64,000 bases of DNA, taken from contig CAADGV010000042.1 of the NCBI GenBank assembly GCA_900696645.1, positions 76,363-140,362 on the forward strand, given 5' to 3'. Under the pieces are notes generated by a model. It was given only the letters and a program-made list of their open reading frames with translations. It made no database searches and was not told the DNA's origin. Source of the stretch: an uncultured Chlorobiota bacterium (GTDB lineage Bacteria > Bacteroidota > Ignavibacteria > UBA10030 > UBA6906). Positions 1 to 64,000 of this stretch are shown one piece after another (within the stretch, counting starts at the first letter, position 1; every line of letters starts with the position of its first letter). A program made the translations under genes and the position numbers.

Positions 1-1126
1 TTGTAAGCTGGGCACTGTTCCCATCCACCGAACCGACTGCGAACGCGTTGACAGGGGTCGTCACGCGATTTTTCGGCGGGGTGATCGTCATGTACGGTCC
101 GGGCAATGCGCCGCCTGTGCAATTTCCGGCAGATCCGCTCGGGCCGCAATTTCCTGCCGACCAAATCACAACGGCGCCTGCAGCCTCGACGTTATCCATC
201 AAACTCCAGTAATTTTGTCCGCCCGTGCACAAATCGGTTGCGTTCGTATACCACGAGCAATTGATAACATCCGGAACATCTTCAACTGTATTCGGATTGC
301 CGTCAGGATTCACCGCCCATTGAAACGCCCCTGTGTACGAACTCGACCCCGCAATCCAATATGCGCCCGGCGCAACGCCAACAGTGTCGGCGGTCGCGGG
401 ATTGTAGCCCGTCATGATACCCATTGTATGTGTGCCGTGTCCCGGACTGTCGGAATCGGTCGGAAATGATCCACTGCCGTACCACGCGTGCTGCGGTTGA
501 ACACCGGGCAGTGTTCCGCGCCAGCGTGTTGAAAGCGCCACGTGATTGCCATTCACGCCGGTATCAATGTTCATCACTAATCGCCCTTTTCCGGTGATAC
601 CTGCCCGCCAAAGCGCCGGCGCATTCACAACACGCAGTCCCGGTTCGGTTGAAGCAACGCGATTGCCTGTTTCCCTGAACTCCATCAATCCGTCGAACAT
701 CACTTCCGGTTCCAGAAATACTATCTCTACATCAGGCCGGCCGGCAATGGCTTCGATGGCAGGCCGCAATGCTGTGACGTGAATGAGATTGTCGATCCAG
801 AAACCCTCGTAGAATGCAACACGCCGGCTCGCTACTTCTTCTGAGAGGAATGCAAGTAGGGGCCCCTGGGTTTCAGACGCCTTCTGTTGCAAGGCGGTAG
901 TCACTTCAAAATTGCGCTGTTGACGTGTTGCGTTTCGCTGTTTGAGAGATGCGTCCAGCGCTTGAATATCGACACGGTCACGAAGGCGAACAACAACAGA
1001 AACAAGCTCGTTATCCGATATGCTTGCAAGCTTTGCCTGCAAGGGCGGTTCTATTTCGCCTCCCCATCCGGAAACGGGAAAGCAAAGAACGAAGGCCGCG
1101 ATGAAAACGATTCGTGCTGCTGACAT
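1..1126 (-). CDS. Subtilisin-like serine protease (S8 family), C-terminus beyond the window
   Basis: Secreted serine endopeptidase of the subtilase family. I read it directly from the minus strand: the frame stays open from an ATG to the window edge, about 375 residues. Residues 1-22 form a signal peptide, and 38-145 look like an I9-type propeptide. The catalytic domain begins near 178, with Asp188 in NIDTG and His230 in GHGTH. The oxyanion-hole Asn is in WSAGN near 326. The catalytic Ser block (GTSMA type) must lie beyond the left edge, so activity cannot be confirmed. A type IX sorting tail would be expected in the missing part, by analogy with such proteins in this group. It lies downstream of the receptor gene, behind a terminator-like hairpin, so it is probably transcribed separately. 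Confidence 0.87.
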   Translation of the reverse strand, partial: MSAARIVFIAAFVLCFPVSGWGGEIEPPLQAKLASISDNELVSVVVRLRDRVDIQALDASLKQRNATRQQRNFEVTTALQQKASETQGPLLAFLSEEVASRRVAFYEGFWIDNLIHVTALRPAIEAIAGRPDVEIVFLEPEVMFDGLMEFRETGNRVASTEPGLRVVNAPALWRAGITGKGRLVMNIDTGVNGNHVALSTRWRGTLPGVQPQHAWYGSGSFPTDSDSPGHGTHTMGIMTGYNPATADTVGVAPGAYWIAGSSSYTGAFQWAVNPDGNPNTVEDVPDVINCSWYTNATDLCTGGQNYWSLMDNVEAAGAVVIWSAGNCGPSGSAGNCTGGALPGPYMTITPPKNRVTTPVNAFAVGSVDGNSAQLT

Positions 1127-1174
1127 AGTACACTCCGGTTTGATGATCGGCTTGTGGTGTAACGGGGATAAATA

Positions 1175-1200
1175 AGGGAGCAGCAATTACTCTGCTCCCT
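1175..1200 (-). terminator. Rho-independent terminator after the TonB-dependent receptor gene
   Basis: A perfect 9-bp stem (AGGGAGCAG / CTGCTCCCT) with an 8-nt loop lies 48 bp after the receptor stop codon. On the minus strand it is followed by TATTTATCC, a weak T-rich tail. It separates the receptor from the downstream protease gene. Confidence 0.6.
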
Positions 1201-1248
1201 TCATTTGGTAATCAATTTTGCATGAAGATGCAAGAAATATGCGCCGGC

Positions 1249-3429
1249 TTACAACCCGATTTCGATACCCGCAGTAACAAATCTCGGCAAACCGACTTTG
1301 ATTCCTTCCGGCCTGCGCGAAGCAATGTATCTCTTGTCGAAGAGATTCTTGATAGAAAGTGAGCATGCCGCATTCAGCGGCTCGATGCCGTAGCGTGCGG
1401 AAAGATCGAACACAACATGTGCGGGAATGAGGCCCGTCAGTCCGTTGGTTGTTGCCTGTACGGTATTGAACTCATCGGAGAACTGTTTGTCGATGTAATT
1501 TGCCGTCGCCTGCACGGATCCGCCGAACGGCGCAAGGAGCGCGACGGACGAGGAGACGAACCATTTTGGTGCGTAGGGTAGTGAATTGCCTTTTACATTA
1601 ATCCGATTGCCGGATTGTGTGAGAAATCTATCGGCACTGAATGTCGCACGGACGTACGTTGCGTTAGTATTGAGAATAACAGAATATTCCGACTCGAGCA
1701 TCTGACCGAGGTCGATTGTAAAGCCTGCTTCGGCTCCGATGTGGCGGCTTCTGCCTCCGTTGACCAATCCGGTTCCCGTCCCGCCCGACGATTGCGATAC
1801 AGGAATAATCTGATTCGAGAAGTCAAGGAAGAATCCCGTTACTTCAACAGCGATACCATCTACCGGTGAAAGGCGCATGCCGAGCTCGTAATTCCAGCTC
1901 AACTCTGCATCAAGATTGAGCGCCTCGCCCGCGCTCGTGATAGCATCCTTGACACGCGGCGGGGCAAAACCACGATGAACGCCTGCAAACACCGACGAGC
2001 CTTCGCTCAACTGGTAGCTGATGCCGAGACCGGGGATCAACTGCAACAAGTTGCTTCCGGCGACAAGATTCGTATCTCTCACAACTCCGTTAAACTGCCC
2101 CCGCATGATATTACGGTTGTATGAGAATGATTCGAGACGGATGCCCGGACTGACGACAAGCCTGTCTGTGATGTAGGTTCTGTTTTGAACAAAAGCGCTC
2201 CGGGCGTAGCCTGTTCTGATTTCATCATCACGCATATTTCCCGAGGATGAATTGAAAGTCGTGCCCAAGATGAGTTGCTCAAAAGCTCGTTCATACAAAA
2301 ATCTGAATCCGAGATCGAGTTCATTCCTGACACCCGCGAGTTGGTGAGTCATCGAGAAGCGGGGTTCAATGCCGGCCACTTCAAACTGGCGGTTGCGATT
2401 CCCCGTCTGATTCCGCATGTAGAGGGCGCCGCCCGGAACTGTAGTGTCTCCATGAACAACACCTGTGCGGTTCGTTGTTGTGCTTGCGCGTCCGAATTCC
2501 TGCCGGCGCCAGTTGCGTGTTGTGGTGTAGCCGAACACTGTTGTGCGGAGACTTACGCCCTGAGCAAACACGTAATCATACGTTGCGTTGGCCGAGTACC
2601 GGCGGATGTTCAGTTCGTCGTCCGGGGCAACGTTCGTGAAGTAATCCCCGTTGTCATACATCGTCTGTGTCAGCCCGACGTAGGTGGAGTTCGAGTTCTC
2701 GTCGTACGCGGAGAGTTTGACGCCCAATACCGACTGCTCGCCGAGAATGAACTTGAGTTTTGTTGAGAGATCGCTGATGCGAAAGCGCGTCGTCACGAGG
2801 TTATCCGCCTGACGCCGCAGGAGATTCACTTGTGCTCCGACGTTTCCGGATGTTGTACCGTACTTCAGAAGAGTAGTAAAAAATCCGTCGTTGCCGATGT
2901 GCGCATTCAGGCTGCCGGAAGGTTCAGCAGGCGGGTCGGCGGTAATGTAGTTGATAACGCCCCCGATTGTCTGGGGGCCGAAGAGTATCGAGCCGCTGCC
3001 CTTCAAGACTTCAAGTCGCGCCATCCGGTCGATAGAAGGGGTGTAGTACATTTCAGGTTCGCCGTACGGAGCGAGCGCGATGGGCACACCATCTTCGAGC
3101 ATCAACAAGTTGCGGCTGCGGTCGGGGTTCAATCCGCGCACGCCGAGATTCAGCCGGAGTCCGACACCTTCCTCATCAACGGCATGAAGTCCGGTGATCG
3201 TGCGCAGGATTTCGTTTCCGCTAATGGGGGCAAGCCGCCGCAGATTTGCGGGGGTGATGATGTTGGCAGAGCCCGGAACGCGATCAAGCATGCCCTGTTT
3301 TCGTCCAATGACGTCAACTTGAGGTAACTCGTACGACGTGGTCGCAGTGTCGGAAGCCTCAGTCGTTTGCGCTTGTGTAGAGATTATCAACAGCGCTATG
3401 AGAAAGAGAGAGAGAAGAAGACGTTTCAT
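1249..3429 (-). CDS. TonB-dependent outer-membrane receptor, FecA-like
   Basis: Outer-membrane gated barrel that imports an iron chelate or similar ligand using TonB energy. The 726-residue protein has a signal peptide (1-20), a TonB-box-like stretch (LPQVDVIG near 35) and a plug domain (about 50-165) with the blocks GVRGLNPDRS, LLMLEDGVPIALAPYGEP and FGPQTIGGVINY. The plug wording is closest to ferric-citrate receptors of the FecA type. The rest is a long beta-barrel. The start has a good ribosome site (AGGAA seven bases upstream). It is the last gene of the iron block that starts with fur, so iron control is likely. The substrate is inferred from similarity only. No FecR/FecI partner lies beside it. 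Confidence 0.9.
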   Translation of the reverse strand: MKRLLLSLFLIALLIISTQAQTTEASDTATTSYELPQVDVIGRKQGMLDRVPGSANIITPANLRRLAPISGNEILRTITGLHAVDEEGVGLRLNLGVRGLNPDRSRNLLMLEDGVPIALAPYGEPEMYYTPSIDRMARLEVLKGSGSILFGPQTIGGVINYITADPPAEPSGSLNAHIGNDGFFTTLLKYGTTSGNVGAQVNLLRRQADNLVTTRFRISDLSTKLKFILGEQSVLGVKLSAYDENSNSTYVGLTQTMYDNGDYFTNVAPDDELNIRRYSANATYDYVFAQGVSLRTTVFGYTTTRNWRRQEFGRASTTTNRTGVVHGDTTVPGGALYMRNQTGNRNRQFEVAGIEPRFSMTHQLAGVRNELDLGFRFLYERAFEQLILGTTFNSSSGNMRDDEIRTGYARSAFVQNRTYITDRLVVSPGIRLESFSYNRNIMRGQFNGVVRDTNLVAGSNLLQLIPGLGISYQLSEGSSVFAGVHRGFAPPRVKDAITSAGEALNLDAELSWNYELGMRLSPVDGIAVEVTGFFLDFSNQIIPVSQSSGGTGTGLVNGGRSRHIGAEAGFTIDLGQMLESEYSVILNTNATYVRATFSADRFLTQSGNRINVKGNSLPYAPKWFVSSSVALLAPFGGSVQATANYIDKQFSDEFNTVQATTNGLTGLIPAHVVFDLSARYGIEPLNAACSLSIKNLFDKRYIASRRPEGIKVGLPRFVTAGIEIGL

Positions 3430-3534
3430 AGATGTTTCCTTCCAGGGAATATGATGAACTGATACTACGGCTCCTCACATCCGCTTTCTTGACATCCCCG
3501 AACACCTTCTTTATATTGAAGACGAAAGGGAATG

Positions 3535-3550
3535 CACATCCGCGGATGTG
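3535..3550. promoter_or_regulatory. Perfect 16-bp palindrome upstream of the receptor gene
   Basis: CACATCCGCGGATGTG is a perfect inverted repeat with no spacer, about 106 bp upstream of the receptor start. A half copy (CACATCCGC) occurs again near 3476. It could be an operator for the receptor gene, but it does not resemble a Fur or DtxR box. Confidence 0.35.
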
Positions 3551-3566
3551 ATGACCTTTTCTGTAG

Positions 3567-3611
3567 AGCGTGCTCATTTCCTCGCCAAAGGTATGATGAG
3601 CACGCTTTTTT
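3567..3611 (+). terminator. Terminator-like hairpin between the feo operon and the receptor gene
   Basis: An 11-bp perfect stem (AGCGTGCTCAT / ATGAGCACGCT, with an 18-nt loop) is followed by six T on the plus strand. No plus-strand gene is recognised upstream. On the minus strand, where the genes lie, there is no T-run after the stem, so it may act as a pause or processing hairpin between feo and the receptor. Confidence 0.4.
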
Positions 3612-3627
3612 GTTGATGAACAAAACG

Positions 3628-3813
3628 CTAAGAGCCCCGCTGCTGCGTCGTGGCAATTCCGGTCCTGATTCTTTCGAGAACATCGGACGAACAGGCGCAA
3701 CTCTGTCCGCACGCTCTCCGTTTCGCACGTTGCCGTTTCCGTATCTCATGACGGACGAGAAGAAATGCTGTCACAGCCACAATCATCAGCGATGTAATTT
3801 GTTGCCAATCCAT
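3628..3813 (-). CDS. FeoB-associated Cys-rich membrane protein
   Basis: A 61-residue inner-membrane peptide that accompanies FeoB in many anaerobes. The start MDWQQITSLM lies one base beyond the feoB stop, so the two are translationally coupled. One transmembrane helix (about 5-20) is followed by a basic stretch (RHEIRKRQRAKRR) and a short cysteine cluster (CGQSCAC), which is the usual layout of this family. The role is thought to be assistance in ferrous iron transport or delivery, but the mechanism is not established. The tail after the cysteines is longer than usual. A longer upstream start in the same frame exists, but it would overlap feoB. Confidence 0.75.
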   Translation of the reverse strand: MDWQQITSLMIVAVTAFLLVRHEIRKRQRAKRRACGQSCACSSDVLERIRTGIATTQQRGS

Positions 3814-3814
3814 T

Positions 3815-5935
3815 CTACACTCCAAATCCCCAAAGCAAACCGACCCTGTACACCACAAACGTCACCACGTACGCAAGCGCTGTCATATAGCCGAGCTGGA
3901 ACAAAGGCCATTTCCATGAGTTTGTTTCCCGCTTCAATACGGCGAGCGTCGACATGCACTGCATGGCAAGAACGTAGTACACCATCACGCAAATTGCCGT
4001 CAGGGCGGTCCATACGGGAAGCCCCGTTTCGGGATCGATGTCGTTCCTCATCTGTTGCTGAAGTGAGAGGGAGCCCGACTCATCGTCAGAGTTCTGGATG
4101 TTATAGATAGTTCCCATCGTACTGACGAACACTTCACGCTGCAACAGCGAGGCGATAATTCCAATTCCAATCTTCCAATCAAATCCCAGCGGCTTGATAA
4201 CCGGCTCAATCAGTTGTCCCGCCTTGCCCACAAAACTGTGCTGCAATTGTTCTGCGGGCGTTACTCCTTCAACTCTCGGATATGTCGCGAGGAACCAGAG
4301 AATGATTGACACTCCGAGGATGATTGTGCCGGCGTTTTTCAGAAACAGCTTCGATCTCTCCCACATTTGCAACAGAACGGACTTTAGCGAAGGCAGCTTG
4401 TACGGCGGAAGCTCCATTATAAAGAGCGGCGCCGCTCCGCGAAGCAATGTCTTCTTGAAGAGCCAAGCCATACTGAGCGCCATCACGAGTCCCAGCAAGT
4501 ACATCGACAGCAACGTCAGAGCCGGGAGCGAGAGAAAACCCAGAACGTGATCGTGAGGAATGAATGCGGCAATCAGCAACGCATACACCGGAAGCCGTGC
4601 GCTGCAACTGACAAGCGGCGACACAAGCATCGTTACGAGACGATCTTTCGGGCTTTCAATAGTACGGGTTGCCATGATTCCCGGAATTGCGCAGGCGAAT
4701 GAACTGAGCATGGGAATGAATGACTTGCCGTGCAGCCCGACTTTGCTCATGAGCCTGTCCATAATGAACGCTGCACGCGCCATATATCCGGTATCTTCAA
4801 GCAGGCCAAGGAAGAGAAAGAGAAACAGGATTTGCGGGAGAAAGGTAACAACCGCCGCGACTCCGGCAAGGCCGCCATTGATCAGAAGATCGCGCAAATC
4901 ACCGGCGGGCATTACTTCGTGAATGTGATTGCCAATCGAGTCAAAACCCTCGCCGATAAGATCCATCGGAACTGTTGCCCAGGTAAAGATCGTCTGGAAA
5001 ATCAGCGCCATAAGCCCGACAAAAATGACGAAGCCCCATATCCTGTGAGTAAACACGCGGTCAAGTTTGTCACTTGTGCTGAGCGCGGAAGTCTGAGCTT
5101 GCGTTACTGCTTTCCCGCACACACTCTTTATCCATTCATAGCGCGCCTCGACTACAACCGACTGCCGGTCGATTCCCATGAAATCGAGGCGTTCATGATC
5201 TTTCTGCACGTGGGCAAGAAGCTCCGGTGCAAACCGGTCGCGGTGTTCTTCAAGAGCTTCCGGCGATGTAAGAAGCGTCAGAGCTTCGTCAAATGCCGAG
5301 TTTTCATTGAGCTTGTGGTACTGTTGCAGCAGACCGACCAGTTCCCCGCACTCCTCTTCAACAAGAGCCGGCATACTCCACGGCCGCTTTTGTGCGGTTC
5401 GGGATTGTGCATTGGCAATGCTCTCTTTCAGTTCGTTGATGCCGATTCCCTTGTTTGCGATTGTAGCAACAACCGGCACGCCGAGTTCACGCTCGAGCAT
5501 CTTGACATCTACTTCAATACCTGCCTCTTCTGCAACATCAATCATATTCAATGCGACAACTACCGGAATTTGCCTGTCGAGAATCTGGCTCACAAGGTAC
5601 AGGTTTCGTTCGATGTTGCTCGCATCCACAACGCACACGACCACATCGGGCCTCTGCGTATGTTCGGCGCGACCGAGAAGGATGTCGGTTGCAATTTTCT
5701 CATCGGGGGAAGTGGCATTCAGGCTGTAGGTGCCCGGCAAATCGAGAAGCGTTGCCTCCGAATTGCCCGCTAATGTGAGACGGCCTTCTTTTTTCTCGAC
5801 CGTCACGCCGGGATAGTTGCCGACCTTTTGCCGCAAACCCGTAAGCGCATTGAAGAGAGTCGTCTTCCCGCAATTCGGATTACCGATGAGGGCAACGTAT
5901 CGCACACGAACCTGTTTGACTGTTTCAAATGTCAT
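3815..5935 (-). CDS. feoB: Ferrous iron transport protein B (first copy)
   Basis: Inner-membrane Fe(II) importer with a cytoplasmic GTPase. The 706 residues are of full family length. The G domain shows G1 GNPNCGKTT (18-26), G3 DLPGTYSL (65-72), G4 NMID (130-133) and a G5-like IANKGIG region. A helical spacer follows. Two gate repeats carry conserved cysteines, for example in SSFACAIPGIMATRTIES and VSPLVSCSARLP. The start overlaps the feoA stop by four bases (ATGA), so it is coupled to feoA. It is followed at once by the Cys-rich partner. The position behind fur points to control by iron status. A second, different FeoB is encoded near 21 kb. Confidence 0.97.
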   Translation of the reverse strand: MTFETVKQVRVRYVALIGNPNCGKTTLFNALTGLRQKVGNYPGVTVEKKEGRLTLAGNSEATLLDLPGTYSLNATSPDEKIATDILLGRAEHTQRPDVVVCVVDASNIERNLYLVSQILDRQIPVVVALNMIDVAEEAGIEVDVKMLERELGVPVVATIANKGIGINELKESIANAQSRTAQKRPWSMPALVEEECGELVGLLQQYHKLNENSAFDEALTLLTSPEALEEHRDRFAPELLAHVQKDHERLDFMGIDRQSVVVEARYEWIKSVCGKAVTQAQTSALSTSDKLDRVFTHRIWGFVIFVGLMALIFQTIFTWATVPMDLIGEGFDSIGNHIHEVMPAGDLRDLLINGGLAGVAAVVTFLPQILFLFLFLGLLEDTGYMARAAFIMDRLMSKVGLHGKSFIPMLSSFACAIPGIMATRTIESPKDRLVTMLVSPLVSCSARLPVYALLIAAFIPHDHVLGFLSLPALTLLSMYLLGLVMALSMAWLFKKTLLRGAAPLFIMELPPYKLPSLKSVLLQMWERSKLFLKNAGTIILGVSIILWFLATYPRVEGVTPAEQLQHSFVGKAGQLIEPVIKPLGFDWKIGIGIIASLLQREVFVSTMGTIYNIQNSDDESGSLSLQQQMRNDIDPETGLPVWTALTAICVMVYYVLAMQCMSTLAVLKRETNSWKWPLFQLGYMTALAYVVTFVVYRVGLLWGFGV

Positions 5936-6174
5936 GACGGTTCCTTGTGTACGAGTACTGTCTCGGCTTCAAGTTTGCGGAGTGAAAGGCGGTATCCCTT
6001 TACCCGAACCTCTATCGGATCGCCCATCGGGGCATAGCGGATTAACTCGATGGCTGTTCCTTTTGTCAGCCCCATTTCCATGAGTCGCTGGCGAACGCTT
6101 GAAGTCTTGGTGGTTATCCGGGCAATCGTGCCGCGTTCTCCGGGAGTTAACGTGCTAAGCGTTACTTCGTTCAT
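5932..6174 (-). CDS. feoA: FeoA family protein (adjacent to feoB)
   Basis: Small cytoplasmic SH3-like protein that binds and supports FeoB. The 80 residues from MNEVTLSTLTPGERG match family length. The core contains the signature LMEMGLTKGTAIELIRYAPMGDPIEVRVKGYRLSLRK, given here only by its first and last parts: MEMGLTKG and VKGYRLSLRK. An in-frame start 40 codons earlier would run into the second feoA copy, so I chose the internal ATG. It overlaps feoB by four bases and sits one base after the upstream feoA-like gene. Confidence 0.93.
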   Translation of the reverse strand: MNEVTLSTLTPGERGTIARITTKTSSVRQRLMEMGLTKGTAIELIRYAPMGDPIEVRVKGYRLSLRKLEAETVLVHKEPS

Positions 6175-6175
6175 G

Positions 6176-6415
6176 TTATTCGAATGATGAAACCACAATC
6201 GAGCTTGCAACAAGCTGATTGAGGCCGATACGTGTGTTGCAGACTTCGCATATAATAGTACCGCTGCCTTTGCTGACGCACCGGACGACGGCATTTTCGC
6301 AGAAGCCCATCTCGCGAAGCCGCATACAGAAATCCGGTTGCGAATTCAGTTGACGAATCCGTACTCTCTGTCCCATGGGAACATCTGTCAGTGAAAGATG
6401 ACTGTTGTGGTGCAT
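6176..6415 (-). CDS. feoA: Second FeoA domain protein, Cys-rich variant
   Basis: A 79-residue FeoA/SH3-like protein starting MHHNSHLSLTD. The family core is recognisable (MRLREMGFCENAVV...). Unlike the neighbouring copy, it carries five cysteines, including a CEVC pair near residues 57-60, and a His-rich N-terminus. These could bind metal, but that is inference. Tandem feoA genes before feoB are common in this phylum. It lies seven bases downstream of fur and one base upstream of the other feoA, so all are probably on one transcript. Confidence 0.85.
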   Translation of the reverse strand: MHHNSHLSLTDVPMGQRVRIRQLNSQPDFCMRLREMGFCENAVVRCVSKGSGTIICEVCNTRIGLNQLVASSIVVSSFE

Positions 6416-6422
6416 GGTATTC

Positions 6423-6866
6423 TCAAACCTTTTTCCTGCATTTGGAGCATGTGCCAAAAATCTGAATTGTCGTACTCTGAATTTCAAAGCCCTTGCTGTT
6501 TGCCATTTCTTCCTGAATCCGTTCAAGCCGGTCGCTTGTGAACTCGATGATATCACCGCAATTCAGGCAGATCATGTGGTGATGATGAGGCCGGCCAAAC
6601 GCCTTTTCGTACCGCGACGTGTTCTCCGCAAATCTGTACTTCGATACGAGACCGCACTCCTGTAGTACCTCGAGTGTGTTGTACACAGTCGCCTTCGACA
6701 CTTTCACGCCGTTTGAAATAAGCCGGTAGTACAACGCTTCCACATCAAAGTGACCCTGGCTCTGAAGAACAGCATCAAGAATAGCAAACCGCTCCGGCGT
6801 AGCTCGTTGCTTTCCGTTCGATTTGAGATGTTTGGTGAGAATTTCGTGAGCGGCTTGTGTGTCCAT
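6423..6866 (-). CDS. fur: Fur family metal-responsive transcriptional repressor
   Basis: DNA-binding repressor of iron-uptake genes. The 147 residues include a winged helix (about 20-85, RATPERFAILDAVL... VSKATVYNTLEVL) and a dimerisation/metal domain with HHHH, CLNCG and C-terminal CSKC, the structural zinc pairs. The residue after SRY is Glu (SRYEKAF), as in Fur-type sensors, whereas peroxide-sensing PerR usually has Asp there, so I favour Fur. It heads the feo operon. A perfect inverted repeat lies just upstream of its start, which suggests autoregulation. Confidence 0.92.
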   Translation of the reverse strand: MDTQAAHEILTKHLKSNGKQRATPERFAILDAVLQSQGHFDVEALYYRLISNGVKVSKATVYNTLEVLQECGLVSKYRFAENTSRYEKAFGRPHHHHMICLNCGDIIEFTSDRLERIQEEMANSKGFEIQSTTIQIFGTCSKCRKKV

Positions 6867-6877
6867 TCGTCTCGCCT

Positions 6878-6898
6878 TATTTAGAATTAGTCTAAATA
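6878..6898. promoter_or_regulatory. Fur/PerR-type operator upstream of fur
   Basis: An 8-bp perfect inverted repeat (TATTTAGA - 5 nt - TCTAAATA) begins 12 bp upstream of the fur start. The core TTAGAATTAGTCTAA matches 12 of 14 defined positions of the 7-1-7 PerR-type box (TTATAATNATTATAA). This is the likely autoregulatory site of the fur-feo operon. Confidence 0.65.
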
Positions 6899-7401
6899 AA
6901 AATAAGAACGGATTGGCCTGTTGTCAAGAGATATTCTGACAAATTCTTGATTTTGTTTGAGCGATACCAATTGCTACAAACGACCAATACAAACGACCAA
7001 ACTAATGAGACGGACTGCCGACCAGCTCCATTGATTTACAACAACTTACAGACACGCCAGCAAAAAACGAGTAAAACAAGTACTTGCCATATTTTACAAC
7101 AACTTACAGCAAAAACGTGCCACGAAGCGTAGACGAGACTACCTCAAAAAGCCGATTTGTACCACATGCGTAGACGGGTTTTTGGCGATTGTAGGCGGAT
7201 TTCAATGGGTGCGTGCGACCCGCTCAAAGGCAGGTCGCGCGGAAATAGTAGCAGGTCGCGCGTGAAAACGCAATTTTGAGCACGAATCGATATGCAGGTC
7301 GCGCGCGGAAATAGTAGCAGGTCGCGCGCGGCTGGGTGTCAGTCTTGCAGTCGTGGGTTGTCTAAAGGTTAAAAGCGACACAATGTCACGCAGGTAAGGG
7401 C
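6899..7401. other. Gene-free spacer with two kinds of short repeats
   Basis: About 500 bp between fur and the phage remnant. No convincing gene is visible. It contains two copies of the 17-mer TTTACAACAACTTACAG (7035-7051 and 7093-7109) and two copies of GCGTAGACG. Further right are four copies of GCAGGTCGCGCG arranged in two pairs. The first half is AT-rich and the second half is GC-rich, so it may join pieces of different origin. Confidence 0.6.
7230..7328. repeat. Four copies of GCAGGTCGCGCG in two pairs
   Basis: Copies start at 7230, 7251, 7294 and 7317. Within each pair the copies are 21 or 23 bp apart and are joined by the same linker, GGAAATAGTA or its near match. The spacing is about two helical turns. 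Stop codons interrupt the frame, so it is not coding repetition. It lies next to the phage repressor stump and could be an operator array or the remains of a small mobile element. Confidence 0.6.
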
Positions 7402-7743
7402 TTACTTTTTTCCTCGTTTTGAGCCCCGTTCGGGCTTCGCCGGCGTGGATTCCAACTTGGATGTTCGGCTCATCATGTAGACCCGCAACGCCATACGGAC
7501 CTGCTCATCGCTCATGCCGGTGGCTTCTTTGAACTCGCTCAGTGCCCGGAGGTCATCTATCATGTCCTTCATATCGTCGAGGGTGATCTCCTTACCTATT
7601 TCCTTCATATAGAGTTGCAGCTCCGCGAACACCGAGCGCTGCTCACTGCCTACGTACATTTCCCCCTCACCTGTCAGAAGCCAATTGATGTTGACCCCTG
7701 CCGCCCGGGGAACGGCAGAAGTTGGAACGCGCTGTGCGTGCAA
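7402..7743 (-). pseudogene. C-terminal stump of a phage CI-like repressor
   Basis: The readable part (about 100 residues) starts at AAGVNINWLLTGEGEMY, the signature that follows the helix-turn-helix in many phage repressors, and continues into a helical tail. The DNA-binding N-terminus is absent. Sequence upstream of about 7700 belongs to the oppositely oriented head-protein gene, so the repressor has been cut by a deletion. The Lys/Arg-rich end (RGSKRGKK) is intact. It cannot work as a repressor in this form. Its presence marks the control end of the lost prophage. Confidence 0.65.
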
Positions 7744-8735
7744 GGATGGAAGAAATTGCCAAAGCCCGTGCGCTCGATCTGCCGGGCGAACACATCGACG
7801 CTCTCATTGCCGCCCGCCAAATCAGCATCGGGAATATCCAGCACCAGATGCAAGCCGACCTCCAGCGCGAGGTTCGCCGTGCGCTTGTTGCAGGCTATGG
7901 TCCCGATGTGTTGCGGAAACGGCTGGAGGATCGTGCGTTCGGTAACGCCAAAACCGAGGCGTACACCGCCGTGAGCAGGTTCAACAATTTGCTTACATTT
8001 GAAAACGCCGCCGCCACCGGCACGCAAACATTCAAATACTTCGGTCCCGTCTCGGCAATCACCCGTCCCTTTTGCCGGGCGCATGCGGGGCAGGTGTTCA
8101 CGCTTCAAGAGATCGAGCGGATGGATAACGGACAAGGGCTGAGTGTGCGGGAAAGTCTCGGAGGTTACAATTGCCGTCACTATTGGATACCGGCGAACGA
8201 TCAACGATCAACCGTCAACGATCAACGATCAACCGTACGGATCGGCAAGCAAACATATCTGATGGACGAGGAGCAGAAGCAAACCCTCTTCACCCGCGAG
8301 CGTTCACTCTGGATTCAAACGGCGGAGGCGACGGCAGGGAAACCGGCGTCGTGGTTTCTCACGGCAAAGCCACTCGCGCGTGCGCACGATGGGTTCAACG
8401 AGTACATCACTGGACAACCGAGTGAGGGCGTGTGGGTGCCGAAGGCCAATAAGGGCTATACAGAACATGCCCGGAAGCATAGCGCTGAATTTGGGACAGA
8501 GTATGACTATCGCAACGCGATGGCGAATGCGTTACGCAATCGGGACGCGAAAGTGTACGAAGATGCAATATCGTACTTGGTGCACGATGCGGGCAACAAC
8601 ACGCTGCTGATACTCCGCAAAGGCGACGGCTTGTTGGAATCGGCATATCGTTGGGATAGAGAGAAATGGCCTGATCAATTCAAGGGCAAACGGTTACTTG
8701 GGACACTACGCGAATTCTTGGGAGACTTCCGATGA
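7722..8735 (+). CDS. MuF-type phage head protein with toxin-like C-terminal domain, N-terminally truncated
   Basis: The first part (about 40-157 of 337) is a phage Mu gpF / SPP1 gp7 head-morphogenesis domain, recognised by RPFCRAHAGQVFTLQEIERM and GGYNCRHYWIPA with its Cys/His pattern. The usual longer N-terminus is missing. The frame opens with TTG just after the junction with the repressor stump, so the gene is probably cut. After a repeat-containing linker, residues about 245-335 form a separate domain (His249, His253, Tyr261, then FLVH-like strands and a charged end). This resembles the small RNase-type (BECR-fold) toxins often fused to MuF proteins. That assignment is inference. A small acidic gene follows with a four-base overlap, as toxin and immunity genes often do. 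Confidence 0.72.
   Translation: MERAVRARMEEIAKARALDLPGEHIDALIAARQISIGNIQHQMQADLQREVRRALVAGYGPDVLRKRLEDRAFGNAKTEAYTAVSRFNNLLTFENAAATGTQTFKYFGPVSAITRPFCRAHAGQVFTLQEIERMDNGQGLSVRESLGGYNCRHYWIPANDQRSTVNDQRSTVRIGKQTYLMDEEQKQTLFTRERSLWIQTAEATAGKPASWFLTAKPLARAHDGFNEYITGQPSEGVWVPKANKGYTEHARKHSAEFGTEYDYRNAMANALRNRDAKVYEDAISYLVHDAGNNTLLILRKGDGLLESAYRWDREKWPDQFKGKRLLGTLREFLGDFR
8196..8237 (+). repeat. In-frame 21-bp tandem repeat inside the MuF gene
   Basis: Two head-to-tail 21-bp units differ only at the last base and encode NDQRSTV twice. Each unit itself contains AACGATC twice. The length is a multiple of three, so the frame is kept. It lies exactly in the linker between the MuF domain and the toxin-like domain. 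Confidence 0.85.
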
Positions 8736-9031
8736 GATACATGGCTCACTTTACAAACGATGAAGCAGTGCATGAATGGGAAGAGTTTGCCGACGGGTTA
8801 CGACGCGGCCTGATTGAGCGCGATTACATGACCGATCTCGATATGCGCGAGTCGTTCGAGACCTCCGAGCGCACTCTAACAGATGCGCAACGTGCAGCGG
8901 TCGAACATGTGGATAGGTTTGTGCGTGAGAGGCTTATTTCCGTATTGCAGACGCATCATCTGATAGAAGAATATCGGAACCTCGGTGCTTCACGTCCCCC
9001 GAAATTCTGGTGGTGGCATATGGAGGAGTGA
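8732..9031 (+). CDS. Small acidic helical protein, candidate immunity protein
   Basis: A 99-residue protein whose ATG overlaps the stop of the MuF-toxin gene by four bases (ATGA), so it is translationally coupled. It is acidic and predicted to be mainly helical (HEWEEFADGLRRGLIERD, VEHVDRFVRERLISVLQ) and ends in a Trp-rich stretch (PPKFWWWHMEE). It has no signal peptide or membrane segment. I do not recognise the family. Size, charge, position and coupling are typical of immunity proteins for contact-dependent or MuF-linked toxins, so this is my working call. It could also be a phage structural chaperone. Confidence 0.5.
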   Translation: MRYMAHFTNDEAVHEWEEFADGLRRGLIERDYMTDLDMRESFETSERTLTDAQRAAVEHVDRFVRERLISVLQTHHLIEEYRNLGASRPPKFWWWHMEE

Positions 9032-9103
9032 GGCAACACATTATCGGGCAAGCACGCAGTTTGCACCAACAAATCATAAGCACAAGAAAAGGAGCGAGGA
9101 AAA

Positions 9104-9468
9104 TATGAGGCTAACCGGGGAACTGATAATCGACACGGAACTGATGGGCGACATCGGGCGACAACGGAGCGGCGGCAGTGCTTCAGAGTGCTGACAACTA
9201 CTCGGACGGTACGACAACATTCACGGTTACGTTACCTGCGGCTCTCAGTAGTTCTGCCAACCTCGTCGTGGCGGCATGTACACACGGCAACAGTGATGAG
9301 GCGACAGCCGAGGATGGTTGGACACAACTGTCGCACATAACGACGGGAGACTCTTGGGATCGGATAAATGCTACCTTCAATTACAAGAGTGGCACATCTG
9401 ATAATTCATATTCCGAGGCCTGGGGCTATAATAGCGGTTCCGGCGTGATTGCAGAGATCGAAATTTGA
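9104..9468 (+). pseudogene. Frameshifted phage-associated hypothetical gene
   Basis: A strong ribosome site (AAGGAGCGAGG) precedes an ATG that opens MRLTGELIIDTELMG and then stops after 29 codons. The neighbouring frame continues with a coherent, Ser/Thr-rich beta-type sequence (SADNYSDGTTTFTVTLPAAL ... VIAEIEI) up to a normal stop. The two parts fit one gene of about 120 residues broken by a -1 shift near 9140-9170. The sequence looks like a phage particle or surface protein, but I do not recognise the family. It could also be two unrelated pieces joined by deletion. Confidence 0.4.
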
Positions 9469-9507
9469 AACAAACTGAATCCACAAACTAACCTCAAGGA
9501 GTGAACC

Positions 9508-9972
9508 ATGGCTGAAGATCTCACCAAAGTATTCCCTTACACGTGCGACGTGTGGGTGGCAAAGCGCACAGTGCCGACAACGCCGATCGCGCCGACAACG
9601 GCTATGACCGGGTACACACACATCGGCGCGTTCAAAGCCGGTAGCGCAAAACTCAGTACGGAGAAATTCGGGTACGAATGGCAGGGCGGCGAAATGCAAA
9701 CCGGCATCAAAGCCAAGCTCGAAATCGAAGGTGTTGAAACCGACGATGCAAAACTCGCCGCGATGAAAGCCAACAAGAACGCAGTCTGCGATTTTTGTTT
9801 CAAGCCGCGCAATGCAACGCTTGCCACGGTGATCCACCTGCCCGGCTTCACGCCGAGCGGGCCGCTTCCTGCGGCGCAACCGGACGGCAAAAATCCGATG
9901 AGTTGGAAATTGGAAGCGAGCTGCATCGCCGATGACGGCGCGGACGTTTTTAAGAACGTCACACTCTCGTAA
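9508..9972 (+). CDS. Probable phage tail tube (major tail) protein
   Basis: A 154-residue protein with a good ribosome site (AAGGAG) before its ATG. It has no signal peptide or membrane segment and is rich in beta-type sequence (GAFKAGSAKLSTEKFGYEWQ, then KAKLEIEGVETDD). The call rests on size, fold style and gene order: it stands just before a tail assembly chaperone with a frameshift site and the tape-measure gene. That order (tube, chaperone G/GT, tape measure) is standard in long-tailed phages. Sequence identity to a named family is not certain. Confidence 0.55.
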   Translation: MAEDLTKVFPYTCDVWVAKRTVPTTPIAPTTAMTGYTHIGAFKAGSAKLSTEKFGYEWQGGEMQTGIKAKLEIEGVETDDAKLAAMKANKNAVCDFCFKPRNATLATVIHLPGFTPSGPLPAAQPDGKNPMSWKLEASCIADDGADVFKNVTLS

Positions 9973-10076
9973 GGTTCACACCTCCGAGACTCGTGCACCC
10001 TTCGGCCCGCCGATTGCCCCGGTGGCCGGAGGGACACGAGATTAAATTGCACTCATAAGGGCAATATGAGGTACAG

Positions 10077-10544
10077 ATGACTCAATACACAATCGCTGGC
10101 AAGGTCTTTGAACTGAGGCCACTCACACTCCGACAACGATTCTTGACCAAGGAGTTTTCCCAGAAACTCCGTCAACAAATAATTGAGATGGCCGCTGCTC
10201 TTCCGTATGCGGGCGAGCCTTCAAACAATCCCAAATGGGCGGAATCATTACGTAAGTCCTTCGAGGTAACAATCCAAGTTGAGGAGCTGATTCTCAACGA
10301 GCGCGAGCAATTCAATCGCTTCCTTGCAACCATCCTTGTGCCACCTGATGCGGCGCGCTGGATACCGGAGATGGTGGAACTGCACAAAGAAACCATGTGG
10401 GACATTGACGAAGTAACCGAGGGTCAAGTGATAGCGGATTTTTTTTCCAGGGCGACGAAATCGCCGGTCGTTTCTCAAGTCTCTATCGAAGCCTCGACGA
10501 ACGGCAAGAATGTATCCGCAACGTTAGAGCCTCCAAGAAACTGA
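10077..10544 (+). CDS. Phage tail assembly chaperone, short (G) product
   Basis: A 155-residue protein that should help tail-tube assembly around the tape measure. It begins MTQYTIAGKVFELRPLTLRQR, given here in shortened form as TIAGKVFELRPLTLR, which is the usual opening of such phage proteins. It is helical and carries no membrane segment. Near codon 121 the frame passes through eight T residues that contain a perfect slippery heptamer. Beyond it the zero frame adds a low-complexity tail (EASTNGKNVSATLEPPRN) and stops, while the -1 frame stays open. The longer fusion product is described separately. Confidence 0.65.
   Translation: MTQYTIAGKVFELRPLTLRQRFLTKEFSQKLRQQIIEMAAALPYAGEPSNNPKWAESLRKSFEVTIQVEELILNEREQFNRFLATILVPPDAARWIPEMVELHKETMWDIDEVTEGQVIADFFSRATKSPVVSQVSIEASTNGKNVSATLEPPRN
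10439..10445 (+). promoter_or_regulatory. Programmed -1 ribosomal frameshift site (T TTT TTT)
   Basis: In the zero frame the codons read GAT TTT TTT TCC, so the heptamer T TTT TTT is in the exact register for tandem slippage. After slipping, reading resumes at TTC CAG GGC GAC GAA. The -1 frame remains open for 93 codons, whereas the zero frame ends 33 codons later. Confidence 0.7.
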
Positions 10545-10726
10545 CCGGTGACGATGAGATGCTCATTCCAGACTGTGATCCGTACATACTCCTTGTGCAC
10601 CGGCTGAGTGACGGCGATATGTGCAAACAAGCAGCGATCTGGGAAATGCCGGAAGAAGATGTGCAGATGGCGCTGTATCTCAGGCGTGTGGATCGGTTGA
10701 ATGAGGAGTGGGCGATGGTGACGTAA
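10445..10726 (+). CDS. Tail assembly chaperone, frameshift (T) extension
   Basis: This reading frame has no sensible start of its own and is entered from the upstream gene by -1 slippage. It encodes FQGDEIAGRFSSLYRSLDER and then a well-ordered acidic/helical domain (DEMLIPDCDPYILLVHRLSD, KQAAIWEMPEEDVQMALYL). The G-T fusion would be 216 residues. It ends at a TAA shortly before the tape-measure gene. In lambda-like phages the T domain recruits tail-tube subunits to the tape measure. The amino-acid composition is much more protein-like than the zero-frame tail, which supports the frameshift. No start-codon search would list it. Confidence 0.65.
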   Translation, partial: FQGDEIAGRFSSLYRSLDERQECIRNVRASKKLTGDDEMLIPDCDPYILLVHRLSDGDMCKQAAIWEMPEEDVQMALYLRRVDRLNEEWAMVT

Positions 10727-10886
10727 TGTTCCATATTTCGATGAAGCGAACAACCATGCACACAATGCCGAGCACCATAGCGAGAGCGAGGAAGAATGTC
10801 GCAACAATGAATGAGAAGGCAGCCGCAGCGGCGCTGCACATTGCGAGCACCACAGCCCAAGCAAGAATATAGTTTGAAAGTTTCAT
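10680..10886 (-). CDS. Possible two-helix membrane peptide on the opposite strand
   Basis: An antisense frame from ATG gives 68 residues with two hydrophobic helices (YILAWAVVLAMCSAAAAAF and LALAMVLGIVCMVVRFIEIW) and a Pro/Ser-rich tail. It fills the gap between the tail chaperone and the tape-measure gene and starts two bases inside the latter. No clear ribosome site is present. Small hydrophobic moron genes occur at such positions, but an accidental antisense frame in Ala-rich DNA is equally possible. Confidence 0.25.
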   Translation of the reverse strand: MKLSNYILAWAVVLAMCSAAAAAFSFIVATFFLALAMVLGIVCMVVRFIEIWNITSPSPTPHSTDPHA

Positions 10887-11106
10887 GGCACAGACACTGA
10901 CATTCACCATCAAATTCAACGTTGACCCGCCCAACGTACAGCAGACATTGGATGCCGTCAATACCAGTCTGAAGAATGTCGGCGTTTCTGTTACCAATGT
11001 AGCGGAAACCGCCCCGAAAGTCAATGCGCTGGACGACTCGTTCACGAAGATAGGACTGCGCCTTCAGGGGATGCAGAATGGGTTCTCTTGGCCCCGTCTA
11101 CGCTAA
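10885..11106 (+). pseudogene. Tail tape-measure protein, N-terminal stump
   Basis: The first about 65 residues (MAQTLTFTIKFNVDPPNVQQ, then TLDAVNTSLKNVGVSVTNV) look like the start of a phage tape-measure protein, with heptad-like helix and the typical opening beta strand. The protein should be several hundred to over a thousand residues long but ends at codon 73, after a change to unrelated AT-rich sequence (about 11,090). This is the right-hand boundary of the prophage remnant. It follows the tail chaperone in the standard order. Confidence 0.6.
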
Positions 11107-11295
11107 ATGGCACAAATTTCTGAAGTCTTTTGGTCGGTTACAATAATTGGAACTATAGGTTTGGAAGCACATATCGGCATTGGTTTTGCGAATGTGAGAA
11201 TCTTCGAAATTTGCAAAAATTCCTTGCATTCTTTTGCTGAATTCGTATATTTCTCCCATTGAAAGTTAGGTAGATCATCTAAACATTTTATTTTA

Positions 11296-12405
11296 ATGAA
11301 ATCTGGTAAGAGCAAGTTCCTGAGTGGAAAGAAAATCGTTCCCGCTCCCATTCCGAAAAACGTTCGGGTGGATGAACTTGTCGATACCTATTTTCAAGCG
11401 TACAATGCAGGCAGGCTTCGGGAAGCGTGCAATCTCTTCACCAAAAAAATGCTCGAACCCGACGTTACAATTGGAATGAGCTTGACCGGCGCGCTGACCC
11501 CGGCAGGTTTAGGCGGTTCCTGTATTGTTCCCCTTATCAGGGCGGGATTTGTTGATTGGATTGTGAGCACTGGGGCAAACCTCTACCATGACACGCATTT
11601 TGCAATAGGAAAGAGCCTGCATCGCGGCAATCCGTTCATTGATGATAGAATATTGAGAAAAGAAGGCGTTGTCCGGATTTACGATATTCTTTTTGATTAT
11701 GACGTTTTGCTGAGCACGGATGAGTTCTTCAGGAAAATCATCAGGTATCAGGAATTTCAAAAGGAAATGGGCACGGCAGAACTTCACTACAGGCTCGGTC
11801 GGTACATTGCAGAACGTGAGAAGATCCTGGGGATCAAGCACGCGAGCGTATTGGCAACGGCGTATCGGTGCGGAGTTCCGGTGTACACATCATCTCCCGG
11901 CGATAGCTCAATCGGGATGAATATTGCCGAAATTGAATTGTCCGGCAAAGCAACGCGCATCGATCCTCTTCTTGACGTGAACGAAACAGCAGCCATTGTT
12001 CTCGATGCAAAACGAAAGGGTGGCAAAAGCGGCGTACTGATTTTCGGGGGAGGATCGCCAAAGAATTTCATTCTACAAACCGAGCCACAGATTCAGGAAG
12101 TTCTGAAAATCAACGAAAAAGGGCACGATTTCTTCCTGCAAGTTACCGATGCGCGGCCTGATACCGGCGGCCTTTCGGGGGCAACACCATCGGAAGCCGT
12201 AAGCTGGGGAAAAGTCGACCCCGATAGATTGCCTGATACTGTTGTTGCATACGTCGATTCCACGATTGCGATGCCAATTATGACATCGTATGCCCTTGCA
12301 AAGCGAAAGCCCCGCAAGTTACGACGTCTCTATGAAAGACGGACGGAATTGGTGGACAGCTTGCGCAAAGAGTATTTCAAGATGTTGCGAAGAACAAAGA
12401 AATAA
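11296..12405 (+). CDS. Deoxyhypusine synthase family enzyme (bacterial type)
   Basis: A cytoplasmic NAD-dependent aminobutyl transferase of 369 residues. Family blocks include [58 protein letters not shown] and SEAVSWGK; the Lys of SWGK corresponds to the catalytic lysine of the eukaryotic enzyme. Bacteria lack eIF5A, and several bacterial members make homospermidine from putrescine or spermidine, so polyamine synthesis is the likely role here; this is inference. No eIF5A-like gene is visible. The ribosome site is weak, as often in this phylum. It stands right beside the prophage stump and may share its upstream region with it. The histone-like gene follows on the same strand after 56 bp. Confidence 0.88.
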
Positions 12406-12461
12406 ACCAACTGCGAAGCACATAGGCTTCGCGATTCATAACCAACAAACAGGAGGCATAG

Positions 12462-12665
12462 ATGAGCAGACTGCAGGAATTGCGGGACCTCGTGGACAGT
12501 TTCGAGAAGGACTTTGTCAAGTTCTACGACAAAGGTAACAAATCGGCCGGAACGAGGGTCCGGAAGCAAATGAACGAATTGAAGAAAAAGGCGCAGGAAA
12601 TCCGCAAAGAGGTGCAGGATATCAAGGCGCAGGCTAAGACGGAAGAAACAAGCCCCGCATCCTGA
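12462..12665 (+). CDS. Histone H1-like Hc1 family protein
   Basis: A 67-residue basic coiled protein (MSRLQELRDLVDSFEKDFVK, then KGNKSAGTRVRKQMNELKKK) typical of the short Hc1-like DNA-associated proteins of Bacteroidota. It is almost entirely helical with Lys/Arg on one face and ends in an Ala/Glu/Ser tail. It probably binds DNA as a nucleoid protein, although this has been studied mainly in chlamydial Hc1. A strong ribosome site (AGGAGG) precedes the start. It is followed by a terminator shared with the convergent S21 gene. Confidence 0.88.
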   Translation: MSRLQELRDLVDSFEKDFVKFYDKGNKSAGTRVRKQMNELKKKAQEIRKEVQDIKAQAKTEETSPAS

Positions 12666-12751
12666 CGCCACTGCGAAAGTACCGGAGAACCGACGCTTTT
12701 TAGACCGAGGTGGGATAGTCGAAAAGAGGGGAGTTCTCTGTTCGTTAACAC

Positions 12752-12780
12752 AAAACCCGCCGATAAGCGGGTTTTGTTGT
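12752..12780. terminator. Bidirectional terminator between the Hc1 and S21 genes
   Basis: A 9-bp perfect stem (AAAACCCGC / GCGGGTTTT, with a 6-nt loop) has T-rich sequence on both strands. It serves the two convergent genes. Confidence 0.8.
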
Positions 12781-12975
12781 TTACACTTGCTCAGCGATCG
12801 TACGCTGTGCACGTCGTATGGCTTTTACCTTCTTCATTCTCTTCTTAACGGAGGGTTTGGTAAAGTAGGCTCTTTTCTTGAACTCCTTGAGCACGCCCGA
12901 GCGTTCGTACTTCTTCTTGAAGCGCTTTAATGCGCGGTCAATCGGTTCATTCTCAGTTACTGCAATGCCGACCAA
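12781..12975 (-). CDS. rpsU: 30S ribosomal protein bS21
   Basis: Small basic ribosomal protein near the anti-Shine-Dalgarno end of 16S rRNA. The core NEPIDRALKRFKKKYERSG and the basic end (KPSVKKRMKKVKAIRRAQR) are typical. I chose a TTG start (VGIAVTENEP after fMet) because the perfect ribosome site AAGGAGGTG lies eight bases upstream of it. The GTG three codons earlier would sit inside that site. Length then is 64 residues, as expected. Members of Bacteroidota often regulate S21 by ribosome-site strength; here the site is unusually good. Confidence 0.92.
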   Translation of the reverse strand: MVGIAVTENEPIDRALKRFKKKYERSGVLKEFKKRAYFTKPSVKKRMKKVKAIRRAQRTIAEQV

Positions 12976-13014
12976 ATCAATCACCTCCTTCGAAGTTTGT
13001 TATGTACTTGTAAC

Positions 13015-13407
13015 TTAATCCTGACTGTCAAATCCATTTGTGAGGTTTTCGAGTAACCTCCGCTCGCCCAATCGCTGGAACGAGACAACGATAGCCGAAC
13101 CGCCACCCGATGTTTTTTCCTTGGAAATCACCTTTCCGAAATCATCCCACTCCGTGTGGAAAATTGCCTGTCCCACGGTATAGGTATTGCTGGGGTTGTA
13201 GTCCGAGCAATCAGCCCTTTCCGGCTTCTTTTTAGCGGCTTCCTCGCCCTTTTTAAGCTCATTCAGATCAACCAGCATGGCGTGCCGGCAACGGACACAC
13301 CTGTACCACGTTCTGTCGGGTTGATCCTCGACTGCTCCGACAAGCTCCATTTTTGTGACGCGCTCGCAATGAGCACAGAAATGGGAAATGCTCTTTCCCC
13401 GTGCCAT
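13015..13407 (-). CDS. Zinc-ribbon protein with C-terminal beta domain, unknown function
   Basis: A 130-residue cytoplasmic protein. The N-terminus carries two CxxC pairs (CAHC near 11 and CVRC near 37) that form a probable zinc ribbon. A Lys-rich linker (LKKGEEAAKKKPER) leads to a small beta-type domain (YTVGQAIFHTEWDDFGKVIS ... IVVSFQRLGERRLLEN). This resembles domains described in CarD-like or 'YxxGxxIxHxxFGxGxV' proteins, which suggests nucleic-acid or RNA-polymerase contact, but I cannot name a family. It is upstream of rpsU on the same strand and may be cotranscribed. Confidence 0.7.
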   Translation of the reverse strand: MARGKSISHFCAHCERVTKMELVGAVEDQPDRTWYRCVRCRHAMLVDLNELKKGEEAAKKKPERADCSDYNPSNTYTVGQAIFHTEWDDFGKVISKEKTSGGGSAIVVSFQRLGERRLLENLTNGFDSQD

Positions 13408-13612
13408 GGTGCCTCCTCAATCGTACTGAAAACGAAACTGAAGTCTCTAGTTTCTGCGCCGGGAAAAACTCGGATAGGCAGGCTTTGCGACGAATTCAAG
13501 TACAATTTACCTGATTTCAAGGTTGAAGTCAAGACAACCGGAAATTCGTGTTTCAGGGTAGTATAAGACCTTTCTTTTGGCGTTCTCTGCACTTTTTCGT
13601 ACCTTCTTCCCA

Positions 13613-14038
13613 ATGAAAGAAGTCGCTGTTGGAATTATTATGAAGAACGGGTTCGTGCTCGCATGTCAGCGCAAGCAGAATGCGAAGTACGGCCTGAAGT
13701 GGGAATTCCCCGGAGGAAAACTCGAGCCCGGCGAGACCCCTGAACATGCCCTCAAACGGGAACTGCTTGAGGAGCTTGCTATTGATGTTTCAATTGATGC
13801 GGAATTTCACAGACAGGAATGGATCTACACCGAAGGCACAGACAACCCGCAGCGCGACGGATCCTTTCGGGTGTTCTATTTTTTGATTCGAACATTTTCC
13901 GGCGAGCCTGAGAACAAAGCCTTTGAACAAATTGCCTGGAAACATCCGCACGAATTGCTGACAATGGACATTCTGGAGGGAAACCGCGAGGCCGTCGAAC
14001 GTCTTGTGAAGTATGCGGAAGAACAACAAACAGCGTAG
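13613..14038 (+). CDS. mutT: Nudix hydrolase, probable 8-oxo-dGTP diphosphatase MutT
   Basis: Cytoplasmic enzyme that removes oxidised nucleotides from the DNA precursor pool. Starting from MKEVAVGIIMKNG it has 141 residues. The Nudix box is complete: GGKLEPGETPEHALKRELLE followed by ELAI, matching Gx5Ex7REUxEExGU, with the final Gly replaced by Ala. An earlier in-frame ATG 12 codons upstream gives a poorer start. It overlaps the mutY start by 26 bases, which couples the two repair genes. Substrate is inferred from the neighbours (mutY, ogg2). Confidence 0.88.
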   Translation: MKEVAVGIIMKNGFVLACQRKQNAKYGLKWEFPGGKLEPGETPEHALKRELLEELAIDVSIDAEFHRQEWIYTEGTDNPQRDGSFRVFYFLIRTFSGEPENKAFEQIAWKHPHELLTMDILEGNREAVERLVKYAEEQQTA

Positions 14039-14933
14039 CATTGTCAAATCCCTTCTCGCGTGGTACAAACGTCACGGCAGAACCTTCCCTTGGCGCGGCA
14101 TCTCCAACCCGTACCGCATTCTCGTCTCTGAAATCATGCTGCAACAAACTCAGGCAAGCCGTGTTCTGGATAAGTACCCGGTATTCCTCAAACGTTTTCC
14201 CTCGCTCCGTTCGCTTGCAACTGCCACACAGCGTGATGTCGTCATCGCATGGAAAGGCATGGGATATAACAACCGCGCTGTGCGGCTGCACCGACTTGCC
14301 CGGATAGTCTTGAGCAAGTACGGGGGAAGGATTCCGGCAGACTACGATTCGCTGATTGCCTTGCCCGGTATCGGACGGTACACCGCAAATGCAATCCTCT
14401 CTTCTGCTTTCGGTCAACGTTGCGCAATTGTTGACGTGAATGTGCAACGGGTTCTTTCGAGAATGTTTTGGAAATTGGACTCACCGCGTGAGATGCGGGC
14501 CGCCAAAGAAATCTGGCAGCTCGCCGAAAGACTTCTCCCTCGCAACAATGTCTATGATTGGAATCAAGCGTTGATGGATTTTGGCGCAACTGTGTGTACG
14601 TCGCGAAAGCCGGACTGTAACAAGTGTCCTGTCGCGCAAGCATGTACGTCAAAGAAGTTCATGAGCAGAACAATTGTCCTCAAACGCAAATCCGAGAAGA
14701 AGATTGACGGAATACCGAACCGCCTGCATCGGGGCAACGTTGTCCGGCATTTGCGAAACCTGAAAAGCAGTCGAACCATCCGCGCCGATATTCTCGGAAA
14801 GAGAATCCTCCGCAATTTCTCACAACGAAACGAGAAGAGGTTTGCCGCCCTTCTGCTCGGGTTGGAGAAAGATGGCTTGATTCAATTGAGAGGAAACGGC
14901 ACTCTCACTTCACGTAGAGTTTCTCTTGCATAG
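14013..14933 (+). CDS. mutY: A/G-specific adenine glycosylase MutY
   Basis: Removes adenine mispaired with 8-oxoguanine. The 306 residues show the catalytic Glu40 in SEIMLQQTQ, the helix-hairpin-helix ALPGIGRYTANAIL (117-129) with Tyr where bifunctional EndoIII has Lys, Asp141 in VDVNVQRVLSR, and the 4Fe-4S cluster ligands Cys195, Cys202, Cys205 and Cys211 (C-x6-C-x2-C-x5-C). The usual Nudix-like C-terminal 8-oxoG recognition domain is not recognisable; the tail of about 80 residues is short and basic. It lies between mutT and ogg2, with overlaps on both sides. Confidence 0.93.
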   Translation: MRKNNKQRSIVKSLLAWYKRHGRTFPWRGISNPYRILVSEIMLQQTQASRVLDKYPVFLKRFPSLRSLATATQRDVVIAWKGMGYNNRAVRLHRLARIVLSKYGGRIPADYDSLIALPGIGRYTANAILSSAFGQRCAIVDVNVQRVLSRMFWKLDSPREMRAAKEIWQLAERLLPRNNVYDWNQALMDFGATVCTSRKPDCNKCPVAQACTSKKFMSRTIVLKRKSEKKIDGIPNRLHRGNVVRHLRNLKSSRTIRADILGKRILRNFSQRNEKRFAALLLGLEKDGLIQLRGNGTLTSRRVSLA

Positions 14934-15567
14934 AAAACCGAAATCGTACACCGGCATTCACAATCTCAGAATGCAGTACGCGCAACACAGAGAGGCAATC
15001 CGTCAACGGCTGAATGACTTTGCATCCGTCAAGCCCAACGAGTATTTCTATGAACTGGTGTACTGTCTGCTCACGCCGCAATCGAGCGCAGTAAATGCCG
15101 GAAAGGCTGTCGAAGCTTTGAGAGCAGGTGGCTTTCCGGAAAAGGACATCGATGTTGCTGCAATTCTGTTTCGCAAGCAACATTACATCCGCTTTCATAA
15201 CACGAAAGCGAGGCGCTTGAAGGAACTGCACTCAATGCGGGAGGAAGTTCTCGTAACTCTCTCGAACGGCATGCCCGCCGTCGAACTTCGGAAATGGTTG
15301 ACAAAAAAGGTCAAGGGACTCGGCTGGAAGGAGGCTTCCCACTTTTTGCGCAACATCGGTCACCGCAATCTGGCAATTCTCGACAGGCATATTCTGAAGA
15401 ACCTTACGAAACACCATGTCATCCGTTCGGTGCCCGCAACTCTCACCGCAAAACGTTATCTTGATATAGAAAGAAAGTTCAAGGCATTCGCCGATACTAT
15501 AAACATATCGATGGATGAGTTGGACTTGTTGTTTTGGAGCAATGAAACGGGACAAATGTTGAAGTAA
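14926..15567 (+). CDS. N-glycosylase/DNA lyase, Ogg2 type
   Basis: 8-oxoguanine DNA glycosylase/AP lyase of the Ogg2 group, first known from archaea. The HhH-GPD fold shows FYELVYCLLTPQSSA near 41-55, the catalytic Lys135 in KGLGWKEASHFLRN and Asp153 in AILDRHIL; the family end motif ELDLLFWSNETG is present. The TTG start overlaps the mutY stop by eight bases. An ATG 15 codons later is an alternative and fits family length as well. Together with mutT and mutY it completes a three-gene system against 8-oxoguanine. Confidence 0.88.
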   Translation: MHRKPKSYTGIHNLRMQYAQHREAIRQRLNDFASVKPNEYFYELVYCLLTPQSSAVNAGKAVEALRAGGFPEKDIDVAAILFRKQHYIRFHNTKARRLKELHSMREEVLVTLSNGMPAVELRKWLTKKVKGLGWKEASHFLRNIGHRNLAILDRHILKNLTKHHVIRSVPATLTAKRYLDIERKFKAFADTINISMDELDLLFWSNETGQMLK

Positions 15568-15604
15568 CGAGTTTCTGTTTCGTGGCACAACTTGAGGAAT
15601 GTTC

Positions 15605-16759
15605 ATGAAATACACCGTAATCGGCGCCGGCATGATGGGAAGCGCCGCAGCATACGATCTTGCAAAAAGAAATCCCGGCGATGAAATCGTTCTGGCCGAT
15701 ATCAACATCCAACAGACGCGCTCGGCCGCAACGGCAATCGGCGGCAATGTAACCCCTGTTCGGATTGACGTGAACAACACACGCGAGGTCATTAAACTAA
15801 TTGAGGGAAGCGGAGCCGTTATCAGCGCCGTTACCTACTCCGTCAACTACCAGATGACAAAGGCCGCAATCGAGGCGGGGGTTCCGATGTGTGACCTCGG
15901 AGGCAACAACGACGTTGTCGAGCGGCAACTGAGTCTTGATGAGGCGGCAAAAGAGAAGGGCATTACCATTGTCCCCAACTGCGGGCTCGCGCCCGGGCTG
16001 ATCAACATTCTTGCAATGGAAGGGACGAAGGAATTTGAACAACTCGATTCCATTCACCTCCGTGTAGGCGGGCTCCCGCAACATCCCCGCCCCCCCCTTT
16101 ATTACCAAATCGTCTTTTCGGTCGAGGGTCTCATCAACGAATATGCTGAAAAAGCGACTGTCATCAGGGATGGAAAAACAGAACTCATCGATCCGATGTC
16201 CGGCTTGGAAGATATTGAGTTCCCCGAACCGTTCGGCACGCTGGAAGCCTTCAACACCTCCGGCGGACTTTCGACGCTGACGCAACTGCTTGACGGAAAA
16301 GTCAACAATCTCGACTATAAGACAATCCGATACAAAGGGCATTGCGAGAAATTCAAGACGTTGCTCGACCTCGGCTTTGCAACGTCGGAGCCGATGATGG
16401 TGGGCGGAAGCGTCAAAACAAACAGGGAGTTCTTCGCCGATCTCTTGCGCAAGAAACTTGACTACGGCGACAAGGACGTCGTGCTGGCCCGTGCAACGAT
16501 CTCAGGCCGGACGGCCACGGCGGCGAAAACGCTTGTGTATGAGTTCGTGGATTATTATGATGATGCAGGAAAGATGACCGCGATGATGCGGACGACGGCG
16601 TTCCCGACATCCATCGTCGCGCAAATGCTTGCGCACGGAATCATCACCGAGCGCGGTGTACGCGTGCCGGAAGTATGCGTGCCGGGCAAAATCATGATCG
16701 ATGAGCTTGGCAAACGGAACATCAAAATCACAAAGAAGGTCACGGAGGTGTGGAACTGA
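15605..16759 (+). CDS. Saccharopine dehydrogenase family protein (lysine 6-dehydrogenase-like)
   Basis: NAD(P)-dependent oxidoreductase of 384 residues. The Rossmann motif VIGAGMMGSAAAYDLA (3-18) is at the N-terminus, followed by ADINIQQT (strand 2) and a catalytic domain with PNCGLAPGLINILA, SGGLSTLTQLLDGKV and YKGHCEKF. Among the family it resembles lysine 6-dehydrogenase and related carboxynorspermidine-type enzymes. A role in amino-acid or polyamine metabolism is likely; the exact substrate is unknown. A second ATG two codons after the first is better placed after GAGG and was chosen. A small coupled gene follows. Confidence 0.87.
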   Translation: MKYTVIGAGMMGSAAAYDLAKRNPGDEIVLADINIQQTRSAATAIGGNVTPVRIDVNNTREVIKLIEGSGAVISAVTYSVNYQMTKAAIEAGVPMCDLGGNNDVVERQLSLDEAAKEKGITIVPNCGLAPGLINILAMEGTKEFEQLDSIHLRVGGLPQHPRPPLYYQIVFSVEGLINEYAEKATVIRDGKTELIDPMSGLEDIEFPEPFGTLEAFNTSGGLSTLTQLLDGKVNNLDYKTIRYKGHCEKFKTLLDLGFATSEPMMVGGSVKTNREFFADLLRKKLDYGDKDVVLARATISGRTATAAKTLVYEFVDYYDDAGKMTAMMRTTAFPTSIVAQMLAHGIITERGVRVPEVCVPGKIMIDELGKRNIKITKKVTEVWN

Positions 16760-16908
16760 TGATGTACCCTCTCTCGGTTCAGATAACTACGCGCGACTCG
16801 GTTGCGCAGCGTGAGGTACAACAGAGCTATGTGCTTCAAACAAACAGGCCGCGCTGGGAATTGTTCAAGATATTTGTCCGGGCACTGTTCAGTCTGAAGT
16901 TCCGATAA
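16759..16908 (+). CDS. Small 49-residue protein coupled to the upstream dehydrogenase
   Basis: The ATG overlaps the last base of the preceding stop codon (TGATG), which is a standard sign of translational coupling. A second ATG follows immediately. The product (MMYPLSVQITTRDSVAQREV, then a basic, aromatic end) contains no membrane segment or cysteine. I do not recognise a family. It is too short for most gene finders. Coupling and the gap-free fit between two genes support it, but no homologues are known to me. Confidence 0.4.
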   Translation: MMYPLSVQITTRDSVAQREVQQSYVLQTNRPRWELFKIFVRALFSLKFR

Positions 16909-16935
16909 ACCATTTCGACAACCGGGAATCATTGT

Positions 16936-17433
16936 ATGGCAGACACGTTTTCATTCGACATCGTTTCAGAAGTGAACATGCAGGAAGTGGACAACGCCCT
17001 GAATCAGGCGCGCAAGGAGATCATTCAACGGTACGACTTCAAAGATTCAAAAAGCTCCATCGAGTTGAATCAAAAGGACAAGTATCTCACGGTTATCTCT
17101 GACGACGATTTCAAGCTGAAAAGCGTTATCGACATTCTTCAGAACAAACTCATCAAACGCAGCGTGCCGGTGAAAGCGCTCGACTATGGAACTGTTGAGC
17201 CGGCGGCAGGCAGCACGGTCCGGCAGATTATCAAACTCCGCGTCGGGATCAACAAGGAAGATGCAAAGTTGATCGTCAAGATGATCAAGGATACCAAGCT
17301 CAAAGTCCAGGCGCAGATCATGGATGACCAGGTACGTGTAAGCGGCAAGAACAAGGATGACTTGCAGGCCGTGATGAAGATGATCCGGGAGGCCGAACTG
17401 AAGTTCGCCACGCAATTTACCAACTATCGATAG
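16936..17433 (+). CDS. yajQ: YajQ family nucleotide-binding protein
   Basis: A 165-residue two-domain protein of the UPF0234/YajQ family. Characteristic stretches are [35 protein letters not shown] and [20 protein letters not shown] (first 20 residues given). Family members bind nucleotides; a Xanthomonas member binds cyclic di-GMP and acts with a transcription factor, while the role in other bacteria is unclear. Full length and no odd features. The next gene, the amidase, begins five bases after its stop. Confidence 0.95.
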
Positions 17434-17438
17434 GGCGG

Positions 17439-19073
17439 ATGAAGGAGCCGATGAGTTCGGGGGATCGCGCAACGTATCGACTTGCTGTATCGAGAAACAT
17501 ACTGCTTTGCATTCTTGTCCTGTCAGTGGTCGTTTCCTCCACCGTATCCGCCCAGGATCATAGCCTTTCGCTTGTTCATGAAAGCAACCCCTCGCGTAAA
17601 TTGCGGATAACCGGTTTAGTCCACAACGGGCTTACGTACGCATCAGTGAACGACATTGCCCAGGCGCTTTCCATCCGTTCTGTCGTCAATCGGGAGGAGC
17701 AGTCGCTTTCTGTTGCAACAACACCGCCGGTAGTATTCTTCGACGACAACCCGTTTGTGGCCACGATGAATCAAGCGGGGCGAAAAACGGCAATCCAACT
17801 TGCGGCAGGCGTTCGGGTTGTACAAAACGAATTCTTCATTCCGATTGCCTCGAGCGCCCCCTTCTTTGCGCAACTATTCGGAACGCCCGCACGGTTTGAT
17901 GTCTCGTCCGGTTCGATCCGTCTCGAAAAGCCGCTTCGCCCGCCGTCACCGTTCGATATCGCATCACTCGCAATTGATGTCAAAGCGAACGGGATAATTA
18001 TTCGCGTTTCCTCGACAAAACCTCTTCCCGTATTTGAAGGCCTTCTCAACAAAGAAGGCTGGTATTACCTGACCGTCCCCAATGCACGGGCTGATGTCGC
18101 CGCATTAAACAGAACAAAACCGGCCGGGGCAATCAAGAAAATTGTCGCACAGCAATTTCAAACATCCGCCCAGATTGCATTCCAACTGGAGGGGGAGTTC
18201 TCGTCCTCGAAAGTTGAAAAGGACGGATTGTCGAACGACTTGTTGATTACTCTGCGATCACTCTCCGAAGAGACACTTACGGCACTTGAAGAGAGGAAGA
18301 GACAGTCGGCGAACAATGAGCTTGAACGTTTTCGCAAAAAGTACGAATTGGATGTGATTGTACTCGATGCCGGGCACGGCGGACGAGACCCGGGGGCAAT
18401 CGGTGTGACGGGAACGAAAGAGAAGGATGTTACGCTCGGCATCGTCCTGAAGTTGGAGAAACTCATCAAGCGTAACTTGAAGGGTGTCAGAGTCGAGTTG
18501 ACGAGGGACGACGACACGTTTGTCGAACTTGATAAACGCGGACGCATCGCTAACGAGCGGGGCGGAAAGTTGTTCATCAGCGTACACGCCAACTCAATGC
18601 CGCGCAAGCCGCATGCGAACCGCGGATTTGAAGTCTATCTCTTGCGGCCGGGCAGAACAGATGAGGCAATCGCCATTGCCGAGCGTGAGAACTCCGTTAT
18701 CAAGTTGGAAGAGGGTTACGAAGAACGGTACAAGCATCTGACAGACGACAACTTTATCCTTGTCACGATGGCGCAATCTGCACACATGCGCGCAAGCGAA
18801 AGGTTTGCCGAGCTTGCAACGCAGGAGATGAACAAGCATCTCGACATACCGAACCATGGCGTAAAGCAGGCGGGGTTTCTGGTGCTCGTCGGCTCCGCAA
18901 TGCCGAACGTCCTCGTCGAGACGGCATATCTTTCGAATAGAGAAGACGAAAAACTCCTTCGCAGCGAATCGGGCCAGGAAAAAATCGCCAACGCGCTATT
19001 CAACGCGATCAAGCGATACAAAGTAGAGTACGAAAAGCTGTTGATGGAAGGGAAAGAGTTGGGAGTGAAGTAA
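17439..19073 (+). CDS. N-acetylmuramoyl-L-alanine amidase (Amidase_3) with stalk/AMIN-like N-terminus
   Basis: Periplasmic zinc amidase that cuts the stem peptide from peptidoglycan during cell separation. Of 544 residues, 10-38 form a signal sequence. About 45-165 resemble the copper-amine-oxidase-N fold (VNDIAQALSIRS...), 170-290 an AMIN-like beta domain, and 302-530 the Amidase_3 domain. Zinc and catalytic motifs visible are VLDAGHGGRDPGAIG (near 305), ISVHANS (near 386) and VLVETAYLSNRED (near 490). It immediately follows yajQ and probably shares its transcript. No LysM or SPOR domain is present. Confidence 0.92.
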   Translation: MKEPMSSGDRATYRLAVSRNILLCILVLSVVVSSTVSAQDHSLSLVHESNPSRKLRITGLVHNGLTYASVNDIAQALSIRSVVNREEQSLSVATTPPVVFFDDNPFVATMNQAGRKTAIQLAAGVRVVQNEFFIPIASSAPFFAQLFGTPARFDVSSGSIRLEKPLRPPSPFDIASLAIDVKANGIIIRVSSTKPLPVFEGLLNKEGWYYLTVPNARADVAALNRTKPAGAIKKIVAQQFQTSAQIAFQLEGEFSSSKVEKDGLSNDLLITLRSLSEETLTALEERKRQSANNELERFRKKYELDVIVLDAGHGGRDPGAIGVTGTKEKDVTLGIVLKLEKLIKRNLKGVRVELTRDDDTFVELDKRGRIANERGGKLFISVHANSMPRKPHANRGFEVYLLRPGRTDEAIAIAERENSVIKLEEGYEERYKHLTDDNFILVTMAQSAHMRASERFAELATQEMNKHLDIPNHGVKQAGFLVLVGSAMPNVLVETAYLSNREDEKLLRSESGQEKIANALFNAIKRYKVEYEKLLMEGKELGVK

Positions 19074-19095
19074 TCTTCCTCCTTCTATGATTCGT

Positions 19096-19959
19096 TCAGA
19101 ACGGATGTTCAAACGATAAATAGAAGAACACCCCCGTAGTCGTCTCCCCATTCCTGAAACTTACCGGGACGGCAAATCCGGGAACAATCTGCAATTCTCC
19201 GATATCAATTGCGGCACGGATACCCGGACTGAAAATTGTCTCCGTGTCTCGAACAACACTCCCATTCATATCAAAATCACTGAAGAAGGTTGTACTCGCT
19301 TCAAAGACCAGATTCAGTTTCGGCGTGACAAGCGCAATAATACTACCCCCCAAGTTGTAGTCTGTGAGTGTCTCTTTCGTTTCGCCACCTGAAACTGAAG
19401 GTGTTGCCACATTGGGAAGAATAGTGGCTCCGGCATTTGCGTGAACAACAAACGAATTGCTCAAGCGCTTGCTTACAGGAAGATTCGCCTGTACCCCGAA
19501 CACCCCTGCACCGAGCCCCTTGTGTTTGTTGCCTGCAGGAATCACCAACGAAATGCGCGGTGAAACTGCCGCCCAATCATCTCCATCAAACATCTGGTAG
19601 CGGTAGTTCAGCAACACATCTCCCACGCCAACTATCGAGCTTCCATCAATCCACGAATACGAAATCGTGAAACCAAGTTGGTGGGTCTGTCCGCCAACCG
19701 GCCATTCCTGGGAAAGACTGTAGCTTGCATTACGCACAGGTTTTCTGAAAAGCGACAAGGTCGAAATATGCTGAACGACGCCCTGTTCCTGGTTGTATGC
19801 TTCTTCAATGAAGAACGAGTTATCTTCAATCGCCGGATCAAATCTGCTTGCACTGTTCAGGTATATATTCCCGTTTTCCTGGGCGAAGAGACACAGCCGA
19901 AGAGTTACAAACAATGCAATGTACAATCCGGTGCAGAATGCAATCCGCATGGCATCCAC
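19096..19959 (-). CDS. Outer-membrane beta-barrel protein of unknown substrate
   Basis: A 287-residue protein with a signal sequence (about 1-27) and alternating hydrophobic strands ending in Phe (FFYLSFEHPF), the mark of an outer-membrane barrel. Parts such as ISLVIPAGNKHKGLGAGVFG recall the MetA-pathway-of-phenol-degradation/'transporter' family. It follows the split feoB genes on the same strand after about 94 bp. If it is in the same operon, it may be the outer-membrane port for the metal. This is inference. The start could be three codons later (MRIAFCTG). Confidence 0.7.
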   Translation of the reverse strand: MDAMRIAFCTGLYIALFVTLRLCLFAQENGNIYLNSASRFDPAIEDNSFFIEEAYNQEQGVVQHISTLSLFRKPVRNASYSLSQEWPVGGQTHQLGFTISYSWIDGSSIVGVGDVLLNYRYQMFDGDDWAAVSPRISLVIPAGNKHKGLGAGVFGVQANLPVSKRLSNSFVVHANAGATILPNVATPSVSGGETKETLTDYNLGGSIIALVTPKLNLVFEASTTFFSDFDMNGSVVRDTETIFSPGIRAAIDIGELQIVPGFAVPVSFRNGETTTGVFFYLSFEHPF

Positions 19960-20053
19960 CTTTCACAATGTATGACAATGAACAGATTCTACTTGGTATC
20001 AGGGGCGTGAACTTTCCCTCATTGGCCGGTTACTCGCACCATTAAAAACCGCG

Positions 20054-21484
20054 TCAACCGCCCGCCGTCGCCAATCTCCATACTTGAGCAACGAGAAAGC
20101 AGAGGCTCAGGCCCATAGCAATTGGCATCAGCGACGAGACCAGTGTCCACTTCACGCTTCCTGTTTCTTTGTAGATGGTGTAGATAGTTGTTGAACAGGG
20201 ATTGTGGATCAGACTGAACAGCATCAGGTTTACGGCAGTGAGAAGCGTCCATCCCCCCGCCTGAAATACTGACAGATATTGAAGATTATCTTCAAGCTCA
20301 AACAACACACCGGCACCCTCGCCGTAGCCCGAAACGCCCGTGCTTGCAACGGTGAGCATCAGTATTGTCGGGATGACGATTTCATTTGCGGGAATTGCAA
20401 TAATGTACGCAAGAAGAATGACGCCGTTCAATCCAATCAGTAGCCCGAACGGATTCAGCCAGTTGATTGCGTACTCTGCAATGCTCAATTCTCCGACATG
20501 AATGTTTGAGATAAGCCAGATAACGGCGCCCGCAGGAACGGCAAACATTACAGCGCGCCACAATACAAGAATCGTCCTGTCAATCAGCGACGTATAAAGC
20601 GTCTTGAGGACCTGCGGCGGCCGGTACGGCGGGAGTTCAAGACTGAACGTTGATGCCTCGCCTTTCAGCACTGTTCGCGAAAGGAACCACGACGTCAGAA
20701 ATGTCAAGGCAATGCCGAAGAGCGCAACCGCCACTACAGCCGAGGCGGAAAGAAATCCGCTGAGAGCCGGAGGCGCAAGGGCGCCGATGAACAACGTTGC
20801 AACCAGTATTTGCGTCGGCCAGCGTCCGTTACACAACGAGAAATTATTGGTGATGATGGCAATGAGCCGTTCGCGTGGACTGTCAATAATGCGCGTTGAA
20901 ATGATGCCGGCCGCGTTGCATCCGTAGCCCATGCTCATGGAAAGCGCCTGCTTGCCGTGTGCCCCGGCCTTTCGGAACAAATGGTCAAGATTGAACGCAA
21001 CACGCGGCAAGTATCCGAAATCCTCAAGTAAGGTAAACAGCGGAAAGAAAATCGCCATCGGCGGCAGCATGACACTCACGACCCACGCCGTTGCAAGATA
21101 CACACCATCGAACAAGAAGCCGGATAGCCACCACGGCATGCTCAGACTTTCGCCGAGGGAACGCAAGACGGGATGGACCGTGTCAAGCAGCAACGAGGCG
21201 AGCAACGACGAGGGAACATTCGAACCTGCGATCGTCAGCCAGAACACAACCATCAACAAAAGTATCATGATAGGAAAACCCGTCCAGCGGCCCGTAAGCA
21301 GCTTGTCGAGTGCTCTGTCCCAGTTGAATCTCCCGGGCGCGCCAGATCGTGTCACCACACGATCGGCTATCCGCGAAGCTTCCGTGTACAAGGACTCCAT
21401 GAGGGAATCATGTAAATTTTCACCCACTTCCCAACGAAGGTTTCCCGCCTTCAGCAGGATATCATCATTCGAAATTGCATTCAT
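20054..21484 (-). CDS. feoB: FeoB-type permease half (second system, C-terminal part)
   Basis: Integral membrane part of a second FeoB, 476 residues with about nine helices and two gate repeats. Gate motifs differ from the first Feo[21 protein letters not shown] and a second block [13 protein letters not shown], both keeping the cysteine. A helical spacer (about 1-70) precedes the helices. The GTPase half is a separate gene; its stop overlaps this start by four bases (ATGA), so the two are made together. Known type-2 FeoB proteins with altered gates include manganese-transporting ones, so Mn(II) or Fe(II) is possible. Confidence 0.9.
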
Positions 21485-22305
21485 TCCAATACTCCTTCCC
21501 CGACAGTCTCCCGTGGAAGTTCTGTTAAGCTGAGAATGCTTGTGATCTCACCTGTTCTCACGGCACTAATTATGCGATCATCTCCCTCGAGCAACCGGAG
21601 CGCGACCCAGCGGGCATTGGTCAGGCCGGGAAATTTTGACTGTAAAGATTCTGCCAGACTGCCAATTGCCTTTTCAAGTTGAGGGGCGTGTTTGACGATG
21701 CGCTTGGGTTTGGGAATCACAGCGCCCGTCGCAACATCATGAATAGTATGCAGAAGATCTTGAATGCCGATTCCGCGTCGTGCAGCCGTGGGAACAACAG
21801 GAACCCCGAGATCCTTTGCAAGAGTCCGTTCCGCAACCGCAATACCGAGCCGTTGCGCTTCATCAATCAGATTAAGGCAAACAATTGCCCGGTCGGTAAT
21901 TTCGAGAACTTGCAAAGCCAGATTGAGATTCCGCTCAAGCCGCGTGGCGTCAACAACAATAACTGTAACATCGGGCTGCCCGAAGAGAATGAAATTCCGG
22001 GCCACTTCTTCATCTGTGCTTGTAGAGAGAAGCGAGTAAGTTCCCGGAAGATCGACAAGTTTGTATCTCTTATCGGAATACGAGAATGCTCCCTCGGCCC
22101 TCGTAACCGTTTTACCGGGCCAATTGCCGGTGTGTTGCCTGAGGCCCGTAAGCGCGTTGAAGACGGTACTCTTGCCGGTATTCGGATTTCCTGCAAGTGC
22201 GACAACATAATCTGTCCCTTCAAGATTGATTCCGAGCTTCACAAGGTTGGCCACATTGTGCGCCGGACAGGTTTCGCAAGCACGTGTTGTTTGGGCTGTG
22301 TTCAT
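21481..22305 (-). CDS. feoB: FeoB-type GTPase half (second system, N-terminal part)
   Basis: Cytoplasmic G protein of 274 residues with G1 GNPNTGKST (39-47), G3 DLPGTYSL (85-92), G4 NLID (near 150) and G5 region AARRGIG. An extra N-terminal stretch carries Cys10 and Cys13 (CETC), absent from the first FeoB. The gene stops at the spacer region where the permease gene takes over, at an ATGA overlap. The start overlaps the preceding DtxR-FeoA gene by four bases as well. A natural gene fission is more likely than a sequencing error because both overlaps are clean. Confidence 0.93.
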
Positions 22306-23348
22306 ACTCCGTTCGCTCCGTTTCGTTCGATGTGTATCATGCGTGCCTGATTCTTACGCAGGGCGATCAACGCGCCGCGCACGCTGTATGCCGTCGGATC
22401 GCCGGCGGCATTGCGCATTTCGGCTGTAACCAATGTGCCGGGAAGAATCCCGAGATCCATCAACCGTCGTCGTTGCGGCCCGCGGCATGCTCGGGAAATA
22501 CCCGCAACCCGTGCACTCTCTCCCACTGCGAGGTCGGCGAGTGTTGCCCCGGCTTTCTCGGTTCTCGTCACTCGCCCGACAGGAACCACGGCAACGTTTG
22601 CCGCGACAATTGGGGCGAGGATATTCTCAACCCCTTCGACCTCAACTTCGATCTTGTTCTTGTCGCTGCTGATCATGCGAACGTGAGCCCCTGGGTGAAT
22701 ACCCTGGGCCACAAGCTGGGCATAGACAGCAGTCGGTTCATCCTCTATGTGTACAACCTCCGCATACTGATGGGGCCGCAACTGTGTCAAGGCAATACCG
22801 CGTCGCTCGGGCAGTTCACCCGCAGCCGTTGGAATCGGGTCACCATGCGGATCAAATGAGGGATTTCCCATGTGCACCGCAAGTGCATCGGCTTGTTCAA
22901 TTGTAAGAAGATGTTCCTTCGCCTCCGCCTGATAATGCCATTCCGTTTCGCTGACTCCTGTTTCATCGGCGAGATATCGTTCCCATAGCCGGTGCATGCG
23001 TATGACACGCAACGCATACGCCCTTCCGTCTTCCGTGAGAGTCAACATTTCTCCCTCCGAGCGAAGCAAGTTGAGGCCCTCGAGCCGCTCCAAAAGGCGT
23101 GCGACTTCATCACCGGAGATCGAAAGCGCCCCCGCAATGCTTTTGTGTGTTGCTGTGAGCTGTTTGTACTCGCAATCATAGACATGCTTGAGGGCGTCCT
23201 CTATGCGGACACGCCGCGTATTCTGCAGCGTGCGCCGCCAACGCGCCCACAGACCCCGGTTGGGCCAAAATACAACGGCAAGTATTGAAATCGCTATGCC
23301 CGCCCACAGCAGGGCAATTTCAGGATTGATCAATGCGTGTGATTCCAT
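22302..23348 (-). CDS. Membrane-anchored DtxR-like protein fused to FeoA domains
   Basis: 348 residues with an unusual plan: one N-terminal transmembrane helix (about 9-27), a basic turn (RGLWARWRR), a DtxR-type winged helix (47-125), the DtxR dimerisation/metal region with [14 protein letters not shown] (161-174), an SH3-like segment (188-258) and a full FeoA domain (265-342; [15 protein letters not shown]). Conserved His and Glu residues in [12 protein letters not shown] match metal ligands of DtxR/MntR proteins. It sits directly upstream of the split feoB genes, overlapping by four bases. Likely a metal-sensing FeoA subunit tied to the transporter, or a membrane-bound repressor. I chose the start one base after the upstream stop. 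Confidence 0.85.
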
Positions 23349-23349
23349 T

Positions 23350-24003
23350 TTACACCCGCTCCACAAATATCGAATCAGCAACCTGCCTGCTGACGAAATG
23401 TTCCTTCTTCCCTATCTTGATCGTCAGCGAACCATCAAACGGCATTTTCTGTTTGACGGTGATTCTACTGTTGAGTGCAACGCCAAGTGACGCAGCGTGT
23501 TGCAGAATGGCAGAATCCTCGTCGCTTACACGCAGTACACGCACCACATCGCCCGCCTCATGTGCCGCAAGCGCTGTACAGGATCTGTTCGGCAGTTTTC
23601 CGTCAACAGTCGGTATCTCATCGCCGTGTGGATCGCCGGTGGGATGGCCAAGTGCAGTATCAATGGCATGCTCGAGTTCGGCCGACGTTACGTGTTCAAG
23701 CCGTTCCGCTTCGTCATGCACTTTGTCCCACGAGTAGGCGAGAAACTCGACGAGGAACATCTCCCACAATCGATGGCGACGCAAAATGCCCAGCGCCATC
23801 TTCACCCCCTGTTGCGTCAACTCAACTCCCTGATAGCGTTCGTAGTGCAGCAATCCTTTGTCCGACAACTTCTTGATCATGTCGGTGATCGAGGCATCGG
23901 CGACACCCAGTTGGCTGGCAAGCGCGGACGTGGTTGCTTTCTCGCCCCGCACCTCAAGCTTGTAGATCGCCTTAATGTAGTCTTCAGTACTTATCGTAGA
24001 CAT
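23350..24003 (-). CDS. DtxR/MntR family metal-dependent repressor
   Basis: A 217-residue soluble repressor of metal-uptake genes. Winged helix (1-70: ISTEDYIKAIYKLE ... ADASITDMIKKLSDKGLL), dimerisation and metal domain (WDKVHDEAERLEHV, GHPTGDPHGDEIPT) and a C-terminal SH3/FeoA-like domain. It starts the operon for the second FeoB. An inverted repeat of DtxR/MntR style lies about 14 bp before the start. Whether it senses Mn or Fe cannot be told from the sequence. Confidence 0.92.
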   Translation of the reverse strand: MSTISTEDYIKAIYKLEVRGEKATTSALASQLGVADASITDMIKKLSDKGLLHYERYQGVELTQQGVKMALGILRRHRLWEMFLVEFLAYSWDKVHDEAERLEHVTSAELEHAIDTALGHPTGDPHGDEIPTVDGKLPNRSCTALAAHEAGDVVRVLRVSDEDSAILQHAASLGVALNSRITVKQKMPFDGSLTIKIGKKEHFVSRQVADSIFVERV

Positions 24004-24016
24004 ATCTCAAAATGAT

Positions 24017-24032
24017 TTTAGGTTCAACTAAA
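24017..24032. promoter_or_regulatory. DtxR/MntR-type operator
   Basis: TTTAGGTTCAACTAAA is an imperfect dyad (TTTAG - 6 nt - CTAAA) close to known DtxR-family boxes. It lies 14 bp upstream of the regulator start and suggests that the regulator controls its own operon. A second half site (TCTAACC) occurs near 24049. Confidence 0.6.
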
Positions 24033-24136
24033 TATCAATTTACATATATCTAACCGAATGTCAAGTAAAATTTTCCCAAGGCGGGAAAATGCGCCCGAAA
24101 CAGTTCTTTTTGGGGGGATTCCGGAGAGATGGAGTG

Positions 24137-24817
24137 TTACTTGGCTTGCTTTTTCTGCTCAAACAACTCGTCGGGCAAACCACTGTTGATGCGGTAGTCT
24201 GAGTAGCGGATTTGGATCGTTCCTTGCCGGGGAACGAGGGATGGTCGACGCTGCTGAACATTGTCGGACACTGATGCTTCAGAGGTATCGACGGCGAGGG
24301 TTGCAGTCAGCCGGACGGGCAGCCAGTACCCCTCCAGCTTTTCGTACTCGAAGTCTGTTTGAATGTTTCTTCCGCCCGGTTGCAAAGAAGCAATTCGCAA
24401 CACCGTCCAGTTCGCCGGATTTACAGTAACGAGGGGCCGGGCGTTCGTCTTACGCGCTTTGGGTTTGAGGGTAAGAACATACAACGCATTCTCTTCTTTC
24501 ACCTCTTCGACGTCATAGCGCGAGGTCAAACTGCCGGGGGCAAAACTCAATCCTTCTTTCGGCAGCAATGCAAATCCTTCCGAATCGAAATGGAATTTGT
24601 CCGGCTGCTTGAAGTACATCGTTGCTTTCATCTGCGGGACTTTGAGGCGTTCGAGATCGACCTTGGCTTCAAGGGAAACAGTGTAGTCTTGAATACCGGC
24701 AAAGTTCGCTTCAACGTACTTCAGTATTGCTTCGCCGGAAAGTTGCGGGCGAGTCTTCCCCTGCACGAAACTCGCGGCAAGCAGAACAAGAAAAGTAATT
24801 GCAGTACACCGCATCAT
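24137..24817 (-). CDS. LolA-like outer-membrane lipoprotein carrier family protein
   Basis: A 226-residue exported protein: signal peptide 1-20 (FLVLLAASFVQG), then a LolA/LppX-like half-barrel (VEANFAGIQDYTVSLEAKVD ... YFKQPDKFHFDS ... NWTVLRIASLQPGGRNIQ). Family members carry lipids or lipoproteins across the periplasm, but this one is distant and the role is uncertain. Its start overlaps the stop of the upstream transporter gene, so the two are translationally coupled. The gene contains no transmembrane helix after the signal sequence. Confidence 0.7.
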   Translation of the reverse strand: MMRCTAITFLVLLAASFVQGKTRPQLSGEAILKYVEANFAGIQDYTVSLEAKVDLERLKVPQMKATMYFKQPDKFHFDSEGFALLPKEGLSFAPGSLTSRYDVEEVKEENALYVLTLKPKARKTNARPLVTVNPANWTVLRIASLQPGGRNIQTDFEYEKLEGYWLPVRLTATLAVDTSEASVSDNVQQRRPSLVPRQGTIQIRYSDYRINSGLPDELFEQKKQAK

Positions 24818-26076
24818 TACGAAGCGGCCTTCTCCGAACGTTCAACAAAGAAGTTGTAAATCCACATCAATACTGCACCGGCTACTCCGACACCGATCAT
24901 TACAAACCACATAAGCTCGGGTGTTCCCGCAGCTTTGGAAGTCTCATACAACCATCCGCCGAACGGATCGCCGACAAATCTCGCAATCGCAATCGGCAAG
25001 AATGCGTATCCCTGATACAAACCCTGCTGGCCGGGCGGCGCGATCTCGGAAATGTACTCATAGTAGCGTGGCGCTTGAATCATCTCACCGATAGCAAAGG
25101 CCACGATTCCTGCGGCAATGGTCGGGATGCTCGGATAAATTCCGATGATAACCCAGATGAGGCTTGAAATGGCAAATCCCAGTACAATTGCTGTACGTGT
25201 CGGGACATTCTTTGTGAGTCTGTTGATAGGAATTTGAAAAAGAATGATGGCTCCGGCTCCGGCCCACGATTGTACAATCTCATACGGAGCATCTTTGTCA
25301 ATGTAGTCGGTGATGTAGTACGGAACGATGATGAATTCCTGCCAGAAAATTATCCAGTACAACGAATAAATGAGCAGGAAAATCATGAACTTGAAATTCC
25401 CCAACACTACAAACAGGTTGGAGATTTTCTTACCCAACGATTCGTGGACGATTTCACCCTTTCCTGCAACCTCTTTATAGAGAAAGATGTTCACAACAAG
25501 CATCGCAAAACAACTCAACGCAGAGACAAGGTAGACAAACTCATTGCCGAAACTGTCGCGCACGAGGTACGCAATCGTTGGTCCGAGCATTGCACCGATA
25601 TTTACAAGCCAATAGTAGATGGCAAAGCCGAGCGACTTCGTCTCTTCGTTGGAGGTGACCGCAACGGTGCCCAACACTGCCGGCTTGATGAAAGAGCCGC
25701 CGAAGGCAGTCAGGAGGAGAAACGAAAGCAACAACCAGTACGTCGGTAGCCCGTCGTACACTCCCGCAAAGGCATCCATGCCGAGCGACCCGATCAGGAA
25801 ATAACCGAGTCCAAGAATGGTGAACGCGACATTGAACGCCCGCCGGAATCCCCACTTGTCCGCAAGCGTGCCGGCAAGGATCGGCAGAAGGTAGATCAGT
25901 CCGCCGAAAATGCCTGAAAGTGTCCCTGCTTCCGATTCACTGAAGCCGAGCTTGTTGCGGACATACACCATGAAGACAATCTGCTGGCCGTAGTACGCAA
26001 GCCGCTCGAACAACTCCATCCCGTTTGCAACCCAGAATGTGGGATGGAATTTTCTGTACCAGTCTGAAATTCCCAA
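24817..26076 (-). CDS. MFS/POT-type transporter
   Basis: Inner-membrane secondary transporter of 419 residues with about 12 helices. The motif ELFERLAYYG near the first helix and NIGAMLGP are typical of the proton-dependent oligopeptide transporter branch, although the family also moves other small solutes. I chose a TTG start (fMet-GISDWYRKFHPTFW) because AAAGGAG lies five bases upstream; the longer frame adds 37 residues that do not look like a transporter. It is coupled to the downstream LolA-like gene. The substrate is unknown. Confidence 0.82.
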   Translation of the reverse strand: MGISDWYRKFHPTFWVANGMELFERLAYYGQQIVFMVYVRNKLGFSESEAGTLSGIFGGLIYLLPILAGTLADKWGFRRAFNVAFTILGLGYFLIGSLGMDAFAGVYDGLPTYWLLLSFLLLTAFGGSFIKPAVLGTVAVTSNEETKSLGFAIYYWLVNIGAMLGPTIAYLVRDSFGNEFVYLVSALSCFAMLVVNIFLYKEVAGKGEIVHESLGKKISNLFVVLGNFKFMIFLLIYSLYWIIFWQEFIIVPYYITDYIDKDAPYEIVQSWAGAGAIILFQIPINRLTKNVPTRTAIVLGFAISSLIWVIIGIYPSIPTIAAGIVAFAIGEMIQAPRYYEYISEIAPPGQQGLYQGYAFLPIAIARFVGDPFGGWLYETSKAAGTPELMWFVMIGVGVAGAVLMWIYNFFVERSEKAAS

Positions 26077-26273
26077 GGAAACTCCTTTGTTATTGCTTTG
26101 CCTGTTCCGTGAAGTGGCGAGGAACTGAAATGGCTCCACACAAGTTAGCAAAAAGCGCCTGAATATCAATTGGTTCGCCGTTAGCAAATGAACCGTCGCC
26201 TCATTTCTATTGGAATGTACGCTACGGTTTCATTATCTTTGAACGGAACCATATCAAATTAAACCCCGCCAAC

Positions 26274-27212
26274 ATGAAGAGAATCAACTTAGCAGGAAAG
26301 AAATACAACTTTGTCAGGTCCAAGGTACGGGAGCAAGAGGGCCTTTATGTTGTTAATGTATCATCCACATACACGCAGATCCCTCTTGATTCGATAATCT
26401 GCGGAGACGCGCTTCAAGTTCTACGTAGTTTTCCAGACGAATTTGTTGACCTCATCGTTACATCGCCTCCTTATGCTGACAAGCGGAGGAACTCATACGG
26501 CGGTATCCATCCTGATCGATATGTTCATTGGTTTATGCCCATTGCGCATGAACTCAAAAGAGTTTTGAAACAGACAGGTACCTTTGTACTGAACATCAAA
26601 GAGGGCGTGTCGGATGGAGAGCGCGAGACATATGTGATAGAGCTGATTCTTGAGATGAGAAAGCAGGGGTGGCTTTGGACGGAGGAGTATATTTGGCACA
26701 AGAGAAATAGCTATCCCGGCAAATGGCCTAACCGTTTCAGAGATGGTTGGGAGCATTGTCTCCAGTTCAACAAGCAGCGAAAGTTCTCCATGTATCAGGA
26801 GAGTGTGATGGTGCCCATGGGTGATTGGGCAAAGACTCGTCTAAGAAACCTTAGTGAGACAGATAAGCGTAGAGACGAGTCAAAAGTCGGTAGTGGATTC
26901 GGCAAAAACATTTCGAATTGGGTAGGTAGGAAGATGGCGTTCCCAAACAATGTTCTTCATATGGCCACCGAATCTGGAAACAAGAACCACAGTGCTGCAT
27001 TCCCGTTGTCTCTTCCGAAGTGGTTCATAAAACTATTCACAAAACCAGGTGATGTAGTGCTTGATCCGTTCTTGGGATCAGGTACTGCTGCAGTAGCAGC
27101 AAGACAATTGGGACGCAAATACATCGGGATTGAGATTCTGAAGGAGTTCTGTACCGAAGCTGAACGGCGCCTTAAGTATGAACATCCGCAGAATGGGGAC
27201 CTATTCGAGTGA
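26274..27212 (+). CDS. Type II DNA methyltransferase (TSPPY class)
   Basis: A 312-residue DNA modification enzyme of the beta class. The catalytic motif TSPPY (63-67) comes first, and the SAM-binding motif DPFLGSGTAAVAARQLG near residue 263 comes last, followed by KYIGIE. TSPPY usually goes with N4-cytosine methylation, though some N6-adenine enzymes share it. It overlaps the restriction gene by four bases. Its DNA is more AT-rich than its neighbours, which suggests horizontal arrival. No controller (C) protein gene or second specificity subunit is seen. Confidence 0.9.
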   Translation: MKRINLAGKKYNFVRSKVREQEGLYVVNVSSTYTQIPLDSIICGDALQVLRSFPDEFVDLIVTSPPYADKRRNSYGGIHPDRYVHWFMPIAHELKRVLKQTGTFVLNIKEGVSDGERETYVIELILEMRKQGWLWTEEYIWHKRNSYPGKWPNRFRDGWEHCLQFNKQRKFSMYQESVMVPMGDWAKTRLRNLSETDKRRDESKVGSGFGKNISNWVGRKMAFPNNVLHMATESGNKNHSAAFPLSLPKWFIKLFTKPGDVVLDPFLGSGTAAVAARQLGRKYIGIEILKEFCTEAERRLKYEHPQNGDLFE

Positions 27213-27949
27213 AGAGCATATCATTAGACGAAGTTACTGGATTCGTAAATCAACACATTGGCGCGTTTCACGAAAGTCGCATCAACCGGGTCAAGAAAAT
27301 ACGGCTACGAGAGATCCTTCAAAAGAAGAATCCCTATCTCTTCAAAGCGAAGAACATCCTAACAGCACAAAGGTTGATTGAATCGCTGCTTCAAGCGTAC
27401 CTCTCCTCGTCAGAAGAGGAACTCTTTGGTGACTTCCTCGAAGAGCTTGCCAGCTTCATTGCGGGCAGGACAGTTGGCGGAAAAAAGTCGCCGGGTTCAG
27501 GAATCGACCTTGAATTCACAAAGGACGGTGTTGTGTATCTTGTTTCTATTAAATCTGGTGTGAACTGGGGTAATAGTTCGCAATATGCGGCGCTTCGAGA
27601 TCGGTTCAAAAAAGCAGTCCAGATTCTGAAGCAGTCGAAATCCGTAAAGGAAGTACAGCCTGTATTAGCTTCTTGTTACGGCAAGAGAAAGACGGTCAAC
27701 AACGGACAATACCTTCGCATTTGCGGTCAGGAATTCTGGCACTTCATCAGCGGCAATCAGGATCTCTACACCGACATCATTGAGCCCTTAGGTCACAACG
27801 CCAAACAACGCAATCAACGCTACGAAGAAGAACTTGCTGCCGTCATCAACAAATTCACAGCAGAGTTCTCGAGTGATTTTTGCAGTGATGGACGCATTGA
27901 CTGGGAAAGATTGGTTCGGTTCAATAGCGGGAATATGAAATCAAGCTAA
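27209..27949 (+). CDS. Type II restriction endonuclease, PmeII-like
   Basis: A 246-residue nuclease. Stretches KNPYLFKAKNILTAQRLIES, AYLSSSEEELFGDFLEELA, GIDLEF and VSIKSGVNWGNSSQ match the family containing PmeII. A PD-(D/E)xK-like core is visible as Asp100 in GID, Glu102 and Lys115 in VSIK. It should cut the same site that the preceding gene protects; the recognition sequence cannot be read from the gene. It is coupled to the methyltransferase by an ATGA overlap. Composition is AT-rich like its partner. Confidence 0.85.
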   Translation: MKSISLDEVTGFVNQHIGAFHESRINRVKKIRLREILQKKNPYLFKAKNILTAQRLIESLLQAYLSSSEEELFGDFLEELASFIAGRTVGGKKSPGSGIDLEFTKDGVVYLVSIKSGVNWGNSSQYAALRDRFKKAVQILKQSKSVKEVQPVLASCYGKRKTVNNGQYLRICGQEFWHFISGNQDLYTDIIEPLGHNAKQRNQRYEEELAAVINKFTAEFSSDFCSDGRIDWERLVRFNSGNMKSS

Positions 27950-28046
27950 ACACCCCCTGTCCTCATTTTAACCTTGGGATATCAAAGCAACGCCCCCTAC
28001 GATTTGCTGATCATCACACGTTTCTTTCTCTCATCCCCTTTGACAT

Positions 28047-29894
28047 ATGAAAAAACTGCTGTCCCTTTTGTTCTTTTCGACCTTCCACTTCTGCTTTGCC
28101 CAGCCTCCCGCCATCACAAAGATCGAACCACCGAATTGGTGGGCCGGCATGAAGACAAATGTTCTCCAACTCATGGTTTATGGCGAGAATTTGAAAGAGC
28201 TCAAGGTTGCAAGCTCATCGTCCGATATCAGAGTTCTCAAGATTCATGAATCAACCAATCCCTCGTATTCTTTTGTCGATGTTGAAGTTCGTCGGGCAGC
28301 GGCCCCGGGCGATTACGTACTGACGTTCAGTTCGGAGCACGGTCAAGCTTCGGTTCCCTTTCCGCTTCTGCAGCGGCGCAAGTCGAGTGACGAACAGAAA
28401 GGCTTTGATCAATCCGATGTCATCTATCTTATCGTCCCTGATCGCTTCGCAAACGGCGATGCAACGAACGACGCTGTAGCCGGAATGTCCGACACACTCA
28501 ACAGAAACGAACCGTACGGCAGACACGGCGGCGATCTGCAGGGCATCATCAACAAACTCGATTACCTGCAGGACCTCGGCGTCACGGCCCTGTGGCTGAC
28601 GCCTGTTGTGGAGAACAACGTGCGCGCATCAAGCTATCACGGTTATGCTGCAACGGATTTGTATAGAGTAGATCCGCGCTTCGGCAGTAACGATCTTTAC
28701 AGAACATTCGTCAAGGAGGCGCACAAGCGCAAGCTCAAAGTGATCATGGATCACGTGAACAACCACATCAGCATCAGTCACCCGTGGCTTCAAAATCTGC
28801 CAATGCCGGATTGGCTGAACGGCTCGCCCGGCAATCATCTCAAATCCTATCACTCGAAAGTCGAGCTTACCGACTTGTACAGCGACTCACTCACAAAACA
28901 AAAGGCAACTCACGGCTGGTTTACGGAATACATGCCCGATCTCAACCAGGCAAACTCGTTCGTGTCGCGGTATCTTATCCAAAGCACAATCTGGTGGATT
29001 GAGTACAGCGGTATTGACGGCATTCGTGAAGATACATATCCGTATATCGATCCCGAATTCCGAGCGAGATGGTGCAGAACGATTCTCGATGAGTACCCGC
29101 GGTTCAACATTGTTGGAGAAGTCTGGATTCAGGACGCGGTGTATCTTGCCCCGTATCAACGCAAGTCGTTTTTCACCAAGGAATTCGATCCGCAGCTTCC
29201 TGCAATAACCGACTTCGGATTGTTTGATGCGTTAATGAAGACATTTGCTGATTCCGCGGGGAAGATCGAACACGTCTTCAATTGTCTGACGAAAGATTTT
29301 CTCTTCCCCGATCCTGCCAATCTTGTAACGTTTCTCGACAACCACGATATCCGTCGCATCATGTTCAACGTGAATGGTGATGTGAAGAAAGTCAAACTCG
29401 CCCTGACGCTTCTCTTGACGACGCGAGGCATTCCGCAACTTCTCTACGGAACGGAACTCGGCATGAAAGGCGGCCCCGATCACGGAAGACTCCGTGCGGA
29501 TTTTCCGGGCGGATTTCCGGGAGATACGCTGAATGCATTTTCAGGGGAGGGAAGAAGTGGACAGGCAGGTGACATCTTCAATTTCACGAAAAGTCTGCTG
29601 CACATCCGCAAAGCAAGTCCCGTACTGCAAACCGGAAAGCTGATACATTTCAAGCCTGCGCACGAAGTGTATGTGTTTTTCAGAATTCTGAACGACGAAC
29701 GCCTGATGATCGTCATCAATCACAATCGTGACAGACAGAACTTCGATCTTACTCCGTTCGAACATCAACTTCCCGACGTCGTCCGGTTGCGGGATATTAT
29801 TTCGGGAAATGAGTTCGACCTGAGTGCCGTCAAATCAGTCACTCTCGACGGAATGACAGCAGGAATCTTCGAGATTGTGAAAGAATTGCAGTAA
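28047..29894 (+). CDS. Secreted alpha-amylase family (GH13) glycosidase
   Basis: Exported enzyme of 615 residues acting on alpha-glucans such as starch, pullulan or cyclodextrins. Signal peptide 1-18; an Ig-like cyclomaltodextrinase N-domain (20-110); then the GH13 barrel. Conserved regions: DHVNNH (I), GIREDTY with nucleophile Asp329 (II), VGEVW with acid/base Glu358 (III), FLDNHD with Asp434 (IV). A beta domain closes the protein. It resembles neopullulanase/SusA-type enzymes of Bacteroidota. No susCD pair lies beside it. It is probably periplasmic or at the cell surface. Confidence 0.93.
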   Translation: MKKLLSLLFFSTFHFCFAQPPAITKIEPPNWWAGMKTNVLQLMVYGENLKELKVASSSSDIRVLKIHESTNPSYSFVDVEVRRAAAPGDYVLTFSSEHGQASVPFPLLQRRKSSDEQKGFDQSDVIYLIVPDRFANGDATNDAVAGMSDTLNRNEPYGRHGGDLQGIINKLDYLQDLGVTALWLTPVVENNVRASSYHGYAATDLYRVDPRFGSNDLYRTFVKEAHKRKLKVIMDHVNNHISISHPWLQNLPMPDWLNGSPGNHLKSYHSKVELTDLYSDSLTKQKATHGWFTEYMPDLNQANSFVSRYLIQSTIWWIEYSGIDGIREDTYPYIDPEFRARWCRTILDEYPRFNIVGEVWIQDAVYLAPYQRKSFFTKEFDPQLPAITDFGLFDALMKTFADSAGKIEHVFNCLTKDFLFPDPANLVTFLDNHDIRRIMFNVNGDVKKVKLALTLLLTTRGIPQLLYGTELGMKGGPDHGRLRADFPGGFPGDTLNAFSGEGRSGQAGDIFNFTKSLLHIRKASPVLQTGKLIHFKPAHEVYVFFRILNDERLMIVINHNRDRQNFDLTPFEHQLPDVVRLRDIISGNEFDLSAVKSVTLDGMTAGIFEIVKELQ

Positions 29895-29947
29895 CTCTCT
29901 CCTGCGGCAGACAGGCCGGAAAATTCATATCTTTACATATAGAGGAT

Positions 29948-30775
29948 ATGAACATGCCGAACATCAGCCAACTTTCATCTCTTATTCGTCTGCTCGAAGA
30001 CGTGTCCATTCGCGACACCGTCATGAACGAACTTGCGTCGTTCGGCCCTTCGCTTGAGAAGGAAATCGAGCGGCAGGGAATTCCGTTGAGTGCGGTGAAC
30101 GCGTTGTTGCTTCGGCCGCTGTTTGCGCATTATCCTTCCTGGCTGAAAGACAATTGGACAAGTTGGCTGCTGAAGAAATCCGACAACGAGCAACTCGAAA
30201 CGGCATTGGATTTGCTCGCACGTTTTCAATACGGGAGGCTGTATCCCGTCTCGCTCCGAACCCTTCTCGACAATCTCGCCGATGAGTACGATTCCCGCTA
30301 CGCGCGTCGCGATGCACTCGACCTTTCTGAATTTCTCTTTCAGGGGTATGCCCTGCGCGGCGTTGACGAAGACGACTTCTACAATCCGCTGAACAGCAAT
30401 CTCGTGTACGTGATCGAGCAGAAGCGCGGAATTCCCATCAGTCTTGCGTGCGTCTATATTCTCGTTGGCGACAGGCTGGAGCTCAAAATCGAAGGCTGCA
30501 ACTTTCCGGGACATTTTCTGGCAGTCGCTTCGACGCGTCAGGACAAGGTACTTGTTGATTGCTACAATGGCGGAAGAGCGATCAGCAAGGAAACTCTCGC
30601 CAACGCGAAAGCGAAATTGTCCGGCTTCGACATTCTCCGATTGAAGTGCACAGCCGGCATGATTGTCGCCCGAGTGCTGCATAACCTTGTTGCAGAATAC
30701 GAATCAACCGGTGATGTCGAATCCGCCAGTATCATGAATGAATTGTTGCGCACACTCAAAGGTGTTCGTGCATGA
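29948..30775 (+). CDS. SirB1/transglutaminase-like family protein
   Basis: A 275-residue cytoplasmic protein. The C-terminal part contains the SirB1 signature DDFYNPLNSNLVYVIEQKRG, then GIPISLACVYI and GCNFPGHFLAV, with the Cys and His of a transglutaminase-like core. The N-terminal 100 residues are helical. The function of this family is not settled. It starts right after the amylase gene, with a possible second start two codons further. No clear operon link to TerC, which begins 78 bp downstream. Confidence 0.85.
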   Translation: MNMPNISQLSSLIRLLEDVSIRDTVMNELASFGPSLEKEIERQGIPLSAVNALLLRPLFAHYPSWLKDNWTSWLLKKSDNEQLETALDLLARFQYGRLYPVSLRTLLDNLADEYDSRYARRDALDLSEFLFQGYALRGVDEDDFYNPLNSNLVYVIEQKRGIPISLACVYILVGDRLELKIEGCNFPGHFLAVASTRQDKVLVDCYNGGRAISKETLANAKAKLSGFDILRLKCTAGMIVARVLHNLVAEYESTGDVESASIMNELLRTLKGVRA

Positions 30776-30853
30776 CACTTCCTGCGGAACCGGCTTCCCC
30801 TCCTCTTCTGTTGTAATCTCGAAACCTCTCCCTCTCACAATGCAGGATACTGT

Positions 30854-31867
30854 GTGACACTTTTTCCGATTGAAGAGTATTGGTGGTTCTATGCCGCCTT
30901 CACCGGTTTTGTTCTTTTGCTGCTCGCGATTGACCTCGGCGTTTTTCATCGCAAGGCGCATGCCGTTTCGTTCAAGGAGGCCGTGACATGGAGTGTCGTG
31001 TGGGTTGTGTTGTCGCTGGCGTTCAACTATGCATTGTACGTGTATGCAGGCTGGAAATTCGAGACCGACGAACGTCTTCTCGCTATTCCCGGCTTCCATC
31101 CTCAACGAGCGGCGGAGCAAGTCGGACTTGAATTTCTAACAGGATACATCATAGAGAAGTCCCTTTCGGTAGACAATATTTTCGTGTTCGTTGTTGTCTT
31201 CACGTACTTTTCCATTCCGGCGATGTACCAGCACCGGATTTTGTTCTACGGCATCATCGGTGCGCTGATTTTCCGTGCTATCTTCATTGCGATGGGTTCC
31301 GTTCTGATTGAGTACGAATGGGTGGTGATTCTGTTCGGCGTGTTTCTCATCGGAACCGGAATCAAGATGATGTTTGCGCCGGAGAAGAACATCGAACCGA
31401 ACAAGAATCCGTTGATCCGTCTCTTCAAGAAGTTCGTTCCCGTGACGCAGGAACTGCACGGACAGAAATTCTTTCTCCGCGTCAACGGTGTTGCTCACGC
31501 GACGCCGCTGTTCGTCACGCTCTTGTTTGTCGAGCTGACCGACATTATTTTTGCGGTAGATTCGGTTCCGGCAATCTTTGCAATCACCAAAGAGCCGATG
31601 ATCGTCTTCACATCCAACGTCTTTGCCATACTCGGTTTGCGCGCAATGTACTTCATGCTCGCAGGGGCGGTGGAGAAGTTCCATCTGCTTAAATACGGAC
31701 TGGCCATCGTTTTGATTTTTGTGGGATTGAAGATGGTGTGGCTTAACGAGATGTACGGCGGCAAATTCCCGATTGAAATTTCGTTGGGATTCATCGCCGG
31801 TGTTATAGCGCTGTCGATCATTCTCTCGCTTCTTTTTCCGAAGAAAGAAAAGGATACTAAAGAGTGA
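30854..31867 (+). CDS. TerC family membrane protein (Alx-like)
   Basis: Integral membrane protein of 337 residues with about nine helices. Family hallmarks are EKSLSVDNIFVFVVVFTYF, FVELTDIIFAVDSVPAIFAI and the closing KFHLLKYGLAIVLIFVG; acidic residues in SVDN and AVDS are the presumed metal-binding sites. Alx and related proteins export manganese and protect secreted metalloenzymes. This would match the manganese/iron uptake systems elsewhere in the window, but the link is inference. It starts with GTG. I see no yybP-ykoY riboswitch upstream. Confidence 0.9.
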   Translation: MTLFPIEEYWWFYAAFTGFVLLLLAIDLGVFHRKAHAVSFKEAVTWSVVWVVLSLAFNYALYVYAGWKFETDERLLAIPGFHPQRAAEQVGLEFLTGYIIEKSLSVDNIFVFVVVFTYFSIPAMYQHRILFYGIIGALIFRAIFIAMGSVLIEYEWVVILFGVFLIGTGIKMMFAPEKNIEPNKNPLIRLFKKFVPVTQELHGQKFFLRVNGVAHATPLFVTLLFVELTDIIFAVDSVPAIFAITKEPMIVFTSNVFAILGLRAMYFMLAGAVEKFHLLKYGLAIVLIFVGLKMVWLNEMYGGKFPIEISLGFIAGVIALSIILSLLFPKKEKDTKE

Positions 31868-31981
31868 CCAATCATCGGTTAACGGCAGATTCCTGACGGG
31901 AACAAATTCCCTGTTAAACGCTGTTTGTAGGTGTAGATTTCAACCGATTTATCGAATAACTATGCAATCCACGGAGAAAGA

Positions 31982-32836
31982 ATGAACAATCTGAAAACAC
32001 TGCTGCTGATGACGGTTATGACCGTCCTGCTGATTTTCATTGGAAACGCGTTAGGCGGGCAGGGCGGCATGATCATCGCATTTATCATTGCGGCGGCAAT
32101 GAACTTCGGCTCGTACTGGTTCAGCGACAAGATTGTGCTGAAGATGTACAAAGCGCAGGAACTCACACGTGAACAAGCCCCCGATTTGTTTTATATGACG
32201 GAGGAGATGACACGCCGAGCCGGCTTGCCGATGCCAAAGCTGTACCTCATTCCCGGCGAGCAGCCGAATGCATTTGCGACGGGACGCGACCCCGAACACG
32301 CGGCTGTTGCCGTTACCGAAGGCATTATGCGATTGCTGCCGCGCGACGAGTTGAAAGGCGTGATCGGGCACGAGCTTGCGCATGTGAAGAACCGCGACAT
32401 TCTCATTGGCTCGATTGCGGCGACGATGGCGGGCGCGATCAGCATGATTGCGAACATGGCACAGTGGGCGATGATTTTCGGCGGCGGGCGGCATTCCGAC
32501 GACAGGGATGGGAGCCCGATTGCAGGAATTGTAATGATGATTGTTGCGCCGATTGCCGCAATGCTGATTCAAATGGCGATCTCGCGATCACGCGAGTTTC
32601 TGGCGGATAAAGGCGGAGCCGAGATGGCGGGCAACCCCCGCTCGCTCGCCAACGCGCTGCGCAGACTCCATGCAGGCGCGAAGCAGATACCGATGGAAGC
32701 CACGCCTGCAACGGCACACATGTTCATTGTCAACCCGCTGACGGGTGGCGGACTCGCGAATCTCTTCAGCACCCACCCGCCGATGGAGGAACGGGTGAAA
32801 CGCCTTGAGGCGATGGCAAGTGGGAGAGTGATTTAA
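31982..32836 (+). CDS. htpX: Zinc metalloprotease HtpX
   Basis: Membrane-bound M48 protease that degrades damaged membrane proteins. 284 residues; two helices at 5-45, zinc motif HELAH (130-134) with the catalytic Glu131, two further helices (about 145-200), then the third zinc ligand in [12 protein letters not shown]. Full length and standard order. It is preceded by a small ribosome site (GGAG) and closed by a strong terminator. A second M48-type protease gene lies near 50.4 kb. Confidence 0.95.
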
Positions 32837-32859
32837 CTTTTGACTTTCTTAATATGCAA

Positions 32860-32890
32860 CAGGGCGACCGGATGGTCGCCCTGTTTTCGT
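32860..32890 (+). terminator. Strong terminator after htpX
   Basis: A 10-bp perfect stem (CAGGGCGACC / GGTCGCCCTG) with GGAT loop is followed by TTTTCGTT. Its GC-rich stem makes it one of the clearest terminators in the window. Confidence 0.88.
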
Positions 32891-32958
32891 TGAGTTCTGT
32901 GTCGATGAGCCGGACGGGAACACGCTGAGGTTCACCGTCCCCGTCCAGTAAACGTAAT

Positions 32959-33279
32959 CTACTCCAACACCACGGCAGTCCCGCTGGCGCTCACCATCAG
33001 CATGCTGCCGTTTGCGCCGATCGTCTCGTAGTCGAGATCGACACCGATCACGGCATTTCCTCCCATCATTTGCGCTTGCTGGCTCATCTCCGCAATGGCA
33101 ATGTCTTTTGCCTTGCGCAGTTCTTCTTCGTACGCCGCCGAGCGCCCGCCGACAATATCGCGGATTCCGGCAAACAAATCCTTGAACAGGTTTGCGCCCA
33201 TGATCGCCTCGCCGCTCACAATGCCGATGTAGCGGGTGACTTTCCTTCCTTCAAGCACGTTGGTTGTTACGACTAACAT
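32959..33279 (-). CDS. YbjQ/UPF0145 family protein
   Basis: A 106-residue protein with the family signature [20 protein letters not shown], then [19 protein letters not shown] and [16 protein letters not shown]. It has no signal peptide. The function is unknown; related proteins bind heavy metals or associate with membranes in some species, but that is not shown for this type. It is the last gene of a minus-strand group of small membrane-linked genes. Confidence 0.88.
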
Positions 33280-33291
33280 AATTGCCTTTCG

Positions 33292-33543
33292 CTATGATGA
33301 TTTCTTCTTGAACATGCGGTACACCAACAGCAGCAGCATCGCGCCCACTACCGACATGATGAAGCCCGCCGCCTGGCCCTCGGCGTAGAGGTTCAGGAAC
33401 TGGCCGAGGTACGTGGCAACAAGCGAGCCGCCGATGCCGAGCAGAATGGTGATAATCCAGCCGCCGGGATCTTTGCCGGGCATGAGAAGTTTTGCAACCG
33501 CCCCGACAATCAACCCGATGAGAATCGTCCAGAGAATACCCAT
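33292..33543 (-). CDS. GlsB/YeaQ/YmgE family membrane protein
   Basis: An 83-residue protein with three hydrophobic helices and the Gly-rich family pattern (LIGLIVGAVAKLLMPGKDPG, then GGWIITILLGIGGSLVATYLG). A Lys-rich end (FKKKSS) faces the cytoplasm. Members are often stress induced (transglycosylase-associated proteins), with unknown mechanism. Twelve bases separate it from the YbjQ-like gene, so they probably share a transcript. Confidence 0.9.
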   Translation of the reverse strand: MGILWTILIGLIVGAVAKLLMPGKDPGGWIITILLGIGGSLVATYLGQFLNLYAEGQAAGFIMSVVGAMLLLLVYRMFKKKSS

Positions 33544-33598
33544 GATGTACTCCTTTTTTTATATGTGGTGAAAAATGGATGAACGCGGTACCCGGATG

Positions 33599-34165
33599 CT
33601 ATGGCGTTCGAATCAGCTTCTTGTACAAAATCCGGATGCTGACAACCAGAACAACAGCAACGAGAGCGGCAGCAACAAACGGCACCAGAATAGCGAGCAC
33701 GGAAAGCGTTACCGCCCCGCCCGCCTCCGCCGTCGAGACAACCGGGTTTCCCGATCCGCCGGTTGAAACCGACGAAGTGATGCGCGTAACACCGGTGAAT
33801 GCCTGCACCAATCCGGCGATGCCGCCCCCTGCAATAATCGCCAACGTCCACTGCAAGAACGGACTCATCCCGACAACGGACGATGCCATTGCAATGGAGC
33901 CCGCAACAACCGCGGCGGGTGTCGCAATGACATCAAGCATGTGATCAACCCAGGGAATGTAGTAGCCTGCAATTTCCACAACTGTTGCAACGCCGAATGC
34001 GACGAGGGCGGGAAGAGTTCCCATCCATTCAAATCCGGAGCCGAGAGAAAGGTGTCCGGCATACGATGCGATACTCATGACAAGCAGCGGAACAAACACC
34101 CGAAAACCGCAGGCCGCTGCAAGCGCAACGCCCACGAGAATGCTGACGATGGTTTCCGATTCCAT
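33599..34165 (-). CDS. DUF4126 membrane protein
   Basis: A 188-residue protein with about five hydrophobic segments. GVALAAACGFRVFVPLLVMS near the start and YYIPWVDHMLDVIATPAAVV are the family's best marks. Function is unknown. It lies between the rhomboid gene (13 bp upstream) and the GlsB-like gene, all on the minus strand. No catalytic motif is visible. Confidence 0.85.
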   Translation of the reverse strand: MESETIVSILVGVALAAACGFRVFVPLLVMSIASYAGHLSLGSGFEWMGTLPALVAFGVATVVEIAGYYIPWVDHMLDVIATPAAVVAGSIAMASSVVGMSPFLQWTLAIIAGGGIAGLVQAFTGVTRITSSVSTGGSGNPVVSTAEAGGAVTLSVLAILVPFVAAALVAVVLVVSIRILYKKLIRTP

Positions 34166-34178
34166 GGCGTATCCGTTG

Positions 34179-34937
34179 CTAAACGCTGCTGAAGCGGTTG
34201 AGAAATCCTTTTTCCACTTCGGTCAGACTTGTCACGCCTTTTGCGTCGAGCTTTGCCATGATGCGATCGTATTCCTCCCGGTTTATCTCATGCAGACGAT
34301 CGCGCTGGATTGCCTTCCAGCGTTGGACATCGCCTATCGAAGCGATCGGCTCGACAATCTGCCGCTGTATATGTTTGAGTTGCTCGGTGTGCCGCAGAAT
34401 TTTGATGTAGGCGAATCCGCCGACAAATCCGCCGAGATGGGCAAAATGAGCAATGCCGTCGCTCACGGCTCCAAACCCTCCGAACAACGCGAGCAGCGTC
34501 ATGATTGCAACCATTATGCGGACTTCAACCGGAAGAATCCCCCAAATAAACACTTTATCCCGCGGCCAAAACATTGCGTACGCGATCAGCACGCCGAACA
34601 ATGCCCCGGACGCCCCGATGATGGGCGAGAAGGGATTGAACACGAGCGAGAGTACCGCCCCCATCAATCCGCTTACGAAATAAAGGCCGAGAAAATGCTT
34701 GCTGCCCAGTTCGGCTTCAAGCCGCGGGCCGAAGAAGAACAACCCCAGCATGTTGAACGCGATATGCCAGAACCCGCTGATGTCGTGCAGGAACATGTAC
34801 GTGAAGATCGTCCACGGCCGGTTGAAAAAATCAAACGGCACGAATGCGAAGTACTGCAAAATCTGCGGACGAAACACCGTCAACACATACACAACAACAT
34901 TCGCAATAATAAGTCTCAGAACCCAGGGTGTGAGCAT
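34179..34937 (-). CDS. Rhomboid family intramembrane serine protease
   Basis: Six-helix protease that cuts transmembrane substrates within the membrane. The 252 residues contain HIAFNMLGLFFFG (helix 2), the catalytic Ser in GASGALFGV, and the catalytic His in HFAHLGGFVGGFAY. A cytoplasmic C-terminal helical tail of about 70 residues (from about 185) follows. All residues of the Ser-His dyad are present, so the enzyme should be active. Substrates are unknown. The next gene on the strand is the DUF4126 protein. Confidence 0.93.
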   Translation of the reverse strand: MLTPWVLRLIIANVVVYVLTVFRPQILQYFAFVPFDFFNRPWTIFTYMFLHDISGFWHIAFNMLGLFFFGPRLEAELGSKHFLGLYFVSGLMGAVLSLVFNPFSPIIGASGALFGVLIAYAMFWPRDKVFIWGILPVEVRIMVAIMTLLALFGGFGAVSDGIAHFAHLGGFVGGFAYIKILRHTEQLKHIQRQIVEPIASIGDVQRWKAIQRDRLHEINREEYDRIMAKLDAKGVTSLTEVEKGFLNRFSSV

Positions 34938-34964
34938 CTCAGAAAAGGAAAATGAAAGTTCAGA

Positions 34965-37019
34965 TTATTTGGCGATGTCAATCGCCTTTCGCGTTGCGAG
35001 GATCATTGCCTCGGCCCCGACGGGCAAGCCCGTTGCGTGCTTCATCCACAAATCGGGAGCGAACGCTCCGAAGCGCGCCATTCGCTCGAACTCCGCGCCG
35101 AGATTTCCCTTCTCCTGTATCTTCTCATCAATCTGATGGGCAATCAAATGTCCCAGCGGGTAGTCGGGCAGGTACAGGAATGAGTGAATCATGTGTGAAT
35201 AAATGCCGAGCAACACAACATCCTTCTTGTTGAACACCGGCTCGTAGTACGAATTCCAGACATCCTGTGCAATGCTGAGAGTTGCCTCCTTCAATTGCGC
35301 CGGCGTTGCATTCGGGTTTTCGTACATCCAATGCCAGACTTCCATATCCACCAGCGCGACGCCTGCAATTTCGTACGTTGCCCAGAAATCGTTGATCGTC
35401 TTGAGCGCCCTGCTTTTTGCGTCCGGCTTGGCAAGGCCGAGCAATTCCATATCCTTTGCCTGAAAGACGAATGCGAGCGCTTCGGTGAATGCCGTGTTCG
35501 GCACGCCGTTCAGCAGCCAATGGTCGATCAGGTTGAGGGAGAACGTCTGTTCGACGTTGTGCCCGAGCTCATGAATGGCGATGTTGAATCCTTTGTAATT
35601 CATTCCCCCTTTCTCAACCCGCGTTCGTAACGCAGCCGGTGCGGAACGCAGCTGCGCCCCCCACGCGTGGCCGGAGCCGCGGGCAGGCTCGACGACAATG
35701 TTGTCAGCCAGCATCTTTGCGCGAGCGGCTCTGAATCCGAGCTTCTGGAGGATGTTCGGCATGTCACGTTTGAATGCCTGTGCAGTCGGGTACCTTCGTG
35801 AGACGATCTTATCCAGTTCTGCTTCGCTGTATGTGCCGCGAGGACGAAAACCCTTGTACCAGATATCGAACGGCTCAAGCGGACGCCGCAGCCGCTTTTC
35901 GATAAGCGTGGCGATTTCGCGCACGAGAGGAGATGACACAACATCCAGCAGCATCTTCCTTACTCTCTCTTCGGGGATCTCCCGCTCCTCGTCGAACTTG
36001 CGAGCGATATGTGTCGGAGTCGTCGGTGAGAAGGGATCGGCTCTGCGGACCGCATGATATGTTTTCAGCAGAACCTCGTAGCGCCGGTCGGGTTCCGGCG
36101 CATTGTCCACTCGCACAACCGGAGGAGGTGTTCCATCGGACTCCGGTGCGGCGGCGCCCGTCACTTCGTTTGTGAATGGATTCCAGACAACAGCGGGATT
36201 ATTTACCGCCACGGCGGGGATGGTTTGCGTAACGATCCGCTCCATTACTTTCTGAATAATCCTCTGCTTCTCAAGCCCCTTGCCGCCTTCAGCATAATTT
36301 GCTTTGATTTCATCGCGGAGATTCCAATGGGAGAGCAGACGCAGGCCCTCAGGGAAGAGTCGTTCCCCCTTCTCACTCAACACATTGTGCATGTAGATGT
36401 TATATTCCGCGATGTACCTATCGGCTTCACCCGCAGCTTCGGCAATCGACTGATTCACATCGGGCGGGATGCGTTTGGAGAATTTCTGCGCGAGACGCGC
36501 TTCGGCCCATTGCCTCCGGCTCCAGTTCATCCCCTCGTTGAGCCGCTGTTCAAGAGTTGTGAGCGGAAAGTTCAGCAGGACAACAAAGGCAAGTTTGTTC
36601 GCGAAGAAATCCTCGGCAACATGAGCTCTCGGATCGTACCCTGCAAACACCTGGTCGTACGGTTGTATCGGCCCGTAATCCAAATCCGACTGCCTGCGGA
36701 AGGCACGCGTAATCTCCAGCATGTGTCCGTCCAATTGTTCCATCAAAAACTGGTAGCGGGCGAACATCGTGTCGAGTTCAGCTTGTGTGCCGGCAAAATT
36801 TGCTTTCACAAACGCCTCAAACGCCGCGTTATCGCCGTCTTCTTTGCGCCAGAGACTCGAAACCTGTCTCATCCCGCGCAACAGGCGAACCCGTTCGGAC
36901 TCTGCATATTTTTGACCGAGTTCAGCTTCAAGTTTTGCAAACGTTTCCGCGTCCTGTGCAAACATCATCTGCGTACTTACAACAAGAGAAAAGCACAAAA
37001 TCCATAATCGGCAAAGCAT
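34965..37019 (-). CDS. Exported HExxH metallopeptidase, M3-like
   Basis: A 684-residue protein with a signal peptide (1-21). The zinc motif HELGH stands in NIAIHELGHNVEQTF near residue 490, and a candidate third ligand Glu lies in NTAFTEALAFVFQAKDME about 32 residues on, as in gluzincins. The long helical N-terminal region and the late zinc site recall M3 peptidases (thimet/oligopeptidase F group), but similarity is remote. It is probably periplasmic. It lies next to the sortilin-like gene (about 100 bp away), on the same strand. Confidence 0.78.
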   Translation of the reverse strand: MLCRLWILCFSLVVSTQMMFAQDAETFAKLEAELGQKYAESERVRLLRGMRQVSSLWRKEDGDNAAFEAFVKANFAGTQAELDTMFARYQFLMEQLDGHMLEITRAFRRQSDLDYGPIQPYDQVFAGYDPRAHVAEDFFANKLAFVVLLNFPLTTLEQRLNEGMNWSRRQWAEARLAQKFSKRIPPDVNQSIAEAAGEADRYIAEYNIYMHNVLSEKGERLFPEGLRLLSHWNLRDEIKANYAEGGKGLEKQRIIQKVMERIVTQTIPAVAVNNPAVVWNPFTNEVTGAAAPESDGTPPPVVRVDNAPEPDRRYEVLLKTYHAVRRADPFSPTTPTHIARKFDEEREIPEERVRKMLLDVVSSPLVREIATLIEKRLRRPLEPFDIWYKGFRPRGTYSEAELDKIVSRRYPTAQAFKRDMPNILQKLGFRAARAKMLADNIVVEPARGSGHAWGAQLRSAPAALRTRVEKGGMNYKGFNIAIHELGHNVEQTFSLNLIDHWLLNGVPNTAFTEALAFVFQAKDMELLGLAKPDAKSRALKTINDFWATYEIAGVALVDMEVWHWMYENPNATPAQLKEATLSIAQDVWNSYYEPVFNKKDVVLLGIYSHMIHSFLYLPDYPLGHLIAHQIDEKIQEKGNLGAEFERMARFGAFAPDLWMKHATGLPVGAEAMILATRKAIDIAK

Positions 37020-37122
37020 ATTCCCTCCTTGATCAGCATGAGAACATGATCGGTTTTTCGAACAATACCGCCGCGAACAAATTCAACATAGGTTTTTTGG
37101 CTGAGAGTTTCAATTCGTTGAA

Positions 37123-40100
37123 CTATCGCGGTTTCCAATCGGGAACGCGTCCGGGAGTCCACGGGGCTCCGGAAGTTTCCATCGCTGCCTCGAGATTCTT
37201 GACATCCACCTCTACTAATGTTTTCAGCTTGGCGAGAACGGGCGCAAATTCCCCGGCAGCAATGTCGTACCCGCGGATGTGTGTTGCCGTTGGGGCGGAA
37301 GTTGACAGCCATTGGTCGTAGATAATTCCCATCACTCTGTCGCGGATAGCGGGAGGCACATCAACACTGCGGGACTTCTTTGTATTGTCGCCTGTCAGCG
37401 CCAGCAGGATTTCCCTGCTCGTCGCGTCGATAGCCATCACGTCGTCGCGCAGTTTCGGCGATGCGCCCGGTGTATCGTGCAGCGCTTTCTTCCAGAAGGG
37501 GAGTTTGTTTCTGATTTCTCCGGCAACGCGTATTGCGCCCGTGAACGCTCGCTCAAGTTCTCCGACCTTTGCTTGAAATGCAAGAAGTGCCGCCCGATCT
37601 GCAGCAGGCAGCGACGGAGTGCCGAGGACAATGCAGGTAAACTGCTGCGGACCGGCAAGCGGTGTCGTTACACCATTCACCCTCTTTCCAATGCTTACAT
37701 TGTATGTGCCGGGAAGAGCAAGGACCCCCTGCTCACCTTCATCAAACGGATTGTCGCTCGGGCCGGAAATTTCCGTTGGTGATGTGGCCGCATAGCGAAG
37801 ATCCCACGATATTCTGTTGAATCCTTTCGAGTTCTTGCCGTTGAGCCGCCGTACAACGTTTCCTGCTTGATCAGTGATGGTGACGATGATGGCAGGCTCT
37901 TCTTCTGTATCTTCTGCACGCAACTCTTCCCACGAAGGTATTCGCGGAGTTCCGCCTTTCTTGATGATCTCCTTCTCTTCGTCCTGGCGCGCCTTCTTTT
38001 TTGTTTTGTAAGCATCCTTCAAATAGTAGGTGAACGTCGCGCCGAATGGCGGATTGTCGGCAGAATAATACGAGTCACCCTGAAATGCCTTGCCCTTCAT
38101 ACCGAGCGGGCGTGATTCGATGTACATCAGTGCCTCTTTAGGGGAGAAGAGGAGTGCTTCCTTTTCCAGGTCTTGAGTTGTCAAAGAACGCAAAGGAGAG
38201 TAATCGTCGAGAATGTAGAAGCCTCGTCCGAATGTTCCCAGCACCAAGTCATTCTCGCGCCGCTGGATGGCGATATCTCTAACGGCAATTGTCGGCACGC
38301 CGCCCTTCAACTGGGTCCATCTCACTCCACCGTCAATCGTAACATAGACGCCGAATTCCGTTCCGGCAAACAGAACCTTCGGATTCACATGATCTTCAAC
38401 AACGGCATACACCGTCCCGTTTGCCGGAAGGGTGCTGCTGATGGATGCCCACGTCCGGCCTGCATCGACGCTTTTCAGAATGTACGGTTTGAAGTCGGCG
38501 TTCTTGTGATTGTCGAATGCCGCATAAACGGTATTAGCGTCATGCAGCGATGCCTCGATGCGGCTCACGTATGCCATCTCCGCAACGCCGGGGAATTTCT
38601 CGATCTTCCTCCACGTTGTGCCGCCGTTTTCCGTCACTTGAATCAGGCCGTCATCTGTACCGGCATAGATCAACCCTTCTCTTTTCGGAGATTCAGAAAG
38701 AGAAACGATATTGCCGAATTGTGATGTGGAAGAATTTTTCGCAACAGCGTCAATACTCCAGATTCTATCCATCACAGGAAGCGAGTTGCGGTCAAGCTGC
38801 CGCGTCAGGTCGCCGCTGACGGGAGTCCACGAATCCCCCCGATCATCGCTCCGAAACACCCGCTGAGCGGCAAAGTAGAGCCGCGTGTGTTTGTGCGGAC
38901 TGATGATAAGCGGAGAGTCCCAGTTCCAGCGCAACGCCGGATCGCCTTTTTCCTCTTTGGGTTGAATGCCGACCTGCTCGCCCGTTCTTCTGTCGAAACG
39001 TACCAGCACGCCGTATTGAGATTCAGAATACACGATGTTCGGATCTTCGGGATCGATGCGTGTGAAGAACCCGTCGCCGCTTGTTGTCACAAACCAATCC
39101 GAGTTGACGAGGCCGGAGGAACTGATCGTGCGCGACGGCCCTCCGAGCGTGAAGTTGTCCTGCGTTCCGCCGTACACAAAATAAAACGGCTTGGAATTGT
39201 CAACCTCAACGCGATAAAACTGTGTGACAGGTAGATTGGGTTTGAAGTTCCAAGTCGCTGCACGATCGAAGCTTTCATATATGCCGCCGTCGCCGCCGAC
39301 AATGTAGTGGTTTGTGTTGATAGGGTTGATCCAGAATGCGTGATCGTCAACGTGCCTGTTGCTGCCGCCGAGGTTGCTGAATGTTTTGCCGCCATCGTTG
39401 GTCACTTTCAGAAATACATCCATTGAATAGACGCGGTCAACATCCTTCGGGTCGCAGAACAATTCGTTATAGTATTGCGGACTTCCGCTGATGTAGTCGC
39501 TTCGTTTTTCCCACGAAGCTCCGCGGTTTGTTGAGCGATAGAAGCCTCCTTTGCGGTTCGGCAATTCAATGATGGCATACAAGACATCGGGATTCACGGC
39601 AGAAATCGCAAGGCCGATCCGCCCGACGTCACCCGTTGGCAAACCGCCGGCTAATTTTCTCCAGCTCTTTCCGGCATCTTCCGATTTATAGATGGCGGAT
39701 TCGGGGCCGCCGTTGATGAGTGTGAAGACGTGGCGTCTTCGTTGGTATGCCGCCGCGTAGAGAACGTCGGGATTGCGCGGATCCATCACAATATCGCTTA
39801 CTCCTGTGTGTTTGCTGACATAGAGGATGGAATCCCACGTCGTGCCGCCATTTGTCGTTTTGAACAATCCGCGATCGCCGCCGGGTCCCCACAGCGGCCC
39901 TTGTGCCGCGACATACACAATGTTGGAGCTACGCGGATCGACTATGATCTTGCCGATGTGTTCGGATTTCTTCAACCCCATGTTCTTCCAACTCTTGCCG
40001 CCGTCATCGGAACGATACACGCCATCGCCGTACGACACGCTGCGTTGGCTGTTGTTTTCGCCAGTTCCGACCCAAATAACGAAGGGGTTGTTCGGATCAA

Positions 40101-40395
40101 TCGTGACGCATCCGATCGAATACGATCCCTCACCGTCAAAAATCGGCTCGAACGTGGTTCCGGCATTGATAGTTTTCCAGACTCCGCCCGATGCAACGGC
40201 AATATACCACTCGCTTGTATTGTTGGAATTGACCGCAATGTCGCCAATGCGCCCTGACGTAAGTGCAGGGCCGATGGATCGGAATTTCAATCCTTCAAAA
40301 GTTGATGAACTCAGCTTGCTGTCGTCTTGCTTGCCCTGAGAGAATGCAAGTGTTGATAGTAGAAGAAGTGAAACAGTATGGCAGATGCGTTTCAT
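37123..40395 (-). CDS. Sortilin/VPS10-like beta-propeller protein, exported
   Basis: A 1090-residue secreted protein with signal peptide 1-19 and many Asp-box/BNR repeats (for example YRSDDGGKSWKNMG, FKTTNGGTTWDSI, YKSEDAGKSWRKL, YRSTNRGASWEKR, FRSDDRGDSWTPV). These build one or two ten-bladed propellers over about 30-740. The rest is a beta-sandwich (KNSKGFNRISWDLRY...) and a helical end. Such proteins are common in FCB bacteria; their role is unknown, although similar ones are annotated as glycosyl hydrolases without proof. No type IX sorting tail is seen at its end. The start has AGGAG nearby. Confidence 0.85.
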   Translation of the reverse strand: MKRICHTVSLLLLSTLAFSQGKQDDSKLSSSTFEGLKFRSIGPALTSGRIGDIAVNSNNTSEWYIAVASGGVWKTINAGTTFEPIFDGEGSYSIGCVTIDPNNPFVIWVGTGENNSQRSVSYGDGVYRSDDGGKSWKNMGLKKSEHIGKIIVDPRSSNIVYVAAQGPLWGPGGDRGLFKTTNGGTTWDSILYVSKHTGVSDIVMDPRNPDVLYAAAYQRRRHVFTLINGGPESAIYKSEDAGKSWRKLAGGLPTGDVGRIGLAISAVNPDVLYAIIELPNRKGGFYRSTNRGASWEKRSDYISGSPQYYNELFCDPKDVDRVYSMDVFLKVTNDGGKTFSNLGGSNRHVDDHAFWINPINTNHYIVGGDGGIYESFDRAATWNFKPNLPVTQFYRVEVDNSKPFYFVYGGTQDNFTLGGPSRTISSSGLVNSDWFVTTSGDGFFTRIDPEDPNIVYSESQYGVLVRFDRRTGEQVGIQPKEEKGDPALRWNWDSPLIISPHKHTRLYFAAQRVFRSDDRGDSWTPVSGDLTRQLDRNSLPVMDRIWSIDAVAKNSSTSQFGNIVSLSESPKREGLIYAGTDDGLIQVTENGGTTWRKIEKFPGVAEMAYVSRIEASLHDANTVYAAFDNHKNADFKPYILKSVDAGRTWASISSTLPANGTVYAVVEDHVNPKVLFAGTEFGVYVTIDGGVRWTQLKGGVPTIAVRDIAIQRRENDLVLGTFGRGFYILDDYSPLRSLTTQDLEKEALLFSPKEALMYIESRPLGMKGKAFQGDSYYSADNPPFGATFTYYLKDAYKTKKKARQDEEKEIIKKGGTPRIPSWEELRAEDTEEEPAIIVTITDQAGNVVRRLNGKNSKGFNRISWDLRYAATSPTEISGPSDNPFDEGEQGVLALPGTYNVSIGKRVNGVTTPLAGPQQFTCIVLGTPSLPAADRAALLAFQAKVGELERAFTGAIRVAGEIRNKLPFWKKALHDTPGASPKLRDDVMAIDATSREILLALTGDNTKKSRSVDVPPAIRDRVMGIIYDQWLSTSAPTATHIRGYDIAAGEFAPVLAKLKTLVEVDVKNLEAAMETSGAPWTPGRVPDWKPR

Positions 40396-40472
40396 GGTGA
40401 GATGCTCCTTTGTTGTCTGTTATTGCGGCCAACCCAACGTGTTAAGAGTTAGTGAAGATTCGTGGGCAAGAA

Positions 40473-41012
40473 CTACCGGCTCTTTGCCTCCCACTCCTCC
40501 CTCAACATCACATACATCAACTGGTCAATATGTTTGCCGTCTTTTGTGACGGACTTTCTCATACGGGATTCGTAGATGAATCCGGCCTTCTCGAGGACGC
40601 GGCTTGATGCCGGGTTCCACTCGAATACACCGGCAAAGAGCCGGATAATATCGAAATTCCTGAACGCATAATCTACGACGGCCTTAACTGCCGCAGTTGC
40701 AATTCCTTTTTTCCATAAGGGCTCCCCGATCCAGTAGCCGAGTTCCGCCGAGTGGCGGTACACATCGGGCTGTATGTGAATGCCGATTCCACCGATTACT
40801 TCCCGGGACGATGCAATAGCCCAACCCGTTTCGGGCTGATGTTTCTTCACGGCGCGCAACCAACGCCTTGCATCCTGCACTGTGTAGGGATATGGAAACG
40901 AATCGCGGAGGTTGATGGAGACATGCCTGTTGTTGGCGTACTTTGCTATTGCTTCCGCATCCGTAACGGCAAAACTCCGCACGCACCAATCGTCGAAGAG
41001 CGGAAGAATCAC
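40473..41012 (-). CDS. GNAT family N-acetyltransferase (RimJ/RimL-like)
   Basis: A 179-residue acetyl-CoA-dependent enzyme. Motifs of the fold are visible: GWAIASSREVIGGIGIHIQP (strand region), GYWIGEPLWKKGIATAAVKA (acetyl-CoA loop, with QxxGxG replaced by WKKGIA) and LFAGVFEWNPASSRVLEKAG. It resembles ribosomal-protein N-terminal acetyltransferases of the RimJ group. Substrate is unknown. Its start overlaps the helicase stop by four bases, so it is coupled to it. Confidence 0.88.
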   Translation of the reverse strand: MILPLFDDWCVRSFAVTDAEAIAKYANNRHVSINLRDSFPYPYTVQDARRWLRAVKKHQPETGWAIASSREVIGGIGIHIQPDVYRHSAELGYWIGEPLWKKGIATAAVKAVVDYAFRNFDIIRLFAGVFEWNPASSRVLEKAGFIYESRMRKSVTKDGKHIDQLMYVMLREEWEAKSR

Positions 41013-42646
41013 CTTTTCTCTCCGCCTCCGTGGCCGGGACGGCGAGGGCCGCCTCGGCGGGGGCGATCGAATCGCCGGGGGCGGTCGTATTTTTTCTTCG
41101 CCTCAATCTGGATTTTCGGAGAGCCGGCAATAGGAGGAGGAAGTTCCTTCAGCCATTCATCGGGAGGATAGACCGATTCGAGCCTTCTGCCGATGAACTG
41201 TTCAATGAGAGGAATCTGCATTCCGTCTTCTTCACACGCAAAGCTGACGGCAATTCCGCTTGCGCCCGCCCTGCCCGTTCTGCCGATACGATGAACGTAG
41301 TCTTCTGCGTCAAGCGGCAGATTGTAGTTCACAACATGGCTGACTCCTTCGATGTGCAGGCCCCGTGCAGCGACGTCGGTTGCGACAAGAATCCTGAATT
41401 TCCCTTCCCGGAATCCTTCCAGCGTTTTCACGCGCTCATGCTGTGACACATCTCCCGAAAGCAACCCGCATGAAACTCCCCGCGACATAAGTTGTTCGGC
41501 AAGGCGGTGCGTACTGTCTTTTCTGTTTCCGAAAACAATCACCCGCTCCAGGTTTTCCTGAACGATCATGTTGTACAACAGCTTCAGCTTGTCTTCCGTG
41601 GTTACGATATAGACGCGCTGATCAATCGCCTTCACGCTTACTTGTTCCGGTTCGATATCAACGTGATGCGGTTCCTTTGTCCAGCTTCCCGCGAGCCGCC
41701 GCACATCATCCGTCAGCGTTGCAGTGAAGAACATCGTCTGTCGCTTGTCCTTGTGCGGCGTGCTCATCACGATCTTGCGGATATCGGGTATGAAACCCAT
41801 ATCCAGCATCCTGTCCGCTTCATCGATGACCAAAATCTCAACGTGAGAAAGATGAATATGATGTTGCTTTTGGAAATCAATCAACCTTCCCGGTGTTGCA
41901 ACAACAATATCCACCTGCCCGTCGAGCCATCGTTTTTGCCGTTCATAGTTCATGCCGCCGAACACGGCAACAATCTTGCATCGCATGTATTTCGAAAGCG
42001 CCTTTGCATCTTTCTCTATTTGAAGAACCAGCTCACGCGTCGGAGCAAGAATCAATGACCGCGGGCTTGCCTTCCGTCTTTCGGCAACAGGCTTCCGATG
42101 GAGGTGGGCAAGAATTGTAATGAGGAACGCCGCGCTTTTCCCCGTTCCTGTTTGTGCGCGGCCTGTGCAGTCAACTCCTTCCAACGACTTCGGTAAAATT
42201 TCCGCCTGTACCGGCGTGCAGTACTGAAACTTCAGGTCGGCGATTGCGTGCATGATCGGGTTCGGAAGGTTGAAATCATGAAAGCGGGTCTTTCCTTCGA
42301 TCGGCGGGACGTCAAACTGTGAAATCTGCCAATTGTCAATAAGCGGCGCTTCAGGTTCACCTTGGGTTCGAGATTGCGATTGTTGTCGAGGCGGTCGTGT
42401 TGGGGGGCGTTGTGGCCGGATACGATTGTCAGTTCTCTGCGGCCTTTCACTTCGCTGTTGTCGTGGTCGCTCACCCCGCTGACTCTGCGGACGAGGGTTC
42501 TTCCCTTGATACCCGCGTCGGCTGCTCTCACGTTTTGCCGGCGCCTGCTGCCGCTGCTTGGGCGGTTCAGCGGTGGCCGGGGTCTTTTTCTTCCCCCGAA
42601 TCTTGCCGCTTAACCATGAAGCAACTTTCTTGATGACTTTTTTCAT
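41009..42646 (-). CDS. DEAD-box ATP-dependent RNA helicase
   Basis: RNA remodelling enzyme of 545 residues. The N-terminal about 95 residues are basic, low-complexity and Arg/Gln/Pro-rich (RNA-binding tail). Helicase motifs follow in order: Q motif region, AQTGTGKSAAF (I), PTRELVLQ (Ia), TPGRL (Ib), DEAD (II), FFTATL (III, with Thr for Ser), ATDVAARGLHIEGV (V) and HRIGRTGRAG (VI). The C-terminus is again basic (RPRRFDRPRRGGPRRPGHG). Layout is like RhlE/RhlB-type helicases of cold or ribosome biogenesis functions. Coupled to the acetyltransferase gene. Confidence 0.93.
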   Translation of the reverse strand: MKKVIKKVASWLSGKIRGKKKTPATAEPPKQRQQAPAKRESSRRGYQGKNPRPQSQRGERPRQQRSERPQRTDNRIRPQRPPTRPPRQQSQSRTQGEPEAPLIDNWQISQFDVPPIEGKTRFHDFNLPNPIMHAIADLKFQYCTPVQAEILPKSLEGVDCTGRAQTGTGKSAAFLITILAHLHRKPVAERRKASPRSLILAPTRELVLQIEKDAKALSKYMRCKIVAVFGGMNYERQKRWLDGQVDIVVATPGRLIDFQKQHHIHLSHVEILVIDEADRMLDMGFIPDIRKIVMSTPHKDKRQTMFFTATLTDDVRRLAGSWTKEPHHVDIEPEQVSVKAIDQRVYIVTTEDKLKLLYNMIVQENLERVIVFGNRKDSTHRLAEQLMSRGVSCGLLSGDVSQHERVKTLEGFREGKFRILVATDVAARGLHIEGVSHVVNYNLPLDAEDYVHRIGRTGRAGASGIAVSFACEEDGMQIPLIEQFIGRRLESVYPPDEWLKELPPPIAGSPKIQIEAKKKYDRPRRFDRPRRGGPRRPGHGGGEKR

Positions 42647-42790
42647 TCAGATTGGATTTGAGGAACGGATGCCTCTGTTATGAAGAGAAGATGAGGGTTC
42701 GATGTATCAGTCTTTGAGCGTATGAGTGTTGAAAGGAGGCCATTCTTCGGCAGTTCAAGATACGAAGTATGGCGGTGAGATGAAAGAAGC

Positions 42791-42830
42791 GGAGGCCCGC
42801 GTTCCGGGCCTCCTGTAAGGTTTTTTTGAC
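42791..42830. terminator. GC-rich terminator after tonB
   Basis: A 9-bp perfect stem (GGAGGCCCG / CGGGCCTCC, 5-nt loop) ends the tonB transcript. The T-run (seven T) is on the plus strand after 17 more bases; on the minus strand only CTTCTTTC follows, so its strength in the gene's direction is uncertain. Confidence 0.55.
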
Positions 42831-42832
42831 GC

Positions 42833-43603
42833 TTAGCGCTTCAATTTAAATGTGAAGGGAACGCTCACCCACACATCCACGGGGCCGCTGCTCATGTAGC
42901 CGGGCGTGAAGACGAACTGCTTTGCCGCCGCAATTGCCGCGTCGTTGAACAGCTCATTGTCGCTTGCGAATATCCGGGCTTCACGCACTTTCCCCTCCTT
43001 CGTCACCAAAATCCTGACGGTTACTTTTCCTTCGATACCAGCCCGCTGCGCGAGATCGGGATACTGCGGGGTTACGCGCTTGACCACTTCCGGAAAGTGT
43101 TCAACAATTTCAAACGGCAGAGGTTCAGCGGCTACATCCGGAATATCGCCGGTTCCCGGGCCGACGCCATCGCCCGCACTTTCGCCGGTTCCTTCCTGCC
43201 CGCCAATGCTTACACCTTCGGAGATTTCCTTCTGCGTCGCAAGAGTTTTCGTTTTGTCGGCAACGGCATCCGGCACAACAACAATCCTGCCTGCCGCAAT
43301 ATCCGGCACGTTCGGTGAAGCGCCGCCTCGCGGTGAGGGAAGTGTGTAATCTTCCAAGTTGATCGGACGTTCTACAGGGATGCCGCGGGGTTTCTTCCAC
43401 TCCACTTTCGTCATGTCGATCGGCGATTGCATGGACGGGAGGATATAGTAGGCTCCAATCACCATCGCGTGAATCACAACGGAAACAACAAGCGCGAGAA
43501 GAATATTGCGTTGCTGGATGCGTTCCACCTCCATTGCACGATAGACCAACGAAACAGAATAGGCGGGCCGTCTGTGTACTGCGGCAAATGCTGGTGACGT
43601 CAT
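42833..43603 (-). CDS. tonB: Energy transducer TonB
   Basis: Links the proton motive force of the inner membrane to outer-membrane receptors such as the FecA-like one in this window. The 256 residues (from MTSPAFAAV) have one helix (about 31-50), a Pro/Gly-rich periplasmic linker and the TonB C-terminal domain (EVVKRVTPQYPDLAQRAGIE, then GKVTVRILVTKEGKVREARI and AAKQFVFTPGY). I chose this start because GGAGG lies six bases upstream. ExbB and ExbD are not nearby. Confidence 0.92.
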   Translation of the reverse strand: MTSPAFAAVHRRPAYSVSLVYRAMEVERIQQRNILLALVVSVVIHAMVIGAYYILPSMQSPIDMTKVEWKKPRGIPVERPINLEDYTLPSPRGGASPNVPDIAAGRIVVVPDAVADKTKTLATQKEISEGVSIGGQEGTGESAGDGVGPGTGDIPDVAAEPLPFEIVEHFPEVVKRVTPQYPDLAQRAGIEGKVTVRILVTKEGKVREARIFASDNELFNDAAIAAAKQFVFTPGYMSSGPVDVWVSVPFTFKLKR

Positions 43604-43951
43604 GGCTACCTCCATTGTGTGTTGATGGAAGAACAGTTTGTAACGCCAACAACTCAGCATTCAAAGAAGGTGCCATGAAGAGATTAGCGAATTCATGTCG
43701 AATCCAGCCAATGAGAGAAGATGATTATTGCATTTTGCAGGACGGGTTGTACCCAAAACAGTACAATGCTTGAAAGGGATTGGGAAATGAATCGAACGGA
43801 CGGATTGCAGTCTGCAATGTGAAGCTGCAAAAAATTAGTGATGAGAGTTCAGAGGTTTGGCTGTTTCTAAAACTGCAGTAGCCAAGATACCATATGATAG
43901 TTTCGAGTTCGGCGACACGTTGCAACAGCCGTCCTGGAATTCTTATGGTGA
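43604..43951. other. Intergenic region without recognisable gene
   Basis: About 350 bp between the tonB start and the end of the methyltransferase gene. It must contain the tonB promoter. No RNA gene, repeat or operator is evident. The base composition shifts from GC-rich to AT-richer near its right end, where the next cassette begins. Confidence 0.5.
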
Positions 43952-44989
43952 TCACTTATAACAGATTACAAGGCCGAATCCCGGAGCATTCAGTTGTTTC
44001 AACTCTGTTTTTTTGAAGCCCGCCTTGCTCACAAAGTCATCTATCTCATTTTTAGTATAGGTTTTCGCGCTTGCCTGATGCAAGAGGTTCAAAGCCATGT
44101 AAGCCGTGGTGGCTCTTGACATTTGCGAACTGCCCCCTATGCCTTTTATCTGTTCGAGAATTACACACATTCCGCCGTTGTTGAGACAGTTGTATATCTT
44201 CTTCGCCAGTGTTTCATTTTCGGACATATTGTGGCCGTGTATGATATTAAATGCTAGAATGATGTCCACATTCTTGGGGAGTTCATCTTTCATGAAATCA
44301 GCTGGCATGAACGAAACCTTTTGCGACATCTTTTGCTGTGCAATGCATTCCTCGGCATATTTCTTCACCGGAGGGAGATCATTGATCGTTGCTGTTAAGT
44401 GAGGATGACGCTTACAGAGTTCTATGCTGTACAATCCATGAGAGCCGCCAAGGTCGAGGAGCTTGGTGTGGTTCTTGGAAACAGGAATTTTCCCGCCCAC
44501 TTCTCTCACATTCGTTTTGGAAATGTCAATCATCGCCCGCGAAAACAACTCCCATTCATATTCACTCATGTCTTCCAGCATATTGGACTCGGGTCTTTTT
44601 CCCAAACGGATGGTTTCATCCAGGTGGATGTATCCCTTATACAAGTAATCACAGAACAAAATAAAATACCTGAAATTGTCAGGCGATTGGGGTGACAAAT
44701 TCTTGAATCCTCTTTTGGTAAACGCGTATTGCGTCCCTTTCTTCCGAACATAGCCCAGCGCATCCAAGCAGTCAAGGGTCAACTCTGCGCCTATTTCACT
44801 CACATTGGCGCCGCTGGCTATTTGCTTTACTTCCTTTACATCCATCGTGAGCTGGTCAACAATTTTCAACTTAACGGCACTCCCCAATGCAAAGCCCAGA
44901 CCCACTGACGAAGCAGCATCGGCAAACGGATGCGGAATGATGTCATTTGACAACAGGATTTTTTCGATCAAAGAAAACTTGTGAATCAT
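43952..44989 (-). CDS. SAM-dependent O-methyltransferase family protein
   Basis: A 345-residue cytoplasmic methyltransferase. An N-terminal winged-helix dimerisation domain (about 15-95) precedes the Rossmann fold with motif I LLDLGGSHGLYSIELCKRHP (near 180), NDLPPVKKYAEE and the LAFNIIHGH motif. The layout is that of the acetylserotonin/caffeate O-methyltransferase group and of secondary-metabolite enzymes. DNA is clearly richer in A+T than that of the neighbours. It lies downstream of a membrane-protein gene and an AraC regulator gene on the same strand. Confidence 0.85.
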   Translation of the reverse strand: MIHKFSLIEKILLSNDIIPHPFADAASSVGLGFALGSAVKLKIVDQLTMDVKEVKQIASGANVSEIGAELTLDCLDALGYVRKKGTQYAFTKRGFKNLSPQSPDNFRYFILFCDYLYKGYIHLDETIRLGKRPESNMLEDMSEYEWELFSRAMIDISKTNVREVGGKIPVSKNHTKLLDLGGSHGLYSIELCKRHPHLTATINDLPPVKKYAEECIAQQKMSQKVSFMPADFMKDELPKNVDIILAFNIIHGHNMSENETLAKKIYNCLNNGGMCVILEQIKGIGGSSQMSRATTAYMALNLLHQASAKTYTKNEIDDFVSKAGFKKTELKQLNAPGFGLVICYK

Positions 44990-45008
44990 ATTGGGGCAGA
45001 TTTGTAAA

Positions 45009-45716
45009 TTACTGACTGCGAGGGTGATCGAAATGTTGAAGAACGTTGTTCCGCTTCAGTGCCAGTCCGAAACCAATAGCCCAGACGGGTGCAAATATCA
45101 AGTACAAGTTAAGCGCAGTATCTGCCAGCACTTTGCTACCGAGTGCGTTGCCTGTAAAATCAAGAGCAGATAACAATCCTACTGTGATGGTAAACCAACC
45201 CCACATGGCATTATCTCTTCTGATGAACATGCCTATGGCAATGAACCATACACCGAACATCAACGCATCGAACAGATTCCAGATGCCGTTTCCAACGATC
45301 AATGCAAGATTGCCGAAAGTTGCTCTGATGGTCTCCTGTTGCTCCGAAGTGGCAGAGGCGAATTCATCCAATAAGACAGGCCATGACGCTCCAAGGATGG
45401 CTGCACCTAAAGCCCCGGCAAATATGTAGGCGGCGCCGCACGAGGTAACAACATGCCTCCAGTCCGTTTTGCCTTTGAGCCATTCATGTATGAAAAACAA
45501 AATAGGAAGCAAGAGCAGATAGTAGCCGAACATATCGGTGATCATGCTCCATTTCAGCATGGCGCTGCTCGCGCCTTCCAACGAAAATATCAACACTGGA
45601 TTTGAGAAGAACTCAAAGTTGAAGTGTACCGCCCCGGCTACCAGAAAATAACTTACGAGCCCGATCACTCCGGATAGAAGTGTAATCAGCGCAACAGCAT
45701 TTCTGTGTTTTGACAT
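45009..45716 (-). CDS. Six-helix membrane protein, DUF4386-like
   Basis: A 235-residue inner-membrane protein with about six hydrophobic helices (for example LITLLSGVIGLVSYFLVAGA and AYIFAGALGAAILGASWPVL). The general plan resembles DUF4386 proteins, but I am not certain. No catalytic motif is seen. It is placed between an AraC-type regulator and an O-methyltransferase, 19 bp upstream of the latter, and probably cotranscribed with it. AT-rich like its neighbours. Confidence 0.65.
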   Translation of the reverse strand: MSKHRNAVALITLLSGVIGLVSYFLVAGAVHFNFEFFSNPVLIFSLEGASSAMLKWSMITDMFGYYLLLLPILFFIHEWLKGKTDWRHVVTSCGAAYIFAGALGAAILGASWPVLLDEFASATSEQQETIRATFGNLALIVGNGIWNLFDALMFGVWFIAIGMFIRRDNAMWGWFTITVGLLSALDFTGNALGSKVLADTALNLYLIFAPVWAIGFGLALKRNNVLQHFDHPRSQ

Positions 45717-45791
45717 GACTGCATCCCTCCAGAATAGTTTGCAGCCAAATTTATTATTGAGACAATAATAGAATTGTATAAATCGGACATT

Positions 45792-46604
45792 TTAGGGGAA
45801 AATATGCCCGAGGAACTCCGCATTAGCTTTCCTATACTGCTTGGGAGTGAGGTCGGCGTAGGACTTAAATTCACGAAGGAAATGAGACTGGTCGTAATAG
45901 CCTGCTTCCAAGCCTGCTTCAGTTAGTGATCGCTTTGTATTGTGAAGGATGTGCAAAGCCCTGAGATACTTGTTGTAGAGGATGAATTCCTCTGTCGTCA
46001 TACCTAACCAGTCTTGAGAGAATCTTCTGAGTTGGCGGTCGGACAAGCAAACCTCTTCACTGAGTTTTCTCACAGTTAGACCAATACCTTGAGATAACTG
46101 GATCAGTCTACATGCCCTGTTGAACGAAAATCGGTCACTGATTTGTGAAATTTTCTTGCCAATCCACTTCAGGATAATTTCAACCTGGCGGTTGAAGGAA
46201 CACGCGCTATGAAGTTCATCTGCTAAAAAGTCGAGATCGGAGCACACATTGTTTCCCTCGTAAACACCATCGTTAAACTCCTTTGCAGGGGTATTGAAAA
46301 GCAGTCTAAGCCCGACGCTTTTCATCTGTATTCCTAAAAACTCCTGTCGGCCTTCTTTGACAAGCGAAAACGGTTTGAAATTTAGTCCGTTTACAAAAAC
46401 TGCAGGAAGAATTGTCCGGACTTGCAGTGAAGGATTCAAGTAAGCTACATTACCGGAAAAGTTGAATATGATTTCTGCCGTTCCCTTGGGGAGTATTATT
46501 TCTTTCCTTCTATGCAGATCAAACTCAGATAGTCGCCAAATATAATTTATGAAAGCCTTTTCCAATTCGCCGGTCGGGTAGTGTATGTCAGTTGTCTTTT
46601 TCAT
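45792..46604 (-). CDS. AraC family transcriptional regulator
   Basis: A 270-residue regulator with an N-terminal ligand domain (about 1-150; sequence of cupin type, KGTAEIIFNFSG) and a C-terminal double helix-turn-helix (about 165-265; VRKLSEEVCLSDRQLRRFSQ and AGYYDQSHFLREFKSYADL-TPKQYRK). It is the first gene of the AT-richer three-gene set and probably controls the membrane protein and methyltransferase. The effector is unknown. The start has no strong ribosome site. Confidence 0.9.
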   Translation of the reverse strand: MKKTTDIHYPTGELEKAFINYIWRLSEFDLHRRKEIILPKGTAEIIFNFSGNVAYLNPSLQVRTILPAVFVNGLNFKPFSLVKEGRQEFLGIQMKSVGLRLLFNTPAKEFNDGVYEGNNVCSDLDFLADELHSACSFNRQVEIILKWIGKKISQISDRFSFNRACRLIQLSQGIGLTVRKLSEEVCLSDRQLRRFSQDWLGMTTEEFILYNKYLRALHILHNTKRSLTEAGLEAGYYDQSHFLREFKSYADLTPKQYRKANAEFLGHIFP

Positions 46605-46899
46605 TCTTGCTTGGGTAATCGGCAGGATATCATTTGACAGTCATAAATTGAGCAACACCCGCTGCGGTAGCAGCCGTGTCAGATCCACTAAATGTATTGA
46701 ACCAATGTTGTTCGTCGTATTATAGCAATTTGTTCTTGGCCGAATCAAGTGAATCGAGAAATGCCCGTTTGTTCTTGATGACTTTTTGATCTTGCAGCGG
46801 CATCTCACATCGTTTCTTCTGTTGGATCAGCGCATACAGACATTCTGTCGGTCGTCATCTTGGTAACTGGATCACACTCTCAACATTGATGACTCGTCT
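46605..46899. other. Intergenic region with a possible gene remnant
   Basis: About 295 bp between the AraC and mlaD genes. The minus strand holds an open frame of 44 codons (46720-46854) without a start. It reads like the end of a basic protein (LYALIQQKKRCEMPLQDQ ... AFLDSLDSAKNKLL). I cannot name it. It may be the scar of whatever brought in the AraC cassette. Confidence 0.35.
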
Positions 46900-47856
46900 C
46901 TAGAAGACACTCACCCTTACGTATCGCCCCGGATTCTGCTTGAAATCCATCAGCAGGGAATCGAGCGAAAGAATACTACGATCAATATGCCGGTACAAAT
47001 CGTCATCGTTCGTCAGCTTGCCGAGACTGTTCGACGTGTCGTTGAGGCGTGAGAAGAGGGAATCGGAGCGGCGAATGACCGAGCTGAGATTGTTGTAGAA
47101 CGACTCATCAACGATGAGTTTGCCGAGAGTTCCTTTTCCTTCTTTGAGAGAAGACGTGACATCAGAGAGGTTTGTGATAAGCGAAGAGACATGTCCCGCC
47201 ATTTGTTTGTCGTTGATGAGCCGGGCGGCGAGGCCGTCGCCGCTTGTTAGTTGTTTCGTCATCGCCTCCACGTTGGCGGCGGTTTTGAGAAGCTTGTCAT
47301 TCAGTTCGGTGGAAGTAATCAGCCTGCCGATGGTTCCTTCCCCTTTGCTGATTTTTTGTGAGATCACTTGAATCGTATCCATCGTCTGAATCGCCGAAGC
47401 GATCAAGTCTTCCAGTCCCGGCTCGGCAACTACGTCGAGGAACCCGCCTTCCGGCAGCATTTCTTTCGATTGGCCGAGCGTGATATCGACAAACTTGTCA
47501 CCCAAAACCCCGAGCGCTTTGATCGTCGCTTTTGAATCACTCGTAATCAACCGGAAATAGTCCCGCGTAATGTCGAGCGTGACAAGAACGCCGGTTGTAT
47601 CATTGCGTGTGGAGAAATCCATGCTTTTTACAACGCCGATCTTCTTTCCGGAAACGGCAACCATGTTGCCTTCCGACAATCCCTTGATGCTGGAGATGAA
47701 GAGATGCGCCGTATCGTGGCGCGTGAGGATGTTTGTGTTTTTGCCAATGATGAGGCCGAGGATTCCCGCGAGAATCAATCCAGCAACGAAAAGAAGTCCC
47801 GTGCGCAAATTCCGCCAGCCGATACCGCCAGTGGGTGATGTGTTGATTTTAGCCAT
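46900..47856 (-). CDS. mlaD: MlaD family MCE-domain protein
   Basis: Periplasm-facing substrate-binding part of a phospholipid transporter. The 318 residues have one N-terminal helix (18-40), an MCE domain (about 45-125; GNMVAVSGKKIGVVKSMDFS ... GDKFVDITLG) and a long helical coiled-coil tail, typical of MCE proteins in this phylum. It is the last of three genes in the order mlaE-mlaF-mlaD. MlaB/MlaC are not visible here. Confidence 0.92.
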   Translation of the reverse strand: MAKINTSPTGGIGWRNLRTGLLFVAGLILAGILGLIIGKNTNILTRHDTAHLFISSIKGLSEGNMVAVSGKKIGVVKSMDFSTRNDTTGVLVTLDITRDYFRLITSDSKATIKALGVLGDKFVDITLGQSKEMLPEGGFLDVVAEPGLEDLIASAIQTMDTIQVISQKISKGEGTIGRLITSTELNDKLLKTAANVEAMTKQLTSGDGLAARLINDKQMAGHVSSLITNLSDVTSSLKEGKGTLGKLIVDESFYNNLSSVIRRSDSLFSRLNDTSNSLGKLTNDDDLYRHIDRSILSLDSLLMDFKQNPGRYVRVSVF

Positions 47857-47911
47857 TGAATCAGTCTATGAAGTTGAAAGTCTGTTTAGTCTCGAGTCTG
47901 TTAGCATTGTG

Positions 47912-48643
47912 CTATAACTCCTCTGGATCGAGCAAGAAGGACTGAACAAACGGGTGATCGCATTCCTGCATCTTGTTCGGCTCATCGTGAAAAATGATTT
48001 CTCCGTGATAAAGAATTAGCACATCGTCGGCAATGCTGAACACATCGTTAATGATGTGCGTTACCATGACGGCACCGAGGCCTTTTTCTTTCTTGAGCTG
48101 TCCGATGAACGCGAGAATCTTGTTTGAACTGACCGGATCGAGTCCTGCAGTCGGCTCATCGAACAATATCATCTCCGGTTCAAATATCAGCGCCCGCCCG
48201 ATGGCAACACGCTTGCGCATGCCGCCCGAAAGACTGTCCGGCAACTGATGCGCGTGAGTTTCGAGTCCGGCAAATTTCAGTTGCTCATCCACGCGGCGGG
48301 CGATTTCGTGTTCGGGCAGATTGAGATTCTCACGAAGAAAGAATCCCATGTTCTCGCTGACCGTCATCGAATCGAACAAGGCGTTCCCCTGAAAGACGAT
48401 TCCCATCTTCTTCCGAATCGGGAACAGTTCTTCTTCGCTGAACTTGCTGATTTCAATCCCGTCAACAAAAATTTCCCCGTACGTCGGTTGAATCAGTCCG
48501 AGCATCAATCTGATAATCGTGCTTTTCCCCGAGCCGGAGGGTCCGAGAATTGCCGTGATCTTTCCGTCAGGAATATGCATCGAGATTTCCTTGAGGACTT
48601 CACGGCCCGAGTAGTAGAGATGTACGTCTTTGAATTCAATCAT
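47912..48643 (-). CDS. mlaF: ABC transporter ATPase MlaF
   Basis: ATPase of the lipid-transport complex. Starting from MIEFKDVHLYYSG it has 243 residues with Walker A GPSGSGKST (34-42), signature LSGGMRKRV (near 140), Walker B MILFDEPTAGLD (near 160) and the switch His in VMVTHIINDV. An earlier in-frame ATG adds ten residues that do not match the family. It lies between the permease and MCE genes on the same strand. Confidence 0.94.
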   Translation of the reverse strand: MIEFKDVHLYYSGREVLKEISMHIPDGKITAILGPSGSGKSTIIRLMLGLIQPTYGEIFVDGIEISKFSEEELFPIRKKMGIVFQGNALFDSMTVSENMGFFLRENLNLPEHEIARRVDEQLKFAGLETHAHQLPDSLSGGMRKRVAIGRALIFEPEMILFDEPTAGLDPVSSNKILAFIGQLKKEKGLGAVMVTHIINDVFSIADDVLILYHGEIIFHDEPNKMQECDHPFVQSFLLDPEEL

Positions 48644-48699
48644 GTGCAGGAAATTCCAATTGCCAAATTCCAAATCCCAAAACTACACACAGGGGTTCA

Positions 48700-49485
48700 T
48701 CAGAAGTTCATATTCTCCAATACCAACTTGGAGATGTAGAAGTTTGCTACCAGCACCAAACCGGATGAAACGACAATGCCTTTGATGGTAGAACGTCCGA
48801 CGCCCGCTGTTCCGCCCTGCGCCGAAAACCCGTTGAAGCAACTTACCAGCGTGATAATCACCGCAAACACAAACGGTTTCACCGCCCCGACCACAAAGTC
48901 CTTCACGATGAGTTGGTTCAATGCTGAATTCCAATAGAAGCCCGGATCGATGTGGTGATAGATTTGCGCGACGATGCCCCCACCGACCAATCCGACAAAA
49001 TCACTCAACGCCGTTAAGGGAAAAAACATCACAAGCGCTGCAAACAAGCGGGGCATCACAAGTCGTGCAATCGGGTCGGTGCCGAATGCCCGCAGCGCAT
49101 CGATTTGCTCGGAGATTTGCATCGCGCCAAGTTCGGCGCCGTTGCGTGCGCCCACACGCGCCGAAAGCATCAGGCCGGTCACAATCGGGCCCATTTCACG
49201 AATCACTGAAAGCGCCGTTGTGCGTCCGGTGAGCAGCTTTGCGCCGAAGCCTTCAAGCTGGTTTCCGACCTCGACCGTCAGCAAACATCCGATGGCAAGT
49301 GAACTGACAAAGATGATGGGAATCGACTCCGTGCCGCAGATGGACATCTGATTGAGAATCTCATTCCAATATCGTCGCGTTGCTTTGAAACTCTTGAATG
49401 TGCGTGTGGAAAAGTAGTAGAACTCCTGCATCGTGTGAACGAAGTTCTTAAGACGCTCGTTGAGGAACTCGGCATAGTCTCCCAC
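48700..49485 (-). CDS. mlaE: ABC transporter permease MlaE
   Basis: Membrane permease of the Mla-type lipid transporter. 261 residues; family stretches are IPIIFVSSLAIGCLLTVEVG, REMGPIVTGLMLSARVGARN and GAMQISEQIDALRAFGTDP, with five or six helices. It is the first gene of the mlaEFD set. In this phylum the system may move phospholipid either way between the two membranes; direction cannot be told from sequence. Confidence 0.94.
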   Translation of the reverse strand: MGDYAEFLNERLKNFVHTMQEFYYFSTRTFKSFKATRRYWNEILNQMSICGTESIPIIFVSSLAIGCLLTVEVGNQLEGFGAKLLTGRTTALSVIREMGPIVTGLMLSARVGARNGAELGAMQISEQIDALRAFGTDPIARLVMPRLFAALVMFFPLTALSDFVGLVGGGIVAQIYHHIDPGFYWNSALNQLIVKDFVVGAVKPFVFAVIITLVSCFNGFSAQGGTAGVGRSTIKGIVVSSGLVLVANFYISKLVLENMNF

Positions 49486-49609
49486 CCAATTCCAAATCTT
49501 CAGTACGATGAGAATATCTCCTTGTGGCTTTTCCGGAAATCGTGGCCTTTAAGATATGGAAAATTGGGATGAGGGAGAAGGGATTTTAACGGTGAAGTGC
49601 ACGGGCACG

Positions 49610-50140
49610 TCAGGCTTTATCTCTCCCTCTGCTTCCCTTTGTTGTACCCTGTACGGCAATTCCGATGAGTGTCAGAACGGCAAGCAGCGCCATGTTCATG
49701 TTTGGTTCGAGGTTGAGACTTTCCGTAATGAGAAAAGCGCCGGTGAGCGACGAGTGAATAATCAACGCCCATTCGACGAGAAAGGAGAGAATAAGCGCGC
49801 CAAGAACTCCCCCGACAGCAAACGGCAGCCACGAAGGGAGGGCGCTGCGGGCCGTAAACTCTTCCATCACACTGAAGAACACATAACCACCGGCTACGAA
49901 TCCTGCAATGCGAACGGCGACCTTTTGCAGAAAGTATCCGGCAGCCGCGGCGGCAACTCCGACACCAAGTGCGACATAGAAGATCGTGGATTCCTGATGA
50001 TGAATGAATCGCGGCGCTATGCTCATCACCAGCATAAATGCGACTCCGCCGACAAAGAGCCACAGGACTTTTCTGCCGGCAAAGAGAAGAAGAACGCCAA
50101 CGAGAATGGGAAAGAGGGAATAGAGATCAGTATCAGGCAT
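49610..50140 (-). CDS. Membrane protein of unknown function
   Basis: A 176-residue protein with about six hydrophobic segments (FPILVGVLLLFAGRKVLWLF, then ALGVGVAAAAAGYFLQ and AVGGVLGALILSFLVEW). It begins without a signal peptide. No catalytic residues are recognisable. General form is like DUF4203/TMEM198-type small membrane proteins, without certainty. It lies 15 bp after a small cysteine-containing gene on the same strand. Confidence 0.65.
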   Translation of the reverse strand: MPDTDLYSLFPILVGVLLLFAGRKVLWLFVGGVAFMLVMSIAPRFIHHQESTIFYVALGVGVAAAAAGYFLQKVAVRIAGFVAGGYVFFSVMEEFTARSALPSWLPFAVGGVLGALILSFLVEWALIIHSSLTGAFLITESLNLEPNMNMALLAVLTLIGIAVQGTTKGSRGRDKA

Positions 50141-50155
50141 GAGGTATTGATACGG

Positions 50156-50374
50156 TCAGAAATTTTGATTCGGCGCGGAATTTGGCTCATAGGCATAGCA
50201 CACGAAATCCGCCTCGTCCTTCTGATCGAGCCGCGTGAGGTTGCAGAGAATCTCCTCACGCGGGTCACTGTCTTTAACGCACGACACACAGAGTGCCGGC
50301 TTCGGTATCAGTTCGGGATTCAGCGGATTACCATCATCGTCATAATAACCGCCGTATTCCGTCGGCGGCATCAT
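50156..50374 (-). CDS. Small acidic protein with CxxC pair
   Basis: A 72-residue acidic protein with CVSC near 29-32 and two further cysteines (ILCNLTRL and FVCYAYEP). The four cysteines could hold a metal ion, though no family is known to me. Similar small proteins ('ALCVSCxxD...Y/CNLTRxDQ...F.CxAY') accompany peptidase genes in related genomes by my recollection, which is not verified. The ATG overlaps the stop of the M48 protease gene by four bases, so it is coupled to it. Confidence 0.6.
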   Translation of the reverse strand: MMPPTEYGGYYDDDGNPLNPELIPKPALCVSCVKDSDPREEILCNLTRLDQKDEADFVCYAYEPNSAPNQNF

Positions 50375-51192
50375 TTCGACGGACTGTAGTATTTCAGTGC
50401 TTCGGGCAAGTGATTCTTGATATCGGCGATGCGTGTCTCATCCGAAGGGTGTGTGCTCAAGAACTCCGGCGGCGCGGCGCCTCCCTTCGCAGCAGCCATT
50501 CTCTCCCAGAACGTCACCGCTTCACGCGGATCGTACCCTGCCATCGCCATGAAAATCAATCCCATCCGATCCGACTCGCTTTCCTGCGAGCGGCTGAACG
50601 GCAGCAGCACGCCGAACTGTGCGCCGACACCGAATGCCGTCATCCAGAGGTTCTGCGTCTCCTGCGGCTTGTCTTTCAACGCAACCGAGAGGGCCATGCC
50701 TCCGAGATTGGCAAGCAGTCCCTGGCTCATGCGTTCGTTTCCGTGCTCGGCAATTGCGTGCGCGATTTCATGTCCCATAACAACAGCCAGTCCGGTTTCC
50801 GTTTTTGTGACAGGAAGGATGCCCGTGTACACAACCACTTTTCCGCCCGGCATGCACCACGCGTTCACCTGCTCGTTGTCAACAAGATTGAATTCCCAGT
50901 TGTACCCTTGCAGTCTGTCAGCCCAGCCGCTTTGCCGTGCATATTGTTCAACAGCGTTCTGGATTCTGTGGCCGATCCGTTTCACCATTTCGGTGGCTTT
51001 CTGGTCGGTGCTGAGCTTGTTCTCTTTGAGAAACTGATCGTATTGCGAGTAGCTCATGCTTAACATTTCACCCGCGGGAATGAGGGTTAACTGCTTCCGT
51101 CCGGTTACGGGGTTGGTGGTGCATGTGATAATCGTGAACGACAAGACTACAAGAATGCTTGTCATGAGAGAGAAGCGTTTCAAGGGAGCCAT
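50371..51192 (-). CDS. M48 family metalloprotease, probable lipoprotein
   Basis: Zinc protease of 273 residues facing the periplasm. The start MAPLKRFSLMTS follows AAGGAG, so I prefer it to an ATG 14 codons upstream. A hydrophobic segment (9-22) leads to Cys24, a likely lipid-attachment site. Zinc motif HEIAH near 135, helix AIAEHGNERMSQ, third ligand Glu in SQESESDRMG. This resembles BepA/LoiP-type outer-membrane quality control proteases. It has no TPR domain. Downstream small Cys gene is coupled. Confidence 0.9.
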   Translation of the reverse strand: MAPLKRFSLMTSILVVLSFTIITCTTNPVTGRKQLTLIPAGEMLSMSYSQYDQFLKENKLSTDQKATEMVKRIGHRIQNAVEQYARQSGWADRLQGYNWEFNLVDNEQVNAWCMPGGKVVVYTGILPVTKTETGLAVVMGHEIAHAIAEHGNERMSQGLLANLGGMALSVALKDKPQETQNLWMTAFGVGAQFGVLLPFSRSQESESDRMGLIFMAMAGYDPREAVTFWERMAAAKGGAAPPEFLSTHPSDETRIADIKNHLPEALKYYSPSK

Positions 51193-51360
51193 CGTTTTCT
51201 CCTTCTTTTCTTTTGTGAGAAATGAAAACTGCATGTTGCTCTGCGTTAAGAATACGACTCTTGGGGATTATGTGCAACCGTTGTCTCTTTGTGAGATGAG
51301 GGTGCAAATAGCTGACGTTGTGCGTGTTCAGCAGGGACGTAATGAAATCCACAACCTTCG

Positions 51361-53544
51361 TCACGACTGCTGTACGTGCTGTTCTTTTTGCATAATACTC
51401 CGGTAGATTCTCAGCGTTGTGTAGCTGATCCGTTCTTCCAACCTTTCAAACACGCCGGACAGGTTTTGGAAACCCAATTTCGCGAATGCTCCGGCTGCCT
51501 CCTGCTGTTCCACGGCTGTCATCAGACGGTTGAGGTCAATCTCTTCGCCCGCGTTAACTGCTGCAAGAAGGTGTCCTCGGATCGTATCGGGACGCAGGTT
51601 TCGCTGCGCAACAATTTCATCAACGGATTTTCCCGAACGGAAGAGGCCGAGCGTCTCTCGCACCGTTTCACTCATCCATTTACTTTGAGGAGGCCGGGCA
51701 GCAGTTTCCGTCGTGAACTCCCGGCGGGCGTTCGTGCGCAGGTAATTGTCAATCTCAGTAATGAACGCAGTGCCGAAATCCCGCAGCTTTACTTCACCGA
51801 CGCCGCTAATACAGGTGAATTCGCCTTCCGTTACCGGGTACTGCCGCGCCATCTGCCGGAGCGCGACATCCGAAAAGATGACGTATGCGGGCACGTTCCT
51901 TTCGTCCGCGAGACGCTTGCGCAACGAGCGCAGTTGCTCGAACAGGACTTCGTCGAATTGCTGCGAGCTTTCCGCAACGCGCAAGGCGTCATCCATCGCG
52001 GCTGGTTTCGTCAGCATGATCTGCTTGCGTTGCTTCACTGTTTCGAGGCCGAGCGGCGTGACCTCAACCACCGCAAACCCATTCGCTTCATTCTTCTTGA
52101 GCAGTCGTAAACGCATCAGTTCCCTGCCGAGGAACATCCAATCATCACGACTTTTCTCTTTCCCTATGCCGTAGGTAGACAGCTCGTGGTGCTTCCAACG
52201 GCGGATTTTCTCCGTATCACCGCCGGTCAATACTTCCACGACATGGCGAAGCCCGACGCTGAAGCCGCTCTTTTCTCTAATGCGATAGACGCAGGAGAGA
52301 AATTTTTGCGCGCTAATCGTTCCGTCGTACATCTCCCGCGGCCTCAGGCAGTTGTCGCACGCGTCGCACGACGGGTCGGGATACTCCTCGCCGAAATACT
52401 CCAACAGCATCGAACGCCTGCATTCCGCGCTTTCGGCGTAGTGCACCATCTGCTCCAATTGTGCCTTGGCGATGCGGCGCTCGTGTTCATCGTGTTTCTC
52501 TTCAATGAAATGGAGTTGCTTTACCACATCGCCACCGCTAAACAGCAACAGGCATTCGGAAGGAAGGCCGTCCCGTCCTGCTCTTCCCGTTTCCTGGTAG
52601 TACCCCTCGATGTTCTTCGGCAGGTCGTAATGGACGACGAATCTGACGTTTGGTTTGTTGATCCCCATCCCGAAAGCAATCGTCGCGCAGATGACACGCA
52701 CTTCGTCACGCAAGAATAATTCCTGATGCCGCGTTCTGTCCGCCCCTTCCATGCCCGCATGGTACGGCGCCGCAACAATGCCGTCGGCGTTGAGCTTTTC
52801 GGCAAGCTTCTCCGAGGTCTTTCGACTCTGACAGTACACGATGCCGCTCTCGTTCTTGCGCGGTCGAAGAAACGTTAGCAACTGGATGTACGCGTCTGTT
52901 TTGGGCAAGACTTCGTATGTAAGATTGGGCCGATTGAAACTTGCAACGTAGCAGGAGGGAGATCGGAGTTGAAGGTATTTGATGATGTCCTCGCGCACCC
53001 GTCTCGTTGCCGTTGCAGTCAACGCCATGAACGGAACAGAAGGCAACAGCTTTCTCAACTCAACAAGCTGGCGATACTCGGGACGGAAATCGTGTCCCCA
53101 CTCGCTGATGCAATGCGCTTCATCTATTGCAAGCAGATTGACATTCCAATTCTTGACATCGTTCAGGAAGCCGGAAAGCATTGCGCGCTCGGGGGCAATG
53201 TACAGCATCCGGTATTTGCCGTTGTGCAATTCAAACACACGATTGCTCGCTTCCTGCGGATGCAGAGAGGAATTCAGAAATGTTGCCGCGATGCCGCTTG
53301 CCTGCAGTGCATCAACCTGATCCTTCATCAGAGAAATGAGGGGCGAGATTACCAGCGTGAGGCCCGGACGAACCAACGCCGGCAGCTGAAAGCAGAGCGA
53401 CTTGCCGCCTCCCGTCGGGAGAAGGGCAAAGACGTCCTTACCTGCAAGCGAGTCACAAATAATCTGCTCTTGCAGAGGACGGAAGGAAGAGTAACCGAAA
53501 TGCTGCTTGAGCACAGCAAGCAGCTCGGATGATTGTGGGGTCAT
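51361..53544 (-). CDS. recQ: ATP-dependent DNA helicase RecQ
   Basis: 3'-5' DNA helicase for recombination and replication repair. The 727 residues contain LLPTGGGKS (Walker A, near 40), DEAHCISEWGHDFRPEY (motif II plus aromatic loop, near 140), CATIAFGMGINKPNVRFV, GRAGRDG (motif VI) and the RQC zinc site (CRRSMLLEYFGE, CDACDNC). A winged helix and HRDC domain (about 525-600) follow; a C-terminal extension of about 110 residues with HTH-like sequence (SVDEIVAQRNLRPDTIRGHL) matches the Bacteroidota-type RecQ. Full length. Confidence 0.95.
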   Translation of the reverse strand: MTPQSSELLAVLKQHFGYSSFRPLQEQIICDSLAGKDVFALLPTGGGKSLCFQLPALVRPGLTLVISPLISLMKDQVDALQASGIAATFLNSSLHPQEASNRVFELHNGKYRMLYIAPERAMLSGFLNDVKNWNVNLLAIDEAHCISEWGHDFRPEYRQLVELRKLLPSVPFMALTATATRRVREDIIKYLQLRSPSCYVASFNRPNLTYEVLPKTDAYIQLLTFLRPRKNESGIVYCQSRKTSEKLAEKLNADGIVAAPYHAGMEGADRTRHQELFLRDEVRVICATIAFGMGINKPNVRFVVHYDLPKNIEGYYQETGRAGRDGLPSECLLLFSGGDVVKQLHFIEEKHDEHERRIAKAQLEQMVHYAESAECRRSMLLEYFGEEYPDPSCDACDNCLRPREMYDGTISAQKFLSCVYRIREKSGFSVGLRHVVEVLTGGDTEKIRRWKHHELSTYGIGKEKSRDDWMFLGRELMRLRLLKKNEANGFAVVEVTPLGLETVKQRKQIMLTKPAAMDDALRVAESSQQFDEVLFEQLRSLRKRLADERNVPAYVIFSDVALRQMARQYPVTEGEFTCISGVGEVKLRDFGTAFITEIDNYLRTNARREFTTETAARPPQSKWMSETVRETLGLFRSGKSVDEIVAQRNLRPDTIRGHLLAAVNAGEEIDLNRLMTAVEQQEAAGAFAKLGFQNLSGVFERLEERISYTTLRIYRSIMQKEQHVQQS

Positions 53545-53659
53545 AGCACCTCCGCACTGTTTCAGTCAGATGAGATGTATCCCCCCATAAATGGCCGTTC
53601 GGTGTATGCAAAGCCGGCCAACCACTTCCGACAAATGGAAGGGCCTCTGGTTACAATGG

Positions 53660-54013
53660 TCAGACTCTGCTGAGAAAATTCTCCAAAACGAAAATCTTTC
53701 GTCGTCGGAAATGCAAAGGGCTTTCTACGAGCGCAATCGCCTTCAAGTTCTCGAAACCCGACACGAACCACGGATCGTTGCATGCAGGAACATCCCAGAG
53801 CCATGGGGGGATCGGCAAGCTCAGTTCAGAACACAATTGCGATGCGGTAGAAGCAAGCAGCGCGTCCCATCGTTCATGCGTCAGCTCGAAGGGTTCAGAT
53901 ATTGCCTCAACATTCTTGTAGCGCCGGAAGTCATCAACAAAATCCATCAAGTGGATTACCCAGTTTTCCGGATCGCGGATGATGGCCTCCTTGGTTTCTC
54001 GCAGCGTGTTCAT
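53660..54013 (-). CDS. Partner protein of DUF6036 nucleotidyltransferase
   Basis: A 117-residue protein ending in HFRRRKIFVLENFLSRV. A nearly identical ending follows DUF6036 genes in other bacteria by my memory, so it is a conserved partner. It is helical, with a Trp/Pro-rich middle (PIPPWLWDVPACNDPWFVSG). The ATG overlaps the stop of the nucleotidyltransferase gene by four bases. In a toxin-antitoxin reading, the nucleotidyltransferase would be the toxin and this the antitoxin, or the reverse. It is not proven. Confidence 0.65.
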   Translation of the reverse strand: MNTLRETKEAIIRDPENWVIHLMDFVDDFRRYKNVEAISEPFELTHERWDALLASTASQLCSELSLPIPPWLWDVPACNDPWFVSGFENLKAIALVESPLHFRRRKIFVLENFLSRV

Positions 54014-54540
54014 GATTCAAAGAGTTCTTCGATAAAGAACTGTGTTGCAGGTTTGATACGCGAATGCGGATAATACTTTTCAACCACTCTGAATACTTCA
54101 CCGGGGGAAGCCAGCTCAAGCTTCTTGATGAGAAAACGGACATCTACCTTGTCGGTGGCGTCAACGCGAGCAGCAAGAGCTTTCATCGCGAGCAGGTAAT
54201 CCGCAGTTGGGACAAAGACCTTTAAGCAAGGGAGATCAAGCAGGAGGTGCTGCTCGTGAGGAACAAGAAAGCCTTTCACGGCATCATTGATCCAATCGTG
54301 CGGAAGCCCGTTTTTTGCCGCAACACGGGCAATCGCTTCTCGTACTTCTCGCGTTGGCTGGAACACGGCGTCAACATCCTTGGTGGCAGGTCGGGCATCA
54401 AACGCAAGACACATAACTGCGCCACCGTAGAGGCACACTTCTCCCTTGACGCTGATTGAGCATAACTCGTCGTTCAGCAAGCGAAGATATTGTTCGATGT
54501 CGCTCTTTTTCACCTTCGCTCCATCATTCCTCTTCCTCAT
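54010..54540 (-). CDS. DUF6036 family nucleotidyltransferase (AbiEii-like)
   Basis: A 176-residue enzyme of the nucleotidyltransferase superfamily. The signature GG (39-40, LYGGAVM) is followed by the paired aspartates in KDVDAVF (Asp55 and Asp57), as in AbiEii and MenT toxins that transfer nucleotides to tRNA or other targets. A helical C-terminal region follows (DVRFLIKKLELASPGEVFRV). Overlaps the partner gene by four bases and the upstream hypothetical gene by 17. Function as a toxin is inferred from family and layout. Confidence 0.78.
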   Translation of the reverse strand: MRKRNDGAKVKKSDIEQYLRLLNDELCSISVKGEVCLYGGAVMCLAFDARPATKDVDAVFQPTREVREAIARVAAKNGLPHDWINDAVKGFLVPHEQHLLLDLPCLKVFVPTADYLLAMKALAARVDATDKVDVRFLIKKLELASPGEVFRVVEKYYPHSRIKPATQFFIEELFES

Positions 54541-54814
54541 CCATCCACGGCATTTCAGGCAGCAGGTTCAGGCGCTCCACAAATCGTGCGTGGTTAAAAT
54601 GTTCCTCGCGCTTCATAATGTCGAACGTTTCTGAGGCGATAACGAGAGCGAGCAAGCGGCGCACTTCGTGCTCGGCAATACCCATCATCACCAAACGTTG
54701 GAATGTCTCCTTTGTCTCCTTCGGGTTGCTATCCCGCAATTGGTTGTCAAGTATCTCCATGAATATCGCTTTCAACCGCGGGTTGGGTCGTTTGTCATCG
54801 AATTCGTCTGTCAT
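54524..54814 (-). CDS. Conserved hypothetical protein (96 residues)
   Basis: A small acidic, helical protein with conserved-looking blocks (LKAIFMEILDNQLRDSNPKE, then FQRLVMMGIAEHEVRRLLAL and FNHARFVERLNLLPEMPW). I have seen this pattern often in proteobacterial genomes, but no function is known to me. It overlaps the nucleotidyltransferase start by 17 bases on the same strand, so it may be part of the same unit or simply be adjacent. Confidence 0.72.
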   Translation of the reverse strand: MTDEFDDKRPNPRLKAIFMEILDNQLRDSNPKETKETFQRLVMMGIAEHEVRRLLALVIASETFDIMKREEHFNHARFVERLNLLPEMPWMDEEEE

Positions 54815-54872
54815 TTGAGCACTTTTCTTTATTCAAGAATCCATTGCCGCCAGTCCAAACTCTCTACCAACT

Positions 54873-56864
54873 CTACAAACTCTCGAGCAGCAATTCCGCC
54901 ACGTCCTTCACCTGAACCTTTTCTGCGGCGTCTTTGGCTTTCACGCCGTCCGTCATCATCGTCATGCAGAAAGGGCAGCCGGTGCCAATCATATCGGCTC
55001 CTGTTCCGAGTGCCTCTTCCGTCCGTTCGATGTTGACACGCTTCCCTTCGCGTTCTTCCATCCACATCTGGCCGCCGCCTGCACCGCAGCAGAAACTTCT
55101 GTCTCTCGTCCGCTGCATTTCTATCCGCTTACCGGCCACTGCGTCAACGATGTCACGCGGCGCATCGTATTCATCGTTGTAACGGCCAAGATAGCACGGA
55201 TCGTGGAACGTGATCGTGTTCTTCTTCGCCGGCGCAAGATTGAGCTTTCTCTTCTCGATCAAATCCATCAAGAATGTGGTGTGATGAACAACATCATAAT
55301 TGCCGCCGAACTGCTTGTACTCTTTGCCGAGTGATTGCAGACAGTGGGGACACGTCGTGACAATCTTCTTCACATTGTAATTGTTCAGCGTTGCGATGTT
55401 TTCCTGCATCAGCGTTTGAGCAAGATACTCGTTGCCCATCCGGCGCGCGGCGTCGCCGTTGCATTTCTCCTCCGTGCCGAGAATGGCGAATTTCACTCCC
55501 GCTATCTTCATCAACTGTGCGAAACTCTGCGACACTTTCTTGTACCGCGCATCGTACGAACCGGCACAGCCAACCCAGAACAATATCTCTGCATTCTGTG
55601 TGTTGGACATCAGCGGAATGTCCAACCCTTCCGCCCAATCGGCACGTGTCGAGTGTCCGAACGCCCACGGCGTGTAGTTGCGTTCGAGGTTGTTGAACGT
55701 TGTCGTGAGCTCGGCAGGGAAACGCGACTCGTTGAGCACGAGGCCCCGTCGCAAATCCATAATCGTATCAACATGCTCGATCATGACCGGACATTCCTGC
55801 ACGCATGCCATACATGTTGTGCAAGCAAACAACTCCTGCTCGGTAATGAAATTGTCAAGAAGTTGATGGGAGAGGATATCCTGATTGGCCGCTTCTCCAT
55901 TTCCATTCTTCGCGGCAATCATTGCGGGAGCTTTCTCTAACGTTCTCGCCCGCACATCAACAATTATCTTCTTCGGATTCAACAGCTTGCCGGTAGTATT
56001 CGCAGGGCAAACCGATGTACATCGCCCGCACTCGGTACATGTGTAGCCGTTAAGTAGTTGCTTCCACGTCAAGTCGTCAATGTCCGTTGCGCCGTATTTG
56101 GTGAGTGTTTCATCGGCAAGATTAATCGGCTTGAGGGCACCTTTCGGATCAATGCCGAGGTTGGAGAAGTAAACATTAAATGTTGATGCAATGACGTGAA
56201 GATGCTTTGAATAAGGGAGATAGTTGAGAAAGCCAAGCACGGCGAGCATGTGCCCCCAGAAAAACACATAGTACCAGGTTGCCGCAGAGTTTTCAGAGAA
56301 GAGACTTGTAAGCTGTGTGGAAATGAATCGTGCTTCGTTCGGAATGTCCGGATGAAGAAACGGCCGGGTAGCGTTTTGCCCGAACATCGTAATCATCACC
56401 ATTAAAATCATCGCCAGCACGAAGATCGCATCCCATTTCGAATGTCCCGAAACCTCCAGACGCTTCGGCGGCGCGAAGAGTCTGCGCGCAAGAGAGATAA
56501 GAACAGCAACAACAACAAACGCCCCGAACAAATCCTGAAACCATGTGAGCGGAGGATACAGCGGGCCAAGAAACGCGAGCGAACCGCCGGGTATGAGCCC
56601 TTCGATAATTGATTCGATGACGGCGCTGAGGAGAACCACAAATCCCCAGAATATCAACGCGTGCAGCAATCCGGCAAACGGTTCGCGCAACAGTTTGGTT
56701 TGCCCGAGGGCAATCTTCAACACGTTGGTGATGCGCGTTCCAATGTTGTCAAATCGGTTCTCAGGTTTTCCGAGCTGCAGGTAGCTGATGAGACGCTTGA
56801 CGTTGTAGGCAAAAAAGCCGAGCGCAGCGGAAAGGACGAGGGCAAATAGTATTGAATGAATCAT
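54873..56864 (-). CDS. Membrane-bound Fe-S oxidoreductase (heterodisulfide reductase-like)
   Basis: Electron-transfer protein of 663 residues. The N-terminal half has about six helices and resembles a NarI-type cytochrome b subunit (conserved His possible heme ligands in LLHALIFWGFVVLL and FFWGHMLAVLGFLNY). Two 4Fe-4S motifs follow (CTECGRCTSVCP, CTTCMACVQECP), then two CCG domains (CPHCLQSLGKEY ... CCGAGGGQMWMEE). Layout matches the HdrDE-like or glycolate-oxidase-like fusion proteins of anaerobes and Bacteroidota. Electron partner is not identified. The start follows AGGAA by six bases; an upstream ATG would add 28 doubtful residues. Confidence 0.88.
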   Translation of the reverse strand: MIHSILFALVLSAALGFFAYNVKRLISYLQLGKPENRFDNIGTRITNVLKIALGQTKLLREPFAGLLHALIFWGFVVLLSAVIESIIEGLIPGGSLAFLGPLYPPLTWFQDLFGAFVVVAVLISLARRLFAPPKRLEVSGHSKWDAIFVLAMILMVMITMFGQNATRPFLHPDIPNEARFISTQLTSLFSENSAATWYYVFFWGHMLAVLGFLNYLPYSKHLHVIASTFNVYFSNLGIDPKGALKPINLADETLTKYGATDIDDLTWKQLLNGYTCTECGRCTSVCPANTTGKLLNPKKIIVDVRARTLEKAPAMIAAKNGNGEAANQDILSHQLLDNFITEQELFACTTCMACVQECPVMIEHVDTIMDLRRGLVLNESRFPAELTTTFNNLERNYTPWAFGHSTRADWAEGLDIPLMSNTQNAEILFWVGCAGSYDARYKKVSQSFAQLMKIAGVKFAILGTEEKCNGDAARRMGNEYLAQTLMQENIATLNNYNVKKIVTTCPHCLQSLGKEYKQFGGNYDVVHHTTFLMDLIEKRKLNLAPAKKNTITFHDPCYLGRYNDEYDAPRDIVDAVAGKRIEMQRTRDRSFCCGAGGGQMWMEEREGKRVNIERTEEALGTGADMIGTGCPFCMTMMTDGVKAKDAAEKVQVKDVAELLLESL

Positions 56865-56972
56865 CGGGATTTCCTGATTCTGAGGTGATAGTGGCGAGAC
56901 GTGGTATGAATATAAAATGAACGCTCGAAAAGCACAAGGAAGGCTCAAACCCGTGATGCGAAATCCTTTCCC

Positions 56973-57920
56973 TCAGGGAATGATCATCTCTCCGTCAAGC
57001 GTGGTGATCGCCCTTCCCCCTACCTGTACCGAGCTGACGGCTTTGTTGCGAATCGTCAGTTGAATCGTGACACGCCCCTTGCGCCCGATGACGTCGCCTT
57101 GCTCGCCGATAATCGTAATGCTATTGCCGTTCAATTTGTCATCGAGCAATCCCTGTTCGTACAAATAGGCGCCGAGCGGACCGTTTGCCGATCCGGTAAC
57201 AGGATCTTCATTGATGCCGACAGTCGGTGCAAAGAAGCGCGAGTGAACGGTTGACTTTCGTTCGATGGTTTCGGTTGTGAAGACGCACACTCCGAGCAGC
57301 TTCCGGTTGGTGAGAAATTGTGCAAGCGCAAAGAAGTTGGGTTTGATGGCAAAGATTGTATGCAGTCTGCGTACAGGCACGAACAGATAGTTCGTCATGA
57401 CGATTTGCATGCGGGGATCGAACTCTTCAAGCGTGATATTCAGTATGCGCATCAGATCGAGCTTGAACTGTCCCGCGCGAAGGAATTCAGGGGTCGGAAG
57501 GCCGAAGAAGATTTCCGAATGCGATGCGGTTTTCTCGACCCGAACGGGAAGAATTCCCGATTTCGTTTCGAGATTGAATGCATATGATCCTTGATCGGCC
57601 ATATGATGCACACCCTCTTCCGCCATCACATGAAAACTTGCAATCGTTGCATGTCCGCACAGCGGCACTTCGGTTTCGGCGGAGAACCACCTGATCCGCA
57701 AGTCGGCACCGGGAATCGTTGCGGGCAGGATGAACGCCGTTTCCGGTACTGCCATTTCGCGGGCAATAGCTTGCATTTGCTCGTCGCTCAAGCCCTGCGC
57801 ATTCAACACAACGCCGGCCGGGTTTCCCATCAGCGGTGTGTCGGTAAACGCGTCAACCTGCTTGATGTTGATGCGCTTGAATTCCTTGGCAGAAGGGGAG
57901 GTGGTAGGAAATTTTGCCAT
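56973..57920 (-). CDS. PhzF family isomerase/phenazine-biosynthesis-like protein
   Basis: A 315-residue cytoplasmic protein of the PhzF fold. Marks are QVDAFTDTPLMGNPAGVVLN, PETAFILPA, IRWFSAETEVPLCGHATIAS and VTGSANGPLGAYL. The catalytic Glu (VPETAF) is present. Most family members outside phenazine clusters have no known substrate. It stands alone between the Fe-S gene and a hypothetical gene. No phenazine genes are seen in the window. Confidence 0.9.
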   Translation of the reverse strand: MAKFPTTSPSAKEFKRINIKQVDAFTDTPLMGNPAGVVLNAQGLSDEQMQAIAREMAVPETAFILPATIPGADLRIRWFSAETEVPLCGHATIASFHVMAEEGVHHMADQGSYAFNLETKSGILPVRVEKTASHSEIFFGLPTPEFLRAGQFKLDLMRILNITLEEFDPRMQIVMTNYLFVPVRRLHTIFAIKPNFFALAQFLTNRKLLGVCVFTTETIERKSTVHSRFFAPTVGINEDPVTGSANGPLGAYLYEQGLLDDKLNGNSITIIGEQGDVIGRKGRVTIQLTIRNKAVSSVQVGGRAITTLDGEMIIP

Positions 57921-57941
57921 ACGTTCAGCGTTCCCGATGTT

Positions 57942-58805
57942 TCAACCCGGATGCAAACCGTTCAAATCCAATGCCGTCAACGTTGTGCGCTCGCTGACGT
58001 ACACCAGCATATTGTCGTAGACGAGAAACGAATCCGATACTATCGAAGTAGAGCCTGAAGCCAGGCTCCCTTCGTACAAAAGAGTTGCGGTTGACTTGTC
58101 TGCTATTTTCATTTTGCTGTCAACAAGGAGTGATTCGTTCGCGTTCGCAGGATTCCGCTCATGGTAGCTGAAGATCACGGCAGAGCCATGTTCCATGTAT
58201 TCAATGTTTCCGACAAGTCTCCCCTCATCACAGTGACGACGAATTACATCCGCCGATTCCCTCGCTTCTTCAAAGTTAGCGAGCGTCACGGGCATTCTCC
58301 CGACACGTTGTGATGGTGAAATGCGACGCAATTGCAACGCCTCCGATTCGGAGATTGTGCTTTCAACAGAACCGTCCGTCACATTCACAACGTGGAAGGT
58401 CGGGCCAAGAACCGTCGAGCGTGACGCTACTAAGGAATCTCCGGCTATACACTCAAATCTCAGGTCATCGTCCGACCACAGGATATTGCCTTGATGTGCA
58501 TCAACAGCGATGATGCTCTTGTGCTCGGGCATGCTCGGCGTGGCGTATTTGTGCAAAAGCACAGTTTCGCCGGATACGCCTTCTATTCCGATCCACCATT
58601 GCTCGCCGAAGTTTTTCCCCCTCCACAGAGGTTTTCCATCCGGTGAATCAAGGGCAAAGAACCTGACGGTTTTCTTCTCCGGATTTCTTGCCTCGCCGAA
58701 AATCCGGCCTGAATCCGTCAGAACAACGCGCCAAATAATGCCTTCCGGCGAAAATCGCCACGCGGGTTGCAGCTTTGCGCGTTTGTGGACAAGAGAAAGC
58801 AACAT
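57942..58805 (-). CDS. DUF4905-like beta-propeller protein
   Basis: A 287-residue protein (from MLLSLVHKRAKLQPAW) made of beta repeats. Features such as WRVVLTDSGRIFGEARNPEK, VRFFALDSPDGKPLW, WWIGIEG, LHKYATPSMPEHKSIIAVD and GNILWSDDDLRFECIAGDSL agree with DUF4905 proteins of Bacteroidota. No signal peptide is visible. Function unknown. An earlier start adds 20 residues that overlap the rdgB stop and look unlikely. Downstream of rdgB, same strand. Confidence 0.7.
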   Translation of the reverse strand: MLLSLVHKRAKLQPAWRFSPEGIIWRVVLTDSGRIFGEARNPEKKTVRFFALDSPDGKPLWRGKNFGEQWWIGIEGVSGETVLLHKYATPSMPEHKSIIAVDAHQGNILWSDDDLRFECIAGDSLVASRSTVLGPTFHVVNVTDGSVESTISESEALQLRRISPSQRVGRMPVTLANFEEARESADVIRRHCDEGRLVGNIEYMEHGSAVIFSYHERNPANANESLLVDSKMKIADKSTATLLYEGSLASGSTSIVSDSFLVYDNMLVYVSERTTLTALDLNGLHPG

Positions 58806-58861
58806 ACTGATGGACGGTGCCGTGAAGTGATGTACCAAGATAATACACAAACGGGCGAACT

Positions 58862-59461
58862 TCAAGGGTTGAAATAGCTCAACAACACACCCTTGATTCC
58901 GTGCAATGCCTTTGCCCGATGACTCAGGGTGTTCTTCACGTCCATGCTCATTTCCGCGAATGTTTGCCTGTGGCCGGATGGGAGAAACACAGGGTCGTAT
59001 CCGAATCCGCCGGTGCCGCGCGGATGGTCGATGATTTCGCCGTTGCAGACTCCCTCAACCACCCGTTCAAATCCTTCCGGCGTAACGAATGCAAGCACGC
59101 TTCGAAACTGTGCCCCGCGTGAATGCGCAGGCATGCCATTCATCTTGAGCAGCAACTTCTTCACATTATCCGCGTATGTTGCATTCGGGCCGGCATAACG
59201 GGCGGAGTATACTCCGGGTTCTCCGTTTAAGCTGAAGACTTCCAGTCCGGTATCGTCGGCGAGTGAGGGGAGTGAGGTCAGTTGCAACACGTGCCGCGCT
59301 TTTTTCAGGGCGTTGCCTTGCAGCGTATCGTGGTCTTCCTCAATGTCGCCGACCTGAGGAAAACTGTCGAGCGTAAGAATCTCAATATCGGTTCCGTCCA
59401 ACAGTAGCTGAAGTTCTTCCGCCTTGTGTTTGTTGTGTGTAGCAAGAACGAGTCGTTTCAT
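58862..59461 (-). CDS. rdgB: XTP/dITP diphosphatase (RdgB/HAM1)
   Basis: Cleans the nucleotide pool of deaminated purines (dITP, XTP). 199 residues with LATHNKHKAEELQLLL (N-terminal substrate loop), LADDTGLEVFSLNGEPGVYS, GTGGFGYDPVFLPSGH and MSMDVKNTLSHRAKAL. Full length; no odd feature. It sits directly after the amidohydrolase gene (six bases between stop and start), so the two may be transcribed together. Complements the MutT-type pool cleaning enzyme near 13.6 kb. Confidence 0.96.
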   Translation of the reverse strand: MKRLVLATHNKHKAEELQLLLDGTDIEILTLDSFPQVGDIEEDHDTLQGNALKKARHVLQLTSLPSLADDTGLEVFSLNGEPGVYSARYAGPNATYADNVKKLLLKMNGMPAHSRGAQFRSVLAFVTPEGFERVVEGVCNGEIIDHPRGTGGFGYDPVFLPSGHRQTFAEMSMDVKNTLSHRAKALHGIKGVLLSYFNP

Positions 59462-59467
59462 GATCCT

Positions 59468-60817
59468 TCACGCGTGAACGCGTTGTAACAGAAGCCGAAG
59501 TTCTTCCCGTGCATCATGCAACGCCTTCGGCTCATCCATCATCATATACTGACCGCTCCGATAGAGCCAACGTCCGTCAACCATGACGGATTCGACATTC
59601 TCCGACGAGCATGAATAGACGATGGAAGAATACAGATCGTCGTCATTCTGAGGTTCGTATGGATTCCACGATTTATTGAGGTTGAGAAGAACAACATCGG
59701 CCCTCTTTCCCGCCTCAAGGCTCCCCACGTCGTTGAATATGTTAAGAGTTGTTGCACCGCCAATCGTGGCCATCTCAAAAACAGATCTCGCGTTCATCGC
59801 GGTCGGACCGTGCAAAGGCTTTTGCATAAGAGCCGCAAGCCGCATCTCTTCGAACATATTCAGAGTATTGTTACATGGGGCGCCATCGGCGCCGAGCGAT
59901 ACCGTGATTCCCGTTGTCTGCATCAGCGGAATCCGGGCAACGCCCGACCCGAGTTTGAGATTCGATGATGGACAATGCAGCACCTTCGCATTTCTTTCCT
60001 TCATCAGATCGAATTCACGGTCGTTCAGCCAGATGCAGTGGGCAAGGCATGTATTTGCGTGCAGGATGTTCAACTCGTCAAAGAATTCCACATTGTCCAT
60101 CTTGCAGCGTTCACGAACTGCTTCGAGTTCGTGCCGGTTTTCGGCAGCATGCGTGTGAAATAGCATGCCCGGAAAGTCTTTCGTCATTGCATACGCTTCA
60201 GCAAGAAGTTCATCCGAACACGATAAAACGAAACGCGGCGCAACGGCATACCGCACTCTCCCATCTGCAAGTCCGTGAGTGTACCTTGCAAGATTCAGTG
60301 TTGATGCAACCGAATCCTTTGTTGATTCCCTCAACGGCGGATACAGCGTGTTCATATCCATCATCGCCTTTCCGACGAATGCGCGGAGGCCGGTTTCCGT
60401 CACAGCACGGATTACTTCCTCTTCGTGATGGACGCTTCCCATGTCCATAATGGTTGTTGTGCCCGAACGCAGCAGTTCTGCTATACCCGCCATGGCCGAC
60501 GCGTACATCGACTTTGCATTGTGCGCATATTCGTACGGCATGATGCGCAGCTTCAGCCAGTCGAGCAGCTCGAGATCGTCGGCAAGCCCGCGAAAAAGCG
60601 TCTGACAAAGATGAATATGTGTTTGAATGAAACCGGGGATGGCGACAAGCGAACGGGCATCGATAACATCTCCCTCGAACGAGCCGAGTTGTGCCGTTTC
60701 CGCCTGCGTCAGTACACGCTCGATTGTGTTGCCGCTGACAATCAGGGATCCGTCAGCGAAAATCCTCCGGCGGGAATCCATCGTGATAACGCGGGAACAC
60801 TTGATGAGGGTTTTCAT
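59468..60817 (-). CDS. Amidohydrolase family deaminase (MTA/SAH deaminase-like)
   Basis: Cytoplasmic metal-dependent deaminase of 449 residues. Metal and catalytic motifs: TQTHIHLCQTLFRG-like block (first His pair), HTHAAENRHELEAV, NTCLAHCIWL, and GADGAPCNNTLNMF with the final Asp. The group includes 5-methylthioadenosine/S-adenosylhomocysteine deaminase and 5'-deoxyadenosine deaminase; chlorohydrolases such as TrzN are close too. The purine-salvage neighbourhood (rdgB) weakly favours a nucleoside substrate. No signal peptide. Confidence 0.88.
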   Translation of the reverse strand: MKTLIKCSRVITMDSRRRIFADGSLIVSGNTIERVLTQAETAQLGSFEGDVIDARSLVAIPGFIQTHIHLCQTLFRGLADDLELLDWLKLRIMPYEYAHNAKSMYASAMAGIAELLRSGTTTIMDMGSVHHEEEVIRAVTETGLRAFVGKAMMDMNTLYPPLRESTKDSVASTLNLARYTHGLADGRVRYAVAPRFVLSCSDELLAEAYAMTKDFPGMLFHTHAAENRHELEAVRERCKMDNVEFFDELNILHANTCLAHCIWLNDREFDLMKERNAKVLHCPSSNLKLGSGVARIPLMQTTGITVSLGADGAPCNNTLNMFEEMRLAALMQKPLHGPTAMNARSVFEMATIGGATTLNIFNDVGSLEAGKRADVVLLNLNKSWNPYEPQNDDDLYSSIVYSCSSENVESVMVDGRWLYRSGQYMMMDEPKALHDAREELRLLLQRVHA

Positions 60818-60865
60818 TAATGTCTGATTAGAATAACTTTTCGGAAGGTCTGAAACGTGTCCCCG

Positions 60866-62236
60866 TCAAGAGATGACATGACGCAGAGCTTCATCAACCG
60901 TATCCACTTCGATCAGCTTCACTTCTCCGTTCGTGCCTGAACCTTTGAGATTGTTCTTTGGGATCAGGATCCGTTTGAAACCCAGCTTCTTCGCTTCGGC
61001 AATCCGCTTTTCGATCTGACTGATGGTACGAATTTCTCCCCCCAATCCTATTTCACCGATGGCAACTGTTTGCGGCTCGACCGGAATATCCCGCAGGCTC
61101 GATACAATCGAAAGCGCCATGCCGAGATCAATGGCCGGCTCGACGGCTCTTATGCCTCCGGCGACGTTTACGAACACATCGTAGTGCCCGACGTGAAGCC
61201 CGACCCTCTTTTCGAGCACGGCAAGAAGCATCTGCAAACGCTTCGAATCAAATCCGGTTGCGCTGCGCTGCGGAACGCCGTAGCTTGTCGGGGCAACCAG
61301 CGCCTGCACCTCAAGCAACAACGGACGCGTTCCCTCCATGCTTGCCACTACCGCCGAACCCGATGTGCCGGATTTCCGTTGCGAGAGGAATACCTCGGAG
61401 GGATTCGTTACTTCCCTGAGCCCGTTGTTGTGCATTTCGAAGATGCCGATTTCATTCGTCGAGCCGAACCGGTTCTTGATTGCGCGCAGAATGCGGTACG
61501 CGTAGTGCTGCTCGCCTTCAAATTGCAGCACCGTATCGACCATATGCTCGACGACTTTCGGGCCGGCAATCAGGCCGTCTTTCGTCACATGCCCGACGAG
61601 AAACACGGGAGTCCCTTTCGACTTTGCGTATCGCATGAAGAGAGCCGTTGCTTCGCGTACCTGGCTTACCGTTCCGGGCGCGCTTTCAAGTTCGGGACGG
61701 TACATCGTCTGAATGGAATCTACAATAATCAAGTCGGGTTGCGCCTTCTCAAGAAGGGCATCAATAACATGCAGACTCGTCTCGGCCAGCAACAACAGGT
61801 TGTTCGACGGCTTCTTCTCCAAGCGTTCCGACCGGAGTTTGATTTGATTGACGGACTCTTCACCGGTAATGTACAGAACAACAGTATCCGTTAAGGCAGC
61901 AGCCATCTGCATCATCAACGTTGACTTCCCGATGCCGGGGTCGCCGCCAATCAATACAACGGAACCCGCAACAATGCCTCCTCCGAGAACCCGGTCAAAC
62001 TCCGGGATGCGCGTTGAAGTTCGCGGTTCATCCGCGACCTTTACATCAACAAGCGGGACGGGGGCTGACACATTTTTGATGATGGAAGATTGCTTCGATT
62101 TTGAAGGCTTGCTGCGGTCGGTAATCTCTTCGACAAATGTATTCCACTCATCGCAGTTCGGACATTTGCCGATCCAACGGGGGGATTCATACGCACACGA
62201 TTGACAAACGTATTTGGTCTGGACTCTGCTCATCAC
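60866..62236 (-). CDS. radA: DNA repair protein RadA/Sms
   Basis: RecA-like helicase that promotes branch migration. 456 residues; zinc finger CQSCAYESPRWIGKCPNCDE (10-29), Walker A GGDPGIGKST (near 100), KNRFGSTNEIGIFEM (RadA motif), Lon-like C-terminal domain (about 290-450; PVEPQTVAIGEIGLGGEIRT). The N-terminus may start at the second Met (MSRVQTKY). Full length. It faces the divergent type IX-secreted gene; the promoter region of both lies in the 160 bp between them. Confidence 0.96.
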   Translation of the reverse strand: MMSRVQTKYVCQSCAYESPRWIGKCPNCDEWNTFVEEITDRSKPSKSKQSSIIKNVSAPVPLVDVKVADEPRTSTRIPEFDRVLGGGIVAGSVVLIGGDPGIGKSTLMMQMAAALTDTVVLYITGEESVNQIKLRSERLEKKPSNNLLLLAETSLHVIDALLEKAQPDLIIVDSIQTMYRPELESAPGTVSQVREATALFMRYAKSKGTPVFLVGHVTKDGLIAGPKVVEHMVDTVLQFEGEQHYAYRILRAIKNRFGSTNEIGIFEMHNNGLREVTNPSEVFLSQRKSGTSGSAVVASMEGTRPLLLEVQALVAPTSYGVPQRSATGFDSKRLQMLLAVLEKRVGLHVGHYDVFVNVAGGIRAVEPAIDLGMALSIVSSLRDIPVEPQTVAIGEIGLGGEIRTISQIEKRIAEAKKLGFKRILIPKNNLKGSGTNGEVKLIEVDTVDEALRHVIS

Positions 62237-62397
62237 GGTAGAGGGGAATTCGACAATAATGCAATATAGGCAGGCACTGCCTGAGATTCAACGTTCGACG
62301 GCATCACTTGGAGTGACGAACATTGACAATGTAGCTAATCATGCCTAAGTTAAAAGCACAATTCCTTTCATCCAATCACCAATCCCAAGGGACTATC

Positions 62398-63881
62398 ATG
62401 ATCAAAATGTACAGTAGTATCCTTTTACTGATTGTTCTCCCTTTGATGGTCTTTGCCCAACCATCAATACCTTTTGAAGAACTGTTGATTCGCCACGAGC
62501 AGAACCCGCGCATCGGGATCGAGGCAAAACAACTGGCGCAAAGTCTCGGCCTTCCGAAAGCAATCCACTGCCGCAACAACACGCTCATCAATGCCATAGG
62601 AATCGAGAACGGCCAGCCCGTCTATGCCGTCATAACCGACGTTGCGCATCCGTTTGAAGGCGGAAAGGCTCTCTTCTATGATGAAGTTGTGAAGACAATT
62701 GACCTGTCCGGGGCAATCATCAATCCGACCGGCCCGGTCATCCTCGACAAGAACCGGACAAGAAGGGAATACTCGCGAAGTTCATTACTTAACGGGCGTA
62801 TGCTGTTGGTGCCGGATTGGACGGCAGACAGAGTGATGGCATTTGATCCGGTAACCGGCGATTTGGTGGACACGGCGTTCATACATTCCAGTCCGGGCAT
62901 TCTTGCTTCACCGAAGGAAGCGCGTCTAAGTCCGCGCCGTACGATTACTGTTTCTGATCAAATCTCTGATCTTGTGCAGGAATTTGATACCTCCGGCACG
63001 TATCTCAGGGCGTTCGCTCCGGCTGGCGGAGTTAACACCGCAATTCTCGACAACATCCGCGGGCATGCGTACAGGCCGAACGGCAATCTGCTTGTCACCG
63101 TTGCAAGCGGAGGAAATCAGAACGCGATTGCTCATTTTGATACGGGGGGAAACTATCTTGGCCGCCGAGCAGTAACGGCCCCAACAGTCCGTTCAACATT
63201 CTCATCCGCGACAATGACATTCTCATCACTGGAAGCAGCGCACCGCAGGGTGTAACCAGGTTCGATACGAACGGCACATATCTCTCACTCTGGGCCGGAA
63301 TTACGAACTTCCCTCAACAAATGAGCAAGATGTCGAACGGCAACTACGCGATTGCAAACTTCTCAGGCACCGGCCAGACAGGCGTTCGAATTCATGCTCC
63401 TGATGGGGCGTTTCTCCGCTTGCTTTCCGGAGTGACAGGAAACCGAGGAGTATATGAACTTCCCAGCGGGAATTTCCTCACAACGAACGGTGCCGGCCTT
63501 CACGAATTGGATACCAACGGAACGCTTGTCAGAACAATTCTGCTTTCTGCGAACCTGCAGTATATCAATCTTGTTGATCTTGCTACGACGAGTATCGATG
63601 AGCCGGATCCGATTCCGTCTTCGATTACATTGTTGCAGAACTATCCCAACCCCTTCAACCCGGCCACAACAATTGAGTATCATCTTCCAGCCGCAACACA
63701 CGTAACGCTGAAGGTGGTTGACTTGCTCGGGCGAGAAGTCGCAACGCTTGTGAACGAGAGACAACAGGCGGGAGTTTACAAAACGCCATTTGATGCGGGT
63801 CGGCTGACATCGGGCGTCTATTTCTACCGCCTGCAGGCCGGAAACAGCGTACAGACCAGAAGACTCGTATTGTTGAAATAA
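62398..63881 (+). pseudogene. Type IX secreted repeat protein, interrupted by a frameshift
   Basis: One gene now read in two frames. The first part (about 285 residues from MIKMYSSILLLIVL) has a signal peptide and NHL/WD-like beta repeats (VPDWTADRVMAFDPVTGD, FDTSGTYLRAFAPAGG); it ends prematurely at 63255. The second frame continues the same repeats (RFDTNGTYLSLWAGI) and ends in a complete type A sorting tail (NYPNPFNPATTIEYHLP ... LTSGVYFYRLQAG). The join fits loss of one base at a run of six G (63144-63149); with seven G the reading would be FDTGGKLSWPPSSNGPNSPF. Either a true pseudogene, phase variation, or a sequencing error. Confidence 0.85.
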
Positions 63882-63980
63882 GGAAACCTTTCCGGTAGGT
63901 GGTGGACAAAAGAGCGGTTATTTGGTAAGATGGACAGTCTGAGTAACCGGAAACAAGCCACCACAATCTATCGGAGAAAC

Positions 63981-64000
63981 ATGTGTATCACACGCATCGG
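63981..64000 (+). CDS. Possible gene start cut by the right edge
   Basis: An ATG preceded by GGAG seven bases upstream opens a frame (MCITRI) that is still open at the edge. Only six codons are visible, so no function can be given. It may equally be chance. Confidence 0.2.

Follow-up and report, generated by a model that had tools for sequence, protein, structure and literature searches.

What is encoded by a truncated phage head gene and the small gene that overlaps its end, and is the pair kept for its own sake when most of the phage around it is gone? Most MuF toxins known so far come from Firmicutes and from Bacteroides of the gut. Here, we analysed a stretch of 64,000 nucleotides from an uncultured Chlorobiota bacterium (class Ignavibacteria, contig CAADGV010000042.1; hereafter the window), for which a reading of the letters alone (the sequence-only reading) had proposed a polymorphic toxin of the MuF type that is coupled to an immunity gene. 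From the evidence described below, the locus is likely to derive from a Mu-like temperate phage and to keep, in a remnant of it, the toxin end of such a MuF system together with its immunity gene, the toxin being a predicted colicin D-like RNase.

Structure of the locus

The features of the locus are collected in Table 1. The two ORFs that had been described are both present and share an ATGA at 8732..8735 (+), which holds the stop of the toxin gene and the start of the immunity gene. The first ORF has a TTG start, and the frame upstream of it stays open for just nine codons. By any single profile its MuF identity is weak (Pfam Phage_Mu_F, E=0.002, which is under the Pfam cut-off; TIGR01641, E=4.5e-4; phrog_595 'head maturation protease', E=3e-6), but by homology we judge it solid. 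Residues 22-333 are 40% identical to a MuF-toxin protein of a Mu-like prophage in genome G038, the MuF domain of which matches Phage_Mu_F at 5e-6 (3e-6 to 2e-5 among the MuF relatives), and the signature FCRxHxG...NGQG...GGYxCxH is conserved among these relatives. The N-terminal part of the window gene is missing, as the relatives are longer there by ~80-100 residues in the alignment, and at ~7700 the gene is joined to a truncated repressor. Downstream of the MuF domain, the motif AKPLARAHDGxN is invariant save for x in the window, G038 and G074 and is partly kept in a fusion in G026. The proposed division into a MuF domain and a separate C-terminal domain is borne out by the MuF homology of the former and by homologues of the latter in three other genomes.

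Table 1 Features of the MuF-toxin locus and the surrounding prophage remnant (window positions).
Feature	Position	Strand	Basis
Mu-like prophage remnant	6960..11146		~4.2 kb, approximate bounds; comparison with empty site in two congeners
Phage repressor, C-terminal half, truncated at MuF junction	7402..7700	-	phrog_8, Phage_CI_repr, G038 repressor
MuF-toxin fusion gene	7722..8735	+	337 aa, 5'-truncated; homology to G038 MuF-toxin
MuF domain	7857..8177	+	residues 46-152, Phage_Mu_F match
Pre-toxin motif AKPLARAHDGxN	8364..8399	+	residues 215-226
C-terminal toxin domain	8418..8732	+	residues 233-337, predicted BECR, colicin D-like (AlphaFold2, PDB matches)
His249 and His253, candidate catalytic helix	8466..8480	+	alignments, colicin D Hxx[ED] motif
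[ST]xx[KR] motif, Ser307-Arg310	8640..8651	+	conserved in all four toxins
Immunity gene	8732..9031	+	99 aa; homologues directly after toxin homologues
WWWH signature, immunity C-terminus	9008..9019	+	invariant in 6/6 homologues
Intact phage-like ORF, inferred tail gene	9508..9972	+	position and size only
Intact phage-like ORF, inferred tail assembly gene	10077..10544	+	position and size only
Truncated tape-measure N-terminus	10885..11106	+	similarity to G074 tape-measure ORF

The prophage remnant

The bounds of the remnant were taken from two congeners (G001 and G002), in which the fur-like gene that flanks the remnant (window 6423-6866) and the gene at 11296 adjoin, 252 and 235 bp apart. Homology of the window to both congeners ends at ~6959 and resumes at ~11147 in the alignment, and the pair lies in the intervening remnant that both of them lack. 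Within the remnant, the repressor ORF matches a transcriptional regulator family (phrog_8, E=2.6e-4), the C-terminal edge of Phage_CI_repr (E=0.024) and, weakly, the repressor of the G038 prophage (E=0.004). The tape-measure fragment shares 30% identity over 67 aa (E=1.5e-4) with a truncated tape-measure ORF that lies beside the G074 toxin. Of the two intact phage-like ORFs, the one at 9508..9972 has no Pfam or PHROG match and the one at 10077..10544 no significant match in the same databases. The left part of the remnant contains direct repeats of 17 nt (TTTACAACAACTTACAG, two copies) and 13 nt (TACAAACGACCAA, two copies), and this repeated part could be a Mu-type end. A further repeat, of 27 nt and containing GCAGGTCGCGCG, occurs three times at 7236-7328, in the part that separates the truncated repressor from the left end of the remnant.

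The G038 contig carries Mu transposase (2.2e-13), Mu Gam (2.7e-32), Portal_Mu (6e-65) and tape measure (2e-19) genes, in the order repressor (-), then transposase, Gam, MuF-toxin and immunity gene (+), then portal and terminase (-). From this order, we infer that the window remnant fits three deletions, which would run from the repressor to MuF, from the immunity gene to the tail region and from the tape measure to the right end.

The toxin domain and the immunity gene occur as matched pairs

The toxin domain was found in four genomes, namely that of the window and three others: G038 (Ignavibacteriae MAG CAISDA010000045, same order), G074 (Bacteroidetes MAG JACFMZ010000054) and G026. In all four, the toxin homologue is followed by an immunity homologue, which is present once in G038 and twice each in G074 and G026. 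Two subtypes can be distinguished; subtype I comprises the window, G038 and a displaced cassette of G026, and subtype II comprises G074 and the intact cassette of G026. The immunity proteins follow this division closely, with shuffle Z scores of 27-40 among window, G038 and G026i1, 18-33 among G074a, G074b and G026i2, and 8-15 for cross pairs. For the toxins, the scores are 35.6 (window-G038), 18.2 (G074-G026t2) and 4-22 for cross pairs; since G038 and G074, which are of different subtypes, resemble each other as much (Z 21.6) as the two subtype II toxins do, the split is less clean for the toxins than for the immunity proteins.

The partner had been described as acidic and helical, and it is both: the 99-aa protein has a pI of 5.20 and a charge of -7.9, and its predicted structure is all-helical (pLDDT 86, pTM 0.78). 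The six members of the family have in common only M1, L23, R39, D61, Y81, P89 and the WWWH end. Neither Pfam, NCBIfam nor PADLOC gave a significant match to the window protein, and its matches in PHROG are marginal and to families of unknown function (best E=0.0017), so that it did not turn out to be a known phage protein. Searches with the six homologues likewise gave no significant Pfam or NCBIfam match, ImmD and Imm64 included. The structural search with the model returned no convincing or specific relative; ImmD is absent from the listed rows, which excludes nothing.

Similar proteins occur outside these loci. Stand-alone helical, immunity-like proteins ending in WWW (L030, L033, L034 and L036, near 1417-1845) are encoded in several genomes from other classes of the phylum among housekeeping genes, with no toxin where the neighbours are readable, and by profile comparison (hhalign 3e-6) they are possible distant homologues of the immunity family. 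In G304 (L021:5542-6218, -), a BECR-like toxin ORF interrupted by an internal stop, with a hint of PBECR3 (E=0.16), is directly followed by an intact immunity-like WWW protein; this locus would be a dead toxin beside an immunity gene that was kept.

Predicted fold and active site of the toxin domain

The C-terminal ~105 residues are not matched by any Pfam, PHROG, NCBIfam or PADLOC model, and profile searches of PDB sequences gave chance matches only (cadherin, neuroserpin), with no nuclease match at the sequence level. The PBECR domains of Pfam (such as PF18810 PBECR2 and PF18812 PBECR3) do not match the window domain, which the sequence-only reading had likewise placed in no recognised family. 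Scans of viral contigs with the toxin and immunity proteins returned zero relatives, and tblastn of phages and plasmids with either protein returned nothing meaningful. The charge of the domain is near neutral (pI 7.1), not basic.

When the toxin region (residues 178-337) was modelled alone with AlphaFold2 from an alignment of four sequences, a model with a mean pLDDT of 73.9 and a pTM of 0.71 was obtained, in which the toxin core (residues ~248-337) is formed by blocks at pLDDT 76-92. The model contains a BECR-type arrangement of a helix (H83-95) followed by a four-stranded antiparallel sheet (E100-103, E107-112, E117-122 and E128-133). The first six Foldseek matches in the PDB are all colicin D or CdiA-CT (probability 0.93-1.00; best E 0.047, TM 0.62 on the target), and the first seven chains of VIA-align (Z 6.7-5.7) are again all colicin D or CdiA-CT; chains below these, among them colicin E5 and RelE, have Z of 4.5 or less. 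With Foldseek E values of only ~0.05 and VIA-align Z below 8, the matches are consistent but individually not strong. A Z under 8 is no proof by itself, and the weight lies in the fact that one superfamily heads the list. Based on these models, we assign the toxin domain to a colicin D-like BECR fold with moderate confidence.

The general base of colicin D is His611, which lies on a helix (PMC9990079); its essential residues are K607, K608, H611, D614 and S677, and its motifs are Hxx[ED] and [TS]xxK (PMC3482391). Three of the range offsets of VIA-align place His611 at His249, and a shift by one turn would place it at His253. Of the pattern of His249, His253 and Tyr261 that had been noticed in the window, His249 stood, being invariant in the alignment of all four toxins. 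His253 is kept in subtype I only (window and G038), the other two toxins having Arg there, and it is Tyr263 that is the invariant tyrosine, with no conservation of Tyr261. H253xxE256 thus fits the Hxx[ED] motif in subtype I only, and the sheet motif [TS]xxK is found in all four toxins with K or R in the last position (SAYR, TFYR, STMK and TALR); His249, Tyr263 and [ST]xx[KR] are the features common to the toxins. The colicin D motifs are therefore present in part, with His253 missing in subtype II and the first lysines not clearly present. From the model and these residues, the most likely prediction for the C-terminal domain is a metal-independent RNase with a BECR fold of the colicin D/CdiA-CT type.

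The modest Foldseek and VIA-align scores, the missing nuclease match at the sequence level, the shallow alignment and the absence of His253 from subtype II would also fit a true toxin-immunity cassette in which the toxin has another activity and resembles BECR proteins through a common alpha/beta arrangement. We consider this unlikely, since colicin D and CdiA-CT fill all the top seven VIA-align positions with colicin E5 and RelE below them, His249 and the [ST]xx[KR] motif are conserved in four of four toxins, and a PBECR2 domain is carried by a neighbouring MuF protein in one of the same genomes (G074).

Polymorphism of the MuF subfamily

In a class-wide search, MuF relatives were found in 22 of 391 genomes, and their C-termini differ. 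The MuF proteins of G070 and G076 are without a C-terminal domain, that of G059 has a metallopeptidase-like domain (HEVGHYLDH) and is followed by a small overlapping ORF, and a CdiA_C domain is found on the MuF proteins of G346 (4.3e-10) and, more weakly, G236 (E=0.0012). A search of viral contigs with the MuF alignment gave 44 relatives in IMG/VR, mostly short, of which one has CdiA_C (4.6e-11) and one an ADP-ribosyltransferase domain (ART, 6.2e-10); in both cases, a small ORF that overlaps or abuts the MuF gene comes next. Judged from these sequences, such variable C-termini on one MuF subfamily are the defining behaviour of a polymorphic toxin system.

This variability also bears on an alternative reading, in which the extension would be a normal part of MuF that serves structure or assembly and the small gene would be a head or chaperone gene. 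MuF proteins often bear C-terminal extensions without known toxin function (PMC5576092), which speaks for such a reading, but it is highly improbable here: close MuF relatives lack the extension or have other toxin domains in its place, the domain and its immunity gene survive as a pair beside a broken MuF in G074 and G026, immunity copies are duplicated beside toxin scraps, and no match of the domain to a structural domain of phage heads was found.

As for gene context, the portal gene lies on the strand opposite to muf and beside another gene in G038, G059, G070, G076 and G132; in the window, the head module is deleted. In the Mu-like prophages at L022, L025, L026, L027 and L079, muf is on the strand opposite to portal and terminase and does not directly follow the portal gene; in four of them it is downstream of Gam. 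G366 has three MuF proteins with long C-terminal domains (L073, L071 and L055), and the one that was scanned (L073) matches no Pfam family.

Displaced cassettes

In G026, a MuF fragment fused to a subtype II toxin is followed by the subtype II immunity gene, the ~33 codons at the end of a subtype I toxin gene and a subtype I immunity gene, and a 91-nt repeat (89%) starts within the 3' end of each immunity gene. In G074, the order is toxin, immunity gene, toxin tail (KKIGTLKNFIGL) and second immunity gene, and a 73-nt repeat (93%) spans the 3' end of each immunity gene. The scraps agree in subtype with the immunity genes that they precede: the G026 toxin tail reaches scores of 78 and 69 against the toxins of subtype I but 18 and 10 against those of subtype II, and for the scrap before the second immunity gene of G074 the best match is the G074 toxin (53 vs 15-29). 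A toxin tail and an immunity gene past an intact cassette, with repeats at the borders, is the layout of an orphan array, and it is present in G026 and G074 but not in the window. Orphan cdiA-CT/cdiI modules have the same layout, which was ascribed to illegitimate recombination downstream of incoming cassettes (PMC6336857). In a literature search of incomplete coverage, no report of displaced orphan cassettes behind MuF was found.

The G074 remnant also contains a second, canonical MuF protein with a PBECR2 domain (E=1.3e-6; L024:15940-17749, -), after which a separate ORF is 70% identical to the C-terminal part of this MuF. From its sequence, this is possibly another toxin-tail duplication in the same remnant.

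By comparison of sequences, that is by co-occurrence, matched subtypes, variable C-termini and displaced cassettes, the proposed reading as a MuF polymorphic toxin and its coupled immunity partner is well supported.

Proposed function and retention of the pair

According to the known model, the toxin of an intact phage would be brought into the capsid by its MuF domain and would reach the next cell together with the DNA. The C-terminal domain probably cuts tRNA, using an active site that would consist of His249/His253 on the first helix and [ST]xx[KR] of the sheet, and the translationally coupled 99-aa helical protein would bind and block the toxin, so that the carrying cell survives. Cassettes are probably exchanged between conserved borders, with MuF and AKPLARAHDG upstream and the WWWH end of the immunity protein downstream, and displaced cassettes persist as toxin-tail scraps with full-length immunity genes, as the sequences of two relatives show. 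Since the MuF part is truncated in the window, virion delivery from this locus is unlikely, and the remnant would act at most as protection or as a pair resembling a toxin-antitoxin system.

Whether the pair is still there because it is useful is less clear. Three of the four genomes (those of the window, G074 and G026) have a broken MuF region beside a toxin domain and immunity genes that are still open, and all that is left of the G026 prophage is the toxin-immunity array and a fragment of one neighbour gene. This pattern suggests that the pair is retained by selection and stands against the view that the pair is genuine but the locus neutral debris, intact as a young insertion and with nothing retained by selection. 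That view is only slightly short of an even chance: the neighbouring phage ORFs (9508-9972 and 10077-10544) are open as well, the MuF gene is truncated with an uncertain start, and the insert is absent from both congeners and thus possibly recent. In addition, the loci were found through the toxin, which biases the sample for this question. A broader proposal, possible though rather doubtful, is that the Mu-like phages of this group swap MuF cassettes in the manner of CDI, and that after prophage decay the host keeps the cassettes, displaced immunity genes included, either as a record of protection from toxins that phages once brought in or as a toxin-antitoxin pair that has been domesticated.

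Comparison with known systems

MuF polymorphic toxins were described in temperate phages by Jamet et al. 2017 (PMC5576092), and MuF toxins of Bacteroidales include Bxa of Bacteroides (PMC11699363). Like these, the window pair has a MuF N-terminus, a variable C-terminal toxin and a small downstream immunity ORF, in a temperate phage or prophage. It differs from them in several features. First, the families of both proteins are absent from Pfam and NCBIfam and without a clear PHROG. Second, the muf genes of related prophages are away from the portal, in an operon on the Gam side and on the opposite strand in several genomes; a position immediately downstream of the portal is the usual context of the MuF toxin family and not a strict requirement. 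Third, displaced orphan cassettes occur among the relatives of the pair.

Compared with the colicin D and CdiA-CT tRNases (PDB 1v74, 1tfk and 8ey4), the toxin domain shares the predicted fold, the helix histidine and [ST]xx[KR], but it has no detectable sequence similarity, its motif is partial and it is carried by a MuF protein. Tox-ColicinD, partnered by ImmD or Imm64, was among the toxins on MuF proteins that Zhang et al. 2012 (PMC3482391) listed, so that the combination is not new and the families are; unlike these partners, the 99-aa protein matches neither ImmD nor Imm64 by Pfam. The PBECR domains (PF18810 PBECR2 and PF18812 PBECR3) are likewise BECR nucleases of phage proteins, and PBECR2 is present on the second MuF protein beside the G074 array, but the window domain matches no PBECR. 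By these sequence comparisons, the window pair is of a known kind, but its toxin and its immunity protein each represent a new family, and both families are so far found only in Mu-like prophages of a group including Ignavibacteriae.

The closest parallel to the arrays of the relatives is found in contact-dependent systems. As in orphan cdiA-CT/cdiI arrays (PMC6336857), toxin tails are displaced, immunity genes are kept after the active cassette and repeats mark the borders, whereas here the arrays lie in Mu-like prophage remnants and behind a MuF gene rather than a CdiA gene. Cassette displacement behind a MuF gene is shown by these arrays, and two questions become testable: whether toxins carried by phages drive the hoarding of immunity genes that contact-dependent systems display, and whether protection of the host is the reason that such pairs survive the phage.

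Follow-up and report, generated by a model that had tools for sequence, protein, structure and literature searches.

A membrane-tethered DtxR-FeoA protein paired with FeoB: probably a FeoA subunit rather than a DNA-binding regulator

Introduction

Does a DtxR fold that is anchored in the membrane and encoded directly ahead of FeoB still read DNA, or has it become part of the transporter? The question is raised by one gene in a 64,000-nt stretch of DNA from an uncultured Chlorobiota bacterium; we call this whole stretch the window. A sequence-only reading of the gene had proposed that the tethered domain could sense cytosolic metal and gate FeoB directly. The field has yet to settle by what means FeoA controls FeoB and what shuts FeoB off once metal suffices. 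The interaction of FeoA with the FeoB GTPase domain is nucleotide-dependent, and FeoA slows GTP hydrolysis (PMC8980893). A survey of FeoAB fusions took out DtxR-FeoA fusions by hand (PMC8980893), and a study of Feo evolution merely mentions FeoA with an additional domain (PMC8749426). We found no published tethered or membrane-bound DtxR-FeoA protein in the open PMC literature (subscription journals were outside the search), and we describe the family here as a variant of the Feo system whose DtxR fold has been repurposed.

Results

Locus and gene junctions

The gene lies second in a tightly packed four-gene operon on the minus strand. First comes a free DtxR/MntR-type regulator (23350..24003, 217 aa), an ordinary DtxR matching PF01325 (8.6e-17), PF02742 and FeoA. 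It is followed by the tethered DtxR-FeoA-FeoA protein (22302..23348, 348 aa; Pfam and AlphaFold2 model), with its ATG at 23348 and its stop ending at 22302, then by the FeoB GTPase half (21481..22305, 274 aa), with intact G motifs and an N-terminal CxTCPxH motif, and the FeoB permease half (20054..21484, 476 aa), with a GYGCNAAG gate-type motif. The cut that splits FeoB lies between GTPase and permease, in the helical region on the cytosolic side, and leaves the GTPase motifs intact. A single base separates the dtxR stop from the tethered ATG (TAA-A-ATG), and a GGAG ribosome-binding-like sequence ahead of the tethered gene sits within the 3' end of dtxR. Both lower junctions, of the tethered gene with the GTPase gene and of the latter with the permease gene, are 4-nt overlaps. 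Because of the 1-nt gap and the two overlaps, the genes of the operon are probably translationally coupled. The sequence-only reading was thus right about the position, strand and domain make-up of the gene, its coupling to both FeoB halves and the free DtxR ahead of it. Upstream of the operon is a LolA-like gene (24137-24817, minus strand), kept there in the sister genome L033.

Architecture of the tethered protein

Pfam found Fe_dep_repr_C (5e-23) and, in two stretches, FeoA (4e-25) in the tethered protein; the DtxR DNA-binding model PF01325 had no match in it. Among 22 tethered proteins tested, all matched PF02742 and all matched PF04023 (FeoA). An AlphaFold2 model built with 22 relatives (pLDDT 88.5, pTM 0.77) ordered the chain as a transmembrane helix, a long linker helix (residues 33-61), a winged helix, a dimer/metal domain and two SH3 barrels. 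This bore out the proposed combination of transmembrane helix, DtxR winged helix with metal ligands, and FeoA/SH3 domains. By hydropathy and the model the transmembrane helix spans residues 9-27 (23268..23324, minus strand, as are all the following). Alignment and model place the winged helix, whose wing is very short and whose DNA-contact positions are not conserved, at residues 47-104 (23037..23210), and the first SH3/FeoA-like domain, with an invariant H-x-E-D-E-P, at residues 183-257 (22578..22802). Pfam and alignment place the metal-binding/dimerisation domain, with conserved ligands, at residues 105-174 (22827..23036), and the C-terminal FeoA domain, with invariant R293-R295 and stand-alone homologues described below, at residues 269-341 (22326..22544). 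In a structure comparison the closest solved structures to the model were DtxR-family repressors, topped by 5zr6, which is manganese-dependent (Z 24.8; 206 residues at rmsd 1.5).

By hydropathy across the family, the transmembrane helix is real. The 19-residue Kyte-Doolittle maximum exceeded 1.5 in 101 of 105 distinct N-termini, with a mean of 2.5, which rules out a wrongly chosen start codon, the artefact that the sequence-only reading had named as its own possible undoing. Lys and Arg residues averaged 0.4 before the helix and 5.9 after it (distinct N-termini), so by the charge rule the body of the protein is predicted to be cytosolic (N-out/C-in). Four family members (L135, L136, L142 and L144) have no N-terminal transmembrane helix, yet they too lie directly upstream of FeoB; on the tree, the members without the helix require at least three changes.

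FeoB is the fixed partner

In a phylum-wide sample of 296 genomes from 140 genera, the tethered protein was found in 33 genomes and 29 genera. A wider scan with one genome per species yielded at least 591 relatives. The best 80 of these span about ten phyla (Bacteroidota, Ignavibacteriota, Balneolota, Calditrichota, Gemmatimonadota, Chloroflexota, Acidobacteriota, Verrucomicrobiota, Planctomycetota and Myxococcota), the phylum names being those of record titles, many from metagenome bins. The nearest permease relatives outside the genus are in Calditrichota, Verrucomicrobiota and Chloroflexota records (L073, L068 and L083), which suggests inter-phylum transfer of the module. Cultivable environmental hosts of the module include Maribacter and Cyclobacterium.

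Neighbourhoods were compared at 112 loci, equivalent to about 108 genomes since at least four loci repeat a genome already in the set (e.g. L067 and G136). FeoB lay downstream on the same strand within 150 bp in 111; the remaining locus ends at a contig end. In the same 111 the tethered gene is the immediate upstream neighbour of feoB, and no second feoA intervenes. By contrast, a free DtxR was within 3 kb in only 65 loci. We therefore regard FeoB as the fixed partner of the tethered protein. Two features of the window locus on which the sequence-only reading had dwelt are real there and dispensable elsewhere: the FeoB split, present in 86 loci and absent from the 25 with a whole FeoB, is not essential to the pairing, and the free DtxR is no obligate partner, being absent within 3 kb at 47 loci. 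Of 20 genomes lacking an adjacent free dtxR, 19 had a PF01325-positive DtxR elsewhere. No natural fusion of the tethered protein to FeoB was found among the loci examined; long apparent fusions, such as that in L081, where the overlapping frames differ, were judged to be open-frame extensions in G+C-rich DNA.

Stand-alone FeoA in the same slot

The strongest evidence for the role of the tethered protein comes from genomes in which it is replaced. The same 296 genomes were searched with the permease half at a cut-off of 1e-60; 37 carry this FeoB class, every one at an E-value of 1e-195 or better. The tethered protein is present in 33 of the 37. In the other four (L147-L150) a stand-alone FeoA occupies its slot, immediately upstream of the GTPase half, and a free dtxR either belongs to the operon or lies behind the permease in convergent orientation. 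These FeoAs, about 77-81 aa long (122 aa from an upstream start in L149), share 42-50% identity with the tethered protein's C-terminal FeoA domain. The permease tree needs at least two switches between tethered protein and stand-alone FeoA. This exchange in one and the same slot argues that the tethered protein fills the role of FeoA.

The DNA-reading surface

We compared the tethered proteins with the free DtxRs of the operons at metal-ligand and DNA-contact positions, all in IdeR numbering, using 15 contact positions listed in PMC8464063 (14 for entropy, T7 being left out). In the free DtxRs the contact positions are mostly conserved: Y11 is Tyr, T44 is Met in all, S42 is Thr or Ser and R47 is Lys. 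In the tethered family Y11 is Ala in 77 and P39 most often Asp, and the S42, Q43 and R60 positions have no consensus. Mean entropy at the contact positions was 2.64 bits for tethered vs. 1.56 bits for free proteins; measured against the rest of the domain after equal-number subsampling, the contact positions differed by +0.28 for tethered proteins and by -0.39 for free ones. When contact positions were permuted inside the winged helix, neither group gave a significant result on its own (tethered P=0.16, free P=0.10), so we use only the contrast between the groups. The winged helix carried an average net charge of -1.3 in tethered vs. +2.3 in free proteins, and PF01325 matched only 4 of 22 tethered proteins, weakly (best 1.6e-4), vs. 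20 of 20 free neighbours. The two kinds of sequence part on a single tree branch (SH-aLRT 99). The comparison with the soluble neighbours that the sequence-only reading had called for supports the structural part of its proposal: ligands are conserved (below), contacts are variable, and retention of all DNA-contact residues, half of the finding that it held would tell against it, was not seen.

Since indirect readout dominates DNA recognition by IdeR (PMC8464063), losing the named contacts is by itself no bar to DNA binding. Together these comparisons make a DNA role for the tethered protein unlikely.

A possible operator for the free regulator was noted, as a lead only: a 16-bp imperfect palindrome, TTTAGTTGAACCTAAA, at 24017..24032 (minus strand) within the promoter region 24004-24136, 14-29 nt upstream of dtxR, with a TTGACA box just ahead of it. 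In sister genome L033 the equivalent position has TTTAGGTTTATCTAAA. A search for a shared operator word in 64 dtxR upstream regions gave just A+T-rich words and weak GCATACTTAA-like ones.

Metal site and likely metal

The metal ligands proposed for the tethered domain have been kept, nearly invariant across the family. The alignment shows no variation at the equivalents of H79, E83, H98, E105 and H106, which in the window protein are H119, E123, H138, E145 and H146; at the M10 position 101 of 106 tethered proteins have Asp, and at the C102 position 80 of 106 have Glu. Asp and Glu at these positions resemble MntR; where MntR has its ligand E11, 104 of 106 carry Lys. The free DtxRs differ at the primary-site M10 position, with Asn in 24 of 39 where the tethered proteins have Asp.

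The closest described protein is PgMntR of Porphyromonas gingivalis (PG1044), which likewise has a DtxR winged helix, a metal/dimer domain and two C-terminal FeoA domains, and whose gene is likewise in an operon with a FeoB, the manganese transporter FB2 (PMC4805248); its authors noted 41 twin-FeoA relatives. PgMntR is soluble, with no N-terminal transmembrane helix and its DNA-binding domain at aa 13-65, has Cys108 in its primary site where the tethered family mostly has Glu, and binds the promoter of its operon in a manganese-enhanced manner (PMC4805248), whereas the tethered proteins are predicted to be membrane-bound and are unlikely to bind DNA.

The genome has exactly two FeoBs, the split one of the tethered operon and a whole one (3815-5935, minus strand, 706 aa). 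The latter belongs to a canonical-looking iron system at 3815-6866 (minus strand), followed by a TonB-dependent-receptor-like gene. This system begins with what we read from sequence as a Fur-type gene (6423-6866) and continues with two FeoA-type genes (about 6176-6556 and 5932-6294), all on the minus strand; its FeoB is apparently the natural iron system of the genome. The MntR-like Asp and Glu, the manganese-dependent structural matches, the manganese FeoB beside PgMntR and the separate iron FeoB, all of them indirect signs, make us lean, short of a claim, to Mn2+ or dual Mn2+/Fe2+ as substrate of the FeoB with the tethered protein.

Two motifs were noted in this FeoB. The GTPase half starts with a conserved C-x-x-C-P-type motif (CETCPAHN), the same in L033-L054 and absent from the canonical FeoB, which is possibly a further metal or Fe-S site. 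At about residue 190-200 of the permease half is a GCNAAG gate motif (GCNVAG in L043), vs. the CAIPG type in the canonical FeoB of the window; it could bear on metal selectivity.

Discussion

We think it probable, on FeoB pairing at 111 of 112 loci and a stand-alone FeoA in the same slot in four relatives, that the tethered protein serves a distinct FeoB class as its FeoA subunit, carrying at its N-terminus a membrane-anchored, metal-sensing DtxR fold that does not read DNA. FeoA and the FeoAB fusions offer a partial likeness: B. fragilis FeoAB likewise sets a FeoA/SH3 domain beside the FeoB GTPase, but FeoA and these fusions have neither transmembrane helix nor DtxR core (PMC8980893). Classical DtxR, IdeR and MntR repressors share the fold and the metal ligands, but they keep the DNA-contact residues, are soluble and free-standing, and have one SH3 domain or none.

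In the mechanism that we envisage, the DtxR core would dimerise at the membrane and bind cytosolic Mn2+ or Fe2+. Its metal occupancy would shift how the C-terminal FeoA domain engages the GTPase half of FeoB, and the altered contact would lower uptake when cytosolic metal is sufficient; for the sign of this effect we only have homeostatic logic to guess from. Slower transcriptional feedback would come from the neighbouring free DtxR. Direct gating of FeoB by metal through the tethered protein is what we infer from these sequences. The Mg2+ channels CorA and MgtE, in which a cytosolic metal-binding domain closes the transporter, are a working analogy only, as their folds and transporter families are unrelated.

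A less likely arrangement, although the likeliest of the rivals, also has the protein as an anchored FeoA subunit but gives its DtxR core no regulatory sensing: the core would serve for structural dimerisation, or would accept metal at the mouth of FeoB on the cytosolic side. The genomic evidence requires no more than a role as FeoB subunit, conserved ligands would suit an acceptor too, and the twin SH3 domains could serve as docking modules. Yet the ligand set is that of a regulatory site, and the corresponding residues of PgMntR bind tightly (overall Mn Kd 2e-11 M, PMC4805248), more as expected of a sensor than of a transient acceptor.

We consider it very improbable that the protein is a membrane-bound transcription factor, in the manner of ToxR or CadC, acting on the operator of its operon. 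The winged helix is intact as a fold in the AlphaFold2 model, and promoter binding by PgMntR shows what a protein with the same twin-FeoA ending can do (PMC4805248). However, the contact positions of the tethered family are unconserved and its winged helix is net negative, PF01325 rarely recognises it, nearly every genome tested encodes a DNA-binding DtxR, whether next door or elsewhere, and a lone FeoA fills the slot in four. We give least credence to a FeoC-like stability factor, in which the DtxR core, through its metal or redox state, would control FeoB proteolysis and not gating, since, although FeoC is a small winged-helix-motif protein that binds FeoB (PMC5519574) and shields it from FtsH (PMC10710835), no FeoC Pfam match was found in the window protein or the relatives tested, the family alignment showed no conserved set of Cys residues, and the conserved site is the DtxR metal site. 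FeoC and the tethered protein would be alike in acting on FeoB rather than DNA, as the literature has it for FeoC, but FeoC is soluble, with a 4Fe-4S cluster and without DtxR metal site, FeoA domain or transmembrane helix, whereas the tethered protein is a DtxR-FeoA protein of 348 aa.

Returning to the metal-sensing FeoA subunit, its wider history can be drawn tentatively, with somewhat less than even confidence: a DtxR fold may have been recruited, probably once, as an anchored importer subunit that senses the imported metal and shuts the importer, and may then have spread across about ten phyla. If so, the importer would be under post-translational feedback in parallel to the transcriptional feedback by the free sister DtxR. 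Because the fusion links FeoA with a metal-sensing domain that is well understood, point mutations in the known ligands offer a way to probe the coupling. Databases would call the tethered protein a DNA-binding metal regulator, when it looks like an anchored part of an uptake system, and hundreds of DtxR-domain proteins are probably misnamed as transcription regulators in this way. If the sensor reading is true, the FeoB pump may sense the metal level of the cell directly.
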